Assembly (NCBI GenBank): GCA_015222055.1
Contig: JADFUR010000004.1
Coordinates: forward strand, 1-64,000
Length of the DNA stretch: 64,000 nt
Source: Bacteroidota bacterium
GTDB lineage: Bacteria > Bacteroidota > Bacteroidia > Bacteroidales > B39-G9
Direction: 5' to 3'
Every line of letters begins with the position of its first letter. Position 1 is the stretch's first letter. The notes under the pieces are model-generated. The model was not told where the DNA came from, ran no database searches, and saw only the letters and a program-made list of their open reading frames with translations. Position numbers and translations under genes: made by a program. Below, in pieces: positions 1 to 64,000 of this stretch.

Positions 1-92
1 ATAAACAATTTCACTCGGCTTGCTTCTTTAGCGCATTGATAAGATTACTCTTTGAATTGCCCACGAAACTTAGCAAGACCGTTGTACGTCAT
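1..92. repeat. Right part of an attC-like spacer ending in GTTGTACGTCAT
   Basis: This non-coding stretch ends at 81-92 with GTTGTACGTCAT, the same kind of GTT-initiated boundary found before other modules further on. Short complementary arms (CTTGCT near 20 and AGCAAG near 72) suggest a foldable structure whose left part lies outside the window. The sequence supports only the boundary and the partial hairpin. That it is a recombination site is inferred from the better-preserved elements at 9598-9796 and 10965-11350. Confidence 0.35.
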
Positions 93-131
93 ACTAAAAG
101 GACACTGCTACAGAAAACTTACAGATAAAAA

Positions 132-302
132 ATGATAAATAAAATAATCCTAAATAAAGTAGCAAGTTACATAAATGCTACATTTTTAGAAACCGACAAA
201 AAGGTAAATCTTATCTATGGATTAAACGGAACAGTAGTTCTCCAAGTGGTTTTTTTGCTTATGATATTGCTACAAAAAGTAAAAAAAGCTACTCACATAT
301 GA
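132..302 (+). pseudogene. 5' remnant of an AAA-family ATPase, cut inside the Walker A motif
   Basis: The first 34 codons encode a start typical of SMC/RecF-like AAA ATPases (AAA_13-type), ending ETDKKVNLIYGLNGT. In intact members the next residues are GKST, completing Walker A. Here the sequence changes abruptly after codon 34 (231-233) and the frame then gives hydrophobic nonsense to a stop at 300-302. Such ATPases are often phage-defence or restriction-associated nucleases, but only the first strand and half a P-loop survive. I read it as the 5' stump left by a deletion that joined two unrelated genes. Confidence 0.6.
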
Positions 303-739
303 CATTATCTAATTTCTGGTTTTCGGAAAATGGTGACTACATTTATTCCAAAAATTTAAATGTGTATAGAACCACAAGTTCAACAGAATCAAATGATATA
401 TTCGATGCAGATATCAACTCTATTGATAAAATTAATACCGAAAATGAAAGTTATTATGGACTTCAATACATTTATCACAGTAATAATAATTTGTGGATTT
501 TACAAAATAATTCTTATTCATCAGAGGAATCAACCAGCATTTACGAGATTGAAGATAATGACTATACCCTTGTGAAAGAATATTATTACGATCGCTTCTA
601 CCAACCTAATGAGGAAACTTCTCCTTTTTGCATAAGTGCAAATTATGTTTTTGTAAATAAAGAAGGAACGGAAATTACCGTTTTATGTAAAGGCATCAGT
701 AATAACTCTTGGGTAATACAATTTCTTGCTGTAAAATAG
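236..739 (+). pseudogene. 3' remnant of a beta-propeller-like protein, fused out of frame to the ATPase stump
   Basis: From about 236 a different frame becomes meaningful: SPSGFFAYDIATKSKK followed by LSNFWFSENGDYIYSK, which resembles WD40/TolB-type propeller blades. It continues to a stop at 737-739. The first in-frame ATG is at 299, leaving 146 residues if translated. No signal peptide or start region is present, so this is probably the C-terminal part of a longer protein. Its frame differs from that of the preceding ATPase stump and the two read into each other near 234. A short expressed protein from 299 cannot be excluded. Confidence 0.5.
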
Positions 740-1357
740 TTAGCTAATCGTGGAGAAGATTATTGGTAGCCTATTTTCTATTTTGTTACACTAAAAAATT
801 TATGTAGCAGATGAAGTAACCATTCTTATATAAGTATTTTGGCGTCAATTTTAAATTATGATGGATTATAAAAAAATAATTATCAAAAAAGCAAGCACTC
901 GTAAGGGTAGCTATTATGAAACATTATTATATTCAGCATTTTAAACATTCAGCACTCAATATGAAATTTTTAATATGAAAAATTTGCTGTGTCAGCAACA
1001 ATTGAATATTTTCGATAACTATAGTGAATAAATATTTATAATCCATTAATAATCAGTTTGTGGGTCAAGAGTTCTGAAATTTATGCTTAATCAACACAAA
1101 TTTTAAAGTGAGCCTTATGTGGGCTTGTGAGAAACTAAATTCTAATCGTCCATCATAATAAATCTTACTAGAAACAAAATTTGCTCATTTAAGACATCAC
1201 TATTTTTTAAAAATTACAAACAGATTTTTTAGAAGATAGCTCAAAAAGTCTTATTTTTGAATAAATAATTAATAAGATACGGAGGGGGAGGACAAGAACT
1301 GCCGTAGTGAGGCGTAAAAAAAGTTTTGTCGTGAAAATTGATTTTATTGAAAGAGAT
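740..1357. other. Non-coding stretch, no recognisable gene
   Basis: About 600 AT-rich bases with frequent stops in all frames. There is a G-rich patch at 1281-1291 (ggagggggagg) shortly before the mannosyltransferase remnant. I found no RNA gene, terminator or long repeat. It may contain decayed cassette material, but nothing here can be assigned. Confidence 0.4.
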
Positions 1358-2721
1358 ATGAAAAAAACAATTATTATACAGTTAACAACATTGATTTGCT
1401 TCTGGCTAATATTTTTAGGCTTTCAAAATAAGACTATTTATTCTAATAGTTTAGGCTTAATTTCAGATAATTGGCAAAACAAAAATGAAGAGAGAAAACT
1501 TGTTGATAAACCGTATGAAAAGCTGACAAATGATAATTACATCCAATGGGATGCAAACACTATTCTCGAATAAAGAATTATGGTTATAATACTGAGAAAT
1601 CGGGAGGTGATTATATTTTTGCGTTTTTTCCCTTTTTCCCTTTAATATGGAAAATTACTAATCTTCCTCCAATTGGAATACTATTCCTTAATTATATATT
1701 TTTTTCTAGTTCTATTTTAATTCTTTTAAAATTATTCTCTGAGCCGAAAAGTTATGCCAGAAATGTGATTCTTAGCCTTAGTTTACCAAGCATAATTATT
1801 TTTCTCATTCCCTATACCGAGGCTACATTTATGCTAATGGTTAGCATTGGTATTTATGGCTTTATAAAGAATAAATATTGGATTTTCTTCATTGGATTCC
1901 TTTTAGCTTCATTAACAAGGCCCTCTTTTACCTTTTTATTATTATCAATAATAGGAACCGAATTTTTTTATTTAATAAAACACAAAAAAATAAAAATAGG
2001 AATTAAAAATACCCTTTATCGTATATCACCTCTTTTAATAGGAACTATAATTGTCTCGTTAATTCAATATACTCAAGGTAGTGGCGATTTTTTTAAATTT
2101 ATTAAAGTTCAGAAATACTGGAATAATATTTTATCAATTCCACATAATCTTAGAGACTGGTCTCAAGAAAGTTTTGGAATTAACATAGGAGTAATCTTTT
2201 TTATATTTATACCATTATTGATTTTAATCTTTCAACTGCTATATAAACAACTAAAAGAAAATAAAAAAAAGCCTGTTCTAAATTATAAATCGCCAAAAGA
2301 TTATTTATTGATTTTATCAATGCTATACCTGATTGGGAATAGTTTATTTATTATTCTATTTCGTGGAGGAAGCCTTCACTGCCTGTTCCGTTTTACGATT
2401 TGCTCCCCATTTTTATATATTCTACTTTATATTGCTTTTGATTATATACGACATATTTCATTAAATTTTCGACTTTTTTCTATTTGTTCACTTACATTGT
2501 CGAGCTTATTAGTACTTGGCTTAGCTGATTACTCCACATATTGGAACTTTTCTGATTTTGGTATTTTTGTTTTTATTGCAAGCTTATTCTTTTGGCTGTT
2601 TCAGGATTTGAAATCGTGTAGAATTTATAAGAATGGGATAATTCTATTATTACTAGTTAATTTAGTTTGGACAACATATCTATTTAATACTTATATAATA
2701 AATGGTTGGATATTTGCTTAA
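1358..2721 (+). pseudogene. PIG-V-like membrane mannosyltransferase, broken by a -1 frameshift
   Basis: The first frame (ATG at 1358) encodes an N-terminal membrane segment and runs to YIQWDAN, then stops at 1571-1573. The second frame continues to 2721 with YSRIKNYGYN and FAFFPFFPLIWK, followed by many hydrophobic segments. Together these match the PIG-V/integral-membrane mannosyltransferase pattern: WDANxY..RI...GY, then FFPLxPL. Adding one base near 1555 (CAC for AC) restores DAN-HYSRIKNYGY, so a single-base deletion explains the break. Either the gene is a recent pseudogene or the base is a sequencing error. The intact protein would be about 450 residues and would act in the inner membrane on a lipid-linked sugar; that role is inferred from the family. 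Confidence 0.6.
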
Positions 2722-2730
2722 CTAATTACT

Positions 2731-3106
2731 CCACACAACCCCTAAGAATATAAAAAAACTGTAGAGCAAGGTCTGCTACAGCTTTTATATTCGTTGTTGA
2801 GCGAAACCAAAGCTAGCGAATTGTTAGTTATGAAGGTGATTTGAGCCAGTATGTAATTCTAATAATTTTTGTTTTTGTATAGAGTTCTGATTTTAGTACA
2901 AACTTTTGATTAATTTCACCTGCTAATGTGCGTTTGCATGGTATTCCATAAAAACATAACAACATATTAATATATCTATTTAACTCAATTACTGCTCTTT
3001 AACATCTAAAATAAATCCCAAAACTGATTATTTTTTTATAAATTTACTTCTTTGTTAAACAAATATATAATGGATATAAACGGAATAGTCCGTTTATTTA
3101 TTTGTT
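2731..3106 (+). repeat. Intergenic repeat copy 1, ends at the GTTGGCAAC boundary before the peptide locus
   Basis: This is the first of three near-identical ~375-bp non-coding copies (others at 8500-8874 and 10965-11350). It begins CCACACAACCCCTAAG and carries a hairpin with CTGTAG (2759-2764) and CTACAG (2776-2781) followed by T residues, which could terminate the preceding gene. An AT-rich core at 3022-3049 and a small inverted repeat (AAACGGA/TCCGTTT) near the right end follow. It ends exactly where module-specific sequence begins, at GTTGGCAACA (3104). No open frame is conserved among the copies, so it is not an insertion sequence with its own transposase. Confidence 0.8.
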
Positions 3107-3151
3107 GGCAACAAGGCAAGAACAGTCAGTGCGTTTAAAAAATAATTGATT

Positions 3152-3493
3152 ATGGAAAAGAAATTTATTACTATTAAAATTGGAATAAATAGATACCGAA
3201 AAGTGTTTTTAGACGATATTTTATATTGTAAGGCAGATAGAGCTTACTCGATAATTCAAACAAAAGATTCTAAATATACTTTTTGCGAACCTTTAAAAAA
3301 CCTTGAATCTTTATTTGAGATGCATGATTCTTTTTTACATGTAAATCGTAGTTTTATTGTAAACTTGACAAAATGTATAGAATTTAAAACAGGTACAAAA
3401 TCAGAGTTAATTATAGAAAATGGAGCAATTATACTCCCAAATCAAGAAGCGTTAGAGCAAATAATGATATTTTTTAACCTTTCTAAAAATTGA
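3152..3493 (+). CDS. Stand-alone LytTR DNA-binding regulator
   Basis: A 113-residue protein that is almost entirely one LytTR domain. The family pattern is visible: an opening strand, DDILYCKADRAYSII, then FLHVNRSFIVNL, where the His-x-Asn-Arg-Ser/Tyr segment is the hallmark, and a closing segment ending LPNQEALEQI. There is no receiver, sensor or membrane domain, so any signal must act on the domain directly or through another protein. I chose ATG 3152 over the TTG at 3146 because it matches the usual length. It lies directly upstream of the RiPP precursor. The twin repeats at 3525-3555 just before the precursor promoter are the obvious candidate target. Confidence 0.88.
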   Translation: MEKKFITIKIGINRYRKVFLDDILYCKADRAYSIIQTKDSKYTFCEPLKNLESLFEMHDSFLHVNRSFIVNLTKCIEFKTGTKSELIIENGAIILPNQEALEQIMIFFNLSKN

Positions 3494-3524
3494 TATTTAC
3501 TGTTTTGTACCTCAAACTTGCAGT

Positions 3525-3555
3525 TTCGGAAAGTGTAGTTGCTGATTCGGAAAGT
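3525..3555 (+). promoter_or_regulatory. Putative LytTR operator: two TTCGGAAAGT direct repeats 21 bp apart
   Basis: TTCGGAAAGT occurs at 3525-3534 and again at 3546-3555. The similarity extends over 19 bp (C.G.TTCGGAAAGT.TAGT, 3521-3539 and 3542-3560). The 21-bp period puts both copies on one face of the helix, which is how characterised LytTR proteins such as AgrA bind paired ~9-10-bp sites. The second repeat ends 13 bp before the -33 element of the precursor promoter, an activator-like position. The link to the adjacent LytTR gene is inferred. Confidence 0.7.
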
Positions 3556-3568
3556 TTAGTAAAAATGG

Positions 3569-3600
3569 TTTGTATAGTCCTTAAAATCACATCATATTTG
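3569..3600 (+). promoter_or_regulatory. Bacteroidota-type promoter of the RiPP precursor
   Basis: TTTG at 3569-3572 and CATATTTG at 3593-3600 are separated by 20 bases. The Bacteroidota consensus is TTTG, 19-21 bases, then TAnnTTTG, so only the first base of the -7 box deviates. Transcription would begin near 3606, giving a leader of about 37 bases before the ATG at 3643. A weak -7 box fits a promoter that needs an activator. Confidence 0.65.
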
Positions 3601-3642
3601 CAGTGTTAATTTATTTCATAAACTTTTTTTAAATTTAATACA

Positions 3643-3822
3643 ATGGAAAAAATTCAAAAATTTGAGAACTGCAAAATTCAAAATATGCAGGAGATTAAAG
3701 GTGGTAGATGTGTAGATAAGTATGATTCAGGTTGTGGACATACAGATAAAACAATTTATGATGGTTGTGGTAATGAAAAAAGAGTAGTTACAAACATCGA
3801 ACATTGGTTTTATAGAGATTAA
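3643..3822 (+). CDS. RiPP precursor peptide with GG-type leader, grasp-with-spasm type
   Basis: This short gene encodes 59 residues. The N-terminal part (residues 1-21, beginning MEKIQKFENCKI and ending EIKGG) looks like the double-glycine leaders of Bacteroidota natural-product precursors. The presumed core (22-59) has three cysteines (23, 31, 42), four aspartates (25, 28, 35, 40), Thr34, Thr37 and Thr50, and Lys36 and Lys46. These are suitable donors and acceptors for ester or amide crosslinks made by an ATP-grasp enzyme. GCGHTDKTIYDGCGNEK holds a near-repeat of GCG..D/E. A LytTR-type operator and promoter precede it and a terminator follows. Cleavage after GG and the crosslink chemistry are inferred from the family. 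Confidence 0.82.
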   Translation: MEKIQKFENCKIQNMQEIKGGRCVDKYDSGCGHTDKTIYDGCGNEKRVVTNIEHWFYRD

Positions 3823-3833
3823 TCTTTCACGAT

Positions 3834-3863
3834 AAAAGGCTGCTCTAATCGACAGCCTTTTTT
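3834..3863 (+). terminator. Intrinsic terminator/attenuator after the precursor
   Basis: AAAAGGCTG (3834-3842) pairs perfectly with CAGCCTTTT (3853-3861) around a 10-base loop and runs into a T tract. It sits between the precursor and the enzyme genes. Partial read-through would give far more precursor mRNA than enzyme mRNA, a common arrangement in RiPP operons. Confidence 0.85.
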
Positions 3864-3897
3864 ATTATAAATGTGTAAAATAATTCCAATTATGAGA

Positions 3898-5049
3898 ATG
3901 AAACATTATAAGTTTTTAATTGTATTATTAGTATTCTTTCAAACTACATTTGCACAAACAAAGAATAATTATTACTTATTATTAAGAAATGCAGAAAAAA
4001 AAATTGTAAACAATCAGCTTGATTCATCATTGGTAAATTATAATCAGGCATTTGTAAAATATAATTACCCTTTTGTAAGAGATATTACTGCTGCTGCGTG
4101 TGTGGCCCATTTTGCTAATGACACTAATTGTCTATATAGATACATTGAAATACTCTTAAAAAGAGGGATGTCTTTAGTGGAGTTAGATTATTTCATTCAG
4201 AAAAGACCAAATGATAAAAAGCTATTAGTTTATAAAGATAAGTTCACAACTTATCAAAATTATTATCTTTCTTCAATTGATAAGGAATTAGAAAAGGAAT
4301 TAAGATATTTGGATAAAAAAAATCAAATAGACTTAGCTTATGTTCGTATTCATTATAAAACAGAAATAGATAAATTTAAATCTACACAAAGGAAAAAATT
4401 TTATGATACATTAGTTGCTAAATATATATATTTAATACATCAATACGGAATACTTTCTGAAAAAGAGATAGGTTTAGGTTCTAGTATCTTTTTAAGATGG
4501 ACAAATGATAAAAATAATACTTTTCATAAAGATATAATTTATGAATATATAGATTCTCCAGATATAAGAGAGAACAAAAAAGATTCTGTTTTTTTTGGTT
4601 ATAGCTATATTAAAAATAGAAGCATTTACAAATCATACACAAGACCAGGTAACTCTTTTTTGTGGCATGTAAATTTGGATAATTATCCAAATTTAGATAG
4701 CTTGTTAAAGACACGGTTAAATACACTAAAAATATATCCCAATTTTTATGCGGCATGCCATGAGCGTTCAAAGGGAGGTATGAAAGCGTCTGAGGATTAT
4801 TGTATTGCATGGGAATCTGCAACTAAACAAAAGTATCATTTTGATTTAAAAAAAATAATTGAAGCACCTGAAGCAGAACAAATAAATAAACTTAGGGCAA
4901 GTATTTATATTAGAAGTTTACAAGAAGATTTAGCATTATTCGAAGCATTACAAAAATTGGAAAATCTTAAATACAAACACTATTTTAAACTTAGAGCTAA
5001 AGGTAATAGTTTATTTTTTAATGTTTTGTTTACTCGTGTAATGCCATAA
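3898..5049 (+). CDS. Exported protein of unknown function in the RiPP locus
   Basis: I do not recognise a named domain. The start at 3898 gives a clean signal peptide (MKHYKFLIVLLVFFQTTFAQ); ATGs at 3871 and 3892 would add residues before it. The mature part is about 365 residues, mostly helical-looking. The segment ending with two acidic/aromatic repeats (NAEKKIVNNQLDSSLVNY) could be TPR-like. A Cys/His-containing stretch (ACHERSKGGMKASEDYC) lies near residue 290. The gene ends 2 bp before the ATP-grasp gene, so it is clearly in the operon. A periplasmic role in handling or sensing the peptide is possible, but no evidence in the sequence singles it out. Confidence 0.75.
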   Translation: MKHYKFLIVLLVFFQTTFAQTKNNYYLLLRNAEKKIVNNQLDSSLVNYNQAFVKYNYPFVRDITAAACVAHFANDTNCLYRYIEILLKRGMSLVELDYFIQKRPNDKKLLVYKDKFTTYQNYYLSSIDKELEKELRYLDKKNQIDLAYVRIHYKTEIDKFKSTQRKKFYDTLVAKYIYLIHQYGILSEKEIGLGSSIFLRWTNDKNNTFHKDIIYEYIDSPDIRENKKDSVFFGYSYIKNRSIYKSYTRPGNSFLWHVNLDNYPNLDSLLKTRLNTLKIYPNFYAACHERSKGGMKASEDYCIAWESATKQKYHFDLKKIIEAPEAEQINKLRASIYIRSLQEDLALFEALQKLENLKYKHYFKLRAKGNSLFFNVLFTRVMP

Positions 5050-5051
5050 AT

Positions 5052-6035
5052 ATGATATTAATAATTTCAATAGAAGATGATTATTCAACAAACGATGTTG
5101 TTGATTGGCTTAGTTTATTCAATAAAAAAGTTTTGCGTATTAATAATGAAACATCTATAGACAAAATTAATATTGAATCAAAAAACAATGGTTTTTCAAT
5201 ATCATTTACTTATAAAAACAATGAATATTCTGTTAATGAGTTTAGTCATTTTTGGTTTAGAAAAGGAAAACTAAATTTTGATAATATAATAGATATTATT
5301 TCGAAAAATAATAGTAGAGATATTGATAAAGGGATATACTCTCATCTTTTATTTGAAGAACTTAAAACGATAGAGCAATATTTTATTTATTTTTTGGAAC
5401 TAAAAAACAAACTTGGAAGCTACTATCAGGGGGATACAAATAAATTAAAAAGTTTAGCCATTGCTCAAAATATTGGATTAACAATTCCTAAATCTTTTGT
5501 TTTTTCACAAAAGATTAAATTAATAAAAGCATTTAATATATCTAATGAATTTATCACAAAAGGAATTCAAGGCATACTATCTTTCGGTTCCGATAATCTT
5601 GGTTTTAATAATAAAACTGAATTAATAAATAAGATAGATATTGATGAAATGGATAATAATTTTTTCCCTTCGTTTTTTCAAAAAAATATACCTAAACTAT
5701 ACGAACTAAGGATTTTCTATCTTGTTGGAGAATTCTATTCAATGGCAATCTTTTCACAAGAAGACGAACAAACCAAAATAGATTTTAGAAATTATAATTA
5801 TGAAAATCCTAATAGAACAGTACCGTATAAACTTCCTTTACAAATTGAAACTAGACTTGATTTATTCATGAAAAAAATGGATTTAGATACAGGCTCAATA
5901 GATATGATTGTAACACCTGATTTGGAATATATATTCCTCGAAGTTAATCCAGTTGGTCAATACGGTATGACATCTATCCCGTGTAATTATTATTTAGATG
6001 AAAAAATCGCAAAATACTTAGCAAATGAAAAGTGA
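5052..6035 (+). CDS. gwsG: ATP-grasp peptide maturase (grasp-with-spasm, GwsG type)
   Basis: This 327-residue protein has the layout of RiPP ATP-grasp ligases. An N-terminal substrate-binding half includes EFSHFWFRKGK. A central ATP-binding part has FITKGIQGILSFGS, and ELRIFYLVGEFYSMAIFSQ follows. The C-terminal metal-binding strand is FLEVNPVGQYG (295-305), in which Glu and Asn bind Mg-ATP. The family activates side-chain carboxylates of Asp/Glu in the precursor core and joins them to Ser/Thr/Lys, giving ester or amide macrocycles. It overlaps the next small gene by 11 bp and lies beside a SPASM gene, the defining pair of grasp-with-spasm loci. The actual linkage is not readable from sequence. 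Confidence 0.88.
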   Translation: MILIISIEDDYSTNDVVDWLSLFNKKVLRINNETSIDKINIESKNNGFSISFTYKNNEYSVNEFSHFWFRKGKLNFDNIIDIISKNNSRDIDKGIYSHLLFEELKTIEQYFIYFLELKNKLGSYYQGDTNKLKSLAIAQNIGLTIPKSFVFSQKIKLIKAFNISNEFITKGIQGILSFGSDNLGFNNKTELINKIDIDEMDNNFFPSFFQKNIPKLYELRIFYLVGEFYSMAIFSQEDEQTKIDFRNYNYENPNRTVPYKLPLQIETRLDLFMKKMDLDTGSIDMIVTPDLEYIFLEVNPVGQYGMTSIPCNYYLDEKIAKYLANEK

Positions 6036-6219
6036 AAAGAATTTTTTAGAAATTATTGGAGATACTAACAATAGGAAATATCCTTTAAATTATAAATTTG
6101 TAGAAATAAAGGAAATGCCAAAAGAAGTAAAAAACAGAAAATATATAAATATTGCTTTGTACCAAACAAATAAATATGAACCGAGTTCGTATCATAAACC
6201 TATTTCCAAACTATTGTAA
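6025..6219 (+). CDS. Small unknown protein between the ATP-grasp and SPASM genes
   Basis: This 64-residue frame overlaps the end of the ATP-grasp gene by 11 bp and shares one base with the SPASM gene (TAATG at 6217-6221). That strongly suggests coupled translation and a real gene. It is basic and tyrosine-rich (EIKEMPKEVKNRKYINIALY) with no signal peptide, double glycine or cysteine. I cannot assign a family. A recognition or scaffold subunit for the two maturases is one possibility. A second modified peptide is less likely because a GG leader is absent. Confidence 0.62.
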   Translation: MKSEKNFLEIIGDTNNRKYPLNYKFVEIKEMPKEVKNRKYINIALYQTNKYEPSSYHKPISKLL

Positions 6220-7298
6220 TGAAACAAGAATACATTAAATTATATTCAAATTGTATGCCTGTAAAAGGATACAAACAATCATTTATAGTTGACTTACAAA
6301 GAGGAGGGGCGTCAAATGCCATTCCAAACAGCTTGTTTGAAATTATTGATAAGTATCCAAATAAAACATTAGATAAAATTAAAAAAGAATATAATAATAA
6401 GTATGATGAAATAATTGATGATTATTTTCAATTTTTATTAAAAAATGAATTTGCATTTAAATGCTCGAAACAAGAATTAGAAACCTTCCCAGAGTTAGAT
6501 TTAACATGGAAATCCGCTTCTATAATTGAAAATGCTATTGTAGATATTTCAACATTAAAAGAAACGACAATTAAAAAAATTATTTCAGAACTATCAGAGC
6601 TGAGATGTAATGCACTACAAATACGTTTTGAAAAAGTGTGTTCACTTAATGATCTTAAAAAAATAGGTTTATTATTAGAAAATACACGGATTTTAACAGT
6701 TGAAATTTTTATTAAATATTCAGAAGAAACAACATTTGAAACATTAATCTATTTAACAGATAAATTTCCTCGTTTTCAAAGAATATATATTTATAATAGT
6801 CTGAAAAACGAAATGAGTTCGTGTTCAAAAATTATATTTGATAAAAAAGACATAAACCCATCAAAAGATTGTGGTGTTATTTCAAGTCATAATTTTGTTA
6901 TAAATATTGAAACATTTACAGAATCGCAATGCTTCAATACGTGTTTAAATCGTAAAATAAGTATAGACTCAAAAGGTTATGTAAAGAATTGTCCAAGTAT
7001 GCAAAATGATTATGGTAATATTTCTAATACAAAACTGTTAGATATAGTTGAAAAAACTAATTTTAAAGATTATTGGACAGTAAATAAAGATAAAATTGAT
7101 GTTTGTCAAGATTGTGAATTTAGGCATATATGCACAGATTGCAGAGCATTTATAAGGGATTCGAAAAATATTTATTCCCAACCTACAAAATGTGATTACA
7201 ATCCATATATTGCACTTTGGAAAGGTCAAAAAAATTGGATAAGTGTTGAACAATGGAGAGAAGAAAATCCACATTGGAAAGATAAAGTAAATATTTAA
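6219..7298 (+). CDS. gwsS: SPASM-domain peptide maturase (grasp-with-spasm, GwsS type) lacking the radical-SAM cluster motif
   Basis: This 359-residue protein has a C-terminal SPASM-like cysteine set: CFNTC, then NCPSM, then CQDCEFRHICTDC (296-308) and Cys325, suited to bind auxiliary Fe-S clusters. The N-terminal half resembles a degenerate radical-SAM barrel, but no CxxxCxxC occurs anywhere, so it cannot bind the usual SAM cluster. This appears to be the normal form in grasp-with-spasm systems, where the protein may recognise or hold the precursor instead of doing radical chemistry. It is the last gene of the operon. The module boundary GTTGCCAACAA follows 52 bp later. Confidence 0.85.
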   Translation: MKQEYIKLYSNCMPVKGYKQSFIVDLQRGGASNAIPNSLFEIIDKYPNKTLDKIKKEYNNKYDEIIDDYFQFLLKNEFAFKCSKQELETFPELDLTWKSASIIENAIVDISTLKETTIKKIISELSELRCNALQIRFEKVCSLNDLKKIGLLLENTRILTVEIFIKYSEETTFETLIYLTDKFPRFQRIYIYNSLKNEMSSCSKIIFDKKDINPSKDCGVISSHNFVINIETFTESQCFNTCLNRKISIDSKGYVKNCPSMQNDYGNISNTKLLDIVEKTNFKDYWTVNKDKIDVCQDCEFRHICTDCRAFIRDSKNIYSQPTKCDYNPYIALWKGQKNWISVEQWREENPHWKDKVNI

Positions 7299-7350
7299 TT
7301 ATAATTTTGTCACAAAGTTTATTATAATTAATAAGGGCAAATAAAGCCCA

Positions 7351-7510
7351 GTTGCCAACAATGCATCATAAAACATAAGGGCGACAGTGGTTTACGGAGC
7401 TTTTGTGCGTTTAATCACACTCGCTAAATTTGCAATTTGACAAGTTGATTAAAAAGTTTAAATTTGTGTCTAATCGCAAACTTGAGATAAGCTTATAAAA
7501 ACTAAAAAAA
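7351..7510 (+). repeat. Spacer beginning with GTTGCCAACAA, complementary to the start of the peptide module
   Basis: GTTGCCAACAA at 7351-7361 is the exact reverse complement of TTGTTGGCAAC at 3102-3112. The two bracket the LytTR-precursor-enzyme block. The rest of the spacer is non-coding, is not homologous to the ~375-bp repeat, and contains TGCGTTTAATC and CTAATCGCAAAC, which could pair in part. No right-hand GTT boundary is visible before the next gene. I interpret it as a worn or truncated attC-like element. Confidence 0.5.
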
Positions 7511-7516
7511 ATTAAA

Positions 7517-8497
7517 ATGAATAAAATATTTACAATTACCTTTTTTTTATTTGTCGTTTTAAGTAATAGTTTTTCCCAAACAAAAATAAAAGGTGAAATT
7601 TTAGGGGAAAATAAAAGGATTTATCTTTCTACTGAGAGCTCTTTAATTCCATTAACAATAGAAAACCACAAATTTAGTTTAGAAGTGGAAAAAGGTAAAT
7701 CTCCTATATCAATATCTTTTGCATTAATCTCAAAAAAAGGAAAGATTAGCTATTTAACTCCCAAAATATGGATGGATTCAGATTCTGTAAATATAAAATT
7801 AGATTTTTCAAATGAACAAGTTAAATATGAAATAGACAATAGGTATATTTTTCAGAATCTTTCAGAAAAAATAGAAAAATCAGATAAAAAGGATCAAATT
7901 AAATTAATAAGAAATAATTTAGATAAGTATCCTGCTTTATTCTTTTTATATAAAAAAATGGAAGACGTAAATATAAAAGTTCTTTCATCTTTATATACAC
8001 TTATTTTAGAAAGAAACAAGTTGTGTTTTTATGCTCAACGAATCAAAGGATACATTGATGCAAAAAAATTAAAAACTCCTAAAAAAGGAAAGCAGTTTGA
8101 ATCATTTAGATTAGAAGATAAAAATGGAAAAATTATCAATATATATAACCAATCTGAAAAATATAAACTTTTAGCTTTCATGTCATCTGCTTGTTATTAT
8201 TCCTTATCCTCACTTTCTGAATTATCAGAACTATATGAAAAGTATAATACAGAAATAGAGTTCATTACAATATGGAATGATAAGAAAAAAAACACTTGGC
8301 AAAATTATAAAGCGAAATTAAAATCAGTTGTTGTATGGACTGATTTATGGGATAAAACAAACTTTGCTCATACTTATTTTGACATAACAATCTCTCCGTC
8401 ATTTATTTTAGTAAATAAAGAAGGAGTTATAATAAAAATAATAAGAGGTTTCGACTGCGAAAAATTGAAAAGGACTGTAATTAAAAATATTAAATAA
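7517..8497 (+). CDS. Exported thioredoxin-fold (TlpA/AhpC-like) protein with a single active-site cysteine
   Basis: A signal peptide (MNKIFTITFFLFVVLSNSFSQ) precedes an N-terminal DUF4369-like strand region (KIKGEILGENKRIYLS) and a C-terminal thioredoxin-like domain from about residue 190. The active-site loop reads SSACYYSLSS, with Cys226 and Ser229. The second cysteine of the usual CxxC is therefore a serine, and no other cysteine is placed to resolve it. ISPSFILVNKEG is the conserved cis-Pro strand. The protein would be periplasmic, and with one Cys might act as an isomerase, peroxidase or trap rather than a classical reductase. It follows the peptide locus but lies beyond its boundary repeat, so a shared role is uncertain. 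Confidence 0.75.
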   Translation: MNKIFTITFFLFVVLSNSFSQTKIKGEILGENKRIYLSTESSLIPLTIENHKFSLEVEKGKSPISISFALISKKGKISYLTPKIWMDSDSVNIKLDFSNEQVKYEIDNRYIFQNLSEKIEKSDKKDQIKLIRNNLDKYPALFFLYKKMEDVNIKVLSSLYTLILERNKLCFYAQRIKGYIDAKKLKTPKKGKQFESFRLEDKNGKIINIYNQSEKYKLLAFMSSACYYSLSSLSELSELYEKYNTEIEFITIWNDKKKNTWQNYKAKLKSVVVWTDLWDKTNFAHTYFDITISPSFILVNKEGVIIKIIRGFDCEKLKRTVIKNIK

Positions 8498-8499
8498 TT

Positions 8500-8874
8500 C
8501 CACACAACCCCTAAGAATATAAAAAAACTGTAGAGCAAGGTCTACTACAGCTTTTATATTCGTTGTTGAGCGAAACAAAGGTAGCTGATTGATTATTATG
8601 ATGGTGATTTGAGCCAGTATGTAATTCTAATAATTTTTGTTTTTGTATAGAGTTTTGATTTTAGTACAAACTTTTGATTAATTTCACCTGCTAATGTGCG
8701 TTTGCATGGTATTCCATAAAAACATAACAATATATTAATATATCTATTTAACTCAATTGCTGCTCTTTAACATCTAAAATAAATCCCAAAACTGATTATT
8801 TTTTTATAAATTTACTTTTTTGTTAGACAAATATATAATGGATATAAACGGAATAGTAGGTTTATTTAATTGTT
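8500..8874 (+). repeat. Intergenic repeat copy 2, ends at GTTAGCCTTT before the DCL-family gene
   Basis: This second copy of the ~375-bp repeat is nearly identical to 2731-3106 through most of its length, including the CTGTAG/CTACAG hairpin near its left end, the core AACTGATTATTTTTTTATAA, and the AT-rich right end. It diverges only in the last bases before the boundary GTTAGCC at 8872. Copies 1 and 2 also share the left-end bases CCACACAAC although different genes precede them. Confidence 0.85.
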
Positions 8875-8891
8875 AGCCTTTATTAAAGAAG

Positions 8892-9596
8892 ATGAGAAAG
8901 TCAATCAAAATAGGAGATAGAGAGTTTAAGTTTAAAAAAGATGCATTATTGCATTTTAAAAAAATCCTGAACGCTTATGATTTTGGAGAAAGCTTGTCGG
9001 GTCAAGATTTGAATGATATGTCTGCATTGGTTTATAAAGCAAAAGCAGATGATGAAAGAGTAAAGACTGGTATAAAAGAAATCAAAATTGGAAAAGTTCA
9101 GTATGGAACCAAATGTTTTGAAGTAATTTTCAACAATGAAACTATTGATATTTTTTCATATACATTGGCGATTAATGGAGATAGGAAACCAATAACGAAG
9201 TTTACAAATGCATGTAGAAATGCGATACAGGATGATTTATATGGAGTTAAGCAGAAATTTTTTGACTCCAACTCAAAAAAGGGAAAAGTAAAATGTCAAG
9301 AAACTGGTATTCTAAGTTCTTGGACAGAATTAAATGTTGACCATAGGCAACCAAATACATTATCTGTTATTTTAGACAGGTTTATCGAGCTTAACAATAT
9401 TGATTTGAAAGAAATTGAATATGAGAAAGAAGATGATAATAAAATTGTACTGTCCGACAAATTATTAGAAAAGAAATTCCGAGATTATCATATGGAAAAG
9501 GCAAATCTAAGAATAGTGCGTAAGGAAAATAATCTTGGACGTTCTCATCAAGGACGAATAAAAAAACAAAAGAAAGATTTAAGAATTGACGAATAA
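8892..9596 (+). CDS. DCL/DUF3223-family protein with HNH-like C-terminal part
   Basis: The N-terminal ~125 residues match the DCL (DUF3223) pattern: FKFKKDALLHFKKILNAYDF, then GKVQYGTKCFEVIF and IDIFSYTLAINGD. The C-terminal part has CQETG, NVDHRQPNT and, near the end, KANLRIVRKENNLGRSH. These resemble the Cys/His-Asp-His-Asn elements of HNH nucleases, although the metal-binding set is not complete to my eye. Plant DCL proteins act in rRNA maturation; bacterial and phage members are uncharacterised, and a nuclease role is inference. The module is bracketed by a perfect 14-bp inverted repeat (8868-8881 and 9598-9611). AAAGAAG just before the ATG could serve as ribosome-binding site. Confidence 0.75.
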   Translation: MRKSIKIGDREFKFKKDALLHFKKILNAYDFGESLSGQDLNDMSALVYKAKADDERVKTGIKEIKIGKVQYGTKCFEVIFNNETIDIFSYTLAINGDRKPITKFTNACRNAIQDDLYGVKQKFFDSNSKKGKVKCQETGILSSWTELNVDHRQPNTLSVILDRFIELNNIDLKEIEYEKEDDNKIVLSDKLLEKKFRDYHMEKANLRIVRKENNLGRSHQGRIKKQKKDLRIDE

Positions 9597-9597
9597 C

Positions 9598-9796
9598 AAA
9601 GGCTAACAATTTGTAAACGTAATGCGAGTAAACCTTCTGTATGAAAGGGCTGCGGTATTAATTAACCCCGCAAATTTAATTTCTTAACGAAATGAAATTT
9701 GTAATAGCGGTGTTAAAAAATTAAATTCGCTACTTAGTAAACTGTAAGAGTGGAAAGCTTTAATTTCGCACTACGCTTACAATAACGTTATAGGGC
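9598..9796 (+). repeat. Hairpin-rich attC-like spacer between the DCL-family and Fic genes
   Basis: It starts with AAAGGCTAACAATT (9598-9611), the perfect reverse complement of the module start at 8868-8881, and ends at GTTATAGGGC (9787-9796), where the Fic module begins. The outer arms pair imperfectly but at length: TAAC..TTGTAA.CGTA.TGCG (9604-9626) with CGCACTACGCTTACAATAACGTTA (9767-9790). An inner stem joins AAATTTAATTTC to GAAATGAAATTT around TTAAC. A ~190-base imperfect palindrome with R''/R'-like ends is the layout of an integron attC site. Only homology of ends and folding is seen; recombination is inferred. Confidence 0.6.
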
Positions 9797-9810
9797 ATCT
9801 AAAAAAACGT

Positions 9811-9890
9811 CTCAATATCGCATAATATAAGCTCATATCGTATCATTATTTTCGGGTAATTATCGAATAAAAACGGCTCATATCGTATCA
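9811..9890 (+). promoter_or_regulatory. Cluster of TATCG repeats upstream of the Fic gene, possible operator
   Basis: GCTCATATCGTATCA occurs identically at 9831-9845 and 9876-9890. A related copy CTCAATATCGCATAA lies at 9811-9825 and TTATCGAATAA at 9860-9870. All lie within 110 bp of the Fic start. The Fic protein has a C-terminal winged helix-turn-helix, so binding here for autoregulation is plausible but unproven. Confidence 0.5.
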
Positions 9891-9918
9891 AATCAAAGTT
9901 TTATTGTATCTTAGCCTT

Positions 9919-10959
9919 ATGGAAAACTCTGTACATACGTTTAGACTAAATATTGATTGGAAACTTATTAAACTGATAAGTCAAATTGATAGGTTTGATG
10001 CTTCGTGGTCTTCTATCGAAAAAAAAGAAGGACAGAGTTTAAAACAATTAAAAACAATTGCTACGGTTCGAAGTGTTGGAGCATCAACAAGGATTGAAGG
10101 CTCTAAAATGTCTAACGAAGAAGTTGAAGTGTTGCTTAAAGAAATTGACATCACTAAAATTGCTGATAGAGATTCACAAGAAGTAGTTGGATACTTCGAA
10201 ACATTAGATTTAATCTCGGAATCTTTTGAAAACATTTCAATTACCGAAAGTAGCTTAAAAAATCTACATAACATTTTACTTAAACACAGCAAAAAGGACG
10301 AATGGCACAAAGGAGATTATAAGCAACACAGCAATGTTGTAGAAGCAAAGTTACCCGATGGAACACGACAAGTTATATTTCAAACAACGGAAGCTGGATT
10401 TCCTACGCAAGATGCGATGGGACAGTTAATAGATTGGTATTTTAATGACAAAGAAACTCATCCATTAGTAAAATGTGCATTGTTTACTTATGAATTTGTA
10501 AGCATTCATCCTTTTCAAGACGGAAACGGAAGATTAAGCAGATTACTTTCTACCCTGCTTCTTTTAAAAAATGGATATAAATGGGTTCAGTATGTGAGCT
10601 TCGAACACGAAATTGAAAGTAGAAAAACCGAATATTATCGAGTATTAAGGAGTTGTCAGGCACATAGACCAAACGAAGATGTAACTGAATGGATTCAATT
10701 CTTTTTTAATGCACTCGGAAATATTCAAAAACAATTAATTATAAAACTTAAAAGCAAAGGTGTTGAAACAAGGTTGTCGCCACGCGAAAAATCGATTTTA
10801 ATATTTATTGAAAATAATGCAGGTTGTAAATCTGGACAGATTGCTAAACGACTTGGAATTCCAAGTCCAACGGTTAAAAGAATTTTACCAGAATTGATAA
10901 AACAAAACTTAATTGAAAAATTTGGTATAGGACCAGGAACTAATTATTCAATAAAATAA
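9919..10959 (+). CDS. Fic-family AMP-transferase with C-terminal winged helix
   Basis: The Fic core motif HPFQDGNGRLSR (197-208) is intact, including the catalytic His and the Arg that binds ATP phosphates. The inhibitory motif [S/T]xxxE[G/N] is present as STRIEG at 56-61, N-terminal to the core, which places it in class II, self-inhibited by Glu60. The last ~65 residues (LSPREKSILIFIENN..., SGQIAKRLGIPSPTVKRIL) form a winged helix-turn-helix. The family transfers AMP to protein hydroxyls; targets cannot be read from the sequence. ATG 9919 was chosen over an upstream TTG. The gene is alone in its module, with no separate antitoxin, as expected for class II. Confidence 0.93.
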   Translation: MENSVHTFRLNIDWKLIKLISQIDRFDASWSSIEKKEGQSLKQLKTIATVRSVGASTRIEGSKMSNEEVEVLLKEIDITKIADRDSQEVVGYFETLDLISESFENISITESSLKNLHNILLKHSKKDEWHKGDYKQHSNVVEAKLPDGTRQVIFQTTEAGFPTQDAMGQLIDWYFNDKETHPLVKCALFTYEFVSIHPFQDGNGRLSRLLSTLLLLKNGYKWVQYVSFEHEIESRKTEYYRVLRSCQAHRPNEDVTEWIQFFFNALGNIQKQLIIKLKSKGVETRLSPREKSILIFIENNAGCKSGQIAKRLGIPSPTVKRILPELIKQNLIEKFGIGPGTNYSIK

Positions 10960-10964
10960 AAAAG

Positions 10965-11350
10965 CCCTACAACACCTAAGAATAAAAAAAATTGTAGAGC
11001 AAGGTCTGCGACAGCTTTTATATTCGTTGTTGAGCGAAACCAAAGGTAGCGGATTGATTATTATGATGGTGATTTGAGCCAGTATGTAATTCTAATAATT
11101 TTTGTTTTTGTATAGAGTTTTTATTTTAGTATAAACTTTTGATTAATTTCACCTGCTAATGTGCGTTTGCATGGTATTCCATAAAAACATAAAATATATT
11201 AATATATGTATTTAACACAATTACTGCTCTTTAACATCTAAAATAAATCCCAAAACTGATTATTTTTTTATAAATTTACTTCTTTATTAACTTATAAGCT
11301 AAACAAATATATAATGGAAATAAACGGAATAGTCCGTTTATATAATTGTT
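10965..11350 (+). repeat. Intergenic repeat copy 3, ends at GTTAGGTGCA before the sigma-factor gene
   Basis: This third copy of the ~375-bp repeat carries an extra ~10-bp insertion near the right end. GCCCTACAAC at 10964-10973 is, with one mismatch, the reverse complement of the Fic module start GTTATAGGGC (9787-9796). The next bases CACCTAAGAAT.A are largely complementary to the right end ATAATTGTTAGGTG. Of all boundaries in this region, GTTAGGT at 11348 is the only one fully matching the integron core GTTRRRY. Confidence 0.82.
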
Positions 11351-11490
11351 AGGTGCATTAGAGCGGGCCTGATAAACTGGGATGAGTTAGCTTAATATTC
11401 TGTACTAAAATTTTATTTTTTTTCAAAAAAACACACTTTATTTTGTCACAAATAAGCAATTACGATAGACTTATAATAAAAGAGGATTAA

Positions 11491-11976
11491 TTGAATAATT
11501 TCGATACTATATATAAGGAAAATTATCAAAAGATGTATTGTATTGCTTTAAATATGATTAAAGATAGAGATGCTGTTTGCGATATAATTCAGGAAATATT
11601 TATTTATTTCCATAAAAGATTGCAAAGCGGGAAAACAATAAATAAGCCCCAAAGCTGGCTCATCAGAGCTACTATTAATAAATGTATTGATTATTTAAAG
11701 TATAAAAAGAAGCATCTGAAAATTGATAGCATAGAGCCTATTTCGGTTATAGATGATTCTATAGAAAAAAATCAAGAAAAAGAGATTATAGAACTGGCAT
11801 TATCAAAGCTAAAACCAAAAGAGAAAATACTTGCAGTATTATACAGTGAAGGAATGTCTTATAAAGAAATTTCCGAAATATCAGGAATTAAATTTTCCTC
11901 TGTTGGTAAATTTTTATCACGTACAATTAACAAGCTGTATGAAATTTTAAAAAATATGGACTATGAGATGTATTAG
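11491..11976 (+). CDS. ECF-type RNA polymerase sigma factor
   Basis: At 161 residues it has the two-domain ECF layout. Region 2 is around DAVCDIIQEIFIYFHKRL with a following PQSWLIRATINKCIDYLK. A charged linker precedes region 4, LKPKEKILAVLYSEGMSYKEIS, with helix-turn-helix ISGIKFSSVGKFLSRTINKL. Translation appears to start at a TTG preceded by AGAGGA; no ATG is suitably placed. It overlaps the anti-sigma gene by 14 bp. Target promoters cannot be deduced. Confidence 0.9.
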   Translation: MNNFDTIYKENYQKMYCIALNMIKDRDAVCDIIQEIFIYFHKRLQSGKTINKPQSWLIRATINKCIDYLKYKKKHLKIDSIEPISVIDDSIEKNQEKEIIELALSKLKPKEKILAVLYSEGMSYKEISEISGIKFSSVGKFLSRTINKLYEILKNMDYEMY

Positions 11977-12397
11977 TGAAGAGTTAATCCAAAAATTTGT
12001 TGACAAAGAAACTTCTGAAAAAGAAAATTCATTGGTGCAAAGTCATCTTACAACCTGTAGTAAATGTGACCAAGCGGTTAAAGAGAGGCGAAACACTTCA
12101 AATCGAATAAAAGAATTAATAGGTTCTCTAAATAGGGATGAAATTCATATACCCGAATTTCAGGAACCTGAGAATCATAAAAAGATTTTGAAGATTCATA
12201 TAAAAAAGATTGTTGCTATTGCTGCTGCAGCTTGTATACTTATTTCTTTTTTGATTTTTTATCAAAATCCATCTAATGAGATTGAGTATGTATATTTATA
12301 TGATGTTGAAAGTGATTTTAATGCAAATTTACCACTATCGGAACAAGAAATGGTAATTAAAATAATAGATTCAAAAGGTAAGCTTACTAAACACTAA
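11963..12397 (+). CDS. Membrane anti-sigma factor with zinc-binding HxxxCxxC
   Basis: The N-terminal cytoplasmic part has the ZAS motif HLTTCSKC (His28, Cys32, Cys35), the hallmark of zinc anti-sigma factors that clamp ECF sigmas. A single membrane segment (VAIAAAACILISFLIFY) follows at about residues 89-105, then a short ~38-residue outer part. It is translationally coupled to the sigma gene, so the two surely form a pair. The small periplasmic tail suggests sensing through a partner, perhaps the next gene. Confidence 0.88.
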   Translation: MRCISEELIQKFVDKETSEKENSLVQSHLTTCSKCDQAVKERRNTSNRIKELIGSLNRDEIHIPEFQEPENHKKILKIHIKKIVAIAAAACILISFLIFYQNPSNEIEYVYLYDVESDFNANLPLSEQEMVIKIIDSKGKLTKH

Positions 12398-12451
12398 ATA
12401 TTTGCACCAATGACGATTTGTTAATTATTAATCATTTAAAAATTTAATAAA

Positions 12452-13720
12452 ATGAAAAAATATATAATAATTTTAGCTATTACAATAATTCAATTTCCTT
12501 TATTCTCACAGAATTTGATTAGTAAATACAAAGCAGGAACTGTTAAACTTGTACCTGATAATGAATATGCCAAAACAAATGACTGGAACAATGTTTTCCG
12601 TTCTTATTATGATACTTTATATAACCAACCGATGGGTAATCGAAAATCATTGGTTCTTTTACCAGATGGCTCGATTATAGTAAACCATGCATATAGGGAT
12701 TATCGTACAAAATTTTCACCAGATGGAAAATTTGAAAAAGAATTTGTAATTAAAAAAGCTGAGCATAAATCTATAAAAGGAGTAATAAATGACAATACTT
12801 TATTTACTGACCTTGATAATATGGGTAAGATGACTTGCTCCGACTTTAACGGTAATTATAAAAAAACACTTACCTTGAATTATATGACCAAAAATATTAT
12901 TGCCCTTAACAACGGAAAGTTTGCAGTTGTAGGATGGGTGATATGGTCAGATAAATTTAGATCATTCATATCAATTGTTGATTATGAAACGAACAAAGAA
13001 AAGGTGATTTGGGAAAAATTCACAAATAGGTCATGCTCAAGCAGAGAAAAAGTAATAAAGAAACGCCAACCTTTTAACTATAAAATTAAACTAAAAAAAG
13101 GTGGCTTAATATCCTGCACAACCATGCCTTATTCAAAAAGCACAGGAAAAGGTATCCCCCCCCAGATTGCAACTATAGACAATGAACTGCTTGTTGCCAT
13201 TCCTAATACAGGAGAAATTTTTGTATATGATTTAGAAGGCAACCAGAAATCTAAAAGTGAAATTGATTGGCAAAACAATATAATCTCTGTTGAAGAACAA
13301 AAAGCAACTCAGCAAAAAGCAATTGATAAGTATAAATCGTATATCAGTAAAGGAGGAGAAGAAGTGCAAGAAAATATGGATGCATACAAGCAAATGTTTT
13401 CTGAGATGGAAGAAGATTTAATTAATATAAAAACACCATTAGCAAAACCATCGTTTTCAAATATTATTAAAGATTCGGATGGAAATGTATTGTTTTTTGA
13501 GATTCCCGAAGAAAAGAATGCTAATGTTTTTCATGTATGGGTTTATAACCAAATTGGACAGTTTTCTACGAAATGTACTTTTATATGCGAAGACTATGAA
13601 CTAAATATAAGTTCTAATAAAATGGTTTTTAAAGATGGGTACATCTATGGATTACAGACACTAAAAGAAACTAACGGCAATCCGTTACGATTGGTGAAAT
13701 TTAAACTGGAAACAAACTGA
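12452..13720 (+). CDS. Exported 6-bladed beta-propeller-like protein
   Basis: A signal peptide (MKKYIIILAITIIQFPLFSQ) precedes ~400 residues of strand-rich sequence with propeller-like units (LVLLPDGSIIVNH, FSPDGKFEKEF, IPNTGEIFVYDLEGNQ). Mid-protein there is a charged helical insert (EEQKATQQKAIDKYKS...). It resembles the Bacteroidota 6-bladed propeller families (DUF4221/DUF4934-like) that often sit beside ECF sigma/anti-sigma pairs. It lies 54 bp after the anti-sigma gene and ends at a decayed copy of the intergenic repeat. Role unknown; surface or periplasmic sensing is a guess. Confidence 0.7.
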   Translation: MKKYIIILAITIIQFPLFSQNLISKYKAGTVKLVPDNEYAKTNDWNNVFRSYYDTLYNQPMGNRKSLVLLPDGSIIVNHAYRDYRTKFSPDGKFEKEFVIKKAEHKSIKGVINDNTLFTDLDNMGKMTCSDFNGNYKKTLTLNYMTKNIIALNNGKFAVVGWVIWSDKFRSFISIVDYETNKEKVIWEKFTNRSCSSREKVIKKRQPFNYKIKLKKGGLISCTTMPYSKSTGKGIPPQIATIDNELLVAIPNTGEIFVYDLEGNQKSKSEIDWQNNIISVEEQKATQQKAIDKYKSYISKGGEEVQENMDAYKQMFSEMEEDLINIKTPLAKPSFSNIIKDSDGNVLFFEIPEEKNANVFHVWVYNQIGQFSTKCTFICEDYELNISSNKMVFKDGYIYGLQTLKETNGNPLRLVKFKLETN

Positions 13721-13741
13721 TTACAAAGAATAAGGCAGCTT

Positions 13742-13800
13742 AATACCTGAAAACATAAAAGTACTGTAGAGCAACGCCTACAGCACTTTTAATTTATTTA
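13742..13800 (+). terminator. Decayed left end of the intergenic repeat, acting as a terminator
   Basis: ACCTGAAAACATAAAAGTACTGTAGAGCAA-type sequence matches the left end of the three ~375-bp repeats, but the remainder is gone. AAAAGTACTGTAG (13757-13769) pairs with CTACAGCACTTTT (13778-13790), with one mismatch, followed by AT-rich sequence. It would end the sigma/propeller operon and marks the right edge of the repeat-bounded region. Confidence 0.65.
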
Positions 13801-13851
13801 ATGCCTGTAATATATATTATATCAAACTCAGCTTATTAATTTTGTAACCCG

Positions 13852-14514
13852 CTACAATTCGAACAGCTTTTTTACTTCTAACAAATCACTTTGAAATATT
13901 TTAGCATTAGGAAATTTGGTTTTTAAATAACTAGCAATATACTTGAAAGATTCTTTGCTAATTACCTTATTTTCATCAGGTAATTTATTGTAGATTACCG
14001 CATGTAAATTTATTTTATTGAGTAAGCACAATTCTATACTCAAGAGTGTATGGTTTATGCTTCCTAATTTTGAAGAACTAACCAAAATAAGTGGTAGATT
14101 ATTTTCTTTTATATAATCAATTGTAAGATAATTTTCTGTTATAGGAACCATTAAACCACCGGCACCTTCTGCTAAAACTATGTCGTAGTTTTGTAGCAAT
14201 TGTTTTGTTGATTCTCTTATTATATCCAATTTCATTGGTTTGTTATCTATTTTGGCAGATAAATGCGGTGATGCAGGAAAGGAATACACAAAGGGGCATG
14301 TTAAGCCAGATTTATCTTCCGAAAGTATTTCACTTTTCATAATTCTTCTGTGTTCCAATATATCTTCCGAAATACCTTGACAACCTGTTTGAACAAGTTT
14401 TGAAGTTATAATTTTTATTCCGGATTTTTTTAATTTATAAGCTAATAAGCCGGTAATATATGTTTTACCGCAATCGGTATCTATTCCGCTTACAAAATAT
14501 TCTTTTTTATGCAT
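13852..14514 (-). CDS. bioD: Dethiobiotin synthetase
   Basis: BioD closes the ureido ring of dethiobiotin from 7,8-diaminopelargonate, CO2 and ATP. The P-loop reads GIDTDCGKT (usually GTDTxVGKT), and VLAEGAGGLMVPI is the conserved switch strand. I chose the ATG at 14514, which puts the P-loop near residue 10 as in other BioD proteins; an ATG five codons upstream is possible. It is the last gene of the operon and overlaps bioC by 8 bp. At 220 residues the length is normal. Confidence 0.95.
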   Translation of the reverse strand: MHKKEYFVSGIDTDCGKTYITGLLAYKLKKSGIKIITSKLVQTGCQGISEDILEHRRIMKSEILSEDKSGLTCPFVYSFPASPHLSAKIDNKPMKLDIIRESTKQLLQNYDIVLAEGAGGLMVPITENYLTIDYIKENNLPLILVSSSKLGSINHTLLSIELCLLNKINLHAVIYNKLPDENKVISKESFKYIASYLKTKFPNAKIFQSDLLEVKKLFEL

Positions 14515-15283
14515 ATCTTTTTTTTGCAATAATAATTATTGGGTGATAAGTTAGATTTACTGTTTTGTTGTTATTCGAAAATTGTTTTTGGTATTCTTCT
14601 GTAAATTTTATTAATTTTTCTTTGCCGAAAAATTCATTTTTCAGGCCATTTACGCCTGTTAATTTTATATGTTTTAATACATCTTTTGGACTATTAAATT
14701 GTTCTTTCTGTATCCATTCTTCTGCATGAAGAATATTAAAATAAGGTTCAATTATTGTTTTTAATTCCTTAAGAGTTTTATATTCTAATCCTACATTTGA
14801 TACAGCTTTTATTTCTTTAAAATTATTTTTCCCAAAAGTGCTAAATGCGATAATCCCGGTATCATTAAGCACATAGTTTATTTTTGAAATAAATTTTTCA
14901 ATATTATTGAACCATTGAAAAGTTGAAGTAGAAATAATAGTATTTATATTTTCAGGAAAAACAGCAGTTTCTGCATCACCATGAATAAATTTGTAGTTAT
15001 AGAAATTTTTGCTATTAGCATAAATTGCTATTTCTTTAAAGGCAGATTCTGCAATATCGTTCAAAAAATATTCGTCAACCAAATAATCAGAGATGATGTT
15101 TTTGCTTAAGAAACCTGTGCCACAGCCAATTTCGAGCACTCTATTAAGCTCTGTTTTGCAGAACTTAGAGAGCATTGAAGCAAGTTTTTCAGCTATTTGT
15201 TGCTGCACAACAGCCTCGCGATTATAGCTTACGAAATTTCGATTAAATCGATTTCTTACTATTTCTTTATCTGTTATATACAT
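14507..15283 (-). CDS. bioC: Malonyl-ACP O-methyltransferase
   Basis: BioC methylates the free carboxyl of malonyl-ACP so that fatty acid synthase can extend it to pimeloyl-ACP methyl ester. The class I SAM motif VLEIGCGTGF is at 49-58. The N-terminal RNRFNRNFVSYNREAVVQQQIA is typical of BioC, and STFQWFNN is the usual post-motif segment. At 258 residues it is full length. It overlaps bioD and lies 3 bp after bioG, consistent with a BioC/BioG route to pimelate. Confidence 0.94.
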   Translation of the reverse strand: MYITDKEIVRNRFNRNFVSYNREAVVQQQIAEKLASMLSKFCKTELNRVLEIGCGTGFLSKNIISDYLVDEYFLNDIAESAFKEIAIYANSKNFYNYKFIHGDAETAVFPENINTIISTSTFQWFNNIEKFISKINYVLNDTGIIAFSTFGKNNFKEIKAVSNVGLEYKTLKELKTIIEPYFNILHAEEWIQKEQFNSPKDVLKHIKLTGVNGLKNEFFGKEKLIKFTEEYQKQFSNNNKTVNLTYHPIIIIAKKRYA

Positions 15284-15286
15284 TAA

Positions 15287-15943
15287 TTAAAGTTTAAGAA
15301 TTTCGTTCCAACTTGTAAATCCCGAAAAAGGAAAATGTGGTATTTCTGCTTTAACTATTCTTGTTTTTGTATTCCAATAATTCAATTGATTGTTTGACGA
15401 AAAAATTAAGTCTTTACTTCCAACAAGTGCACAATCAAATTTTATTTCGTGAGTATTATTTTTTGATACTTCATTAAGAATATGAGTCAATTCATCTTTT
15501 TGATTTTCAACATTTCTTAAAGAAAGATTTTTATTAAATAGAGAGTATTGTTCTCTTCCTCCTAATATTCTCATGTTGAATTTGTTTCGACTTTTATCAT
15601 TCCAACCTGTGAGGCTTGCATTAAAAACTGTTGGTGAAATTCCTTTGTTTATGTCAATTGGCTGTTGTGTGCCGTTTAGTGCAATTGCCTTTGCGATTTT
15701 TATTTTTGATTGATATAAAGCTTTTGCCGAAGCCCAAACACCAAGTGACCAAGCTATTAGGTAAATATTTTTGTATTTATCAAAATTTTCATCTATCTCA
15801 AAAATAGAATTGTACTCGTTAAACATACAAATATCAAAATTTTCCGAATCAAGATGACAAACAGCTTTTTCATCCATACCCCAGCCATTAAAAAATAGAA
15901 TGCAATTTTTATTGTTTTCTTTATTTAACCACTTTTTTTTCAT
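15287..15943 (-). CDS. bioG: Pimeloyl-ACP methyl ester esterase, BioG type
   Basis: BioG (DUF452) removes the methyl ester from pimeloyl-ACP and stops chain extension. The alpha/beta-hydrolase pattern is visible: FFNGWGMDE near the start, the nucleophile elbow AWSLGVWA (GxSxG variant W-S-L-G), a late GSKDLIFSSNN acid loop, and HFPFSGF with the catalytic His. The BioG signature FxGWGxD fits better than BioH. It overlaps bioF by 4 bp. Confidence 0.9.
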   Translation of the reverse strand: MKKKWLNKENNKNCILFFNGWGMDEKAVCHLDSENFDICMFNEYNSIFEIDENFDKYKNIYLIAWSLGVWASAKALYQSKIKIAKAIALNGTQQPIDINKGISPTVFNASLTGWNDKSRNKFNMRILGGREQYSLFNKNLSLRNVENQKDELTHILNEVSKNNTHEIKFDCALVGSKDLIFSSNNQLNYWNTKTRIVKAEIPHFPFSGFTSWNEILKL

Positions 15944-17055
15944 TGTTTTTTAAGTATATTTTTAATCGGAATTAGTTGTTTTATATCCATATTGGCATTT
16001 AAAGAAAAACGTAATCTTGCAGTTCCTTTTGGCACTGTTGGGTATCTTATTGGCAAAATTGTAAAACCATTTTGTTTTAGTTCAATTGATTTATCAATAG
16101 CATTTTTATTTGTGCCAATAATAAATGGAATTATATGGCTTTGCGTTTCCCTGTTTAGCATTTTGGCAAATTGCATACTAAGAGACTTTAATTTTTCCCT
16201 TTCCTGATTTAATTCTGGTAATTTTTTTAAAATATATATTGTCCATGCTATATTTATTGGCGGTAAAGCTGTTGTGAAAATAAGTGATCGGGAATGGTTA
16301 ATAAGGTATTGTCTAAATAGATTACTACAAATTACAAAAGCACCAATTGATGCTATTGCTTTTCCAAAAGTTCCTACTATAAAATCGATTTCATTTATAA
16401 CTTGAGATTCTTCAACACAACCAAGTCCATTATTTCCTCTAACACCAAAAGCATGGGCTTCGTCAATATATAATAAGCAATTATACTTTTGTTTTAGTTC
16501 AATCAGCCTTTCTAAGTCGGCAATATCACCATCCATGCTAAAAATACTTTCGCTAATAATAAAAACGTTTTCATAATTTTTTCTGTTCTTTTTTAGAATA
16601 TTTTCAAGATGCAAATAATCTAAATGCTTGAATCTAATTACTGTTGCATTACTTAATTTCGCACCGTCAATTATACTTGCGTGAACGAGCTTGTCGGCTA
16701 TTATCAAATCCTTTTTAGATGCTAGTGCTGATATAATTCCCACATTGGCATGGTATCCGCTGTTATATAAAAGACAAGCTTCTGATTGATAACTATCGGC
16801 AAGTAGTTTTTCAAGTTTTGTGTGCTCAATAGAATTACCACTAAGAAGTCGCGACGAGCATGAACTAAATTTGTATGTTTTGCGCTTAAATTCGGCTAAA
16901 AAATTGTCGTGAAATTCTTTATTGCTATTCAAACCCAAATAATCGTTTGAACATAAATTGAGTAGATTTCCAGAATCACTTTCAGGAAAAGAACGATAGT
17001 TGTCGTTAGCTTTTAGAGTTTCTAATATTTCTCTGTATCTATTTAGCGTTTCCAT
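15940..17055 (-). CDS. bioF: 8-amino-7-oxononanoate synthase
   Basis: BioF is the PLP enzyme that condenses pimeloyl-ACP with alanine. [20 protein letters not shown] (GxG-type acyl-binding area), [12 protein letters not shown], and the lysine in [10 protein letters not shown] (the Schiff base residue) are all present. At 371 residues it is the usual length. It overlaps bioA by 17 bp and bioG by 4 bp. Confidence 0.95.
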
Positions 17056-18334
17056 AAAGTTTTATTATTGTTTTAGATATTCCTGAAGTGAGCTTTAATA
17101 ATTCGCTATTTGAGATAATAAAAGGAGGCATTGTATATATAAGTTTTCCAAAAGGACGCATCCAAATCCCCTGTTTTGTAAATTCTTTTTGAATTTCATC
17201 CATATTTACTGGGTTTTTCATTTCAACAACACCAATAGCTCCCATAACTCTCACATTGCTAACAGCTTCTAGCTTTTCCAATTCGGGTAAGCTATCATTG
17301 AAATGCTTTTCTATTCGTTTAATATTGCTTTCCCAATTGCTTTTCAAAAGCAAATTAATACTAGCCAATGCAACCGAGCATGCCAAAGGATTGCCCATAA
17401 AAGTAGGTCCGTGCATAAAAATTCCCGGCGATGCATTAGAGATAGTTGTTGCAACATCACTACTGCAAAGTGTAGCTGCAAAAGATAAATAACCACCGGT
17501 AAGTGCTTTCCCAATACATAAAATGTCGGGCGATATGTTTGCATGTTCGCAAGCAAACAGCTTTCCTGTTCGCCCAAATCCCGTGGCTATTTCATCGGCA
17601 ATAAGCAAAACATTATATTTAGTGCATAAATTTCTTACTGCTTTCAGGTAGTTAGGATGATAAAATCGCATTCCTCCAGCTCCTTGAACTATAGGTTCGA
17701 GAATGAAAGCCGCAATATCCCCATTTTTCTTGGCAAGAAATTCTTCAACAGGTTTAATTTCATCGGGATCAAATTTATCATGAAATTTAGATTTAGGGGC
17801 CGGTAAAAAATTTTGTATTGATAATTTATTATTAAAAATATGGTGCATTCCTGTTTCGGGGTCGCAAACAGACATAGCATGCCATGTATCGCCATGATAA
17901 CCATTCTTGATGGTAAGAAATTGGTTCTTTAAATTTTTGTCTTTTGCATGCCAATATTGCAAAGCCATTTTCATTGCAACTTCAACGGCAACCGAACCGG
18001 AATCACTGTAAAATATATGCTCTAAACCTTTGGGAACAATGCTCAAAAGAGATTTCGTCAATTCAATGGCAGGTCGGTGAGTTAAGCCACCGAACATAAC
18101 ATGTGTCATGTTTTCGGTCTGTTTTTTTATGGCCTTATTTAATTCCGAATTGTTATAACCATGAATGACTGACCACCAACTCGACATTCCATCGATTAAT
18201 TTACTGCCGTCTTCTAATTCGATATAAACTCCATTCGCTTTTTTCACAACAAGACAATCTTGTGGTTTTGTGGCGGAAGTATATGGGTGCCAAATATGTT
18301 TTTTGTCAAATTCTATAAGTTCTTTATTATTCAT
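17039..18334 (-). CDS. bioA: Adenosylmethionine-8-amino-7-oxononanoate aminotransferase
   Basis: BioA transfers the amino group of SAM to 8-amino-7-oxononanoate. The class III aminotransferase features are present: HIWHPYTSA near the N terminus, [11 protein letters not shown], and the PLP lysine in [25 protein letters not shown] is the cofactor-phosphate segment. Full length at 431 residues. It starts 3 bp after bioB. Confidence 0.95.
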
Positions 18335-18337
18335 AAG

Positions 18338-19297
18338 TTATGCAATTTTAAATCCGGCATTTGTAAAATCTCTAATATCGTCATCAATATTCGAACCAAT
18401 AGTTGTTAGGTAATCTCCTGTTATTGCAGCATTAATTCCTGCCCGTAAAGCTTTTTTTTGAAATTTTTTTATTTGAAGTCTTCCGCCTGCAAAACGTAAA
18501 TTTGCCTTTGGATTTAAAAAACGGATAATAGCTATTGTTGTAAGTATTTCCTCTTCGCTAAGTGCTTCTGTGTTTTCTAATGGTGTCCCTTTAACAGGAG
18601 AAAGTATATTTATAGGAATAGATTGCACTGCTAAATTTCTCAATATAATGGCTAATTCTATGCGTTGCTCCATAGTTTCTCCCATTCCAATAATACCACC
18701 GGAACAAACTTTAATACCTAATTTTTGAGCTGTTTTAATAACTTCAATCTTTTCGTCAATAGTATGAGTTGTTACTAAATTTGTGAAATATGATGGTGCT
18801 GTTTCCAAATTACAATGATAATGTTCAATATTTGCTTCTGTTTTTAATCGCTTAAGTTGATCTTCGCTAATCAATCCCATTGATGCACATAAATTAATAT
18901 CGCTTTTGCTTTTAATTGCCTTATAAATTGAGATAAGATTATCAAGTGTTTTGTCGCTTACACTCCTTCCGCTTGTTACCAGCGAGTGACTTTTTACTCC
19001 TTTGGCGGCATTGCTGAGAGCCATTTTTACAGTCTCTTCTTTGTCAACTATTTCATACTCTTCAATATCTGTTTCGTAATGTGCTGATTGGCTACACCAT
19101 TTACAATCTTCCGAACAGACACCTGATTTGGCATTTGTTATTGAACATAAGTCTATTACATTACCGCAAAAGTGCTCACGAATTTCATCAGCGGCTTTGT
19201 ACAGAGATTCTTTGTTTTTTGTCTTACTAAGATTTACGGCTTCATCGTAGCTAAGAGCAATGCCTGCCAATACTTTTTGTTTGAATGTTTCTATCAT
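18338..19297 (-). CDS. bioB: Biotin synthase
   Basis: BioB is the radical-SAM enzyme that inserts sulfur into dethiobiotin. The cluster motif is CSEDCKWC (Cys61, Cys65, Cys68), followed by SQSAHY. NILSPVKGTPLEN and FAGGRLQ are conserved downstream segments. At 319 residues it is full length. It is the first of the six biotin genes, all on the minus strand with overlaps or 3-bp gaps, so all are surely co-transcribed. No BirA-type operator palindrome was seen. Confidence 0.96.
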   Translation of the reverse strand: MIETFKQKVLAGIALSYDEAVNLSKTKNKESLYKAADEIREHFCGNVIDLCSITNAKSGVCSEDCKWCSQSAHYETDIEEYEIVDKEETVKMALSNAAKGVKSHSLVTSGRSVSDKTLDNLISIYKAIKSKSDINLCASMGLISEDQLKRLKTEANIEHYHCNLETAPSYFTNLVTTHTIDEKIEVIKTAQKLGIKVCSGGIIGMGETMEQRIELAIILRNLAVQSIPINILSPVKGTPLENTEALSEEEILTTIAIIRFLNPKANLRFAGGRLQIKKFQKKALRAGINAAITGDYLTTIGSNIDDDIRDFTNAGFKIA

Positions 19298-19325
19298 AAC
19301 TTTTAATTAAAAAAAAATCCATATT

Positions 19326-19664
19326 CTACAATGTGTAAAATATGGACTGAATCAAATTATATATATTTAATTTTGTTGAATTATATTCTTCATTAATTTT
19401 AATAATTCCTAATTCTATTAATAATATCTCTAACCATTCAGAAAAGAATGTTTCTGTTTCAATATCTTCGTTTTCAACAGGTTCTGTATTATTTATTAAT
19501 TTATTAAGGCTGGTTTTTTTCTTACTAAAAAACGACATACAAGTATCAAAAGAAAGATGACCAATGCTCACAATTTTACCAAGGCTTGCAAAAACGGCAT
19601 AGCTTTTTCTTGTCCATCTTGAGAAAACAATACTCCTTTGATTTATTTTATGTTGATATTTCAT
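19326..19664 (-). CDS. Small conserved Bacteroidota protein of unknown function upstream of bioB
   Basis: About 112 residues from ATG 19664, with a conserved N-terminal stretch FSRWTRKSYAVFASLGK and a mostly acidic C-terminus. The RW(S/T)RKxYAxFxSLG motif recurs in small Bacteroidota proteins that I recall near vitamin and TonB-linked loci; I cannot name a function. It ends 28 bp before bioB on the same strand and probably shares its transcript. A role tied to biotin handling is inferred only from position. Confidence 0.6.
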   Translation of the reverse strand: MKYQHKINQRSIVFSRWTRKSYAVFASLGKIVSIGHLSFDTCMSFFSKKKTSLNKLINNTEPVENEDIETETFFSEWLEILLIELGIIKINEEYNSTKLNIYNLIQSIFYTL

Positions 19665-19670
19665 TTGCGA

Positions 19671-19678
19671 CAAAAGTA
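19671..19678 (-). promoter_or_regulatory. Possible -7 box for the biotin transcript
   Basis: On the minus strand this reads TACTTTTG, an exact match to the Bacteroidota -7 consensus TAnnTTTG. It ends only 6 bases before the ATG at 19664, so the transcript from it would be nearly leaderless or translation would begin further downstream. No clear TTTG -33 box is correctly spaced. Confidence 0.35.
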
Positions 19679-20038
19679 AATATTTAATATGAATAATTAT
19701 ACTACATCTTAAAATATCAGCTTGTTTTTAATAATATATTGTGCTAAAATTATTTAGTAAGCCGAAAATTGGACACCTCATTTTACAGTCGAAATGAATG
19801 TAGATGATGATAATTTTCACCAATAAATAATGCGACAGTAGAAAAAATGATTTAATTAAATTTTATCCTTTAGAAATTTTTTATAAAATAATTGCGAATA
19901 ACAGTAAGTCAAACTAAAACAAGGGTTTTTGTGGTTTGCTAACTAAATATTATCTTAGTAAAATTATTCTAGGGGACAATGATACAAGGAGTAAGCCCTC
20001 TTGTTAGATTACTTACCAATCATTACAAAATTTAAATA
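19679..20038. other. Intergenic region between divergent biotin operon and symporter
   Basis: About 360 AT-rich bases between divergent genes, so it must hold both promoters. Stops occur in every frame. A weak hairpin (ACAAG...CTTGT) lies at about 19984-20004, before the symporter gene. I found no riboswitch or RNA gene. Confidence 0.4.
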
Positions 20039-21268
20039 ATGCAAAAGATTAAAAAGTTAATAAAGAATTTAGGTGTTCAAATAATTATAGCAATGCTTAT
20101 TGGTGTTGTGGTAGGTGTTATTATGGGACCTAAAGCGTCAATTTTTGCACCTTTAGGAAGTGTTTTTATTAGTTTAATAAAAATGTTGGTTATTCCTTTG
20201 GTTGCAATATCGATTATTTCTGGTGCTGCATCTCTGGGGGCAACAAAGTCTGCAGGTAAGATGGGAGCGGGCACATTTTTTTATTATATAATTACAACGG
20301 CTGTAGCTGTGGTAATTGGACTAGCAATGGGAGAAATTTTTAAGCCCGGTATTGGTCTCGATATCAATACTGTTAAAGAAATGTTTTCTACTCAGACAAC
20401 AACAAGCGTTTCACAACCCAGTTTTTGGGAAATAATTATATCAATAATTCCAACAAACCCTATACAAGCTCTTGCTAATGGAAATATATTGCAAATTTTA
20501 TTTTTTTGTTTGTTTCTTGGTGTTGGTATTTCAACTTTGCCTAAAAGTAAAAGTACTCCTCTTATTAAAGGATTTAATTATTTAATAGAAGCATTAATTT
20601 GGATGATAAAGATTGTTATGTACACTGCACCATTCGGAGTCTTTGGATTAATGGCAGATTCAATAGGTACTTTTGGATATGATATTCTCAGCATTGTTAT
20701 GAAATTATTTATTGTATATGTAGCAGCAATATTAATTCAAGGATTGGTTTTTTATCCGTTAACATTAAAGGTTTTTTCTAAAATATCGATAAAAAAATTT
20801 TTTTCAAAAATGTGGCAAGCACAGATTGTCGCTTTTTCAACAGCATCGTCAATGGCTACTTTGCCTGTAAATATGGAAATTTGTGAAAAGGAATTAGGCG
20901 TATCTAAAGAAACTACTTCATTTGTGCTTCCTCTTGGTGCAACAATTAATATGGATGGAAATGCAATATATTACGCTTTGGTAGCTGTGTTTTTTGCTCA
21001 GATGTTTGGAATTCATCTTGGTACAACACAATATGTTGCTATAATTATTACTGCAACTATTGGCTCAATAGGTCAAGCCGGTGTTCCAGGGCCAACGCTT
21101 CTTGTTGTAGCCGTTTTAATTGCTGCCGACATTCCTATTATTGGTTTGCCATTATTGTATGCCTTAGATAGGGTTTTTGATATGATACGTACCGCATTAA
21201 ATATTACAGGAGATGCTACTTGTGCTGTTTTGATGGATAAATTTAATCGAAAAGAACTAAATTTATAA
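20039..21268 (+). CDS. Dicarboxylate/amino acid:cation symporter (DAACS family)
   Basis: At 409 residues with about eight membrane segments, it matches the GltP/GltT/SdaC-like DAACS fold. The signature regions are the serine-rich hairpin STASSMATLPVNMEICE and the ion-binding segment PLGATINMDGNAIYYA, then FAQMFGI, GQAGVPGP (hairpin 2) and DRVFDMIRTALNITGDA, where Asp and Arg set substrate preference. It would import glutamate, aspartate or C4-dicarboxylates with Na+ or H+; which one is not decidable here. Confidence 0.93.
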   Translation: MQKIKKLIKNLGVQIIIAMLIGVVVGVIMGPKASIFAPLGSVFISLIKMLVIPLVAISIISGAASLGATKSAGKMGAGTFFYYIITTAVAVVIGLAMGEIFKPGIGLDINTVKEMFSTQTTTSVSQPSFWEIIISIIPTNPIQALANGNILQILFFCLFLGVGISTLPKSKSTPLIKGFNYLIEALIWMIKIVMYTAPFGVFGLMADSIGTFGYDILSIVMKLFIVYVAAILIQGLVFYPLTLKVFSKISIKKFFSKMWQAQIVAFSTASSMATLPVNMEICEKELGVSKETTSFVLPLGATINMDGNAIYYALVAVFFAQMFGIHLGTTQYVAIIITATIGSIGQAGVPGPTLLVVAVLIAADIPIIGLPLLYALDRVFDMIRTALNITGDATCAVLMDKFNRKELNL

Positions 21269-21383
21269 AAAAAGACATGCTAATTTAGTCCTTATTTTTT
21301 ATAATTATAAAAAATAGATTTGAAAAATAAATTGATAAATTGATTATATTTTTTAAATTTACAAGCTAAACATTATAATAATT

Positions 21384-21899
21384 ATGGATCTATTTGATTC
21401 TGAAAAGAAGGGGAAAACTATATTAGATTTATTCACCTACGATTTAACCACTTTTTTTTATGGTGAATATGAGGAAGTTGACAGTGAAGAAACTGAAGAG
21501 ACATTTATGATAGTGTATGAAAAAAAACTTCCTTGGACTGAACTGAATGCTTTTGATACATTACAATTTAGAGTTTTTTTTGATAAACATAACATTACAG
21601 GCAGTAACCCAATAAATGTTAAATTATTAGCAAAAGATACTATAATTGATATTGATAATGTTAAGTCGGTTGTTGAGAACGTTTTTGATGTCTATGGTAA
21701 AGATGATGACGAAAGAGCGGAATGGACAAATCAAGATAAAATTGATTTTTTTAGTAAAAAATTAAAACGCATTTGGACAATCGAAAAAGGGGTGAGTTTT
21801 GTTACTGTTTATTATAATGAAGATGAAAAATTAGTGCTAAACATTCTATTCCTCAATAATTTAATTAAACACACCGGAAAATATCTTGATTTAAAGTAA
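21384..21899 (+). CDS. Unknown cytoplasmic protein
   Basis: A 171-residue protein that I do not recognise. It is acidic, has no signal peptide or membrane segment, and looks alpha/beta (LPWTELNAFDTLQFRVFF, WTIEKGVSFVTVYYNEDE). It stands alone between two functionally unrelated genes and ends at a strong terminator hairpin just after its stop, suggesting its own transcript. Confidence 0.7.
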   Translation: MDLFDSEKKGKTILDLFTYDLTTFFYGEYEEVDSEETEETFMIVYEKKLPWTELNAFDTLQFRVFFDKHNITGSNPINVKLLAKDTIIDIDNVKSVVENVFDVYGKDDDERAEWTNQDKIDFFSKKLKRIWTIEKGVSFVTVYYNEDEKLVLNILFLNNLIKHTGKYLDLK

Positions 21900-21938
21900 A
21901 AAAAGGTGAAGCAATATAAAATTGCAACACCCTTTTTT
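21899..21938 (+). terminator. Intrinsic terminator
   Basis: AAAAGG.TG...GCAAT is followed by ATTGC...CA.CCTTTTTT around an ATAAA loop, directly after the stop codon of the preceding gene. Two stacked stems with a T tract make termination likely. Confidence 0.75.
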
Positions 21939-22015
21939 ATTTAAAAACAACTATTTATTAACCTACTTATTTAACGTTTAGAATTAATAAAAGTTACAGA
22001 AAAATATTTTATTTT

Positions 22016-22399
22016 ATGTTTTTTAATTTAAAAGAAGGTATTAAAAACGAACAATCAAAAATTGTCTCAGAAAATGATACTGCAGTAGCTTTTGGTTCTG
22101 GTTTAGTAAATGTTTTTTCAACGCCTTCCCTTGTTGCATTAATGGAAAATACAGCGTATAAAAGCGTAGAAAATATTTTACCTAAAGGGTTTTCAACAGT
22201 TGGAATAGAAATAAATATAAAACACAAAAAGGCAACACTTCCCGGTCAAAAAGTTACTTGTAAATCTATTGTATCAAAAGTTGATGGAAAGAAAATATTT
22301 TTCCAAATTTTAGCTTTTGATAAAAATGGAGAAATAGGAATTGCCTCTCACATAAGATATATTATTGATGAAAAAAAATTTATGGATAATTTACAATAA
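22016..22399 (+). CDS. Hotdog-fold thioesterase, FlK-like
   Basis: This 127-residue protein matches the FlK-type (fluoroacetyl-CoA thioesterase-like) hotdog family. FSTPSLVALMENTA carries the Thr and Glu of the active site. FSTVGIEINIKHKKATLPGQKV carries the His-containing strand, and ILAFDKNGEIGIASHIRYII ends the fold. In bacteria lacking fluoroacetate these are small acyl-CoA thioesterases of unclear substrate. The end overlaps the start of the next gene by 32 bp. Confidence 0.82.
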   Translation: MFFNLKEGIKNEQSKIVSENDTAVAFGSGLVNVFSTPSLVALMENTAYKSVENILPKGFSTVGIEINIKHKKATLPGQKVTCKSIVSKVDGKKIFFQILAFDKNGEIGIASHIRYIIDEKKFMDNLQ

Positions 22400-25232
22400 T
22401 GCTTATTTTAAAATAGTTAAAAGGATAATATTTATTTTGTTTTTTATTATCCTGCTTCTTAGCAATAAAATTTTATTAGCTCAATATTACGATAACGGAC
22501 AAGATCCATTTAAACTAAAATGGCTTCAGATTAATACAGATAATTTTCAAATAATTTTCTCAAAAAGTTCTGAAAAGCAAGCACAACATTTAGCTAATTC
22601 GTTAACTTCTGTTTATAAACGAGGAGGATTGTCTTTAAATCAACAACCAAAAAAAATACCTGTAATTCTTCATAACCAATCTGTTATATCTAATGGTATG
22701 GTTGCTTGGGCACCAAAAGGAATGCAAATTTACACATGTCCACCACAAAATACGTATGCCCAAGATTGGCTTGACCAACTTGCAACTCACGAGTTTAGGC
22801 ATGTGGTGCAGATTGAAAAGTTAAATCATGGTTTCTCAAAATTTATGTATTACATTTTTGGTCAACAAGCTATTGGAGGTATAGTTGGATTATGTGTTCC
22901 TAAATGGTTTCTCGAAGGCGATGCCGTTTGCACCGAAACAGCTCTTAGTAATTCAGGGCGTGGCAGATTACCTTCTTTTGAGAAGGAATTAAAATCTCAG
23001 GTTTTAACAAAAGGTATTTATTCTTACAGAAAAGCTGTTTTTGGCTCTTATAAAGATTTTGTGCCGAACTATTATAAGCTGGGATATCATATTGTAGCCA
23101 ATTCAAGAAAAAAATATGGAACAAAAATTTGGAATAATGCCCTCGACAATGTAGCAAAACGTTCATTTTTATTTAATCCTTTCCCTCTTGGAATAAAGAA
23201 AGTGACAGGCTATAATTATAAAAATTTTTATAATCAAAATTTAATTGAACTTGAGAGTTTGTGGCGTAACCAACAAAAAGAATTGACTTTTTCTGATTTT
23301 AAAATTGTTAATAAAAATAAAAAAAGGAAATATATTAATTATGAATCGCCAAATTTTATAGACCACAGTTCTGTAATTGCTGAGAAAACAAGTTTAGATA
23401 ACATAAAGACTTTTGTGAAAATTGATGACAATGGTGCTGAGAAAATTTTATTCGCTCCTGGAATAAAAAATAATGAAAATTTATCTTTTGCAGAAAATAT
23501 TGTTGTTTGGGCAGAAATAAGAAATGATTTGCGTTGGAGTAATAAAAATTATTCTGAAATAAAATCATATAATATTATCTCTAAACAAGAAAAGACGCTT
23601 ACTAAAAAATCAAGATTTTTTATTCCTGTTATTTCACCAAATGCAGAGAAAATTGCAGCAGTAAAAGTTACTGTTCAAAATGAGTATTCAATTGTTATTT
23701 TTGATTTAAAATCTAATAATATAACGAAAGAAATTAAGCTACCACAAAATAATTTTATTATTACACCCTCGTGGAATAATGATAATAAAACCCTTGCTTG
23801 CATATTGTTAAGCAATAAAGGTAAATGTATAGCAACTGTTAATACTGTGAATTCACAAGTAAAATATTTAACGAAATATTCATTCGATGAGATTTCTAAA
23901 CCAGTATTTTTAAAGAAATATATTTTATTTTCGGCAGCATATTCAGGTATTGATAATATTTATGCATTAGATACTTTATCAAAAAATATTTTTCAGCTAA
24001 CATCTTCACAATATGGAGCTTCATCACCAAAAGTTTCAGCAAATAATGATGAAATAATTTATTCAGATTATACCGCTCAAGGTAACGAAATAGCTGTTAT
24101 TAATGTTGACACTTCAAAATGGATATCTTTAGATAATATAAAAGATAATTCTATAAAACTTTATAAAGAAATTTCAAAGCAGGAAAATGGAGCAATTGAT
24201 TTTAGTCATAATAATGATGTCCGTTTTGCCACAAAAAAATTTAGCCGATTAAAAAATTTAGTAAATGTTCACAGCTGGGCACCTTTATTTATTAATGTAG
24301 ATAATTTTGAACTCACTCCCGGCTTTTCAATATTGTCGCAAAACAAACTAAGCACAGCATTTATTGATTTGGGCTATAATTATAATGCAAATCAAACACT
24401 TGGCAGTTATCATTTTGGATTTACTTATAAAGGGTTTTATCCAATAATTGACACTAAATTTAATTATGGAGAGAAGCTAGACATTGACAATAATTATAAT
24501 ATTATAAAAGTAGACGAATTAATTATTAGTATAGGAACTAAGTTGCCATTAAATATCTCGGAAGGAAAATATTACAGAAAATTACAGCCTTCAATTAAGT
24601 ATGATTATATGAAGGTTTATCCGCCCGAATTTTATAGTTCCATGCATAATACTTTTAATGGTATGAGCTATGGCTTATACACATACAATATTATTAAAAC
24701 GTCGAAAAAAGACATTTATCCGCGATGGGGGCAAATATTAAATTTAAATTATAGAAATACTTCTTTTGATAGTAAAGATAGCAGTTCAATTTTCTCAGTA
24801 TCAACAGTGTGTTATTTCCCGGGTTTATTTAATCATCACGGACTTAGAGTTTATGCAGGGTTTCAAAAAAAACGCACAGATTTATTTCGTTACTCGGATT
24901 TTGTTGCATATCCTCGAGGCTATTATAATAAATTTGATGATGAGCTCTCTTCTGTTTCGATTACTTATAAATTTCCAATATTATATCCTGATTGCGATTT
25001 GTCGTTTTTAGCTTATATAAAGAGGATAAAAATGGCTCTATTTTTCGACTATGCACATGGAGTTTTTAATTCTAAAAGCAATTATTATAAGTCAACAGGT
25101 ATTGAGCTAACTTCTGATTTTCATATTTTTAGATTCCTTCTTCCACTTGAGTTTGGAATTGGCTGTTATTATAAGCCTGAGACAAATACCTTCTTTAATA
25201 AAATTTTATTTTCGGCAAGTTTCGATTTTTAA
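22368..25232 (+). CDS. Large exported HExxH/propeller/outer-membrane protein
   Basis: This 954-residue protein starts at ATG 22368, overlapping the thioesterase gene. An N-terminal hydrophobic segment (IIFILFFIILLLSNKILLAQ) follows 16 charged residues and should act as signal. Next is a peptidase-MA-like part with THEFRHVVQ (HEFRH at 141-145) and WFLEGDAVCTE, supplying a zinc HExxH plus a third Glu ligand. The middle (~350-640) resembles TolB/PD40 propeller blades (FIPVISPNAEKIAAVK). The C-terminal third (GLRVYAGFQKKR, FPILYPDCDLSFLAYIKRI) looks like a surface-antigen/BamA-type barrel. A protease anchored in the outer membrane is plausible; substrate unknown. Confidence 0.75.
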   Translation: MKKNLWIIYNNAYFKIVKRIIFILFFIILLLSNKILLAQYYDNGQDPFKLKWLQINTDNFQIIFSKSSEKQAQHLANSLTSVYKRGGLSLNQQPKKIPVILHNQSVISNGMVAWAPKGMQIYTCPPQNTYAQDWLDQLATHEFRHVVQIEKLNHGFSKFMYYIFGQQAIGGIVGLCVPKWFLEGDAVCTETALSNSGRGRLPSFEKELKSQVLTKGIYSYRKAVFGSYKDFVPNYYKLGYHIVANSRKKYGTKIWNNALDNVAKRSFLFNPFPLGIKKVTGYNYKNFYNQNLIELESLWRNQQKELTFSDFKIVNKNKKRKYINYESPNFIDHSSVIAEKTSLDNIKTFVKIDDNGAEKILFAPGIKNNENLSFAENIVVWAEIRNDLRWSNKNYSEIKSYNIISKQEKTLTKKSRFFIPVISPNAEKIAAVKVTVQNEYSIVIFDLKSNNITKEIKLPQNNFIITPSWNNDNKTLACILLSNKGKCIATVNTVNSQVKYLTKYSFDEISKPVFLKKYILFSAAYSGIDNIYALDTLSKNIFQLTSSQYGASSPKVSANNDEIIYSDYTAQGNEIAVINVDTSKWISLDNIKDNSIKLYKEISKQENGAIDFSHNNDVRFATKKFSRLKNLVNVHSWAPLFINVDNFELTPGFSILSQNKLSTAFIDLGYNYNANQTLGSYHFGFTYKGFYPIIDTKFNYGEKLDIDNNYNIIKVDELIISIGTKLPLNISEGKYYRKLQPSIKYDYMKVYPPEFYSSMHNTFNGMSYGLYTYNIIKTSKKDIYPRWGQILNLNYRNTSFDSKDSSSIFSVSTVCYFPGLFNHHGLRVYAGFQKKRTDLFRYSDFVAYPRGYYNKFDDELSSVSITYKFPILYPDCDLSFLAYIKRIKMALFFDYAHGVFNSKSNYYKSTGIELTSDFHIFRFLLPLEFGIGCYYKPETNTFFNKILFSASFDF

Positions 25233-25766
25233 TCAACAAAGCCCTCGCTTTAAAATTCGGGAGGATTTAAAATATTTCATACTAAAAGTAATTTAATTGA
25301 ATATTTTATATTGAGTGTTGAAAATGCTTGAATATATGAATCCATTCCCAAAAGTAGAAAAAACTCGTCATTGAGAGGAACGAAGCAATCTATAGTTTTG
25401 TAATTCAATATATTGAGATTAATTAGCTTCGTTCGGAATGACGAAAAATATTTTGCGGAGAGGACGCATATCTTAATATTTCAAAATAGCTTACACTTAG
25501 AGTGTTAGGTTTTTGATAAATATTTTGTTATAAACAAATACGCTCTAATTTGAGGTTGAAAAAGCCACGTAGTGGTGATATGTTTATAGCACAGAGTTTA
25601 AAGAACAATTTAAAGTGCCGTAGGTACGTCCTGTTTAAATATTTAGACAGTTTTAAAATTTATCGTACACAATAATTATTTTATCATAATCTATCCTAAT
25701 TTTAAATAAAACAACAAAGCCCTCTCATTTTTGAAAGGGCTTTGCTGTTGTAGTAAAAAAGTTATG
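25233..25766. repeat. Intergenic region with a dispersed inverted repeat and a shared terminator
   Basis: TCGTCATT..AACGAAGC at 25365-25386 and GCTTCGTTCGGAATGACGA at 25426-25444 are inverted copies, forming an ~80-bp MITE/REP-like element of the type whose translation gives RHCEE.RSN. Related sequence ends hisS at 42462-42500. At 25715-25744 CAAAGCCCT and AGGGCTTTG form a terminator hairpin between the convergent genes. The rest shows no gene. Confidence 0.7.
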
Positions 25767-26414
25767 TTAGAAAGCAAATCCAAGACCAACAACAAATTGA
25801 TTTGGTCGAGAATCAAAATCTCTTGTTTGTCCACCAACAGTAACACCTTTCCCAAGTCGGCTCAGGCTACCTTCATATTTTGCATCAATAATTATGCTTT
25901 CACCAAGATCTAAACCAACACCAACTTGATAACCCCAAGTAGCTCCGTTAAACTCTTCTTCATAATTACCATAATCAGCTAAAGCAGATTTATTACTAAG
26001 AACAATACTAGCAATAGGACCGAGTTGAACACGGGCAGGTCCAAATTTCATACCAACCATTATTGGAATATCAATCTTGTTAAATTTCTGATCTTTTATC
26101 ATTTCATAAGCTTCATCAGTTGTGGGGAGAGTTAAGTCTGTTACTTTAACTTCTGCTTTTGTAAAAGAAAAAAGGAATTCGGGTTGAACATAAATATTTG
26201 CAATTGTGATGCGTCCAAAAAAACCGCCTTGAAAACCAATAGAGGCATTTTCTCCCTGAATTTTTAATGCTTCTACATCGTTTGCATTTTTTATAACTTC
26301 ATCAGCTTTAATAGAGGTCGATGTAATGCCACCTTTGAGACCAAATTTTAACTGTGCATTTGATTGATTAATTAACAGAAAAGAAATAAATAATAATACA
26401 ATTAGTTTTTTCAT
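25767..26414 (-). CDS. PorT-like outer-membrane beta-barrel protein
   Basis: A signal peptide (MKKLIVLLFISFLLINQSNAQ) leads directly into FGLKGGITSTSI, the usual first strand of the OMP_b-brl_2/PorT family. Alternating strands follow (GFQGGFFGRITIANIYVQPEFLFSF, GATWGYQVGVGLDLGESIIIDAKYEGSL). The chain ends in NQFVVGLGFAF, with the terminal Phe typical of BAM substrates. At 215 residues it is an eight-stranded barrel by family. Function unknown. Confidence 0.88.
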   Translation of the reverse strand: MKKLIVLLFISFLLINQSNAQLKFGLKGGITSTSIKADEVIKNANDVEALKIQGENASIGFQGGFFGRITIANIYVQPEFLFSFTKAEVKVTDLTLPTTDEAYEMIKDQKFNKIDIPIMVGMKFGPARVQLGPIASIVLSNKSALADYGNYEEEFNGATWGYQVGVGLDLGESIIIDAKYEGSLSRLGKGVTVGGQTRDFDSRPNQFVVGLGFAF

Positions 26415-26524
26415 AATTTAAATATTTAGTTAATAACAGTATTTTTATATTTTAGTTGCTAAAAGTATTAATTTTAATTAAAATATCAAATTTGTTTGTT
26501 ATAAATATATATATCTATGTTATG

Positions 26525-27913
26525 TCATTTCTGTACTTTTCTGAATAAATAATTACCTTTTAAATCATTAACATTAACAGTGTCGTTTTCTAATGCAATT
26601 TTCCCATTTGCAATAACAATTTCGGGCATACCTTTAACTTTATAATTTTCAAAAATATTTGAATCACAGTTTTGTTTGTGTGTTTTTGCAGATATTATTT
26701 CTTCTTTATCAGGATTCCAGATTACAATATCAGCGTCCATTCCTTTTGCAATTTTTCCTTTTCGATGACTAAGTCCAAAAATTTTGGCGGGATTTGTTGC
26801 AATCAAATCTACAAATTGATTAATTGTTATTAAATTGGCACTAACTCCATAGGTGTATAGCAAGCTAAGCCTGTGTTCTACACCACCGGCACCATTTGGG
26901 ATTTTTGTAAAATCATTTATTCCAACGTCTTTTTGTCCAATAACATTAAATGGACAATGGTCGCTTGCAACAGTATTTATTATGTTGTTTGATAGAGCAT
27001 TCCATAATTTATTTCTATGCTCTTTTGTTCTTAACGCAGGACTTAGCACATAGGGTGCTGTTTGTGAAAAGTCATTTTTGTTAAAAATATTTTTGTCAAG
27101 CAAAAGGTAGTGTGGACATGTTTCGGCATAAACTTTTTGTCCTGATTCTTGAGCTTTTTTTATTATATCTATCGATTGTTTGGTCGATACATGTACAATA
27201 TAAATAGGGCATCCAACTAATTTAGCAAAAGTTGTTGCACGATTTACAGCTTCTGATTCAACCTCAGGAGGTCGCGACAAAACATGATATTTGGTTTGTG
27301 TTTTGCCTTCAGAAATAAATTTATTTTTTAAAAAATCAACAATATCGCCATTTTCGCAATGTAAGGTAACTAAAGCATTAAGATCTTTAGCCGTTTTCAT
27401 TACATTTATCAGTATTTCATCTGAAATTCCAACAACTTTTTTATAAGCCAAATATGTTTTAAATGAAGTAATACCTTCTTCAATTACACATTTTTTCATT
27501 TCATTTGCTGAATTTTTGCCCCACCATGTTGGGCTCATATGGAAACCGTAATCAATAAGACTTTTTTCTGCTTCCTTTTTTCGCAAGTTTAATGCTTCAA
27601 TAAAAGATTGCCCTTTTGATGGGGTAACAAAATCTATTATTGAAGTTGTACCACCTGCTAAAGCTGCAATAGAGCCGGTTCTGAAATCATCTGAAGAGTT
27701 GCCTGCTGGCGTTGGTAATTCCATGTGCACATGAGGATCAATTGCTCCGGGCAGAACATACATCGACTGTGCATCAATAATTTTTACGTTGGGAGAATTT
27801 GTTTTTATATTGATGTCAATAAGTTCAATCTTAGAATCTTTTATTAAGATATCACTCTTATAAACATTGTTGGATGTAACAATGTTCCCGTTTTTTATTA
27901 ATATCTCTGACAT
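26525..27913 (-). CDS. hydA: Dihydropyrimidinase/hydantoinase-family cyclic amidohydrolase
   Basis: This 462-residue amidohydrolase has the binuclear metal set. DPHVH gives His61 and His63, and SFKTYLAYK carries the carboxylated lysine. LHCENGD, VHVSTK and ETCPHYLLL carry the further histidines, and ASDHCPF the Asp. AGNSSDDFRTGSIAALAGGTTSIIDF is the classic hydantoinase signature. It opens hydantoins or dihydropyrimidines; the precise substrate (pyrimidine catabolism or other) is not fixed by the sequence. Its leader is dominated by a 16-bp inverted repeat (27917-27953). Confidence 0.9.
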   Translation of the reverse strand: MSEILIKNGNIVTSNNVYKSDILIKDSKIELIDINIKTNSPNVKIIDAQSMYVLPGAIDPHVHMELPTPAGNSSDDFRTGSIAALAGGTTSIIDFVTPSKGQSFIEALNLRKKEAEKSLIDYGFHMSPTWWGKNSANEMKKCVIEEGITSFKTYLAYKKVVGISDEILINVMKTAKDLNALVTLHCENGDIVDFLKNKFISEGKTQTKYHVLSRPPEVESEAVNRATTFAKLVGCPIYIVHVSTKQSIDIIKKAQESGQKVYAETCPHYLLLDKNIFNKNDFSQTAPYVLSPALRTKEHRNKLWNALSNNIINTVASDHCPFNVIGQKDVGINDFTKIPNGAGGVEHRLSLLYTYGVSANLITINQFVDLIATNPAKIFGLSHRKGKIAKGMDADIVIWNPDKEEIISAKTHKQNCDSNIFENYKVKGMPEIVIANGKIALENDTVNVNDLKGNYLFRKVQK

Positions 27914-27916
27914 TTT

Positions 27917-27953
27917 ATTAGAATTAACTTTAAACTATAAAGTTAATTCTAAT
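27917..27953 (-). promoter_or_regulatory. 16-bp perfect inverted repeat in the hydA leader
   Basis: ATTAGAATTAACTTTA (27917-27932) and its exact reverse complement (27938-27953) surround a 5-base loop and end 3 bases before the start codon at 27913. On the minus strand TACATTTG at 27972-27965 matches the Bacteroidota -7 box, so transcription would start near 27959, just outside the palindrome. The element is therefore either an operator at the start site or an RNA hairpin covering the ribosome-binding region. Confidence 0.65.
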
Positions 27954-27972
27954 ATTTATTTTTTCAAATGTA

Positions 27973-28320
27973 GGGAAGATGTTTTTTTAATAATTTAAAG
28001 CTATACCGAAGAATATTTTTTTTTATTTATATGCTGAAACGAAATAGCTGTGTGATGTTGGTGAAAAATTTTATTTCATCATCTTTTGCTTTTTTTGTTT
28101 TTTGTGAGAAAGCACTGAAAGTGCATAATCAATAGCACAGGGATTATCCCTGTGCATTGAATGTAAAAACAACAAGCCCTGAAAGGGCGAAATCTAAATA
28201 AAAATATTCCGGGATTAAGATTTCGCCCTTTCAGGGCTTTATGGTAATCAAATTTTAATTACACAGGGCTTTCACCCTGAGTTGATGATTGTGCTCCTTC
28301 GGAGCTATTTAATAAAAAAA
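27973..28320. repeat. REP-like cluster of hairpins
   Basis: A run of short palindromes: GCACTGAAAGTGC (28112-28124), GCACAGGGA.TCCCTGTGC (28135-28155), and a 22-bp perfect inverted repeat whose arms are 28174-28195 (AAGCCCTGAAAGGGCGAAAT...) and 28218-28239. It continues with CAGGGCTTTCACCCTG and GCTCCTTCGGAGC. This is a dispersed Bacteroidota intergenic element by appearance. No coding sequence is present. Confidence 0.75.
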
Positions 28321-28953
28321 TTAAAGATTTTTAACAAAAAGTTTTTCATCATTAACAGTCTCAACAACAAATCCCATTTTTTTTAAGTATTTACTATGCG
28401 TCTCACTTTGCGATTTAGTGCACAATTTATTGTAACCTTTTTTAATGAAAAAATCTTTATTCTCTTCAAAAATATATCTTCCTAATTTTAAATCACGATA
28501 TTGAGGAATAACATAATCTAAACCAATAAACAGAGTTTTTTCACCAAATTCATGAGCTAAGAAAACACCAGCAACAGCCATGTCTCTTAATATTAAACAA
28601 GTGATTGTATTCAATCCTTCTACATATTCAAATTTGGGAAAATATTTTTGGATATCTAAATTATGAAATTCTATGAAATCTAAAAGATAATAGTTCGTTC
28701 TTCTAATCTCTAATATTCTAAAATATTCTTTTTTGTTGTACATTTTAAAAATGTAGTAAGCGTCGGCTAAAACAATGAAAAGGTTTAAAAACCCTACAGG
28801 TAAGGCTAAAATTAAAAATCCATAAGTTGAAAACAATGCAGCACCAATAAGATTAAACCATCGGAGTTTAACAATTGAATCCATTAACATTGATACTACA
28901 ATTATAACAGAGGCAAGATAACCAAACCATTCTAACAAACTAATATCAAGCAT
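28321..28953 (-). CDS. Membrane-anchored GNAT-like acetyltransferase
   Basis: Residues 1-75 form about three membrane segments (WFGYLASVIIVVSMLMD, FNLIGAALFSTYGFLILALPVGFLNLFIVL), resembling YgjV-type inner-membrane modules. From about residue 90 a GNAT-like fold follows: AVAGVFLAHEFGEKTLFIGLDYVIPQYRDLKLGRYIFEE, the R/Q-x-x-x-G acetyl-CoA loop being degenerate, and then SQSETHSKYLKKMGF. This fused arrangement is common in Bacteroidota hypothetical proteins. Substrate unknown. Confidence 0.72.
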   Translation of the reverse strand: MLDISLLEWFGYLASVIIVVSMLMDSIVKLRWFNLIGAALFSTYGFLILALPVGFLNLFIVLADAYYIFKMYNKKEYFRILEIRRTNYYLLDFIEFHNLDIQKYFPKFEYVEGLNTITCLILRDMAVAGVFLAHEFGEKTLFIGLDYVIPQYRDLKLGRYIFEENKDFFIKKGYNKLCTKSQSETHSKYLKKMGFVVETVNDEKLFVKNL

Positions 28954-29287
28954 AATGTGAAAATTAAGAATTAAAAATTAAAAATTTACCGTCTTGTAAT
29001 TTTTCGCAAAGGTAATATTTTGATTAATCAAATGTTATATGTTTTTATTTTTTTTATATAAATTAATATTATTGTAATAATATTAAGAATTTTGATGTTT
29101 TTTTTTAGATACTAATTAACTTTACAGAGTTTAAATAATTATCTGAAAGCTAAAATTATCAATTTATAGCCGCTTAGCGGATTTATAACAAATTGATGTA
29201 CAGATTCATAGCTTTTAGTTTTTTTATAAAGTTAACCGCTTAGCGGCTTTTCGGAGTGGATTCATGGTTTAAATAATTATAGATAAG
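28954..29287. repeat. Intergenic region with hairpins flanked by a 14-bp direct repeat
   Basis: GTTTAAATAATTAT occurs at 29129-29142 and again at 29267-29280. Between them lie GCCGCTTAGCGG (29169-29180) and CCGCTTAGCGGC (29236-29247) plus complementary AAGCTAAAA/TTTTAG arms. A ~125-bp foldable insert flanked by direct repeats resembles a small MITE-type insertion right before mutS2. No gene is seen. Confidence 0.5.
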
Positions 29288-31753
29288 GTGATATATCCAG
29301 CGAATTTTGAAAATAAGATAGGTTTTGATAAAGTAAGAGAGATGCTCAATGAATTTTGTTTGGGCGATTTAGGAAAAGAAAGAGTTGTGAATTTTTCTTT
29401 TTCTAATGATTTTGAGCAAATTAATATTTCCATTAATCAAGTTAATGAGTTTAAAATTATTTTATTAGAAAGAGATGATTTTCCTTCCGATAATTATATT
29501 GATATAACTAAACATTTTGAAAAAGCTAAGGTGCCGGGAATTTTTCTTGAGCAAAAAGAATTGTTTGAGTTAAGACGTTCCTTGTTAGTTATTAAATCTA
29601 TTCTAAATTTTTTTAAAAATGATGATGAAAATAAATATCCGTATCTAAAAAAGTTGACAAAAGATATTAATGTTTATCCATACATAATAGAATCAATTGA
29701 TAATGTTATTAATAAACAAGGCAAGATAAAAAATAATGCCTCTACAGAACTTGCCAGCATCAGGCGTGAGCTTTTAAATACTCAATCGAATATAAGCAAG
29801 CGAATGGCACGGATATTGAAAAAGGCTCAGTCTGATAGTTTTGTTGATGATAATGTTTCATTAACTGTTCGCGACGGACGTGCTGTTATCCCAATCAAAT
29901 CTGCGAATAAACGAAAAGTGCAGGGAATAGTTCACGACGAATCATCAAGCGGAAAAACATCATTTATTGAGCCTGCCGAAATTGTTGAGTTAAACAACAA
30001 AATTAAAGAACTGGAATATTCAGAAAGACGCGAAATAATTAAAATCCTTATTGAATTTACAGATTCTATTCGACCATATTTGTCCGAACTGTTTTTTGCT
30101 TATGATTTTTTGGGAATAACAGATTTTATTCGTGCTAAAGCTGTGTTTGCTATAAAAACAGAAGCTGTGTTGCCTACATTTTGCAATGAACAGCTTATTG
30201 ATTTAATTCAAGCACGACACCCTTTGCTATATTTATCGTTTAAAAAAGATAAGAAAAAAGTTGAACCACTTGATATTTATTTATCTGAAGAACAGAGAAT
30301 TGTACTTATTTCAGGACCAAATGCCGGTGGAAAATCAGTTTGTTTGAAAACAGTTGGTTTAATTCAATATATGCTTCAATGCGGAATGTTGGTTCCTGTT
30401 GGCGAAAAATCAAAAATTGGGTTCTTCAATAATATATTTATTGATATTGGTGATGAGCAATCTATTGAAAATGATTTGAGTACATACAGTTCTCATTTAA
30501 TTAATATGAAGTATTTCACCAAGAAATCGGATGTTAAATCTCTTATTTTAATTGATGAATTTGGTACAGGTACCGAGCCAATGCTTGGTGGTGCTATTGC
30601 CGAGGCTGTTCTTAAAAAACTGAATGAGCAGCAAACCTATGGAGTGTTGACAACTCACTATACGAATTTAAAGCATTTTGCCGCATCTGCCGATGGAATT
30701 GTTAATGGGGCGATGTTATTCGATAATAATAAGTTAGAACCTCTTTTTAAATTAGAAATTGGTAAACCGGGAAGTTCTTTTGCCTTTGAGATTGCCCGCA
30801 AAATTGGACTATCTGAAGAAATATTAAATTCTGCCAAAGAAAAAATTGGCACTAAACATATTTCTTTTGATAAGCATTTAAAGGATATTGCCAGAGATAA
30901 AAATTATTGGGAAAATAAAAGAAAAAAAATTCGTAAATCTGAAAAAAAACTAGAAGAATTAATTCTAAAGCAAGAAGAAGAACTAAATCAATCTATTAAA
31001 ATTAAGAAAGAAATAATTAGTAAAGCTAATATTGAAGCCGAACTGTTATTGAAAAAATCGAATAAAATAATTGAGAATACAATAAGGGTTATTAAAGAAA
31101 GCAATGCAGAGAAAGAAAAGACCAAGCATATTCGTACAGAATTAGAAAGTTATAAAGACAAAGTAAAACATCGTGAAAACGAAAAAGATGAAGTAATTGC
31201 CAACAAAATTAATAATCTGAAAAAAATAAAAAATCGAGTAAAAATTGCTGATAGTGAGCTTAAGAAAGAAAGCAAAGATGAACCGATAAATATAGGCGAT
31301 AATGTTAAATTAATTGGGCAGAATGATGTAATTGGAGAGATTATTGAAATTAGTAAAAACAGTTGCATGGTTGCTTTTGGCAATATGATAACTCAGGTAG
31401 AGAAGAAGAAACTTGAGAAAATAGGCAAAAATGAATTTAAAAGAATAAACAAGCAAAAAGGCATTACTCCTTCCAGTTATAATGATGAATATAACCAAAG
31501 GAGATTTAATTTCAAGCCCGGATTAGATGTGAGGGGCAAAAGGGTAGATGAAGCATTGCAAATAGTTATGCAGTATGTTGATGAAGCAATAATGGTGAAT
31601 GCTAAAGAAGTGAAAATATTACACGGAAAAGGCAACGGCATTTTGCGACAGATTATTAGAGAGTATCTTCATAGCGTTGATTTAATTAAGTCGTATAAAG
31701 ATGAGAAAATTGAATTTGGCGGAGCCGGCATTACTGTGGTTAATTTTGAGTAA
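29288..31753 (+). CDS. mutS2: MutS2 ATPase/nuclease
   Basis: At 821 residues it has the MutS2 layout: a clamp/lever region, then the ABC ATPase with Walker A GPNAGGKS (343-350), LIDEFGTGTEP (Walker B), and LTTHY. A long coiled coil (about 520-680) follows, and a C-terminal Smr nuclease domain starts at LDVRGKRVDEAL and includes KILHGKGNGILR. MutS2 suppresses recombination and rescues collided ribosomes in characterised bacteria; it lacks the MutS mismatch-binding domain. Translation begins at GTG 29288, no ATG being nearby in frame. Confidence 0.95.
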   Translation: MIYPANFENKIGFDKVREMLNEFCLGDLGKERVVNFSFSNDFEQINISINQVNEFKIILLERDDFPSDNYIDITKHFEKAKVPGIFLEQKELFELRRSLLVIKSILNFFKNDDENKYPYLKKLTKDINVYPYIIESIDNVINKQGKIKNNASTELASIRRELLNTQSNISKRMARILKKAQSDSFVDDNVSLTVRDGRAVIPIKSANKRKVQGIVHDESSSGKTSFIEPAEIVELNNKIKELEYSERREIIKILIEFTDSIRPYLSELFFAYDFLGITDFIRAKAVFAIKTEAVLPTFCNEQLIDLIQARHPLLYLSFKKDKKKVEPLDIYLSEEQRIVLISGPNAGGKSVCLKTVGLIQYMLQCGMLVPVGEKSKIGFFNNIFIDIGDEQSIENDLSTYSSHLINMKYFTKKSDVKSLILIDEFGTGTEPMLGGAIAEAVLKKLNEQQTYGVLTTHYTNLKHFAASADGIVNGAMLFDNNKLEPLFKLEIGKPGSSFAFEIARKIGLSEEILNSAKEKIGTKHISFDKHLKDIARDKNYWENKRKKIRKSEKKLEELILKQEEELNQSIKIKKEIISKANIEAELLLKKSNKIIENTIRVIKESNAEKEKTKHIRTELESYKDKVKHRENEKDEVIANKINNLKKIKNRVKIADSELKKESKDEPINIGDNVKLIGQNDVIGEIIEISKNSCMVAFGNMITQVEKKKLEKIGKNEFKRINKQKGITPSSYNDEYNQRRFNFKPGLDVRGKRVDEALQIVMQYVDEAIMVNAKEVKILHGKGNGILRQIIREYLHSVDLIKSYKDEKIEFGGAGITVVNFE

Positions 31754-31881
31754 TGCAATTATTGTTTGCCTATAATGTCATCGAAATTTCATTCAAACTG
31801 TCATTCCGATCCGCCAGCTGGCGGAGAGGAATCCCCATCAATTAAAAAAGTGATTCCTCGCTCGAGCCTCCTGTTCCAGCA

Positions 31882-31924
31882 GATTGTATCGTGTAACTTT
31901 TATTTAATAACAATAACATCATTA
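31882..31924. repeat. Left copy of a 43-bp direct repeat flanking the caspase island
   Basis: Starts GATTGTATCGTGTAAC and ends ACATCATTA. It is identical to 39430-39472, about 7.55 kb away, and similarity decays over a further ~40 bp. Together the copies bracket the whole caspase operon. They could be att-type ends of a mobile island, or two copies of a dispersed repeat. Confidence 0.75.
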
Positions 31925-32336
31925 AACATCCCTTTTTCCTATAGTTTTTTAAACTACTATAAATATAATCTTCAGATTGAAAATAAAGTGTAAATTGTAA
32001 TAGGATTAAGAACTAAAAAGTGTAAACTAAATTCATTTTTAGATAAAACTCTGTTTTTTAACAGTTAAGAAAAATCGCACAACTGTTTATTTTTTTATAA
32101 ATTTACTTTTTAATTAACTTAAACAAACACAGATAGAGGATATAAGATGCAGTGGTGTGTCTTATTGAAGTGTTAGCAAAGAAGAACATAATCAAACGTA
32201 TTTAATGGCTTTAAATGGCTTGTCAACAGTTACATAAGATTGCAAAAGCATACAAGCCATCGTTTTTTTATAATATGTTAAACGCAACGAATTGACTTTT
32301 GACAACGACATAAACGCACAGATTGATTTTTTTATA

Positions 32337-32344
32337 TACCTTTG
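32337..32344 (+). promoter_or_regulatory. Probable -7 box of the caspase operon
   Basis: TACCTTTG matches TAnnTTTG exactly and lies 19 bases before the ATG at 32364. A correctly spaced -33 TTTG is not obvious. Confidence 0.5.
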
Positions 32345-32363
32345 GGTTATTAAACCACAAAAA

Positions 32364-34127
32364 ATGAAAAAGATTATTTTGTTACTTTGGGCTTTACTCG
32401 CCATAATAGACTTTGGATTTGCACAAAAGACTATTTCAGGAAAATCGGAAGGGAAACAGTTTAAACCAACCGCCCAATTTGAAAAACAGAATTTTCCACC
32501 AAACCTTTACGTGGATTTGAAATTTAACGACGACAACGGAAATGGAGTATTAGAAGCGGAAGAAAAAGCTGAATTACATGTTAATGTCTCTAACAAAGGA
32601 AAAGGAATTGCTCAAGGACTTCAGGTTATTCTGAAAATAGAAGATTACGACCCCGATATACAATTCGACAAACAAAAAGAAATACTTTATCTATACCCCA
32701 ACAAAGCAATAAATCTGATTTTTAATTTCCAAGCAGGATTAGTTTCTGAAACAAAGCAGCACAAATTTTCTATACAAGTAAAAGAACATTTTGGATACGA
32801 TACCGATGAAGCTTACTTGATGCTTAATACTTTACAATACCAGCAACCCAAAATAGTATTTAGCGGTTATGAAATAATTGATAGTGGAGAAGGAACTGCA
32901 ACAATAAATCCTGATAGACTTATACAATCAGGTGAAAAAGTATTAATCAAATATTTTGTACAAAATATAGGACAAAGTACTGCCATTAATGCACTTACTG
33001 AAATTAACACGCAAAATCCAAACATCTTTTTAACCGACAATCAGCAGATATTGGGAGATATTAAAATAGGTGAGGTAAAAACATTTACTGTTGGTTTAAG
33101 TCCAAATAAAAGAGTGGGAGAAAATTTTGATATAACTTTAAACGTAAGGATTGATAAGAAAATAGGTGGTTTATTGAATCATAAAATAGGAATCCCGTTA
33201 AATCAATCGGCACCTGAACCAATGGTATTAAATGTTGAAACAAACCTAAAACGCCTTCAAAATCAGGTGGCAAAATTTGAATACACTTCGCAAAAATTCT
33301 CTGCCAATATCGGAACAATTGAAAGGATTAATGAAGCCCCAAAATCAATAACAAAACGCACCAATTCTATTGGTGTAGTAATTGGAATTGAATATTATGA
33401 TAACATACCACCAGCACCTTACGCCGAAAACGATGCTAAAATTATTGCAGACTATTTTAAGCAAACGCTGGGAATTAATAAAATTGTGGCATTCAATAGT
33501 GTTGAGGCTACAGGATTGTTTTTTGACGATGTGTTTAATGCAAAATACGGAGAGCTTCAGAAAGAAATAATCAAAGGAGAAACAGAAGTGTTTGTATTCT
33601 ACTCAGGACATGGTTTACCCTCAAAAAATGGTGAAAGTGCTTACTTATTTCCTTCTGATGGTAAAATTGAACGATTAACCACACAGGGTTATAATCTAAA
33701 CGACTTTTACAACAACCTAAATGATTTAGGGGCAAAAAGTATAACCGTATTCATGGATGCTTGTTTCTCGGGTGGTTCAAAAACCAGTGCTGAAAAACCT
33801 GCCGAAAATCTTATGAACATGAAAGGTGTAAAAATAGTACCAAAAGTAGTAGAACCATGGAAATCAAATCCAAATTTTACTATATTTAGCTCTTCCCAAT
33901 CTAATGAAACTTCATTAGCATTCGATGACAGTCAAACAGGTTTATTCACTTACTATTTGTGCTTAGGTTTAAAAGGTAAAGCCGATTTGAATTCCGACAA
34001 AATCATTACTGCCGATGAATTACAAAACTTTGTAACACAAAAAGTTCAAGAAATATCCAAAAAGTTGGTAGGTATTCAAACACCACAATTTAACGGTAAC
34101 AAACAAACTGTAATTGTAAAATATTAG
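32364..34127 (+). CDS. Exported caspase-fold (C14) peptidase with N-terminal Ig-like domains
   Basis: ATG 32364 gives a signal peptide (MKKIILLLWALLAIIDFGFAQ). Residues ~50-300 form two Ig/CARDB-like domains; DDNGNGVLEAEEKAELHV and the NKGKGIAQGL segment are typical. The C-terminal caspase domain starts at VVIGIEYYDNIPPAPYAENDA. It carries the catalytic His416 in YSGHG and Cys467 in DACFSGG, both intact. Metacaspase-like enzymes of this kind cleave after basic or acidic residues; specificity is not readable. It heads a five-gene operon, with 6 bp to the next gene. Secreted caspases with Ig domains occur widely in Bacteroidota, but this set of partners is unusual to me. Confidence 0.88.
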   Translation: MKKIILLLWALLAIIDFGFAQKTISGKSEGKQFKPTAQFEKQNFPPNLYVDLKFNDDNGNGVLEAEEKAELHVNVSNKGKGIAQGLQVILKIEDYDPDIQFDKQKEILYLYPNKAINLIFNFQAGLVSETKQHKFSIQVKEHFGYDTDEAYLMLNTLQYQQPKIVFSGYEIIDSGEGTATINPDRLIQSGEKVLIKYFVQNIGQSTAINALTEINTQNPNIFLTDNQQILGDIKIGEVKTFTVGLSPNKRVGENFDITLNVRIDKKIGGLLNHKIGIPLNQSAPEPMVLNVETNLKRLQNQVAKFEYTSQKFSANIGTIERINEAPKSITKRTNSIGVVIGIEYYDNIPPAPYAENDAKIIADYFKQTLGINKIVAFNSVEATGLFFDDVFNAKYGELQKEIIKGETEVFVFYSGHGLPSKNGESAYLFPSDGKIERLTTQGYNLNDFYNNLNDLGAKSITVFMDACFSGGSKTSAEKPAENLMNMKGVKIVPKVVEPWKSNPNFTIFSSSQSNETSLAFDDSQTGLFTYYLCLGLKGKADLNSDKIITADELQNFVTQKVQEISKKLVGIQTPQFNGNKQTVIVKY

Positions 34128-34133
34128 AGACCC

Positions 34134-34973
34134 ATGAATAATAAAATACTCCTAACAATAATATTACTTGCATCAATAGTCAGGTTATCCTATTCACAGA
34201 ATATTAGTAATATAGACTTTCAACAAAATGGTCAGAAAATTATGGTTTCTTATAAGCTTTCGTTGTTAGCTTACAATGAGAAAGCCACAATATCAGTATT
34301 TGTAAGTATGGATGGTGGCAATTTTTTTATTGGACCACTAAAAGAAGTAACTGGCGATGTTGGTGAAAATGTACTAAACGGAAACAAAACCATTACATGG
34401 GAAGCATTTAAAGAAATACCGAATTTTAGCGGAAATATAGTATTTGATATTCGTGCAAATGTGAAAATGATAGAACAAAAGAAACATTTTTACATAGCTT
34501 ACACCGCTTCACTTGAAGCACCTATGGGTATTACTTTAGGGATTTTAAATCGTTGGGGATATTATTTAAGTACACGCATTAATCCAACCTACTTTACTTC
34601 ATCATTTTTTGAAACTGATGGCGAAACCATTCCAGATTACAACGAATCTGGATATTACAGTTTTAATGGTAACCAAACAAATAAACGGCTTGCCTTAACA
34701 GTTGGAATAAGTAGGCAAGTCACAAAGAACCTTCATTGGTATGTTGGTGGTGGTTATGCCAATTATGAGCTACTTTGGGAAATTGACCAATTCGACTATC
34801 AGCATAATAATCAAGGTTCAGCTTATGCAAAACATAATAAAGAGTCTTTTAGCAGTTTTGAGCTGGAAATAGGAGTAAAAGCTCAATTCTCTAAATTAAT
34901 AATATCAGCAGGAGCTTCAACTCCCGCATTTAACTGGTACGAGTTTGTTGGTTCAATTGGTTTAGTATTTTAA
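34134..34973 (+). CDS. Exported beta-barrel protein of the caspase operon
   Basis: A signal peptide (MNNKILLTIILLASIVRLSYSQ) is followed by an Ig/FN3-like part (ISNIDFQQNGQKIMVSYKL, residues ~25-110) and an eight-strand-like barrel from FYIAYTASLEAPMGITLGIL to VGSIGLVF, ending in Phe as BAM substrates do. The two-part layout is common beside exported caspase or peptidase genes in Bacteroidota. It likely sits in the outer membrane and could anchor or export operon products. Confidence 0.72.
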   Translation: MNNKILLTIILLASIVRLSYSQNISNIDFQQNGQKIMVSYKLSLLAYNEKATISVFVSMDGGNFFIGPLKEVTGDVGENVLNGNKTITWEAFKEIPNFSGNIVFDIRANVKMIEQKKHFYIAYTASLEAPMGITLGILNRWGYYLSTRINPTYFTSSFFETDGETIPDYNESGYYSFNGNQTNKRLALTVGISRQVTKNLHWYVGGGYANYELLWEIDQFDYQHNNQGSAYAKHNKESFSSFELEIGVKAQFSKLIISAGASTPAFNWYEFVGSIGLVF

Positions 34974-34984
34974 ATAGTTTAAGT

Positions 34985-37900
34985 ATGAAAACAAAATTTT
35001 TAATAATAGCAACAATACTTCTTACATTCATTACTTGTAAAGATGAAGACCCCCAAATACATGTAGGCTCAGGCAATCAAATAGTAATTGAACAAACTCA
35101 AGATTCTGTTTCCTATTGGGATGCTATTTTTAACGGAACCATAAGCAATTTGCAAAAACGAAGCATTTCAGAATACGGTCATTGTTGGGATACCTTACCA
35201 AATTCCATCTTAGCCAAAAACAAAACAATCTATAAAAACACCCAAGCCGATGTTGAATATAAAAGTACCATTACCAACTTACTCCCCAATAATGACTATT
35301 ATGTTCGTTCTTATTTTGTTTTAGGAACCGACACGGCTTATAGTACCGAAAATTTATTTACCACTAAAGCCATTCAAAAGCCAATAGTCATTAAAAGTGC
35401 CGAACCCAATACCGATTTATATACCGCCATCCTTTACGGAAAAATTACTGATAATGGTGGTGAGATTTTAACAAAAGGATTTTATTATGGTTCAAGTGCT
35501 GGCATTTCACAAAGCGATACACTTATTTTAAATACCTCTGAGAGTTTAACCTTTTATGATACGCTAAATAACTTAAAGCCTAATTCAACATATTATGCAA
35601 AAATATTTGCAACCAATAGAGCGGGAATTGGATTTAGCAATGAATTTCAATTTACTACCAAAACAAAAATAGCAGAACTTACAACAATAAATCCTACAGA
35701 TATTTTACCCTACAGTTGCAAAACAGGAGGAAATATTACGAATGATTTTTGTAGTGAGATAACGCAGCGAGGTGTTTGTTACAGTGCAAATCCAAGTCCA
35801 ACAATTAACGATTCACTTACGCTAAATGGAACAGGTAGTGGTACTTTTGAAAGTGAAATTACCGAACTACAACCAAACACAAACTATTATGTTCGAGCTT
35901 ATGCCAGAAATGAGAAGGGTGTTGCTTATGGGAATGAATTGAGCTTTAAGACAGGTGTTTTGGCTCAAATAACAACAAACGTGGTAAGTCAAATTACTGC
36001 AAATAGTGCTATAAGTGGTGGAAAAATTAGCTCAAGTGGTGATAGTGAAATTATTTCGCAGGGCATTTGTTATAGCATTGCTGAAAATCCTACCATTGCA
36101 AACTCAAAAATAATAGCTCAATTAGGGCAAAATAATTTTACCTGTTCCTTACCAGATTTAGAACTTAATACAACCTATTATATTAAAGCTTTTGCAGAAA
36201 ATAATTCTGGCATTGCTTATGGAAATCAAAAGAGTTTTATTACAAAAACTGGTATTCCTGTAATTCAACTCGATAGCATGAATACCATAACTGCAATTGC
36301 GGCGAATATATTTGCCACAATTACAAATGACGGTGGACTTGAAATAATATCGAAAGGTTTTTGTTGGAGTATCAACTCCATGCCAACAATTGATGATAAC
36401 ACTTTAGAGAATAATTCCGAAACCCTTAACCTTCATAATACAATTACCGATTTAAGCCCTGCAAGCAATTATTATATTCGTGTCTATGTAACAAATCAGT
36501 TGGGTACTTATTATAGTTCTAATCAATATAGTTTTTCAACACCCGATGCTTTCCCTTACGTAATGACTGGTAATTTGATAAACCTTTCATTTAACACTGC
36601 ATCTTTCGAAAGTACTGTAATTGATGATTATGGTTATTCAGTTACGGAACGAGGTGTTTGTTTTTCTGAAAATTTGAATCCAACTATTGATAATGAAAAA
36701 ATTATTAATGGTGATGGATTAGGTAGTTTTACGTCGGCTATTCAAAATATTCAAGCCAATACTACCTTTTATATACGGGCTTATGCTATTAGCAGTAAAG
36801 GTATTGGTTATGGCAATAGCAAAACCTTCACTACAACAAATTTTATTCAGAAAACATTAGGTGGTTCCGACGAAGATTATGCTTATTCTGTTTGTGCAAC
36901 AAATGACGGAGGTTGTATTATAGGAGGGCGAGTTTGGTCTGATGATGGTGATGTTTCTGACAATGATGGAGGACATGAAGCATGGATTGTGAAACTTAAT
37001 TCGGATTTCGAAATTGAATGGAAAAAAACGTATGGAGGAACTAATGGTGAAACACTAAAATCAATTAGACAAATGCCCGATGGTGGATATATTGTAGCCG
37101 CAAGTTCTCTGTCTAATGATGGTGATGTGTCAATAAATACAGGCAATTCTTTCTTGTATGATTTTTGGATTATAAAACTATCATCTTCTGGCGATATTGT
37201 TTGGGAAAAATCGTATGGTGGTTCAAGTGCTGACTATTCAAATGATATAATATTAACATCTGATGGTGGGTACCTTGCTGTTGGGGCGACACATTCAGTT
37301 GATGGTGATGTTACGGGCAATTATGGTGGAAAACGTGATGCTTGGGTAATAAAATTAAATACTACTGGAGAGCTGGATTGGCAATATTCACTTGGTGGTA
37401 GCGATGATGAACGAGCGTATGCGGCTATTCAAACATCTGATAATGGTTTTTTAATTACGAGTGAAGCTTCTTCAAACGATGGTGAGGTATCTTCAAATTT
37501 ATCTACTGGAGCTTGGTTGGTGAAATTAGATGAGAATGGTACTTTAATTTGGGAAAAATCATATAGTAATTTGGGTTTAAATTTTAATGCTCTTATTGAG
37601 GATAATAATGGTAACATATTCCTTTCAGGTTCTGTTAACGATAATGGCTGTCTGGCAAACATAAGTTCAACTGGTAGTTTAATTTGGTATAAAGAATATG
37701 GAGGAAGTTTAACAGATGGGCTTTACAAAATAATTAAAACCTCAGATGGTAATTATGTTCTTGCAGGGCATTCAACATCAAATGATAATGATTTAAATAT
37801 AAATTATGGTTCTTCTGATTTTTGGATAATAAAAACCGACAATGCAGGTGAACTTATTTGGTCAAATTCAATTGGAGGTTTAGGTGCAGAGAATGCATTA

Positions 37901-38041
37901 AGTGTAGCACAAGATTCGTATGGTTATATAATTGTTGCGGGTGTGTCAAATTCCGTTTCAGGTAATGTGCAAAATAATCATGGGGGTGCCGATTATTGGG
38001 TAGTAAAATTAACAGATGGTGGGGATTTAATTGGAGAGTAA
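34985..38041 (+). CDS. Large repeat lipoprotein: FN3-like domains plus DGGY propeller-type repeats
   Basis: A lipobox ends MKTKFLIIATILLTFITC (Cys18), so the protein is lipidated. Residues ~30-620 hold about six FN3-like units with the recurring pattern GVCYS..P.PTI, then L.PNTNYYVRAYA.N..G..YG. Residues ~620-1018 hold about seven repeats with LGGS.DE.AYS, DGGYIV, S.DGDVS.N.GG.DAWIVKL and W.K.YGG, probably a beta-propeller. The chain ends without a type IX sorting domain. It is probably surface-exposed and may bind a partner or target for the operon caspase. Internal DNA repeats follow the protein repeats. Confidence 0.82.
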   Translation: MKTKFLIIATILLTFITCKDEDPQIHVGSGNQIVIEQTQDSVSYWDAIFNGTISNLQKRSISEYGHCWDTLPNSILAKNKTIYKNTQADVEYKSTITNLLPNNDYYVRSYFVLGTDTAYSTENLFTTKAIQKPIVIKSAEPNTDLYTAILYGKITDNGGEILTKGFYYGSSAGISQSDTLILNTSESLTFYDTLNNLKPNSTYYAKIFATNRAGIGFSNEFQFTTKTKIAELTTINPTDILPYSCKTGGNITNDFCSEITQRGVCYSANPSPTINDSLTLNGTGSGTFESEITELQPNTNYYVRAYARNEKGVAYGNELSFKTGVLAQITTNVVSQITANSAISGGKISSSGDSEIISQGICYSIAENPTIANSKIIAQLGQNNFTCSLPDLELNTTYYIKAFAENNSGIAYGNQKSFITKTGIPVIQLDSMNTITAIAANIFATITNDGGLEIISKGFCWSINSMPTIDDNTLENNSETLNLHNTITDLSPASNYYIRVYVTNQLGTYYSSNQYSFSTPDAFPYVMTGNLINLSFNTASFESTVIDDYGYSVTERGVCFSENLNPTIDNEKIINGDGLGSFTSAIQNIQANTTFYIRAYAISSKGIGYGNSKTFTTTNFIQKTLGGSDEDYAYSVCATNDGGCIIGGRVWSDDGDVSDNDGGHEAWIVKLNSDFEIEWKKTYGGTNGETLKSIRQMPDGGYIVAASSLSNDGDVSINTGNSFLYDFWIIKLSSSGDIVWEKSYGGSSADYSNDIILTSDGGYLAVGATHSVDGDVTGNYGGKRDAWVIKLNTTGELDWQYSLGGSDDERAYAAIQTSDNGFLITSEASSNDGEVSSNLSTGAWLVKLDENGTLIWEKSYSNLGLNFNALIEDNNGNIFLSGSVNDNGCLANISSTGSLIWYKEYGGSLTDGLYKIIKTSDGNYVLAGHSTSNDNDLNINYGSSDFWIIKTDNAGELIWSNSIGGLGAENALSVAQDSYGYIIVAGVSNSVSGNVQNNHGGADYWVVKLTDGGDLIGE

Positions 38042-38057
38042 TTAAAACAATATTATT

Positions 38058-38897
38058 ATGTCGGATATTTTTATTAGTGCATTAGTGGTTGGTGTATCAA
38101 AAATTGAATGGGAAAACAATCCCAAAATGCTTTCATCTGTTTGTTTATCGGTAATTCAAAAATGGATTAGCTCTGATTTTAATTGTTTAGATAAAGAGGA
38201 TATATCAGATGAAATGAGGCGTGATTATGGTCGTATAAAACAGTCATATTTTGGTATGATAAATGACATTTACAATCTGTCTAACAATTATCATATGTTG
38301 CAGTATTTTTTGCATAATAAAGAAATTGAAGGTGGTTTTAAAATTAGTTATGCCCAAACAATTACTGAGAATTACATATTTAATCTAAGGTGCATCTACG
38401 ATTTTTTATCACATTTTGCTCGCATTTTCATGGAGCCTAAAAATGTTAAATCCTATCTTAATACTAAGACTTATAAATCCCTGAATACATTTATTGGGTA
38501 TTGTGAAAAACATCAAAAAGTATTGCCTCAGGAAATTATAAATTACTATATTAATCTTAAACATGATTTAGATGTTATTAAAAAAATTAGAGATACTATT
38601 GTTCATGATGGCAAGGAGCCATTTATTGATATAATAGATAATGAATTTTCATTCAAAGTATCGGCAAGTAATTTAATTTGTAATGATATTATAGATATTC
38701 TTTCAACTGGTAATAATCAATTTCCGTTATTCAAATATTTGAAAACTTTAACAAATACTTTGTTTAATTCTATTGAAGTATTAGGTAATATTTTAGGTAA
38801 TGAATCTCACAAAAGGAATAGCAAATTCGTTATAGAACGAACAGCTATTTCAGGGATTAGTATAGCTGATTTTAAATTATTTCTATCTCAAAATTAA
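38058..38897 (+). CDS. Helical protein with an RxxxxH (HEPN-like) motif, caspase operon
   Basis: A 279-residue cytoplasmic, mostly helical protein without signal peptide. KKIRDTIVHDGKEP (around residue 180) matches the RxxxxH motif and the following charged turn of HEPN-type domains, many of which are RNases or their inactive relatives. I cannot assign it to a named family. It lies 16 bp after the lipoprotein gene, so it is co-transcribed although it should stay inside the cell. RNase activity is speculation. Confidence 0.6.
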   Translation: MSDIFISALVVGVSKIEWENNPKMLSSVCLSVIQKWISSDFNCLDKEDISDEMRRDYGRIKQSYFGMINDIYNLSNNYHMLQYFLHNKEIEGGFKISYAQTITENYIFNLRCIYDFLSHFARIFMEPKNVKSYLNTKTYKSLNTFIGYCEKHQKVLPQEIINYYINLKHDLDVIKKIRDTIVHDGKEPFIDIIDNEFSFKVSASNLICNDIIDILSTGNNQFPLFKYLKTLTNTLFNSIEVLGNILGNESHKRNSKFVIERTAISGISIADFKLFLSQN

Positions 38898-38923
38898 ACT
38901 GTAACCTTATTTAAATATTTTTT

Positions 38924-39268
38924 GTGACTAAAAGTGAAATTAAAGTAATATGGCAAATTTGCTTCAAGCTAAGACAGCAAATCCTCTCAAGTGAAATTCA
39001 ATTTATAGGAAGCAATGAATTTCCATCAGGTTGTTGTGGAAATGTATCTCAAGATTGGTTACTGCCCAGTCTTACGGAGGCGGGCTTTAAAAACATCCAA
39101 TATATTTATGACAAAGAAAATAGCAAAGGCAAATCTCATTCCTGCCTCGAATACCAAGGGTACATCATCGACATAACCGCCGACCAAAAAGAATTTAAAG
39201 AAGAAAATAATCCTCCTATAATGATTATCAAAAAAGAAGAATCGGAATTTCATAAGCAATTTAAATAA
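38924..39268 (+). CDS. Small Cys-His-Asp protein, transglutaminase/papain-like fold
   Basis: This 114-residue protein starts at GTG 38924. FPSGCCGNVSQDWLLPSL supplies a candidate nucleophile Cys, SHSCLEYQGYIIDITADQ supplies His and Asp in the order of transglutaminase-like or NlpC/P60-type enzymes, and the chain ends soon after. I recall small bacterial proteins with the same FPxGCCGxxS...HxWLE...IDITxDQ pattern, without known function. It is the last gene of the operon, 26 bp after the previous one. Confidence 0.65.
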   Translation: MTKSEIKVIWQICFKLRQQILSSEIQFIGSNEFPSGCCGNVSQDWLLPSLTEAGFKNIQYIYDKENSKGKSHSCLEYQGYIIDITADQKEFKEENNPPIMIIKKEESEFHKQFK

Positions 39269-39429
39269 ACACTTCTTGAGCTAAAATTGAGTATTGCTAT
39301 AGTAAGATGCTTATTATTTCGTAAAGATAATTAACATTATCTCAGTGCTTTTAAGGATTATTTGGAGATTAATTTTTACTGGTTTTAAATCTTTTGATAA
39401 AATCCTGTTTCTTCCCCTGCTCCCCCAAC

Positions 39430-39472
39430 GATTGTATCGTGTAACTTTTATTTAATAACAATAACATCATTA
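39430..39472. repeat. Right copy of the 43-bp direct repeat flanking the caspase island
   Basis: It is identical to 31882-31924 and lies after the last gene of the caspase operon, before the convergent ATPase gene. Similarity with the left copy continues, less exactly, to about 39510. Confidence 0.75.
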
Positions 39473-39526
39473 TACATACCTTTTCTCAATAGTTTATTTT
39501 GCAAACTTAAACATCCGAGCATTAAT

Positions 39527-40663
39527 TTAACTTATCCAGTCTAAATAATTATCTCTTGAAATTACCTTAAATTCAGTATTTGAATAAGCGTCTGCCCATG
39601 CAGATGGGATTTTTATTTTATTATTTTTTCCCCATTTCATTTCATAAGCAAACAAGCGTCCTTCTATCTCTTCTATCCAATCAATTTCCTGTTGCTGATA
39701 TGTTCTCCAGAAATAATTGTTTGATATTATTTTATTATAAGCTTGATATTTTACCCTTTCAGACACTATATAATTTTCCCACAATACTCCCATATCTTTT
39801 CTTATAGATATTGGATTAAAGTCAGATATTAAAGCATTTCTAACCCCATTATCATAAAAGTACCATCTGCTTTTTTTACTGATTTCTTTGCGTAAGTTTC
39901 TGCTAAAACCACGTATATTAAAAATCACAAATACTTTACTCAATAAATCAAGATATTTAGAAATTGTATTTTTACTCATATTTAATTGATTGCCTAACTC
40001 ATCGTATGATACTTCGTGTCCTATTTGTAAGGCAATTAACTTTAATAAATCATACATTTTTGATGAATTTCTTATTCCATCAATTATGAGAATATCTTTT
40101 AGTAAATATGAATTTATTAAATCTAACAAATAGCTTTTTTTATCATATAAATCATCATAATGTAATATTTCGGGATAACTTCCATAAATTAATCGTTCTT
40201 CTAAATTTTTATTTGTTTCCAGCAAATTTTCTTTCTCACTAAGTTCAAGTTGAGCAATAGGATATAAGTAAAATGTGAAACATCTTCCTGTTAAAGGTTC
40301 TCCTGATACGTTAAGTAAATCAAAACCCGATGAACCTGTAGCAATTATTTTTATTCCCTCAATCTCATCTACTATTAATTTTAATTTTTTACCAATTTCC
40401 GGTATATTTTGAGCTTCATCAATAATTAGTAATTCAATATTTTTTAATAATCTTTTATAATTGGCAATGCTTCTTTCCGCTAATAGTTGTAATGTCTCAT
40501 TATCTTCACCGTTTAAAATAAGTTTTTTCCCTGTAAATTCGTTATATATTTCTTTTATAAGAACTGTTTTACCAACTCTTCGTGCACCGAATAACAGACA
40601 TACTTTATTTGGGTATAATTTTTTTATTATTAGATTTTTTACTGTTCTTGGAATTGTTTTCAT
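39527..40663 (-). CDS. AAA_14/DUF4143 ATPase
   Basis: The N-terminal AAA domain has Walker A FGARRVGKT and Walker B LLIIDEAQNIPE, then ATGSSGFDLL (sensor). The middle and C-terminal part are the DUF4143 region (a winged helix and a nuclease-like fold, YFYDNGVRNALISDFN and AYEMKWGKN, where E-x-K is nuclease-like). I chose ATG 40663 over the upstream one at 40708 because it begins the usual MKTIPRTV segment. These ATPases are very common in Bacteroidota, and their function is poorly known. Confidence 0.88.
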   Translation of the reverse strand: MKTIPRTVKNLIIKKLYPNKVCLLFGARRVGKTVLIKEIYNEFTGKKLILNGEDNETLQLLAERSIANYKRLLKNIELLIIDEAQNIPEIGKKLKLIVDEIEGIKIIATGSSGFDLLNVSGEPLTGRCFTFYLYPIAQLELSEKENLLETNKNLEERLIYGSYPEILHYDDLYDKKSYLLDLINSYLLKDILIIDGIRNSSKMYDLLKLIALQIGHEVSYDELGNQLNMSKNTISKYLDLLSKVFVIFNIRGFSRNLRKEISKKSRWYFYDNGVRNALISDFNPISIRKDMGVLWENYIVSERVKYQAYNKIISNNYFWRTYQQQEIDWIEEIEGRLFAYEMKWGKNNKIKIPSAWADAYSNTEFKVISRDNYLDWIS

Positions 40664-41102
40664 AGTAAAATGCAATTTATTTATAACAAATATAATAAAT
40701 TTCGTCAATATAAAAACAAAATTTCATGAAATTTCGTCAATGTATAAACAATTTTCATATTGCTCTTTTGGGTCATATTCCCCGCCCCTTGGGGCGAATT
40801 AAATAAAAAATCCTTCGCTGATACCTCGTCCGCTTGTGGCGAGGTAGTTCATTACGAAAGTCGGAATATAAGTGAAAGTAAACAAAATTTTCAGATTGTA
40901 AAATCGAACAAGTAAGCTATAACATCAGTAGTGCAATCAAGTTTATGTTAGAAATTTTTTCATACTGCTATCTTAAAAATGGTTGCATGACGTTTTCAAC
41001 GTTTTTGCTGTACGAGAGTTTAAATAATAAAAATGATTTTATCCCAAAAGAAATAAAGAATTTCTTTATACTTTTGTCTTTTATATTTCTTAAAATTAAA
41101 AC
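40664..41102. other. Intergenic region with hairpin-rich dispersed repeat
   Basis: CGCCCC TT GGGGCG (40783-40796) and ACCTCG..CGAGGT (about 40825-40845) are strong hairpins within a ~110-bp element that also contains TCATATTCC and its rough inverse GGAATATAA. An open frame of 72 codons at 40945-41163 overlaps the hisS start and does not look coding. No RNA gene was seen. Confidence 0.5.
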
Positions 41103-42500
41103 ATGGCAACACAACCAACAATTCCTAAAGGAACAAGAGATTTTTTACCAATTGAAATGGTAAGAAGAAATTATATTTTTGATACAATAAAGAAGGTATT
41201 CAAACTATTTGGATACATGCCAATTGAAACACCTGCAATGGAAACATTAAATACATTAATGGGTAAGTATGGTGAAGAAGGCGACAGGTTAATTTTTAAA
41301 ATTCTTAATTCAGGCGATTATTTATCAAAAGTACAGGAAGAAGAAATATCACGCGAAAATTCATCAAAACTAAGCTATAAGATTTGTGAAAAAGCTTTGC
41401 GTTACGACTTAACTGTTCCTTTTGCACGATTTGTTGTTCAACACCGAAACGATATTCAGTTTCCATTTAAGAGATTTCAAATTCAGCCTGTTTGGCGTGC
41501 CGACAGACCTCAAAAAGGTCGTTACCGTGAGTTTTTTCAATGTGATGTTGATGTTATTGGCAGCAACTCATTGCTTAACGAACTTGAGTTAGTGCAAATT
41601 ATTGATGAGGTATTTAATAAATTAAAGCTTAATACAATAATTAAAATCAATAACAGAAAAGTATTAGCCGGTATTGCCGAAGTTATTGGACATCAAGATA
41701 AATTTGTTGATATTACTGTTGCAATTGATAAATTAGAAAAGATTGGCTTAGAAAATGTAAATACAGAATTGTTGAGCAAAGGCTTAACCGATGATGCTAT
41801 TGCTAAGTTGCAACCTTTTTTCACTATTAAAGGCACAAATTCCGAAAAGCTTAATATAATGCGTGACTTGCTTCAGAATTCTGAAACAGGAATGAAAGGT
41901 GTTGAGGAGTTAGACACTGTTTTTGCTTATATTAATAGTTTTGAGTTTAAGGCAGATATCGAGTTTGACATTACACTTGCCAGAGGTTTAAATTATTATA
42001 CTGGAGCTATTTTTGAAGTAGTTGCCAAAGATGTAAAAATTGGTAGCATTTGCGGTGGTGGTCGTTACGATGACTTAACAGGTATTTTCGGATTAAAAGA
42101 TGTTTCGGGTGTTGGCGTTTCGTTTGGTGCCGACAGAATCTACGATGTATTAAATCAGCTCGATAATTTCCCTGAAAGTGCAGAGGCTACAACAAAATTG
42201 ATGTTTGTTAATTTTGGCAAAGATGAGGAAAAATATTGCTTGCCATTACTTGCAAAAGTTAGAAATGCAGGAATTAATGCCGAAATATATCCCGAATCAT
42301 CAAAAATGAAAAAGCAAATGACTTATGCTAATAAAAAAGGTATTTCTTATGTTGCTTTAGTTGGTAAAAATGAGATTGAGAAAAGTATTGTTAATTTGAA
42401 AAATATGCAAACCGGTGAACAAAAGGATGTTACCGTTGATGAATTGATAGAGGAATTAACAGCTCGTCATTGTGAGGAGGGACGACGAAGCAATCCCTAA
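41103..42500 (+). CDS. hisS: Histidyl-tRNA synthetase, C-terminus altered by a dispersed repeat
   Basis: Class II synthetase of 465 residues. [13 protein letters not shown] opens motif 1. [15 protein letters not shown] and [26 protein letters not shown] form motif 2. [14 protein letters not shown] is the His-specific HisA segment, and GGGRYDDL with [10 protein letters not shown] is motif 3. The anticodon-binding domain follows. The last ~11 residues ([11 protein letters not shown]) are the translation of a GTCATTGTGAGGAGG-type dispersed repeat, so the native stop has been replaced. Enzyme function is unlikely to be affected, since the tail is beyond the domain. Confidence 0.96.
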
Positions 42501-42585
42501 ATATAAAACCAAAGTAAAAAAATAACGCAGAAAAAATTTGAGTAAATCAGTTAAATCTGCGTTATCTGTGTTCTATTATCTATTA

Positions 42586-44196
42586 TTATTTAAGCAAATC
42601 ACCAACTAAGTCAACCAACTCCCCTGATTTTACAAAGCCAACAGCTTTTTCAATATCTAATCTCATATATTGATCTTCGCTAACAGCAGGGAATTTTTCG
42701 CATAAGAATTTATATACTTTATCTGTTCCTTCACCAAGAGCTCTTAAATTTTCAGGTAAATTATCATAAGACATTTGAAGAGCACGTAAAGCACATAAAA
42801 ATTCAATACCAACAATAATTTGCGTGTTATAAATTACTTTTTTAAGATGTACTGCACCAATGCTTCCCATCGACACAAAGTCTTCTTGATTAGCAGATGT
42901 TGATACAGATGTTACTGAAGCAGGAGTTGAAAGAACACGAGATTCGGCAGCACGTGCTGCACCTGCATATTGTGTAAGCATTAAACCTGTGTCTCCGCTA
43001 TTATGATCAACAGCTAAATCAGCAGGTAAACCGTAATTTAGATATTTGTCTAATAATGAGAATGTTCGTTTGTCGGTTATTAATCCAAGACTGGTTAAAC
43101 TTAATTTAGCATAATCAATAACTGTTGCTAAAGGTTGACCATGAAAATTTGCACCACTTTTTGCCTGAAAATAACCACTCTCGTCAACAAAAAATAATGG
43201 ATTATCAGTAGCTGAGTTAATTTCAATTGTTACAACGTCTCTTAATTTTTCTAAAGCTTCAAAAACAGGCCCGTGAACTTGAGGAACAGCTCTAAAACTA
43301 TATCTGTCTTGAACTCTTTCTTTTACCGTTTCAGGAATTTGATTTGGATAAGCAACTTTTTGAGCTTCTTCAGTTGTTCTTTTTGAGTTGTTTATTAAAT
43401 TTCTGATATGTCCTGCAATAAGCATTTGACCTTTATGTGGTCGGTTATTATTAATAAGCTCAGAAAAAGCGTTTTTCTCACCACGAATAGCTTCTAATGA
43501 TAGAGAAGCAGATATAGATGCATTTTTTAATAAATTTTCAGCATCACGAATAGCATAAACAGCTAAAGCAGAAATAAAGTTAGAACCATTTGTAAGTCCC
43601 ATTGCTTCTTTAGCACCTAATTTTGTAGGTTTTAATCCTGCTCTTTTGAAAGCTTCAGGAGCATTTAACAACTCGCCTTTGTAATATGCTTTTGCTTCGG
43701 GTAAACCAATAAGCACAGCACCAATCATTGCCAGAGGAATTAAATCACCACTTGCACCAACAGAACCTTCTTCCAAAACCCAAGGACTTAAGCCAGCGTT
43801 GAGCATGTCAATCATAAGTTGGCAAGTTTCCATTCTTACTGCTGATAATCCTTTTGCAAAAGAATTTAATCTAATAACAACTATTGCTCTTGATACTTCA
43901 ATCGGTAAAGGATCTCCAGTTCCACAATTGTGTGCTTTTATATATTTTGTTTGGTAAGTTTCAAAGGCTTCCGGAGTTATTACTGTGTCTTTTAAATCAC
44001 CACAACCAACGTTTGTCCCGTAAATCTGAATTTCAGGATGTTCAATAAGTTGTTTCTCAAGACCTTTTCTTGTTTTTTTTATGTCTTTTTTTATTTCTTG
44101 AGGGAAATCAACTTTGTATCCGTTTTCTGAAATATTTATAACGTCTTCAATGGTTAAGTCGTTACCATTTAGATAAATTAATTTATGATCGTTCAT
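42586..44196 (-). CDS. hutH: Aromatic amino acid/histidine ammonia-lyase family, probably histidine ammonia-lyase
   Basis: The MIO cofactor triad Ala148-Ser149-Gly150 lies in GSVGASGDL, the invariant motif of the family. YGTNVG is the Tyr loop. The selectivity region reads KAHNCGTGDPL (87-97), close to the SHxxGxG of histidine ammonia-lyases and unlike the HL or FL of tyrosine and phenylalanine lyases, so histidine is the best guess. At 536 residues it is slightly longer than typical HutH (~500). No other hut gene is nearby. It would give urocanate and ammonia. Confidence 0.82.
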   Translation of the reverse strand: MNDHKLIYLNGNDLTIEDVINISENGYKVDFPQEIKKDIKKTRKGLEKQLIEHPEIQIYGTNVGCGDLKDTVITPEAFETYQTKYIKAHNCGTGDPLPIEVSRAIVVIRLNSFAKGLSAVRMETCQLMIDMLNAGLSPWVLEEGSVGASGDLIPLAMIGAVLIGLPEAKAYYKGELLNAPEAFKRAGLKPTKLGAKEAMGLTNGSNFISALAVYAIRDAENLLKNASISASLSLEAIRGEKNAFSELINNNRPHKGQMLIAGHIRNLINNSKRTTEEAQKVAYPNQIPETVKERVQDRYSFRAVPQVHGPVFEALEKLRDVVTIEINSATDNPLFFVDESGYFQAKSGANFHGQPLATVIDYAKLSLTSLGLITDKRTFSLLDKYLNYGLPADLAVDHNSGDTGLMLTQYAGAARAAESRVLSTPASVTSVSTSANQEDFVSMGSIGAVHLKKVIYNTQIIVGIEFLCALRALQMSYDNLPENLRALGEGTDKVYKFLCEKFPAVSEDQYMRLDIEKAVGFVKSGELVDLVGDLLK

Positions 44197-44440
44197 TGTT
44201 TTATGTTTATTTTTTTGTTTAGAAATATTTTGTATTTAAAATTTAAGCTTTGCTTAATCTTGATTTGTTGGTTTGAATCATTAGGGTTCGTAAGAGGAGG
44301 GTACATATGCACACAATTTATTTTTTTTTGTTTTTATTAAATGTTGCATTTAAATTACATTTTTTTGTTTTTGCAATGATAAGAATAATTTTCATTGTAA
44401 AAAATGATTAGTGACGAACAAAAAAGTAATTTGCAGATTA
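44197..44440. other. Promoter-bearing gap upstream of the ammonia-lyase gene
   Basis: The two flanking genes both lie on the minus strand, so this gap holds the promoter of the ammonia-lyase gene and the end of the S4-protein gene. It is very T-rich and shows no coding frame or clear hairpin. Confidence 0.35.
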
Positions 44441-44824
44441 TTATATTTTCCGATATTTTTCAATTGTTCTGCGGTCTTTTTTCGTTGGCCTGCCTAAACC
44501 TTTATCTCTATTTCCTCCACCTGAATAACTCATAATTCTAAGTTTGTTAATTTCTGCTTCGGGAGTAATATCCTCAACGTATTCAACAGCGAGTTTAGCA
44601 GATATCCTTTTGCTTATCAGGTTTTTTACTTTATAAGATTTTATTATTGGATTAAATTTTACATTTACAATCTCATCAATTTTTATTAAACGTGACGACT
44701 TAACAGCAATTCCTTCGATTAAAACACGTCCTTTTTTACATGCCTCTGAGGCTAAGCTACGGGTTTTAAAAATGCGAACAGCCCATAACCATTTATCAAT
44801 TCTTGTTTTATCTAAATCTTGCAT
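44441..44824 (-). CDS. S4-domain RNA-binding protein, Hsp15-like
   Basis: An S4 domain begins at RIDKWLWAVRIFKTRSLASEACKKGRVLIEG, the standard alpha-L fold, followed by a basic tail (GRPTKKDRRTIEKYRKI) characteristic of Hsp15/HslR. In characterised bacteria Hsp15 binds stalled 50S subunits carrying nascent chains and promotes their recycling. 127 residues is the normal length. Confidence 0.88.
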   Translation of the reverse strand: MQDLDKTRIDKWLWAVRIFKTRSLASEACKKGRVLIEGIAVKSSRLIKIDEIVNVKFNPIIKSYKVKNLISKRISAKLAVEYVEDITPEAEINKLRIMSYSGGGNRDKGLGRPTKKDRRTIEKYRKI

Positions 44825-45154
44825 TTTATTTGCTGATAAAATTATTATTTATGACCTAAAATCAAAATTTATTTATTTAAATGTAATGTGTTAATTATAA
44901 TCTACAAAATCATCGAAAATTTTAGTAAAGTTGTCATTTCGAGCGATTGCGATAAATCTATTTCACTCATAGTAAGGAGCCGAGATTTATTTTCCACCAA
45001 CTGGCGGATTGAAATGACAAATAGTCGACTTTACGGACACGTACTAATTATTTAAAATAATATAATATAATTACTACATTGTTAAATTGTAAAAATAGTT
45101 AAATTTATAATAGTTTTGCATAAAGAAAACATTTTCTGTTTTAAACGATAAAGA
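44825..45154. repeat. Intergenic region with TTGTCATTTC inverted-repeat element
   Basis: TTGTCATTTC (44931-44940) and GAAATGACAA (45011-45020) bracket ~70 bp with inner arms GATAAATCT/AGATTTAT and a CCAACTGGCGG segment related to the palindrome at 31810-31825. It is a MITE/REP-like dispersed element. The remainder holds promoters of divergent genes; no gene. Confidence 0.6.
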
Positions 45155-47569
45155 ATGAAAAATTTAAAAAACATTTTGGGATTAGTAGTTTTGCTATTAT
45201 TAGCACAATTAGCTAAATCTCAAGAAAATATATCTATTGCAGAAAAACAATCTTTTAACCCAGAAAGTACAATTGATTTTCAGAATTACAATAAACATTT
45301 ATTTGCAAATGTCCTTTTAAAAAAAGTAAATAGTTTGAGAGTACGAAAAGGCGGTGAGAAATTGTCTTTAAATGATGTTTTGATAAAAATTTCTCAAGAT
45401 CAGGCTTTTTACATGTCTAATGTTGGACAAGTTTCACATGAGCAAACAAACAAAAATAAAAAGACCTATCAACTCCGGTCGATATATTATGGAGGCTCTA
45501 AAAATATTGAAGAGATTGTTCTTAAAGTTCCTATAAAAAATGGGAAAACTATTTATACTTATAAACGTGTAGCCGATGATATAGTATTTAAGATATACTC
45601 GAACAAAAATAATTTTAGCGAATTAATTAATTTTAAATATAACTTTATAGGTATTGGCTCAGATGTGGATAAAAAGGGCAAACAACTTTTTGTTTCTATT
45701 ATTTTAGGAAACTATAATTCCCTTAATGATGGTGCAAAAAGGCGGAATGAATTGGAAGCACCATTTACATTAAAAAAGCATGGTTTATTATCGTATGATA
45801 AAAAGCTGTGTAAAAAATGTTCTAATTTTAAAAATATAGAAGATTTACAAAAAGGTTTATATGTAAAAAATAATAAAATATTTTTCAATAGGGATAAGTT
45901 AAAAGGGCTTAAAAAAATTATAAATCAACCAAAAGATGCTATTTCTGTTGATTTTGTACAAAAAGCCCAATATGTTAGTAACGGAAATAATATTGTTGAT
46001 AATAACTTATTTAATAGAGGTATATTATTGGGAAAAGTTTACAGTAAAAAATTATATAAAAATTTCCCATCTAAAAAAAAATTAAAAAATAGCAATAAGG
46101 TAGATGTTGAATTGGGAGATATGCCCCCAATTAAAGGAGATTATGAATTAAATTTATTGCTTATCAAAGACAATCATGTATGTAAAAACATTAAACCATC
46201 TTATGTTATTTTTCCAGATAGTGCTGAGTATATTGACGATGTCGGCCTTTTAGCAGATACGATAACAACTGATAATATCTCAAATTATATTCCCAAGGCA
46301 AGCACAGAAATATTGCATTTCAAAATACCTTTTAAAAAGAATAAATACAGTTATAAAAAAACAGATATTGAGCCATTTATAAAATCATTAAACATACCCG
46401 ATTTTAATATTGATGAGATTAATTTATATGCCTATTCATCAATTGAAGGTTCTGAGCAAGGAAATATAATTCTTCAGCAAAAACGTGGCAAAAGCATAGT
46501 TGAAGCATTAAATAGAGAAGGAAGACATAATATTAAAATAAATATAAAGGCAGGTTATAATTGGGAGCAATTTAAAGAGGATATTACAAAAACAAAATAT
46601 AATTTTCTTGCTACAACAACATTGCAAAAAGCAAGAGATTATATTAAAAGTAAAAATTTGGGAGATTCTCTTGAATTTATTTTGTCGAAGCAGCGTTATG
46701 CTAAAATTGATATGAAAGTAACTTACAAAATTGCCGGTAAAGACGAACAACAATTTGTTTTATATAAGTTTAATAAGGCTGTTAAAAAAGACAATTTGTC
46801 TGAAGCCCTATCAATTCAGAAATACATCTTTAAACAAATTATAAATAAAAAATACACATCCGTAGCAATAGATAATCAATCGATTCCTTCCACAACAAAA
46901 ATGGCAGGCTTGTTAATGAATAAGTTATGGCTTGAAGTCTACAAAAATAATAAAACATTAGAGTCTTGTAAATCAGATATATATAAATTGTATGAATTAA
47001 GCTCCTCAAATAATTATATCTATTTCAACAAAACATTTTGTGATATAATGTTTAATAATTTTGATGACAAAAATAGTGTTGCACAAATTCGAAATAGTAT
47101 ACGGAATTTATATCTTTCAAATTTTTCAAAAGAGACAACTGATGCATTAAACTTAAAACTTCAATTTAAAATTATAAGCGAAAATTCTAATAAATTAATT
47201 ATTAATGAAAGTTTAAGCATAATTAAAAATATTATTGATATTAAGAATATTGATATGAACAATTCATTAAATTTATCATATTTTTTTATCACTAATAAAG
47301 ATTATGCTTTTGCAATTACACTCCTAGAACGTTTTATATATAAAAATGATGTAAGTGAAAATTTGTTGTTTACATATATTTCTCTTTGCAGTCATTTTGA
47401 AGATAGAATTAGCACCCGGAATTTTGAACTTGCTTTAAAAAAAGCATGCAATATCAATAAAAATAGATATTGTAAATTGTTTGATGGCAAAAAATTATCG
47501 TTTCAAATATTTGAAAATTTAAAAATTAAACAACAATATTTAAAAGCATGTGAAGAGATTAAGAGGTGA
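45155..47569 (+). CDS. Exported CAP/SCP-like protein with OmpA-like segment
   Basis: A signal peptide (to about residue 22, AKSQ) is followed by a CAP/SCP-like domain: VLLKKVNSLRVRKGGEKLSLNDVL..QAFYMSNVGQVSH (~50-105), with the His in the expected place, and FIGIGSDV further on. Around residues 405-470 LHFKIPFKKNK, INLYAYSSIEGSEQGNIILQQKRGKSIVEAL resembles an OmpA-like peptidoglycan-binding fold. The C-terminal ~250 residues are helical, perhaps TPR-like. 804 residues in total. Probably periplasmic; function unknown. Confidence 0.72.
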   Translation: MKNLKNILGLVVLLLLAQLAKSQENISIAEKQSFNPESTIDFQNYNKHLFANVLLKKVNSLRVRKGGEKLSLNDVLIKISQDQAFYMSNVGQVSHEQTNKNKKTYQLRSIYYGGSKNIEEIVLKVPIKNGKTIYTYKRVADDIVFKIYSNKNNFSELINFKYNFIGIGSDVDKKGKQLFVSIILGNYNSLNDGAKRRNELEAPFTLKKHGLLSYDKKLCKKCSNFKNIEDLQKGLYVKNNKIFFNRDKLKGLKKIINQPKDAISVDFVQKAQYVSNGNNIVDNNLFNRGILLGKVYSKKLYKNFPSKKKLKNSNKVDVELGDMPPIKGDYELNLLLIKDNHVCKNIKPSYVIFPDSAEYIDDVGLLADTITTDNISNYIPKASTEILHFKIPFKKNKYSYKKTDIEPFIKSLNIPDFNIDEINLYAYSSIEGSEQGNIILQQKRGKSIVEALNREGRHNIKINIKAGYNWEQFKEDITKTKYNFLATTTLQKARDYIKSKNLGDSLEFILSKQRYAKIDMKVTYKIAGKDEQQFVLYKFNKAVKKDNLSEALSIQKYIFKQIINKKYTSVAIDNQSIPSTTKMAGLLMNKLWLEVYKNNKTLESCKSDIYKLYELSSSNNYIYFNKTFCDIMFNNFDDKNSVAQIRNSIRNLYLSNFSKETTDALNLKLQFKIISENSNKLIINESLSIIKNIIDIKNIDMNNSLNLSYFFITNKDYAFAITLLERFIYKNDVSENLLFTYISLCSHFEDRISTRNFELALKKACNINKNRYCKLFDGKKLSFQIFENLKIKQQYLKACEEIKR

Positions 47570-47686
47570 TTATTTTTTCGGTTCTTGAATAAGTATAAAA
47601 GTTATTAATTAATTATTCGGGTTTTTAATTTTAAATATCAAACTTTTTTTTATTTTTGTATGTTATATTTAACAAGGTAAAATAAA

Positions 47687-49270
47687 ATGAATTTTTTAAA
47701 AAAATATTGGAAAGAACAACCACTAATGTTTATAGTAATTATTGCATTAGTGTTAAGAATTATTTCTGTCGTTTTTTCACAAGGTTATGGAATGCACGAC
47801 GATCATTTTTTGGTTATAGAGGCATCTCAATCATGGGTTGATGGATCGGATTATAACAACTGGCTACCAAGTAGTCAGCGTATGATAAATCCTGATGTAG
47901 AACCTGTACCTGAAGGACATAGTTTTTTTTATGTTGGTTTACATTTTTTAATATTTAAGTTATTACAGGCACTTGGTATTTTCTCGCCAATTATTAAAAT
48001 GTATATTATTCGATTTTTACATGCATTATTTTCCTTACTTGTAATTACATATTCATATAAAATAACAGAAAAATTATCTAATCAAAAAGCAGCTAAGCAG
48101 GTTGGTTTATTGTTAGCAATGCTCTGGTTTATGCCTTTTTTGAGTGTTCATAATCTTGTTGGAGTAGTATGTATTCCTTTTCTGCTTATAGGCACATGGT
48201 TAATAGTTAATTCTGACACCAAAAAAAATATTCTATTTCAATATTTGCTTGCAGGATTAATAATGGGTATTGGTTTTTCTGTGCGTTTTCAAACTAGTTT
48301 ATTTATTGGCGGTGTAGGTTTAGTTTTGCTGTTTCAAAAAAAGTGGAAAGAAGCCATTATTTTTGGTATAGGTTCTGTTTTATCAATTATTGCAATTCAA
48401 GGTATTGTTGATCTTTTTATTTGGGGACGTCCGTTTGCCGAACTAACAGAATATATTAAATATAATATTGCTCACAAAACAGATTATGGTACAAATCGTT
48501 GGTATATGTATTTTTTGGTTTTAATGGGAATTATTATTCCTCCTGTTGGTATCTTTTTGTTTTTTGGTTGGTTCCGAACATGGAAAAAATACACTATCCT
48601 TTTTTTACCGAGTTTTATATTCTTTTTATTTCACACGCTATTTCCAAACAAGCAAGAACGTTTTATTTTAACAATTGTACCATTTGTTATAATTGCAGGC
48701 TTTATTGGATGGAATGAATTTGCTGATAAATCGAAATTTTGGAATCATCACAAAAAATTATTAAAAGCATGTTTTGTTTTTTTCTGGACAATTAATTTTT
48801 TGGTTTTACCTTTTGTTACAACTGCCTATAGTAAAAAATCGAGAGTAGAATCAATGGTGTATCTTTCAAGATATAAAGATATTAATTCATTAATTTGTGA
48901 GGATTCTAACAGAAGTGGCGTAACAATGTTACCTATGTTTTATTTGGGTCAGTGGATTGATGTGTATAACATACCAAAGTATGAGAATTCCGATACTACA
49001 AAGATGCCTAATTTCGAAAAAATATCAGGTCACATAAAATCTGTTAATACACCAAAATATATTAAGCAATTTTGCAAAAAAAAGCAACCAAATTTTGTTT
49101 TGTTTTTTGATGATAATAATCTTGAAAAAAGAGTAGCAGAGATAAAAAAATATTATCCAAAATTAACTTACGAGACTACAATTCAACCAAGTTTTGTCGA
49201 TAGAGTAATGCGTAAGTTAAACCCTTCAAATGTAAATCAGATAATTTATATTTATAAAATAAATTTATGA
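47687..49270 (+). CDS. Membrane glycosyltransferase, ALG9/PIG-B (GT22)-like
   Basis: This 527-residue protein has about ten membrane segments. GMHDDHFLVIEASQSW near residue 31 corresponds to the first-loop Asp/Glu motif of GT-C enzymes, and HTLFPNKQERFILTIVPF matches the H.EKRF segment of the ALG9/PIG-B family. It should move mannose or another sugar from a polyprenyl-phosphate donor at the outer face of the inner membrane. The acceptor is unknown. Confidence 0.8.
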   Translation: MNFLKKYWKEQPLMFIVIIALVLRIISVVFSQGYGMHDDHFLVIEASQSWVDGSDYNNWLPSSQRMINPDVEPVPEGHSFFYVGLHFLIFKLLQALGIFSPIIKMYIIRFLHALFSLLVITYSYKITEKLSNQKAAKQVGLLLAMLWFMPFLSVHNLVGVVCIPFLLIGTWLIVNSDTKKNILFQYLLAGLIMGIGFSVRFQTSLFIGGVGLVLLFQKKWKEAIIFGIGSVLSIIAIQGIVDLFIWGRPFAELTEYIKYNIAHKTDYGTNRWYMYFLVLMGIIIPPVGIFLFFGWFRTWKKYTILFLPSFIFFLFHTLFPNKQERFILTIVPFVIIAGFIGWNEFADKSKFWNHHKKLLKACFVFFWTINFLVLPFVTTAYSKKSRVESMVYLSRYKDINSLICEDSNRSGVTMLPMFYLGQWIDVYNIPKYENSDTTKMPNFEKISGHIKSVNTPKYIKQFCKKKQPNFVLFFDDNNLEKRVAEIKKYYPKLTYETTIQPSFVDRVMRKLNPSNVNQIIYIYKINL

Positions 49271-49280
49271 TATTGATTTA

Positions 49281-50000
49281 ATGCAAAAAATATTTTTACT
49301 CATTCTTTTATTTTTCACTGTAAATAGTTGTAAAAAAGATAATTGTATTTTAAATTCAGGAAAGCTGGTTAAAAAGGAATTTATTCTTGATGATTTTTCA
49401 CAACTTGAAATTAATAAATATTTTAATGTCTATATTACCGACGATACAATAAATAAAATTGTTATTGAAGGTGGAGAAAATTTATTAGAAAATATTGAGA
49501 CACAAATTCAAAATTCAATATTAACCCTTAAAAACAACAACAAATCTTATTGGCTTAAAAAGTATGATAAAATTAATATATATTTATCAACAAGCTCATT
49601 AACGCATATTACCATTAACGAACCATCTACTCTTTTTTCTACAAATTGTATAAAAAGAAATTCTTTTGGCATTGAAGTGCGAGCCGATATAGCCAAAGTA
49701 AATGTGAATGTTGATTGTAATAATTTTTCTTTAACAATATATGATAGTACCGGTGATTATGTTGTAAAAGGAAGTACAAAAGAATGTTTTATTTATTCTC
49801 GAGGAACTTCTCTTATTCATGCAGATAGCTTGTTTTCAAATAATATGGAAATAATAAATTGTTCTGCTTGCGATGCTTTTATTAATGTAAACAAAAAATT
49901 AATTTACAATATTATTAGAAAAGGTAATATTTATTATTTAGGCGATGCCGATGATATAAAAGGAGAGGTCTCTTCATCAGGGAAATTGATAAAATTATAA
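49281..50000 (+). CDS. DUF2807 (head GIN domain) lipoprotein
   Basis: A lipobox at TVNSC (Cys17) marks a lipoprotein. The body shows the DUF2807 right-handed beta-helix pattern: FSQLEINKYFNVYITDD, VIEGGENLLENIETQI, then short strands (SLTHITINEPSTL) in ladder fashion. 239 residues. It lies 10 bp after the glycosyltransferase gene and 6 bp before the next gene, so the three form an operon. Adhesin or scaffold roles have been suggested for the family without proof. Confidence 0.83.
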   Translation: MQKIFLLILLFFTVNSCKKDNCILNSGKLVKKEFILDDFSQLEINKYFNVYITDDTINKIVIEGGENLLENIETQIQNSILTLKNNNKSYWLKKYDKINIYLSTSSLTHITINEPSTLFSTNCIKRNSFGIEVRADIAKVNVNVDCNNFSLTIYDSTGDYVVKGSTKECFIYSRGTSLIHADSLFSNNMEIINCSACDAFINVNKKLIYNIIRKGNIYYLGDADDIKGEVSSSGKLIKL

Positions 50001-50006
50001 TTTCAT

Positions 50007-51119
50007 ATGAGAGGTAAAAAAATAATTATTTTTATATTCTTAATAATTTTTTGTGATAATGTTTATTCACAATCCAAAAATGTTTTTTTTGAGGATATCA
50101 ATTTTGAATTTAATTATCATAACGGATTTTTATATGCACACCATCCTTCAATTGCTTATTTAACGCAGAGTTATATAAATGGCTTCGACATTAAGATTGG
50201 AAAGTCAACAAATGGAGATCATCTTTGGGAACAATTGTATCGTTATCCAGAAATAGGAATAGGCTTTTATAATTCAAACTTAGGAAATTCTGAAGTTTTA
50301 GGTAATGTTAATGCAATTTATTCATATATCAATTTGCCAATTATTAAAAATAATAAAATAAGGTTTGATTATAATTTTGCATTTGGGATTTCTTATTTAC
50401 AAAAATGTTTTAATACTAGTGATAACTATAATAACCTTGCCATAGGTTCTAAAGTGAATGTCTATCTTAATTTTGGTTTCGATTTTAAATTAAAACTTTT
50501 AAAACAATTATATCTAATAACTGGATTGGAGTATACTCATTTCTCAAATGGAGCTGTGAAAAAACCAAATCTCGGACTAAATTTAATAACTTGCCAAACC
50601 GGATTACAATATTTTTTAAATGATAATGATAAAGAATTAATCCACAATAAAATTCCTAATTTTGAAAAAAGAAATGAATATTCAGTTATTTTATCAGGAG
50701 GAATTAAACAAATAGCACCTCCGGGAGGCAAAACATATCCAGTGTCGTCAGCTTCGTTTAATGCATATAGGTATTTGAATTTAAAACATAAGATAGGTTT
50801 AGGAATTGATATATTTTACGACAGTTCAATTGATATGTTTTTAAAAATGAATAATAACGGCACCCTTAATGACATAGAAAATAAAAAAAATGATTTATAT
50901 AGTACAGGGATTCATTTGTCACATGATTTAGTTTTTAACAAGTTGTCCCTAACAACTCAATTGGGATATTATTTATATTCAACAATTGATAGGGATTTTT
51001 ATAGTAGGTTAGGTTTTAAATATAAATTTTCTGAACATTTTTTTGCAAATTTAACCTTGAAAACTCATTGGGGAAGGGCTGATTTTATTGAATTTGGTTT
51101 AGGCTATTTTTTCAATTGA
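50007..51119 (+). CDS. Lipid A 3-O-deacylase-like outer-membrane protein (PagL-type)
   Basis: A signal peptide ends near YSQ. The active-site pattern of PagL-type deacylases is clear at EYTHFSNGAVKKPNLGLN, with catalytic His178 and Ser180. Strand-rich barrel segments before and after end at LGYFFN. At 370 residues it is roughly twice PagL; in Bacteroidota the acyloxyacyl-hydrolase-type members are this size, with an extra barrel. It would trim an acyl chain from lipid A at the outer membrane. The operon partner is a GT-C glycosyltransferase, suggesting a cell-surface theme. Confidence 0.8.
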   Translation: MRGKKIIIFIFLIIFCDNVYSQSKNVFFEDINFEFNYHNGFLYAHHPSIAYLTQSYINGFDIKIGKSTNGDHLWEQLYRYPEIGIGFYNSNLGNSEVLGNVNAIYSYINLPIIKNNKIRFDYNFAFGISYLQKCFNTSDNYNNLAIGSKVNVYLNFGFDFKLKLLKQLYLITGLEYTHFSNGAVKKPNLGLNLITCQTGLQYFLNDNDKELIHNKIPNFEKRNEYSVILSGGIKQIAPPGGKTYPVSSASFNAYRYLNLKHKIGLGIDIFYDSSIDMFLKMNNNGTLNDIENKKNDLYSTGIHLSHDLVFNKLSLTTQLGYYLYSTIDRDFYSRLGFKYKFSEHFFANLTLKTHWGRADFIEFGLGYFFN

Positions 51120-51197
51120 AATTTAAAACGTAAAATAATATGAAAATATAAAAAAAAATTATATTTTTATATTCGTAAAAAATAATATTAAGAAGAC

Positions 51198-51773
51198 ATG
51201 AATGGTAGTAGTAGTTTAAATTTCATTAAAACAGTTTTGTCATTACACGATGAAATGGCAACAAATGGATTCTCATTAGTATACGAAGGAGAATTTAGTC
51301 ATCAAATTATGAAGATGTTTACTTCAATGGCTGAAAAAGATATGGATAAAAGCAATGAAGAAAAAGCTGTTAAGCGAAAAGTTTTTCATGTGATGGTTGA
51401 ATGTCTTCAAAATATGACAAAACATTCAGATGATTATGATGCCGATGATGGTATAGGTAATGGTCTTTTTATTGTTGGAAAAAAAGAAGGTGTGTGGAAT
51501 GTTATTACTGCAAATAAAATTAATAAGGTTAAGATTGATGATTTGCGTTTAATGATTGACACAATTAATTCAATGACTAAAGAAGAATTAACAAAACTTT
51601 ATAAGAAGCAAATTAAAGAAGGAGTATTGTCGAAAAGGGGAGGTGCAGGTTTAGGATTAATTGATATTGCTCGTAAAACAGGGCAACAATTAGATTACCA
51701 GTTTTTGCCTTTAGATAATGATGATTTTTTCTTTTTGTTAAAAGTCAAGGTTCTGACCACTCAAAAAAAATAA
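51198..51773 (+). CDS. siaB: SiaB-family protein kinase (DUF6272)
   Basis: 191 residues with the GHKL-like fold seen in SiaB. MVECLQNMTKHSDDY is the ATP-binding N-box equivalent and RGGAGLGLIDIARKTG the G-rich lid. In Pseudomonas, SiaB phosphorylates SiaC and controls aggregation and c-di-GMP signalling. No SiaC or SiaA homologue is adjacent here. It ends at a strong bidirectional terminator. Confidence 0.85.
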   Translation: MNGSSSLNFIKTVLSLHDEMATNGFSLVYEGEFSHQIMKMFTSMAEKDMDKSNEEKAVKRKVFHVMVECLQNMTKHSDDYDADDGIGNGLFIVGKKEGVWNVITANKINKVKIDDLRLMIDTINSMTKEELTKLYKKQIKEGVLSKRGGAGLGLIDIARKTGQQLDYQFLPLDNDDFFFLLKVKVLTTQKK

Positions 51774-51801
51774 AAAAAAGCCGCTTTTAGCGGCTTTTTT
51801 T
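51773..51801. terminator. Bidirectional intrinsic terminator
   Basis: AAAAAAAGCCGC (51773-51784) pairs perfectly with GCGGCTTTTTTT (51790-51801) around a TTTTA loop. It sits between convergent genes and will work on both strands. Confidence 0.92.
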
Positions 51802-51828
51802 AATAACATAAGATCTCAGGTTAAAAAA

Positions 51829-52728
51829 TTATTTTGCTTTTGCCATCTTTTTAAAATCTTTCGCAAGTAAACCCTCTGGTTTTTTATCAGAAATCATGTG
51901 ATAGCTAAAATAATATAGTTTAGCATCATCTGCTCCAAGAATAGAGTTGTAGCAACGAGCTTTTCTTTTACTATGCTCAGGACCAACCTTATGTAAAATA
52001 ACCGCATTCTTGTCGTGACTGTCAACAACTTGTTTTATTTCATCTCTAGTAGCAATTTTAACTTTGTAAGGATATATTTTTTTAATTTTTGCTAAAGTGT
52101 TAACATCTTTTGATAAATCATTTTTAGTAACATATAATGTTTTATTATGTATGTTTGAGGTGTTCTTATTATAATATTTTATAATATTTGAAGATTTAAG
52201 TTCAGGATGTTCGCGTGTTAATTTTATATGACTCTGAAGAAAACGAATAATTAGTCCCATTTTATAATTATATACATCTTCTTCTACATCAACATAAGAA
52301 ACAGGAATCGAACATAAATCAGGCATTTGTTTAATAAATTTATAGTCTCCGCCCAATTCTAAGCTTAAAAAATTATATTGAGCTCTTGTTTTATCTTTAT
52401 TAAAATATAATTTATGAAAAATTACAAAAGAAAAAGCAGTATCCATGCGAACTCTTTCAAATTCATTTTTACCAAAGGTAACAAATTCATAATCAGTTAA
52501 ATCCCAATGATTTTTTACGGTCTCTTTAATTATACCGTTATATTCAAGCAAAGGATTGTTTTCTAAAACAATATATGTCTTAGTTTTAAAAAAATGCTCA
52601 ATTTGCTGATGTGTCCCAACTGTTTGTTGTGCAAAACTGTTGAAATTTAGAAGCATTATTACTAAAATTCCCAGACCGCTAATGAGCTTAGTGCTTTTTT
52701 TTAACTTATTATTTATACTTTTTTTCAT
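51829..52728 (-). CDS. Exported protein of unknown function
   Basis: 299 residues with a signal anchor or signal peptide (LISGLGILVIMLLNFNSFAQ). The mature part resembles conserved Bacteroidota hypothetical proteins (HFFKTKTYIVLENNPLLEYN, FVIFHKLYFNKDKTRAQYNFLSLELGG). No motif points to catalysis. It ends beside the terminator after siaB and lies 21 bp after the next gene, with which it may share a transcript. Confidence 0.65.
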   Translation of the reverse strand: MKKSINNKLKKSTKLISGLGILVIMLLNFNSFAQQTVGTHQQIEHFFKTKTYIVLENNPLLEYNGIIKETVKNHWDLTDYEFVTFGKNEFERVRMDTAFSFVIFHKLYFNKDKTRAQYNFLSLELGGDYKFIKQMPDLCSIPVSYVDVEEDVYNYKMGLIIRFLQSHIKLTREHPELKSSNIIKYYNKNTSNIHNKTLYVTKNDLSKDVNTLAKIKKIYPYKVKIATRDEIKQVVDSHDKNAVILHKVGPEHSKRKARCYNSILGADDAKLYYFSYHMISDKKPEGLLAKDFKKMAKAK

Positions 52729-52749
52729 AATAAATGTTTTTTGAGTTAA

Positions 52750-53430
52750 TTAATTTATAGGTAAATATAAGGGGTGTTTTTTATTGTATTTTCTTAAATA
52801 AATAAATTTTAATTGTTTTTGTTTCTTTTTTCTTAATGAATTATACTCGTCATAAAGTATTTCATCTTTCATTAACTGGATAAGAATATTCTTACAAGTA
52901 TACTCTAATATTTTTCCTGTTTCAAAGTCTAAAACATATTGATTTGTCTCAACATTTGATCTAGATGAAGGCTCTGTATTATAATAATTATTGTGATAGT
53001 AAGAATATGGGTTATATCTATTTTCATAAACTGTTATTGTGGCAACAAAATGACAGATGCTTCCAATAATAGGTATTCTGTTAAAGTCATTGCCCCAGTT
53101 AATATATAAAGTTCCGTTTCGGCAATATCCCCATATTTTATTTGTGAGCACTTCTTGTTTAAGTCTATATTTATCAATGTATTCAATTTTTTTGTTAAGT
53201 AAAAGTTTGTCGAAAAAATTTATATTGTGATAATTTATATTTGATATTATTTTTGATTTTGGAATAGGTCTATTTTGCTTTAATTGAAGAAAATTTAAGT
53301 ATATTCCATCTCTAAACTTAAAGTTTGGTGTATATTTAACCAATTTTGTTGTGTCATTTTGTGCGTTAAGTACCGTAATATTAACAAATATGCAGATAAT
53401 CAAATATTTAATGAAGCTAATTTTTTTCAT
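52750..53430 (-). CDS. Exported protein, possibly DUF6563-like
   Basis: A signal peptide (MKKISFIKYLIICIFVNITVLNAQ) precedes ~200 residues with KFRDGIYLNFLQLKQNRPIP, the opening seen in DUF6563-type Bacteroidota proteins, then IWGYCRNGTLYINWGNDFNRIPIIGSICHFVATI and a Tyr/Asn-rich stretch (RYNPYSYYHNNYY). Function unknown. It sits upstream of another exported unknown on the same strand. Confidence 0.62.
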   Translation of the reverse strand: MKKISFIKYLIICIFVNITVLNAQNDTTKLVKYTPNFKFRDGIYLNFLQLKQNRPIPKSKIISNINYHNINFFDKLLLNKKIEYIDKYRLKQEVLTNKIWGYCRNGTLYINWGNDFNRIPIIGSICHFVATITVYENRYNPYSYYHNNYYNTEPSSRSNVETNQYVLDFETGKILEYTCKNILIQLMKDEILYDEYNSLRKKKQKQLKFIYLRKYNKKHPLYLPIN

Positions 53431-53538
53431 TTATTCAGGATAATTTTAAAAATAAATATAATAAAAAATCACAAAACAGACTAATTTTATTGTAAATTGA
53501 TTTATTTTTACTTTGTAAAAATCTAAAAATATTATAAT

Positions 53539-54807
53539 ATGAATACAGTTATTAATATAAAAATTGGACAAATTATTACCGAATGGTTAATTAAATTAGG
53601 TATTAGTGATAATTTTGTGACGCCAATAAGATTTATTATCATGCTGACAATTGTCATTTTATTTGCATTTTTTGCTTATATTATAACAGAAAAAATAATA
53701 GTAAAATTTATTGCAAGATTTGTAAAGAAAAGTAAAAATAAATGGGATGATATTTTATATGAGAGAAAAGTTTTTAGACGAATAGCTCAAATTGCACCAG
53801 TACTTGTAGTTTATTATGCCATAGTAACATTTTTAGTCGACTATCCTTCAATAGTTTCTGTTGCGAAATCAGTCATTTACATCTATCTTATTATTATGGG
53901 TGTAGCTATAATGAATGTATTTTTCGATACAATTTATCAAATTTATGCAAATACAACAATTGCAAGGAATCGACCTATAAAAGGATTGATTCAATCGACA
54001 AAAATATTTATTTATTTTAGTGCAATAATATTGATATTATCAATCTTGTTAGGAAAATCGCCAAAATCTCTTTTGGCTGGTTTAGGTGCATTAGCAGCTG
54101 TTCTTATGTTGGTCTTTAAAGACACTATTCTAGGTTTTGTTTCCAGTATTCAACTTTCGGCAAATGATATGGTAAAAGTTGGTGATTGGATATCAATGCC
54201 TTCACATCATTCCGATGGTGTTGTTACTGAAATAAATCTTAATACCGTTAAGGTACAAAATTGGGATAAAACAATTAGTACCATACCTACTTATGCATTG
54301 GTTTCAGAATCGTTCAATAATTGGAAAGGAATGGAGGAATCGGGAGGCCGAAGAATTAAACGTTCAATTAATATTGATATGAAAAGTGTTAAGTTTTGCT
54401 CTAAAGAGATGCTTATCAAATTTCAAAAGATTAAATTGTTAAGCTCATATATTATAGAAAAACAAAGCAAGTTTGATGATTATAATAAAAGCAACAAAGT
54501 TGATGACTCAACTCTTGTTAATGGAAGAAGATTAACAAATATTGGTGTTTTTAGAAAGTATGTAGAAGAATATTTAAAACAAGAGCCTAATATACATAAC
54601 GATATGACTTTTTTAGTTAGACAATTACAACCTACTGAAAAAGGCATCCCTCTTGAGATATATGTTTTTAGTAAAAGTCAGGAATGGTCTAAATATGAAG
54701 AAATTCAAGCAAATATTTTTGACCATGTATTGGCAATTATTTCTGAATTTGATTTAAATATTTTTCAAAATCCTACAGGAAGTGATTTTCAAAAAATTAT
54801 TAAGTAA
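53539..54807 (+). CDS. MscS-family mechanosensitive channel, YbdG-like
   Basis: 422 residues with about five membrane segments. The pore helix is SLLAGLGALAAVLMLVFKDTILGFVSSIQLSANDMVKVGDWI, followed by the MscS beta-domain (HHSDGVVTEINLNTVKVQNWDKTISTIPTYALVS). The extended N-terminus and C-terminal domain with EVYVF-like LEIYVFSKSQEW place it with YbdG/MscM, which helps cells tolerate mild hypo-osmotic shock. Confidence 0.93.
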   Translation: MNTVINIKIGQIITEWLIKLGISDNFVTPIRFIIMLTIVILFAFFAYIITEKIIVKFIARFVKKSKNKWDDILYERKVFRRIAQIAPVLVVYYAIVTFLVDYPSIVSVAKSVIYIYLIIMGVAIMNVFFDTIYQIYANTTIARNRPIKGLIQSTKIFIYFSAIILILSILLGKSPKSLLAGLGALAAVLMLVFKDTILGFVSSIQLSANDMVKVGDWISMPSHHSDGVVTEINLNTVKVQNWDKTISTIPTYALVSESFNNWKGMEESGGRRIKRSINIDMKSVKFCSKEMLIKFQKIKLLSSYIIEKQSKFDDYNKSNKVDDSTLVNGRRLTNIGVFRKYVEEYLKQEPNIHNDMTFLVRQLQPTEKGIPLEIYVFSKSQEWSKYEEIQANIFDHVLAIISEFDLNIFQNPTGSDFQKIIK

Positions 54808-54971
54808 TTATTTCCATTAAGATAAAATGCTTAAATTTGTATCGTTAATTACAATATAGTAATTTAACTTTCGTTAAAAATTATGTTTAAATAAGAGAGT
54901 GAAATATTTTAGAACATAATTTTTATTTATAATTATTATTCTTCATTTAAATTAAAAAAATATATTTAATT

Positions 54972-56063
54972 ATGAAAAGATTTATTTTTACATCAATAAT
55001 TTTATTATTATTTACAAGTTTTATTTTTGCACAACAAAAACAAGCCGCAATTTCTTTTGAAACAACTAATCATAATTTTGGAAAAATTAAAGAATTGGGA
55101 GGGAAAGCCACCTTCAAATTCGGCTTCACTAATACAGGAAGTGAACCACTCGTAATTGAGCAAGTTCGTGCATCATGTGGGTGTACTTCTACCGACTGGA
55201 CAAAGCAACCGATTTCTGCAGGGGGAAAAGGTTATGTTGCTGTTTCTTATAATCCAAAACATAGACCTGGAAAATTTTCAAAATCTGTTACTGTTACTAC
55301 AAACAGCGAACGAAAAACAATGCGTTTAAGAATATCTGGTGAAGTAATTCCTAAGCCTCGTACAGTCGAAGATGATTTCCCATATTTAATGGGGAAATTG
55401 AGATTAAAAACCAATCATGTTGCTTTTATGAGAATTGTAAACTCAGAAATTAAAATAAAAGAAGATTCTATTATAAACACTTCATCAGAATTGATGAAAG
55501 TAACTTTTAAAAATGTTCCTTCGTATTTAAAATTAGAAGTTAAGCCTAAAACACTTAAGCCTAAAGAAAAAGGAGTCGTAAAAGTAACTTATGATGCAAC
55601 CGTTCGTAATGATTGGGGATTTTTAATTGATAGGGTTGAGGTTCTTGTTAATGGAGTGAAAGTTTCAAAAAATCGCATGTCTATTAGCTCTACCGTTGAA
55701 GAAGATTTTTCAAAACTTACAGAAAAACAACTAAAAAATGCTCCTTCAATGAAATTTGAAGAGAGAGTTTTTAATTTTGGGAAAATTAATCAAGGAGAAA
55801 AAGTAGAACATATTTTTAAATTTAAAAATGAAGGCAAAAGCGATTTAATTATTCATAAAACAAGAGCTAGTTGTGGATGTACTGCAATTAATATGAATAA
55901 AACAACAATAAAAAAAGGAGAAGAATCTTCTATAAAAGTAGTATTCAACTCTAGAGGAAAACGCAATCAACAAAACAAAACCATAACTATTATTTCTAAT
56001 GATCCAAAACATGCTTCAACAGTTTTAAAAGTATCTGGTTTTGTTAATGTACCTAAAAAATAA
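54972..56063 (+). CDS. Exported DUF1573 (two-domain) protein
   Basis: A signal peptide (to FIFAQ, about residue 19) is followed by an ASH/DUF1573 domain with NHNFGKIKELGGKATFKFGFTNTGSEPL and RASCGCTSTDW. A second copy has FNFGKINQGEKVEHIFKFKNEG and RASCGCTAINM. The central part is a related Ig-like domain without the Cys pair. Such domains bind extracytoplasmic partners; role unknown. Terminator hairpin after the stop. Confidence 0.9.
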   Translation: MKRFIFTSIILLLFTSFIFAQQKQAAISFETTNHNFGKIKELGGKATFKFGFTNTGSEPLVIEQVRASCGCTSTDWTKQPISAGGKGYVAVSYNPKHRPGKFSKSVTVTTNSERKTMRLRISGEVIPKPRTVEDDFPYLMGKLRLKTNHVAFMRIVNSEIKIKEDSIINTSSELMKVTFKNVPSYLKLEVKPKTLKPKEKGVVKVTYDATVRNDWGFLIDRVEVLVNGVKVSKNRMSISSTVEEDFSKLTEKQLKNAPSMKFEERVFNFGKINQGEKVEHIFKFKNEGKSDLIIHKTRASCGCTAINMNKTTIKKGEESSIKVVFNSRGKRNQQNKTITIISNDPKHASTVLKVSGFVNVPKK

Positions 56064-56085
56064 ATTGTTTTAATATATTTTATAA

Positions 56086-56115
56086 AGTGTGTCTTTTCTT
56101 AAGGCACATTTTTTT
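56086..56115 (+). terminator. Intrinsic terminator
   Basis: TGTGTCTT (56088-56095) pairs with AAGGCACA (56101-56108), one G-T pair, around TTCTT, followed by eight T residues. Confidence 0.75.
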
Positions 56116-56211
56116 TATTATTAAAATAACTTTTTGATATTTTTTAACAGAAAAAAAGTAATTTTATACTTAATATTTTTTATAATATTTTACCGAAATA
56201 TTGATATTAAT

Positions 56212-57291
56212 ATGAAAGACAAAAGTGCACTTAAAGTAAATAAAGGAATAAAACAACCACCTTCAGTTAATAATGATGCAGTTAAGAAGCTACAACTGAA
56301 AAGGAAACAGGTTTATTCTGTTTCTGAATTTGTAGAAAGAATAACTAAAGGAGATCGTAGCATATTAAGTCAAGCAATTACATTAATTGAAAGTTCATTA
56401 CCTAAACATCAAATTATTGCACAAGAAATAATAGGTAAATGTTTGCCTTATTCAGGAAATTCAATACGTATTGGTATAACTGGAGTGCCAGGAGTTGGTA
56501 AAAGTACATTTATTGAAGCAATAGGAAAAGAAATTACTTCTGTAGGTGGAAAATTAGCAGTTTTGGCAATCGACCCTAGCAGTGAGCGTTCAAAAGGAAG
56601 TATATTAGGAGACAAAACCAGAATGGAAGATCTCGCAACCGATAAGAATGCTTATATTCGTCCTTCACCATCAGCGGGTTCGCTTGGAGGAGTTGCTCGC
56701 AAAACCCGAGAAACGGTGGTTTTATGTGAAGCTGCTGGTTTCGATACAATTTTTATTGAAACGGTAGGAGTTGGGCAGTCTGAAACAGCAGTGCATTCAA
56801 TGGTCGATTTTTTTCTTCTCCTTATGTTAGCAGGTGCCGGCGATGAGCTTCAAGGAATGAAAAGAGGGATTATGGAAATGGCTGATGCAATTGCCATTAA
56901 TAAAGCAGAAGGCGATAACATTAATAAGGCAAATTTAGCAAAGGTTCAATATCAAAACGCCTTGCATTTATTTCCTCCAAAAAAATCTAATTGGATAGCT
57001 AAAGCTACTACATGTTCTGCTATTTCAAAAAAAGGTGTTAGTGAGATTTGGCATATGATACTAGATTATAAGAAACTTACACAAGAAAATAATTATTTTA
57101 ATACTTACAGAAAAGAACAGTCAAAATATTGGATGTATGAAACAATAAATGATAATCTGAAATTTCATTTTTATAATAATTCAGATGTTATTAGTAAACT
57201 GACACTATTAGAAGAAAAGGTCATGAGTGGAGAAATAAGTTCTTTTTATGCTGCAAAAATATTAATTGAGGATTATTTTAATTTGAAATAA
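56212..57291 (+). CDS. meaB: Methylmalonyl-CoA mutase-associated GTPase MeaB
   Basis: From ATG 56212 it is 359 residues; an upstream start would add a hydrophobic stretch not found in the family. P-loop GVPGVGKST (91-99), then LAIDPSSERSKGSILGDKTRM, FIETVGVGQSE (switch) and NKAEGDN (NKxD variant NKAEGD) are typical of MeaB/ArgK. It protects and reloads adenosylcobalamin in methylmalonyl-CoA mutase. No mutase gene is in the window. Confidence 0.94.
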   Translation: MKDKSALKVNKGIKQPPSVNNDAVKKLQLKRKQVYSVSEFVERITKGDRSILSQAITLIESSLPKHQIIAQEIIGKCLPYSGNSIRIGITGVPGVGKSTFIEAIGKEITSVGGKLAVLAIDPSSERSKGSILGDKTRMEDLATDKNAYIRPSPSAGSLGGVARKTRETVVLCEAAGFDTIFIETVGVGQSETAVHSMVDFFLLLMLAGAGDELQGMKRGIMEMADAIAINKAEGDNINKANLAKVQYQNALHLFPPKKSNWIAKATTCSAISKKGVSEIWHMILDYKKLTQENNYFNTYRKEQSKYWMYETINDNLKFHFYNNSDVISKLTLLEEKVMSGEISSFYAAKILIEDYFNLK

Positions 57292-57351
57292 ATAAATATA
57301 TACTCATTTTGAATATTAAGGAAAATGAGTATATACAAAATTACAGAGTGC

Positions 57352-57558
57352 TTAAATATATATCGTATTAGAATTTTTTGGTGGCATAACTATCCATAAA
57401 ATAATATAAGCCAATGTCCCGGGGAAACCTGCACTAAAGATAGAGACTAATAAATATAAAATTCTCACTAAAGCAATATCCCATCCCAACCATTCAGCAA
57501 TACCGGCACAAACACCAGCAATTACTCTATTGTTTGAACGTGTTAATTTTTTTTCCAT
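57352..57558 (-). CDS. PspC-domain small membrane protein
   Basis: 68 residues matching the PspC domain from end to end: KKLTRSNNRVIAGVCAGIAEWLGWDIALVRILYLL, then a second membrane helix and WIVMPP. PspC-type proteins act in the envelope-stress response; stand-alone copies are common in Bacteroidota. Confidence 0.92.
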   Translation of the reverse strand: MEKKLTRSNNRVIAGVCAGIAEWLGWDIALVRILYLLVSIFSAGFPGTLAYIILWIVMPPKNSNTIYI

Positions 57559-57596
57559 ATTTTATTTTTTTCAAAGAGAACTTTAAACTCAATACC

Positions 57597-58796
57597 TTAA
57601 GTCATAATAAATAAAGGTTTAAATTCAAAAGTTTTATAATAAGGTCTCAGTCTCTCAGTATTATAGAAATTTTTTACACTTACAATTTTTTTTGAGCTTG
57701 TAACAACATCAATAGGAGCATTGTCGTATCTACCATCTTTAAGAATAACTAATCGGCCATGAACTCCTTTAATAATAAGATCTAAAGCAAGATTACCAAA
57801 AGCCATAGGAACAATAGAATCCATTGCATCAGGCTCTCCACATCGAACAAGATAACCTAGTTTTTGATTAATAACATTAATAGTTCTATGATTGTTGTAA
57901 TCTGACGACAACTCTTTTATTTTTGAACCAACAATATTACCAATACCGCCTAGTTTTGCGTGACCGTAAGCGTCTTTTTTACCATCAAGAAACATCATTT
58001 TATCTTGACCTTTAAAAGTAGCACCCTCAGAAACAAGCACAACAGAATATTTGCTTGGATTTTCATAGCGGTCTTCAACTAAAAGTTCGGCTAATTTGTT
58101 AATATCAAACTTATGCTCAGGAATAACACACCTGTTAGCTGCACCTGCCATTGTTGGTAGTAATGCTGTAAAACCTGCATAGCGACCAAAAACTTCAAGT
58201 ACCAAAATTCTTTCGTGAGAACCAGCTGAAGTCCGTAAACTATTTGTCATCATAATTGTTCTAGTCACACATGTGCTAAAACCTATGCAATAATCTGTTC
58301 CGGGAACATCGTTATCCATAGTTTTGGGTATGGCAACAACTTTAACTCCTTCTTTGTATAATCGAACACCATAACTTAAAGTATCATCACCCCCAATAGG
58401 GATTAAATAATCAATTCCCATGAAATCCAAATTTTGAATTACTTCAGGCGTTAAGTCGTTTACTTCATCTATATATTTTTCTTTTAAGTGTAAAGGAACA
58501 TTAACAACATCTATGTGACTAGGTTTAGTGCGAGAAGTGTGAAGAAAAGTTCCTCCGCTTCTACCAATTTTGTTAACAAGTTCTTCTGTTAGAGTAATGT
58601 AGTTGTCGCTATTATCTGCGTCTTTATCACGAATAATATCAATCAAGCCTTTCCATCCATGTCTAATTCCTATAACTCTGTAACCTTCGCGTATAGCTCT
58701 TATTGTTACTGCTCTAATTGCAGGATTTAGTCCGGGAACATCACCACCACCTGTTAAAATTCCAATTGTTCCTTTAGATTTTTTTATGTTCATCAT
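57597..58796 (-). CDS. Phosphofructokinase with pyrophosphate-type active-site residues
   Basis: 399 residues of the PFK fold. GILTGGGDVPGLNPAIR is the phosphate-binding start. The key positions read GGDDT (135-139) and PKTMDND (157-163). ATP-dependent enzymes have GGDGS and PGTIDND; Asp in the first and Lys in the second motif are the hallmarks of PPi-dependent PFKs, so PPi use is likely. NRCVIPE and QKLGYLVRCGEPDAMD follow as usual. It would make glycolysis reversible at this step. It is followed at its upstream side by a small acidic gene on the same strand. Confidence 0.88.
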   Translation of the reverse strand: MMNIKKSKGTIGILTGGGDVPGLNPAIRAVTIRAIREGYRVIGIRHGWKGLIDIIRDKDADNSDNYITLTEELVNKIGRSGGTFLHTSRTKPSHIDVVNVPLHLKEKYIDEVNDLTPEVIQNLDFMGIDYLIPIGGDDTLSYGVRLYKEGVKVVAIPKTMDNDVPGTDYCIGFSTCVTRTIMMTNSLRTSAGSHERILVLEVFGRYAGFTALLPTMAGAANRCVIPEHKFDINKLAELLVEDRYENPSKYSVVLVSEGATFKGQDKMMFLDGKKDAYGHAKLGGIGNIVGSKIKELSSDYNNHRTINVINQKLGYLVRCGEPDAMDSIVPMAFGNLALDLIIKGVHGRLVILKDGRYDNAPIDVVTSSKKIVSVKNFYNTERLRPYYKTFEFKPLFIMT

Positions 58797-58810
58797 GATT
58801 GAAATAAGTA

Positions 58811-59068
58811 TTAGTTTTTGTTAAAAGTTTCATCAAAAAGTTCATCTTGAGAATCTAACTCAGTGTCAAAAAATTGTTCAGCTTCTTTTAGTAGTTGTGA
58901 AATAACACTATTGTCGGTTATTGGTTTATCAAGCCAATAAATTTTTTGATCAGTATTAAAATCTTCAATATCGCTTTCAACAATATAGCGGGGTTCTTTT
59001 GTATGAACTATAAATACTTTTTCTGGTAATTCTTGTGAATTATCAGCAATTAAAAATTTTGGTAACAT
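58811..59068 (-). CDS. Small acidic conserved protein next to phosphofructokinase
   Basis: 85 residues from ATG 59068, which is preceded by AAAAGGAGACGAA, a good ribosome-binding site; an earlier ATG exists ten codons upstream. LPKFLIADNSQELPEKVFIVHTKEPRYIVE looks like a conserved cytoplasmic domain and the tail is acidic. It lies 14 bp upstream of the phosphofructokinase gene. Function unknown. Confidence 0.72.
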   Translation of the reverse strand: MLPKFLIADNSQELPEKVFIVHTKEPRYIVESDIEDFNTDQKIYWLDKPITDNSVISQLLKEAEQFFDTELDSQDELFDETFNKN

Positions 59069-59198
59069 TTCGTCTCCTTTTTTTATTATTAGATTCAACG
59101 AAAAGTAATAAAATTTATTTATTTTGACAAGAAGTTTCTAAAAAAATAATTGATATTTTTTGTTTCTTTGTAATGTTATTAAAAAAGAATTTTTAATT

Positions 59199-60944
59199 AT
59201 GAAAAAAATATTATTTGCGTGTAATTTATTATTATTATGTTTTCTTATTTCCTTTAATTCAAATTCACAAACAGTTAATTTAAAAATTATTGAAACAAGT
59301 GATATTCATGGTCATATTTTTCCCTACGATTTTGTTAACGATTTATCATTGCAAACTTCGCAATCACAAGTTAGTGAGTATGTTAAACAAGAACGTGCAA
59401 AAATAAACCAAGAGGTTATTTTGTTAGATAATGGTGATATTTTACAAGGCCAACCGGTTGTTTATTATTATAATTTTGAAAATACTAAAAAGAAACATAT
59501 CTGTTCGCGGGTAATGAATTATATGAAATATGATGCTGCAACTATTGGTAATCACGATATAGAGCCCGGACATCAAGTATATGATAAAATTAAAAAGGAA
59601 TTGAATTTTCCATGGATGGCTGCAAATGCAGTAGATAATAAAACAAAAGAACCTTATTTTGTTCCTTATACTATGATTTTCAGAAAAGGAATTAAAATTG
59701 CTGTTTTGGGAATGATTACTCCGGGAATACCAAATTGGCTTCCCGAAAATATTTGGAAAGGAATTGTTTTTAACGACATGATTGAGACTGCACAAAAATG
59801 GGTGAAAATAATAAATGAAAAAGAGCATCCTGATGTTTTAATTGGCTTGTTTCATTCTGGTGTTGATTATACTTATGGTAATGTGACAGCAGATACTTAC
59901 CGAAATGAAAATGCATCGAAACTTGTAGCACAAAAAGTTCCCGGATTTGATGTTATTTTTGCTGGTCACGATCATCATAAATATAACATGAAAATAAAAA
60001 ATCCAAAAGGTGACGAAGTAATTTTGCTTGACCCTGCACGACATGCCGATTTTGTTTCTGTTGTAAATATTACTTTAAATTATGATAGTCTAAATAATAG
60101 GTGTAAAAAAATTGTTGAAGGTGAGTTGGTTGATATGAGGAATTATAAACCTGATGCCGAATTTATTGAAAAATTCGCGGCAGATTTTAATGAAGTGAAA
60201 AATTATGTTTCGAAACCAATAGGTGAGTTTACTGAGACTATTTCAACAAGAGATGCATTATTTGGAAATTCTTCATTTGTCGATTTAATACAAAATATAC
60301 AACTAAATTTAACTAAAGCTGATATTTCTTTTGCAGCTCCTCTTTTATTCGATGCCAGAATAAACAAAGGTGAAGTATTTGTTAGAGATATGTTTAAACT
60401 CTATAAGTTTGAAAATTTATTATACACAATGGAACTCTCTGGAACAGAAGTGAAAAATTATCTTGAATTTTCTTATGATAACTGGTTTAATAAGATGAAA
60501 GATGAAAATGATAATCTGCTTAGATTTAAAATTGATTCAACCGGAAATACTACAAATAGACTATATTCTTCCTTTTATAATTTTTCGTCGGCAGCCGGAA
60601 TAAAATATACAATTGATGCATCGAAGCCTTTAGGATACAAGCTTAATATTGTTTCAATGTCAGATGGTTCTTCATTTGATTTGAATAAAAAATATAAAGT
60701 TGCAATTAATTCATATCGTGGTAATGGTGGTGGTGGTCATCTCGTTGATGGAGCTAAAATTAATCAAAATGAACTGCCGGAAAGAATTATTTCATCAACC
60801 CAAAAAGATTTGCGATATTTTTTAATGAAATGGATTGAAAAGAAAAAAATTATTTCTCCAAACAAATTAAATAACTGGACTGTTATTCCTAATGAATGGT
60901 GGAAAAAAGGAAAAGAAAAAGATTTTAAGATTTTATATAAGTAA
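59199..60944 (+). CDS. Exported 5'-nucleotidase/2',3'-cyclic phosphodiesterase-type metallophosphatase
   Basis: ATG 59199 yields a signal peptide (FACNLLLLCFLISFNSNSQ); the earlier start would put residues before it. The metallophosphatase set is complete: ETSDIHGHIFP, LDNGDILQGQP, IGNHDIEPG, GLFHSGVD and FAGHDHH, giving the Asp, His and Asn ligands of two metals. The C-terminal 5'-nucleotidase domain with NSYRGNGGGGH (substrate Phe/Gly region) follows. 581 residues. A periplasmic nucleotide-scavenging enzyme. Confidence 0.92.
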   Translation: MKKILFACNLLLLCFLISFNSNSQTVNLKIIETSDIHGHIFPYDFVNDLSLQTSQSQVSEYVKQERAKINQEVILLDNGDILQGQPVVYYYNFENTKKKHICSRVMNYMKYDAATIGNHDIEPGHQVYDKIKKELNFPWMAANAVDNKTKEPYFVPYTMIFRKGIKIAVLGMITPGIPNWLPENIWKGIVFNDMIETAQKWVKIINEKEHPDVLIGLFHSGVDYTYGNVTADTYRNENASKLVAQKVPGFDVIFAGHDHHKYNMKIKNPKGDEVILLDPARHADFVSVVNITLNYDSLNNRCKKIVEGELVDMRNYKPDAEFIEKFAADFNEVKNYVSKPIGEFTETISTRDALFGNSSFVDLIQNIQLNLTKADISFAAPLLFDARINKGEVFVRDMFKLYKFENLLYTMELSGTEVKNYLEFSYDNWFNKMKDENDNLLRFKIDSTGNTTNRLYSSFYNFSSAAGIKYTIDASKPLGYKLNIVSMSDGSSFDLNKKYKVAINSYRGNGGGGHLVDGAKINQNELPERIISSTQKDLRYFLMKWIEKKKIISPNKLNNWTVIPNEWWKKGKEKDFKILYK

Positions 60945-61017
60945 AAATTAAATATTAGTTATTTTTTGAAAAAAATTATATTTTTGTTATTCAAAATCAT
61001 TCTAAATTACAAGAAAG

Positions 61018-62046
61018 ATGATTGAAGTTTTTTTTCAAAATTTTAAGCATGCAATCACTATCACAGCTTTTGTGTTAATGATGATGCTTATTATTGAGTA
61101 TGTCAATGTGCAGTCAAAAGGTACATGGACCAAACAATTTCAAAAATCAACATGGTTGCAAATTATTTTTGCAGCATTAATGGGTATTACTCCAGGGTGT
61201 CTTGGAGCTTTTACTATTGTTGCATTATATACTCATAATATATTAAATTTTGCTGCACTAGTAACCGTAATGATTGCAACATCAGGCGATGAGGCTTTTG
61301 TTATGTTTTCAACTATGCCTAAGTATGCATTAAAACTAACATTAATTATTTTTATTATTTCAATAATTGTAGGTTTTATTGTTAATTTTTTCGTGAAAAA
61401 CAAGAAAATAGAAAAGAGCGATTTTGAATTCAAAATCCATAAACATGTTGAAATATGTGGGTGTTATCAGCCTAAAAATATTATCCCACAATTAAAAAAT
61501 ATTACACGTCAAAGAGCAATATTTATAAGTGGTTTTTTCTTATTTTTTATTGCCTTAAGTTTTGGTATAATAGGCCCAGAAAAATGGAATTGGATAAAAT
61601 ACATTTTTTTCTTTGGTGGTTTGGCAACGATATTTATTGTTCTTACTGTGCCCGATCATTTTATTAAAGAGCACTTGTGGGGACATGTAATTAAAGATCA
61701 TCTGCTTACCATATTTTTATGGGTTTTTGGTGCATTAATTTTTATTCATTTTTTAGAAAGTTATTTTGATATTACTGATTGGTTGCAATCTAATCAACTA
61801 ATTATTTTATTTATTGCTGTATTGGTAGGGATTATACCCGAATCTGGACCACATATGGTTTTTATAACTTTATTTATTAATGGAACAATACCTTTTAGTG
61901 TTTTAATGGCTAGTTCAATAGTTCAAGATGGACATGGAATGTTACCACTTTTTGCAGAATCGAAAAAAAGTTTTGTGTGGGTCAAAATTATTAATATTAT
62001 AGTTGGCCTAATTGTAGGGCTTTCTGGATATTTTTTTAATTGGTAA
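61018..62046 (+). CDS. Putative 10-TM heavy-metal (manganese) exporter
   Basis: 342 residues with about ten membrane segments in two related halves. GITPGCLGAFTIVALYTHNILNFAALVTVMIATSGDEAFVMF in the first half and GIIPESGPHMVFITLFINGTIPFSVLMASSIVQDGHGMLPL in the second show the PGC/PES and acidic/His pattern of the ArsP_2 (putative heavy-metal or manganese exporter) family. A hydrophilic linker with HKHVEICGCYQPKN contains His and Cys. The transported ion is inferred, most likely manganese. Confidence 0.82.
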   Translation: MIEVFFQNFKHAITITAFVLMMMLIIEYVNVQSKGTWTKQFQKSTWLQIIFAALMGITPGCLGAFTIVALYTHNILNFAALVTVMIATSGDEAFVMFSTMPKYALKLTLIIFIISIIVGFIVNFFVKNKKIEKSDFEFKIHKHVEICGCYQPKNIIPQLKNITRQRAIFISGFFLFFIALSFGIIGPEKWNWIKYIFFFGGLATIFIVLTVPDHFIKEHLWGHVIKDHLLTIFLWVFGALIFIHFLESYFDITDWLQSNQLIILFIAVLVGIIPESGPHMVFITLFINGTIPFSVLMASSIVQDGHGMLPLFAESKKSFVWVKIINIIVGLIVGLSGYFFNW

Positions 62047-62147
62047 ATGAAAATATTTTTTTAACTCCTTGTAAACCTGAAAAATAAAATATATTTTCGC
62101 ATCATAGTTATAGTTATAGTTATTTTTATATTTAAATATATACATAA

Positions 62148-63539
62148 ATGAATTACGATTTAATAATTATTGGTAGTGGACCTGGCGGATATGTTGCTGC
62201 TATTAGGGCTTCACAATTAGGAATGAAAGTTGGCGTTATTGAGAGAGCCGAACTCGGAGGTATTTGTTTAAATTGGGGATGCATCCCAACAAAATCATTG
62301 TTAAAAAGTGCACAAGTCTTTAACTATATTAAACATGCCGAGAATTATGGGATTGATGTTAACGGTGAAGCAAAACCTGACTTTGCAAAAATAGTTGAAC
62401 GTAGCCGTCAGGTTGCCGAAGGAATGAGTAAAGGGATACAATATCTCTTTAAAAAGAATAAGGTTGACCATATAAAAGGTTTTGGTAAATTAGTTGATAA
62501 TAAATCAGTTGAAGTTACCGATGATGACGGTAACAAAACAGTTTATGAAAGTAAACATATTATTTTAGCAACTGGTGCTCGTTCAAGAGAATTGCCAAAT
62601 TTAAAACAAGATGGCAAAAAAATTATTGGTTACCGTGAAGCACTAACATTAAAAGAACAACCAGAATCAATGATTGTTGTTGGTTCAGGAGCAATTGGAA
62701 CTGAACTTGCATTTTTTTATAATTCAATTGGAACGAAAGTTACTTTAGTTGAATTCTTACCAAACATTGTTCCTGTTGAAGATGAAGATGTTTCAAAACA
62801 ATTGGGTCGTTCTCTTAAAAAAGCAAAAATTAAAGTAATGCTTAAATCAACAGTTGAATCTGTTGACGTGAGTGGCGATAAATGTAAAGTTACCATTAAA
62901 ACACCCAAAAAAGAAGAAATTCATGAAGCCGATATTGTTTTATCAGCTGTTGGTGTAAGTACAAATTTACAAGGTATTGGTATTGAAGATTTAGGTATTG
63001 AATTAGAAAAAGGCAAAATAAAAGTTGATGATTTTTATAGAACTAATCTTGATGGTGTTTATGCTATTGGTGATATAGTTCATGGTCCTGCATTAGCTCA
63101 TGTTGCTTCGGCCGAAGCAATTGTTTGTGTTGAAAAAATTGCAGGTAAAAATCCAACACCTGTCGATTATTCTAATATTCCTGGTTGTACTTATACTTCA
63201 CCCGAAGTAGCGTCAATTGGATTAACCGAAAGAGCTGCTATTGAAGCTGGTAATGAACTAAAAATTGGTAAATTTCCGTTTACAGCATCTGGAAAAGCTA
63301 GCTCAGCAGGCGAAAAAGATGGTTTTGTTAAATTAATTTTTGATGCAAAAACAGATTTGTTATTAGGTGCTCATCTTATTGGAGCTAACGTAACAGAGAT
63401 GATTGAAGAACTAGCTGTTGCCCGAAAAATGAATGCTACTTCTAAAGATATTTTAAATACGATTCATCCACATCCTACTATGTCAGAATCTATAAAAGAT
63501 GCTGCTGAAGATGCAAATGATGAGGCTATTCATCTTTAG
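62148..63539 (+). CDS. lpdA: Dihydrolipoyl dehydrogenase (E3)
   Basis: FAD-binding GSGPGGYVAA, then the redox disulfide in GGICLNWGCIPTKS (Cys40, Cys45), NAD-binding GSGAIGTELAFFY, GVYAIGDIVHGPALAHVASAE, and the catalytic HPHPTMSE near the C terminus. 463 residues is the standard length. E3 serves 2-oxoacid dehydrogenases and glycine cleavage; no E1/E2 gene is adjacent. TATAGT is repeated three times at 62103-62120 upstream. Confidence 0.96.
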   Translation: MNYDLIIIGSGPGGYVAAIRASQLGMKVGVIERAELGGICLNWGCIPTKSLLKSAQVFNYIKHAENYGIDVNGEAKPDFAKIVERSRQVAEGMSKGIQYLFKKNKVDHIKGFGKLVDNKSVEVTDDDGNKTVYESKHIILATGARSRELPNLKQDGKKIIGYREALTLKEQPESMIVVGSGAIGTELAFFYNSIGTKVTLVEFLPNIVPVEDEDVSKQLGRSLKKAKIKVMLKSTVESVDVSGDKCKVTIKTPKKEEIHEADIVLSAVGVSTNLQGIGIEDLGIELEKGKIKVDDFYRTNLDGVYAIGDIVHGPALAHVASAEAIVCVEKIAGKNPTPVDYSNIPGCTYTSPEVASIGLTERAAIEAGNELKIGKFPFTASGKASSAGEKDGFVKLIFDAKTDLLLGAHLIGANVTEMIEELAVARKMNATSKDILNTIHPHPTMSESIKDAAEDANDEAIHL

Positions 63540-63563
63540 ATAGATATATATATTATTATTGAT

Positions 63564-63592
63564 AGGCATAGCTTTTAGCTGTGCCTTTTTTT
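63564..63592 (+). terminator. Intrinsic terminator after lpdA
   Basis: AGGCATAGC (63564-63572) pairs with GCTGTGCCT around TTTTA, with one T-G pair, followed by a T tract. Confidence 0.85.
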
Positions 63593-63682
63593 GTTTATTA
63601 ATGTAATAAATAAGTAAAAAAATTTATTACATTTGAAAGAATAATAGTTTGATATTATTCACTAAAAAATGGCGGAATTTAT

Positions 63683-64000
63683 ATGGTTGATAAAAAGAAA
63701 GAGCATCCAAAGGAGAAATCTAAATTACATCCACGAAATAAGCATCGAAAGAGATATGATTTTAAACAGCTTATTAGTAGTTGCCCTGATTTAGCTGAAT
63801 TTGTTAAGCTGAATAATTATAACGACGAATCAATTGATTTTCATAATCCTGAAGCAGTGAAAATGCTGAATAAAGCACTGCTGATGCATTATTACGACAT
63901 AGATTATTGGGATATCCCCCAAAATTATTTATGTCCTCCCATACCAGGAAGAGCAGACTACATTCATTATATTGCAGATTTGTTGAGTAGTAAGAACAAT
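63683..64000 (+). CDS. rlmF: 23S rRNA (adenine-1618-N6) methyltransferase RlmF, 5' part only
   Basis: From ATG 63683 the frame stays open to the window end (106 codons). [39 protein letters not shown] and [20 protein letters not shown] match the N-terminal half of RlmF/METTL16-type enzymes. The SAM-binding and NPPF catalytic motifs lie beyond the window. It methylates A1618 of 23S rRNA in the assembled large-subunit precursor. Confidence 0.93.

What the first reader, a model, noticed from the sequence alone, without database searches (positions are those of the whole stretch)
3102..11357. Candidate integron-like gene-cassette array carrying a RiPP locus, a DCL-family gene and a Fic gene
Seen: modules begin with a GTT boundary and end with its reverse complement. 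TTGTTGGCAAC (3102) matches GTTGCCAACAA (7351) over 11 of 11. AATTGTTAGCCTTT (8868) matches AAAGGCTAACAATT (9598) over 14 of 14. GTTATAGGGC (9787) matches GCCCTACAAC (10964) over 9 of 10. Known: in integron cassettes the first bases of a cassette are complementary to the R'' end of its own attC. All genes also share one strand, and the spacer at 9598-9796 folds as a long imperfect hairpin. Inferred: a cassette system in a Bacteroidota genome. Against it, most boundaries do not fit GTTRRRY strictly and no integrase is in view.
Basis: partly seen in the sequence, partly recalled or inferred. Interest (0 to 1): 0.85.

Follow-up and report, generated by a model that had tools for sequence, protein, structure and literature searches.

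The report
Integron-like cassette system in Bacteroidia
The genes here sit in movable gene cassettes much like those of integrons, but Bacteroidia seem to shuffle them with a different recombinase from the known integron integrase, which suggests that bacteria evolved this gene-capture mechanism in more than one form.

Summary
All three boundary pairs exist. In this genome, right-hand site edges find their own complementary cassette end in 10 of 17 cases, against 8 of 270 for swapped tags. The Fic cassette recurs in another family with homology ending exactly at the predicted GTT and AAC. A recombinase does exist, on contig C26, with an attI-like site 72 bp after its stop. Its relatives form one clade across Bacteroidia and sit, in the same orientation, directly upstream of cassette arrays (Rufibacter, Algibacter, Seonamhaeicola, Winogradskyella and others). 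The sites covary as folded hairpins and the bottom strand folds better in 34 of 40, as in attC. However, the recombinase is outside the IntI clade, lacks the IntI-specific insertion, scores below the IntI cut-off, and carries an extra N-terminal domain, weakly HARP-like. The core is GTTR-N6-[A/C]AT, not GTTRRRY (2 of 48). So it works like an integron but fails defining features of the IntI family. I found no description in the searchable papers; that library is incomplete. No wet-lab evidence of recombination exists.

The parts
1..83 (+). right-hand part of an attC-like site; core ACC|GTTGTACGTCAT (GTT at 81-83); contig C14 starts inside it
   Evidence: sequence; core matches the consensus GTTR-N6-[A/C]AT
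2731..3104 (+). long attC-like site (family B), R'' CCACACAAC ... TTTATTTG|TTGG
   Evidence: 45 genome-wide matches, 95% to 8497-8880
3105..7359 (+). cassette: LytTR regulator (3149-3493), 59-aa GG precursor-like ORF (3643-3822), 392-aa ORF, grasp-with-spasm ATP-grasp maturase (5052-6035), small ORF, SPASM maturase (6219-7298); starts TTGGCAAC, ends GTTGCCAAC
   Evidence: own 9-nt complement; TIGR04192 334 bits, TIGR04193 312 bits; LytTR
7351..7487 (+). attC-like site of the RiPP cassette, truncated: right arm missing
   Evidence: about 131 bp recur in G191, G085, G117, G082, G097, G024, G186; intact copy in G191 continues to CCCTTACGTTTTATATGCGAGTC|GTTAGGC
7517..8497 (+). thioredoxin-like/redoxin gene, cassette remnant whose left border is lost
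   Evidence: Pfam Thioredoxin_8; no GTTGTGTGG start upstream
8500..8872 (+). long attC-like site (family B) ending AATTG|TTAGCC
8873..9787 (+). cassette with DUF3223 (DCL-type) gene 8892-9596 and its own attC-like site 9598-9787 of a different sequence family (hairpin TTGTAAACGTAATGCGA / TTCGCACTACGCTTACAA)
   Evidence: DUF3223 8.6e-9; own end 9/9; fold
9788..11348 (+). cassette with Fic + winged-helix gene 9919-10959 and its own family-B site 10964-11348
   Evidence: Fic 1.6e-15; homology in G096 spans exactly 9786-10974
11348..11360 (+). last core GTTAGGTGCATTAG; no matching end found within 6 kb, so the array ends or decays here before sigma/anti-sigma genes
32038..32174 (+). solo right half of a family-B site, core GTGTTAGCAAAG (GTT at 32172)

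Best explanation
The region is a stretch of an integron-like gene-cassette array. Each cassette is a gene (or operon) plus its own hairpin-forming attC-like site. The crossover most likely lies between G and TT of a conserved GTT core, so that the first ~9 nt of a cassette (TTRNNNNNN) are the complement of the last nt before its own site (...AAC). SHOWN: boundary complementarity, covariation of the folded site, shared cassettes with breakpoints at the core, tandem same-strand single-gene cassettes, and a dedicated tyrosine recombinase whose 3' end abuts the array. INFERRED: the recombinase binds the folded (probably bottom) strand of the excised cassette's site, aligns it with the attI-like site just after its own stop codon, cuts at the core and inserts cassettes there, so new cassettes enter next to the recombinase. 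It does so without the IntI-specific insertion; the extra N-terminal domain (one to three copies, weakly HARP/XPB-DRD-like) may supply the recognition of branched or folded DNA, perhaps at the extended outer stem (9 bp, 2-nt mismatch, then 3-10 bp). In this genome the platform is on contig C26; the window holds segments without a recombinase, carrying a RiPP operon, a redoxin, a DCL-type gene and a Fic gene.
For: Boundary pairing: 17 cassettes of one array, own vs swapped 0/100,000 permutations, about 20 nt long; 22 cassettes in five genomes, 109/132 matches vs 64 expected, 0/100,000; this genome 10/17 vs 8/270. Recombinase-array link: a detector finds 40 cassettes in 366 kb downstream, 0 in 166 kb upstream, 1 in the reversed control; the first cassette often starts 37-130 bp after the recombinase stop; in this genome GTTAGCGG lies 72 bp after the stop and shares its last ~33 nt with local sites. 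Recombinase 3' ends lie within 500 bp of a contig end in 25/56 minus-strand hits vs 5/52 for 5' ends of plus-strand hits (counted by hand; p = 7e-5), as expected if repeats follow. Folding: 92.4% of cells paired vs 74% shuffled, 51 double changes vs 17; bottom strand more stable in 34/40. Mobility: Fic cassette in G096 and G033 between foreign attC types, alignment in G096 ending at 9786/10974. Cassettes: 38/40 longest ORFs on the array strand. Recombinase: catalytic residues invariant; one clade 97/96 apart from IntI 100/100.
Against: No recombination was observed; mobility is inferred from sequence. In this genome platform and window are on different contigs, and the C26 array is cut by the contig end. 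Seven of 17 edges have no matching end (decay, other site types or assembly breaks). Family-B sites in this genome are unusually long (about 160-390 bp) and the bottom-strand bias is unclear for them. HARP similarity is weak (Pfam E 0.01 in 4/18; Foldseek E 0.18-0.74). 'attI' is defined only by position.
Confidence: 0.85

Rival explanations
1. Ordinary integron: a canonical IntI made these arrays (a CALIN whose IntI is lost or elsewhere), and the C26 recombinase is unrelated.
For: Architecture and mechanism look integron-like; IntI occurs in other classes of the phylum (105/396 genomes).
Against: No IntI over the cut-off in this genome; almost no IntI in class Bacteroidia (one 'same class' genome among those with a match); the non-IntI recombinase is directly upstream of arrays in several families; core is not GTTRRRY.
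Confidence: 0.06
2. The repeats are transposon-like, REP/MITE-like or shared terminator/promoter repeats that happen to flank genes, or the boundary matches are inverted-repeat ends of composite transposons.
For: The family-B repeat holds a terminator-like hairpin and a promoter-like AT-rich part, and is dispersed.
Against: The complementary ends differ from cassette to cassette while matching their own partner; different site families lie side by side, each travelling with its cassette; inner stems covary; recombinase at the head of the arrays.
Confidence: 0.03
3. The recombinase only resolves or shuffles arrays already present (array maintenance or dimer resolution) rather than capturing new cassettes.
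For: It passes the XerA-type model NF040815 (227.8 vs cut-off 220), and its model is closest to XerA as well as IntI.
Against: The genome has separate XerC/XerD-like proteins (C41, C12); cassettes start right after its stop and cassettes with foreign site types are present, which points to capture.
Confidence: 0.06

Closest known systems
Chromosomal integron (IntI / attI / attC), e.g. Vibrio superintegron
   Same: tandem, mostly single-ORF cassettes on one strand; own hairpin site per cassette; GTT core; cassette start complementary to own R''; bottom-strand folding bias; recombinase at one end
   Different: recombinase not in the IntI clade and without the ~40-aa IntI-specific insertion; extra N-terminal domain; recombinase transcribed toward the array; core GTTR-N6-[A/C]AT instead of GTTRRRY; complementarity extends 9-20 nt with a fixed mismatch
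Treponema denticola-type integron (PMC3607928)
   Different: described there as carrying a genuine intI; here the recombinase is not IntI
XerA / NF040815 'site-specific tyrosine recombinase/integron integrase'
   Same: core-binding and catalytic domains, score just over cut-off; PDB 5hxy, 4a8e
   Different: N-terminal extension, association with cassette arrays, C-terminal SPLD-like tail as in IntI
CALIN (cluster of attC sites lacking an integrase)
   Same: the window itself holds sites and cassettes without a recombinase
   Different: the cognate recombinase type is not IntI; sites not of the canonical core
grasp-with-spasm RiPP system (TIGR04192/TIGR04193)
   Same: both maturases over cut-off, GG-type precursor-like ORF
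   Different: here carried as one 4.2-kb multi-gene cassette

Membership tests
Integron (IntI family) | recombinase scores over the integron-integrase model TIGR02249 | tested here: not met
   197.6 bits, cut-off 265
Integron (IntI family) | IntI-specific additional domain around patch III (Messier & Roy 2001 as cited in PMC9668308; I2 in PMC4792948) | tested here: not met
   KGxxDR to HxLRHS spacing about 64 in the clade, 106 in IntI, 72 in Xer; the few larger values in the clade are motif mis-hits
Integron (IntI family) | recombinase nested in the IntI clade | tested here: not met
   ML tree, 77 proteins: IntI 100/100, array recombinases 97/96, separate
Integron (IntI family) | attC core GTTRRRY | tested here: not met
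   GTT present (sites were located by it); GTTRRRY in 2/48 cores; consensus CGTTR[GT]NNNN[A/C]AT-like
Integron-like mechanism | cassette start complementary to own R'' | tested here: met
Integron-like mechanism | sites conserved as folded hairpin rather than sequence | tested here: met
   covariation 0.469 vs 0.124 shuffled, slid versions at most 0.07
Integron-like mechanism | bottom strand favoured | tested here: met
   predicted stability only: 34/40 sites in three array types; unclear for the family-B sites of this genome
Integron-like mechanism | tandem, mostly single-ORF cassettes on one strand next to a tyrosine recombinase | tested here: met
Integron-like mechanism | attI site receiving new cassettes | tested here: inconclusive
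   first core 37-130 bp after the recombinase stop, 72 bp in this genome; polarity of insertion not shown
Integron-like mechanism | excised cassette circles and recombinase-dependent insertion | not testable with these tools
   needs bench work
attC covariance model (HattCI / IntegronFinder) | hit to the canonical attC model | not testable with these tools
   no attC model on hand; Rfam gives no hit in L136, L183, L185 or window apart from one Flavo-1 RNA
XerA / NF040815 | score over cut-off | tested here: met
   227.8 vs 220
XerA / NF040815 | chromosome dimer resolution at dif | not tested
   genome has two other XerC/D-like proteins
HARP (PF07443) | N-terminal domain matches the family | tested here: inconclusive
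   best Pfam E 0.01, 4 of 18 members; fold search lists XPB (E 0.18) and SMARCAL1 HARP (E 0.61, 0.74), none significant

The most novel reading that the evidence does not exclude
A second, separately evolved class of integron, dominant in Bacteroidia: a tyrosine recombinase clade outside IntI recombines folded single-stranded hairpin sites without the I2-type insertion thought to be the adaptation for single-stranded substrates, using instead one to three N-terminal DNA-structure-recognition domains that read an extended outer stem of the site.
Probability: 0.5. Interest if true: 0.92.

Novelty: new variant of a known kind. Interest (0 to 1): 0.85.

Why it matters
Integrons are defined by IntI and its special insertion, and search tools look for both. 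An integron-like system with another recombinase would have been missed by that definition, although about a third of the sampled species of this order (about 95 of 295, hand count at 189 bits or more) carry a recombinase of this kind, and arrays sit in Flavobacteriaceae, Hymenobacteraceae and the order of this genome. It would make testable how a Xer-like recombinase becomes able to use folded single-stranded sites, because two lineages would have done it by different routes. It also opens a large, unread set of cassette genes (RiPPs, Fic proteins, many unknowns) and a route of gene exchange among Bacteroidia.

Tried and rejected
Looking for inverted repeats of 20 nt in all loci found mainly the L136 type, with a few in L134 and L122, because most systems pair over 9-10 nt plus 3; dropped as a general detector. 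Loose regular expressions for site edges gave too much noise; only strict edges were used in the test. The first automatic choice of edges misplaced some cores; redone with a length constraint (a few L183 cores are still misplaced there, which lowers the observed score). L168 (Persicobacter plasmid) has a close recombinase but its nearby repeats look like group II introns, not clear sites. A direct comparison of the window flanks within the same family gave no usable empty site. Rfam gave no attC family. An exact-pattern scan of viral contigs for the 8868 boundary found nothing. The N-terminal profile against PDB sequences gave nothing significant.
Full report
WHAT WAS CHECKED. The region also has three copies of a ~380-bp repeat (2730-3109, 8497-8880, 10969-11352), which matches, whole or in part, 45 places in the genome. 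The left edge of this repeat reads [YYYAAC]ACCTAAGAATATAAAA..., the right edge ...TTTATTTAATTG|TT or ...GTGTCTTATTTAGGTG|TT, followed by bases that vary from copy to copy.

IS IT MORE THAN CHANCE. In this genome, 17 right edges were picked by their constant part only. Ten find the exact complement of their first 9 nt (including AAC) within 6 kb downstream; tags of other edges do so in 8 of 270 trials (p = 8e-10). Three of these lie in a compact array on contig C43 (L051), where both edges are of the same repeat family; in others the end belongs to a different site family (AACATTGGGTCATAAAACATGCGG, AACAATGTATAAAAATAATAGC, AACACGCAATATG...), as expected if every cassette carries its own site.

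THE RECOMBINASE. A search with TIGR02249 led to a 379-aa tyrosine recombinase at the very end of contig C26. 72 bp after its stop is a core, AAGTGTTAGCGGTC, whose preceding 33 nt match family-B right ends, i.e. an attI-like junction with the first bases of a first cassette before the contig ends. It scores 197.6 bits to integron integrase (cut-off 265) and 227.8 to NF040815, 'site-specific tyrosine recombinase/integron integrase' (cut-off 220). Close relatives are common in the order. Their 3' ends are near a contig end unusually often (25/56 vs 5/52 for the opposite end, hand count; p = 7e-5), which suggests repeats just downstream.

ARRAYS BEHIND THE RECOMBINASE. In G283 (L136) the recombinase is followed in the same orientation by 18 sites with a near-constant length of 121-124 bp from AAC to the core in most. 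Named genomes found with the alignment A1 show the same: Rufibacter sp. SYSU D00344 (L183, 13 sites), Algibacter onchidii (L185, 7), Seonamhaeicola aphaedonensis (L177, 4), Winogradskyella ursingii (L171, 3), Flavobacteriaceae S0862 (L169, 3). A detector that asks for a 9-nt own-end match, 2 of 3 matches at positions 12-14 and a hairpin found 40 cassettes in 366 kb downstream of recombinases, none in 166 kb upstream and one in the reversed control. The first cassette often starts 37-130 bp after the stop codon. In the arrays examined, 38 of 40 longest ORFs run with the array.

BOUNDARY RULE. In L136 a cassette's start and end are complementary over about 20 nt with a fixed mismatch at positions 10-11; 0 of 100,000 permutations reach the observed score. 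In five other genomes the match is typically 9-10 nt, a mismatch, then 3 nt; 109 of 132 against 64 expected, 0 of 100,000. Over 48 cores, position 4 is A or G, position 10 mostly A or C, position 11 A (92%) and position 12 T (81%); only 2 fit GTTRRRY. The window cores at 81, 8872 and 9787 follow this rule, e.g. GTTAGCCTTTATT and GTTATAGGGCATC.

FOLDING. For the Rufibacter sites written as they would read in an excised cassette circle, 92.4% of pair cells are paired (74% after shuffling), with 51 double changes (17 expected) and a covariation score of 0.469 (0.124 shuffled; at most 0.07 when slid). The outer stem varies completely except GTT/AAC and still pairs. Predicted single-strand folding with DNA parameters favours the bottom strand in 10/11, 12/17 and 12/12 sites of three array types, as known for attC, where IntI uses the folded bottom strand (PMC8618304, PMC4792948).

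MOBILITY. The Fic cassette of the window recurs in other families at 71-81% identity. In G096 (L263) the similarity runs exactly from window 9786 to 10974, and the gene is there bounded by CC|GTTGTAGGGC and GACCTACAAC, next to sequences of other types; in G033 (L264) its left border is CC|GTTGTAGAC after yet another site type. In several further genomes the gene lies outside recognisable cassettes.

WHAT THE RECOMBINASE IS NOT. In a 77-protein tree, 39 such recombinases, all from Bacteroidia, form one clade (97/96) and IntI another (100/100); they are not nested. The IntI-specific insertion is absent: spacing between two catalytic motifs is about 64 residues against 106 in IntI. True IntI is frequent in other classes of the phylum (105 of 396 genomes over the cut-off), but among the genomes with a match only one is marked as the same class. 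[quoted passage not shown] So this clade either uses another device or a different reaction. A candidate device is the N-terminal domain, present once to three times (alignment A1), predicted with confidence (pLDDT 86.5). It resembles HARP only weakly (Pfam E 0.01), and a fold search puts XPB, MutS-beta and SMARCAL1 HARP, all DNA-structure readers, among its top entries without significance. This step is a hypothesis.

WINDOW CASSETTES. (1) 3105-7359: LytTR regulator, precursor-like ORF, grasp-with-spasm maturases; its site is truncated compared with G191. (2) Redoxin gene with family-B site. (3) DUF3223 gene with its own 190-bp site. (4) Fic gene with family-B site. After 11348 no matching end is found, so the array ends or decays.

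KNOWN OR NEW. Ten literature searches in the open-access library found no report of cassette arrays in Bacteroidia with a non-IntI recombinase; two papers read here mention integrons in Bacteroidota only in passing (PMC9668308, PMC8618304). The library lacks preprints and most subscription journals, so this is not proof. Treponema integrons share the orientation of the recombinase (PMC3607928). I file it as: works like an integron, not a member of the IntI family.

Noticed in passing
L168 (Persicobacter sp. JZB09 plasmid CP012862) 16922-19467 and 22365-24906; L263 left of 815: 2.5-kb repeats that look like group II introns start right after attC-like left arms (CCGCCAATA...), reminiscent of introns that target attC in classical integrons.
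   Followed up: no
window 3105-7359: A whole grasp-with-spasm RiPP operon with a LytTR regulator sits in one cassette, unusually large and multi-gene for this kind of system.
   Followed up: partly
window 2731-3104 and 8500-8872: Family-B sites contain a terminator-like hairpin (CTGTAGAGCAAGGTCTGCTACAG) and an AT-rich promoter-like stretch, so each site may end one cassette's transcript and start the next.
   Followed up: no
L040 (C97) 7230-7928: A cassette in this genome carries a site of the type that fills the G283 array (AACATCGGGTCATAAAACATGCGGG), suggesting cassette exchange between families.
   Followed up: partly
window 31882-31950 and 39430-39498: 69-nt direct repeat (91%) of unknown nature, not recognised as part of the cassette sites.
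   Followed up: no
L198 (Spirochaetota MAG) and L200 (Undinarchaeales MAG): Recombinases with a similar N-terminal extension, sister to the Bacteroidia clade in the tree; arrays there were not examined.
   Followed up: no
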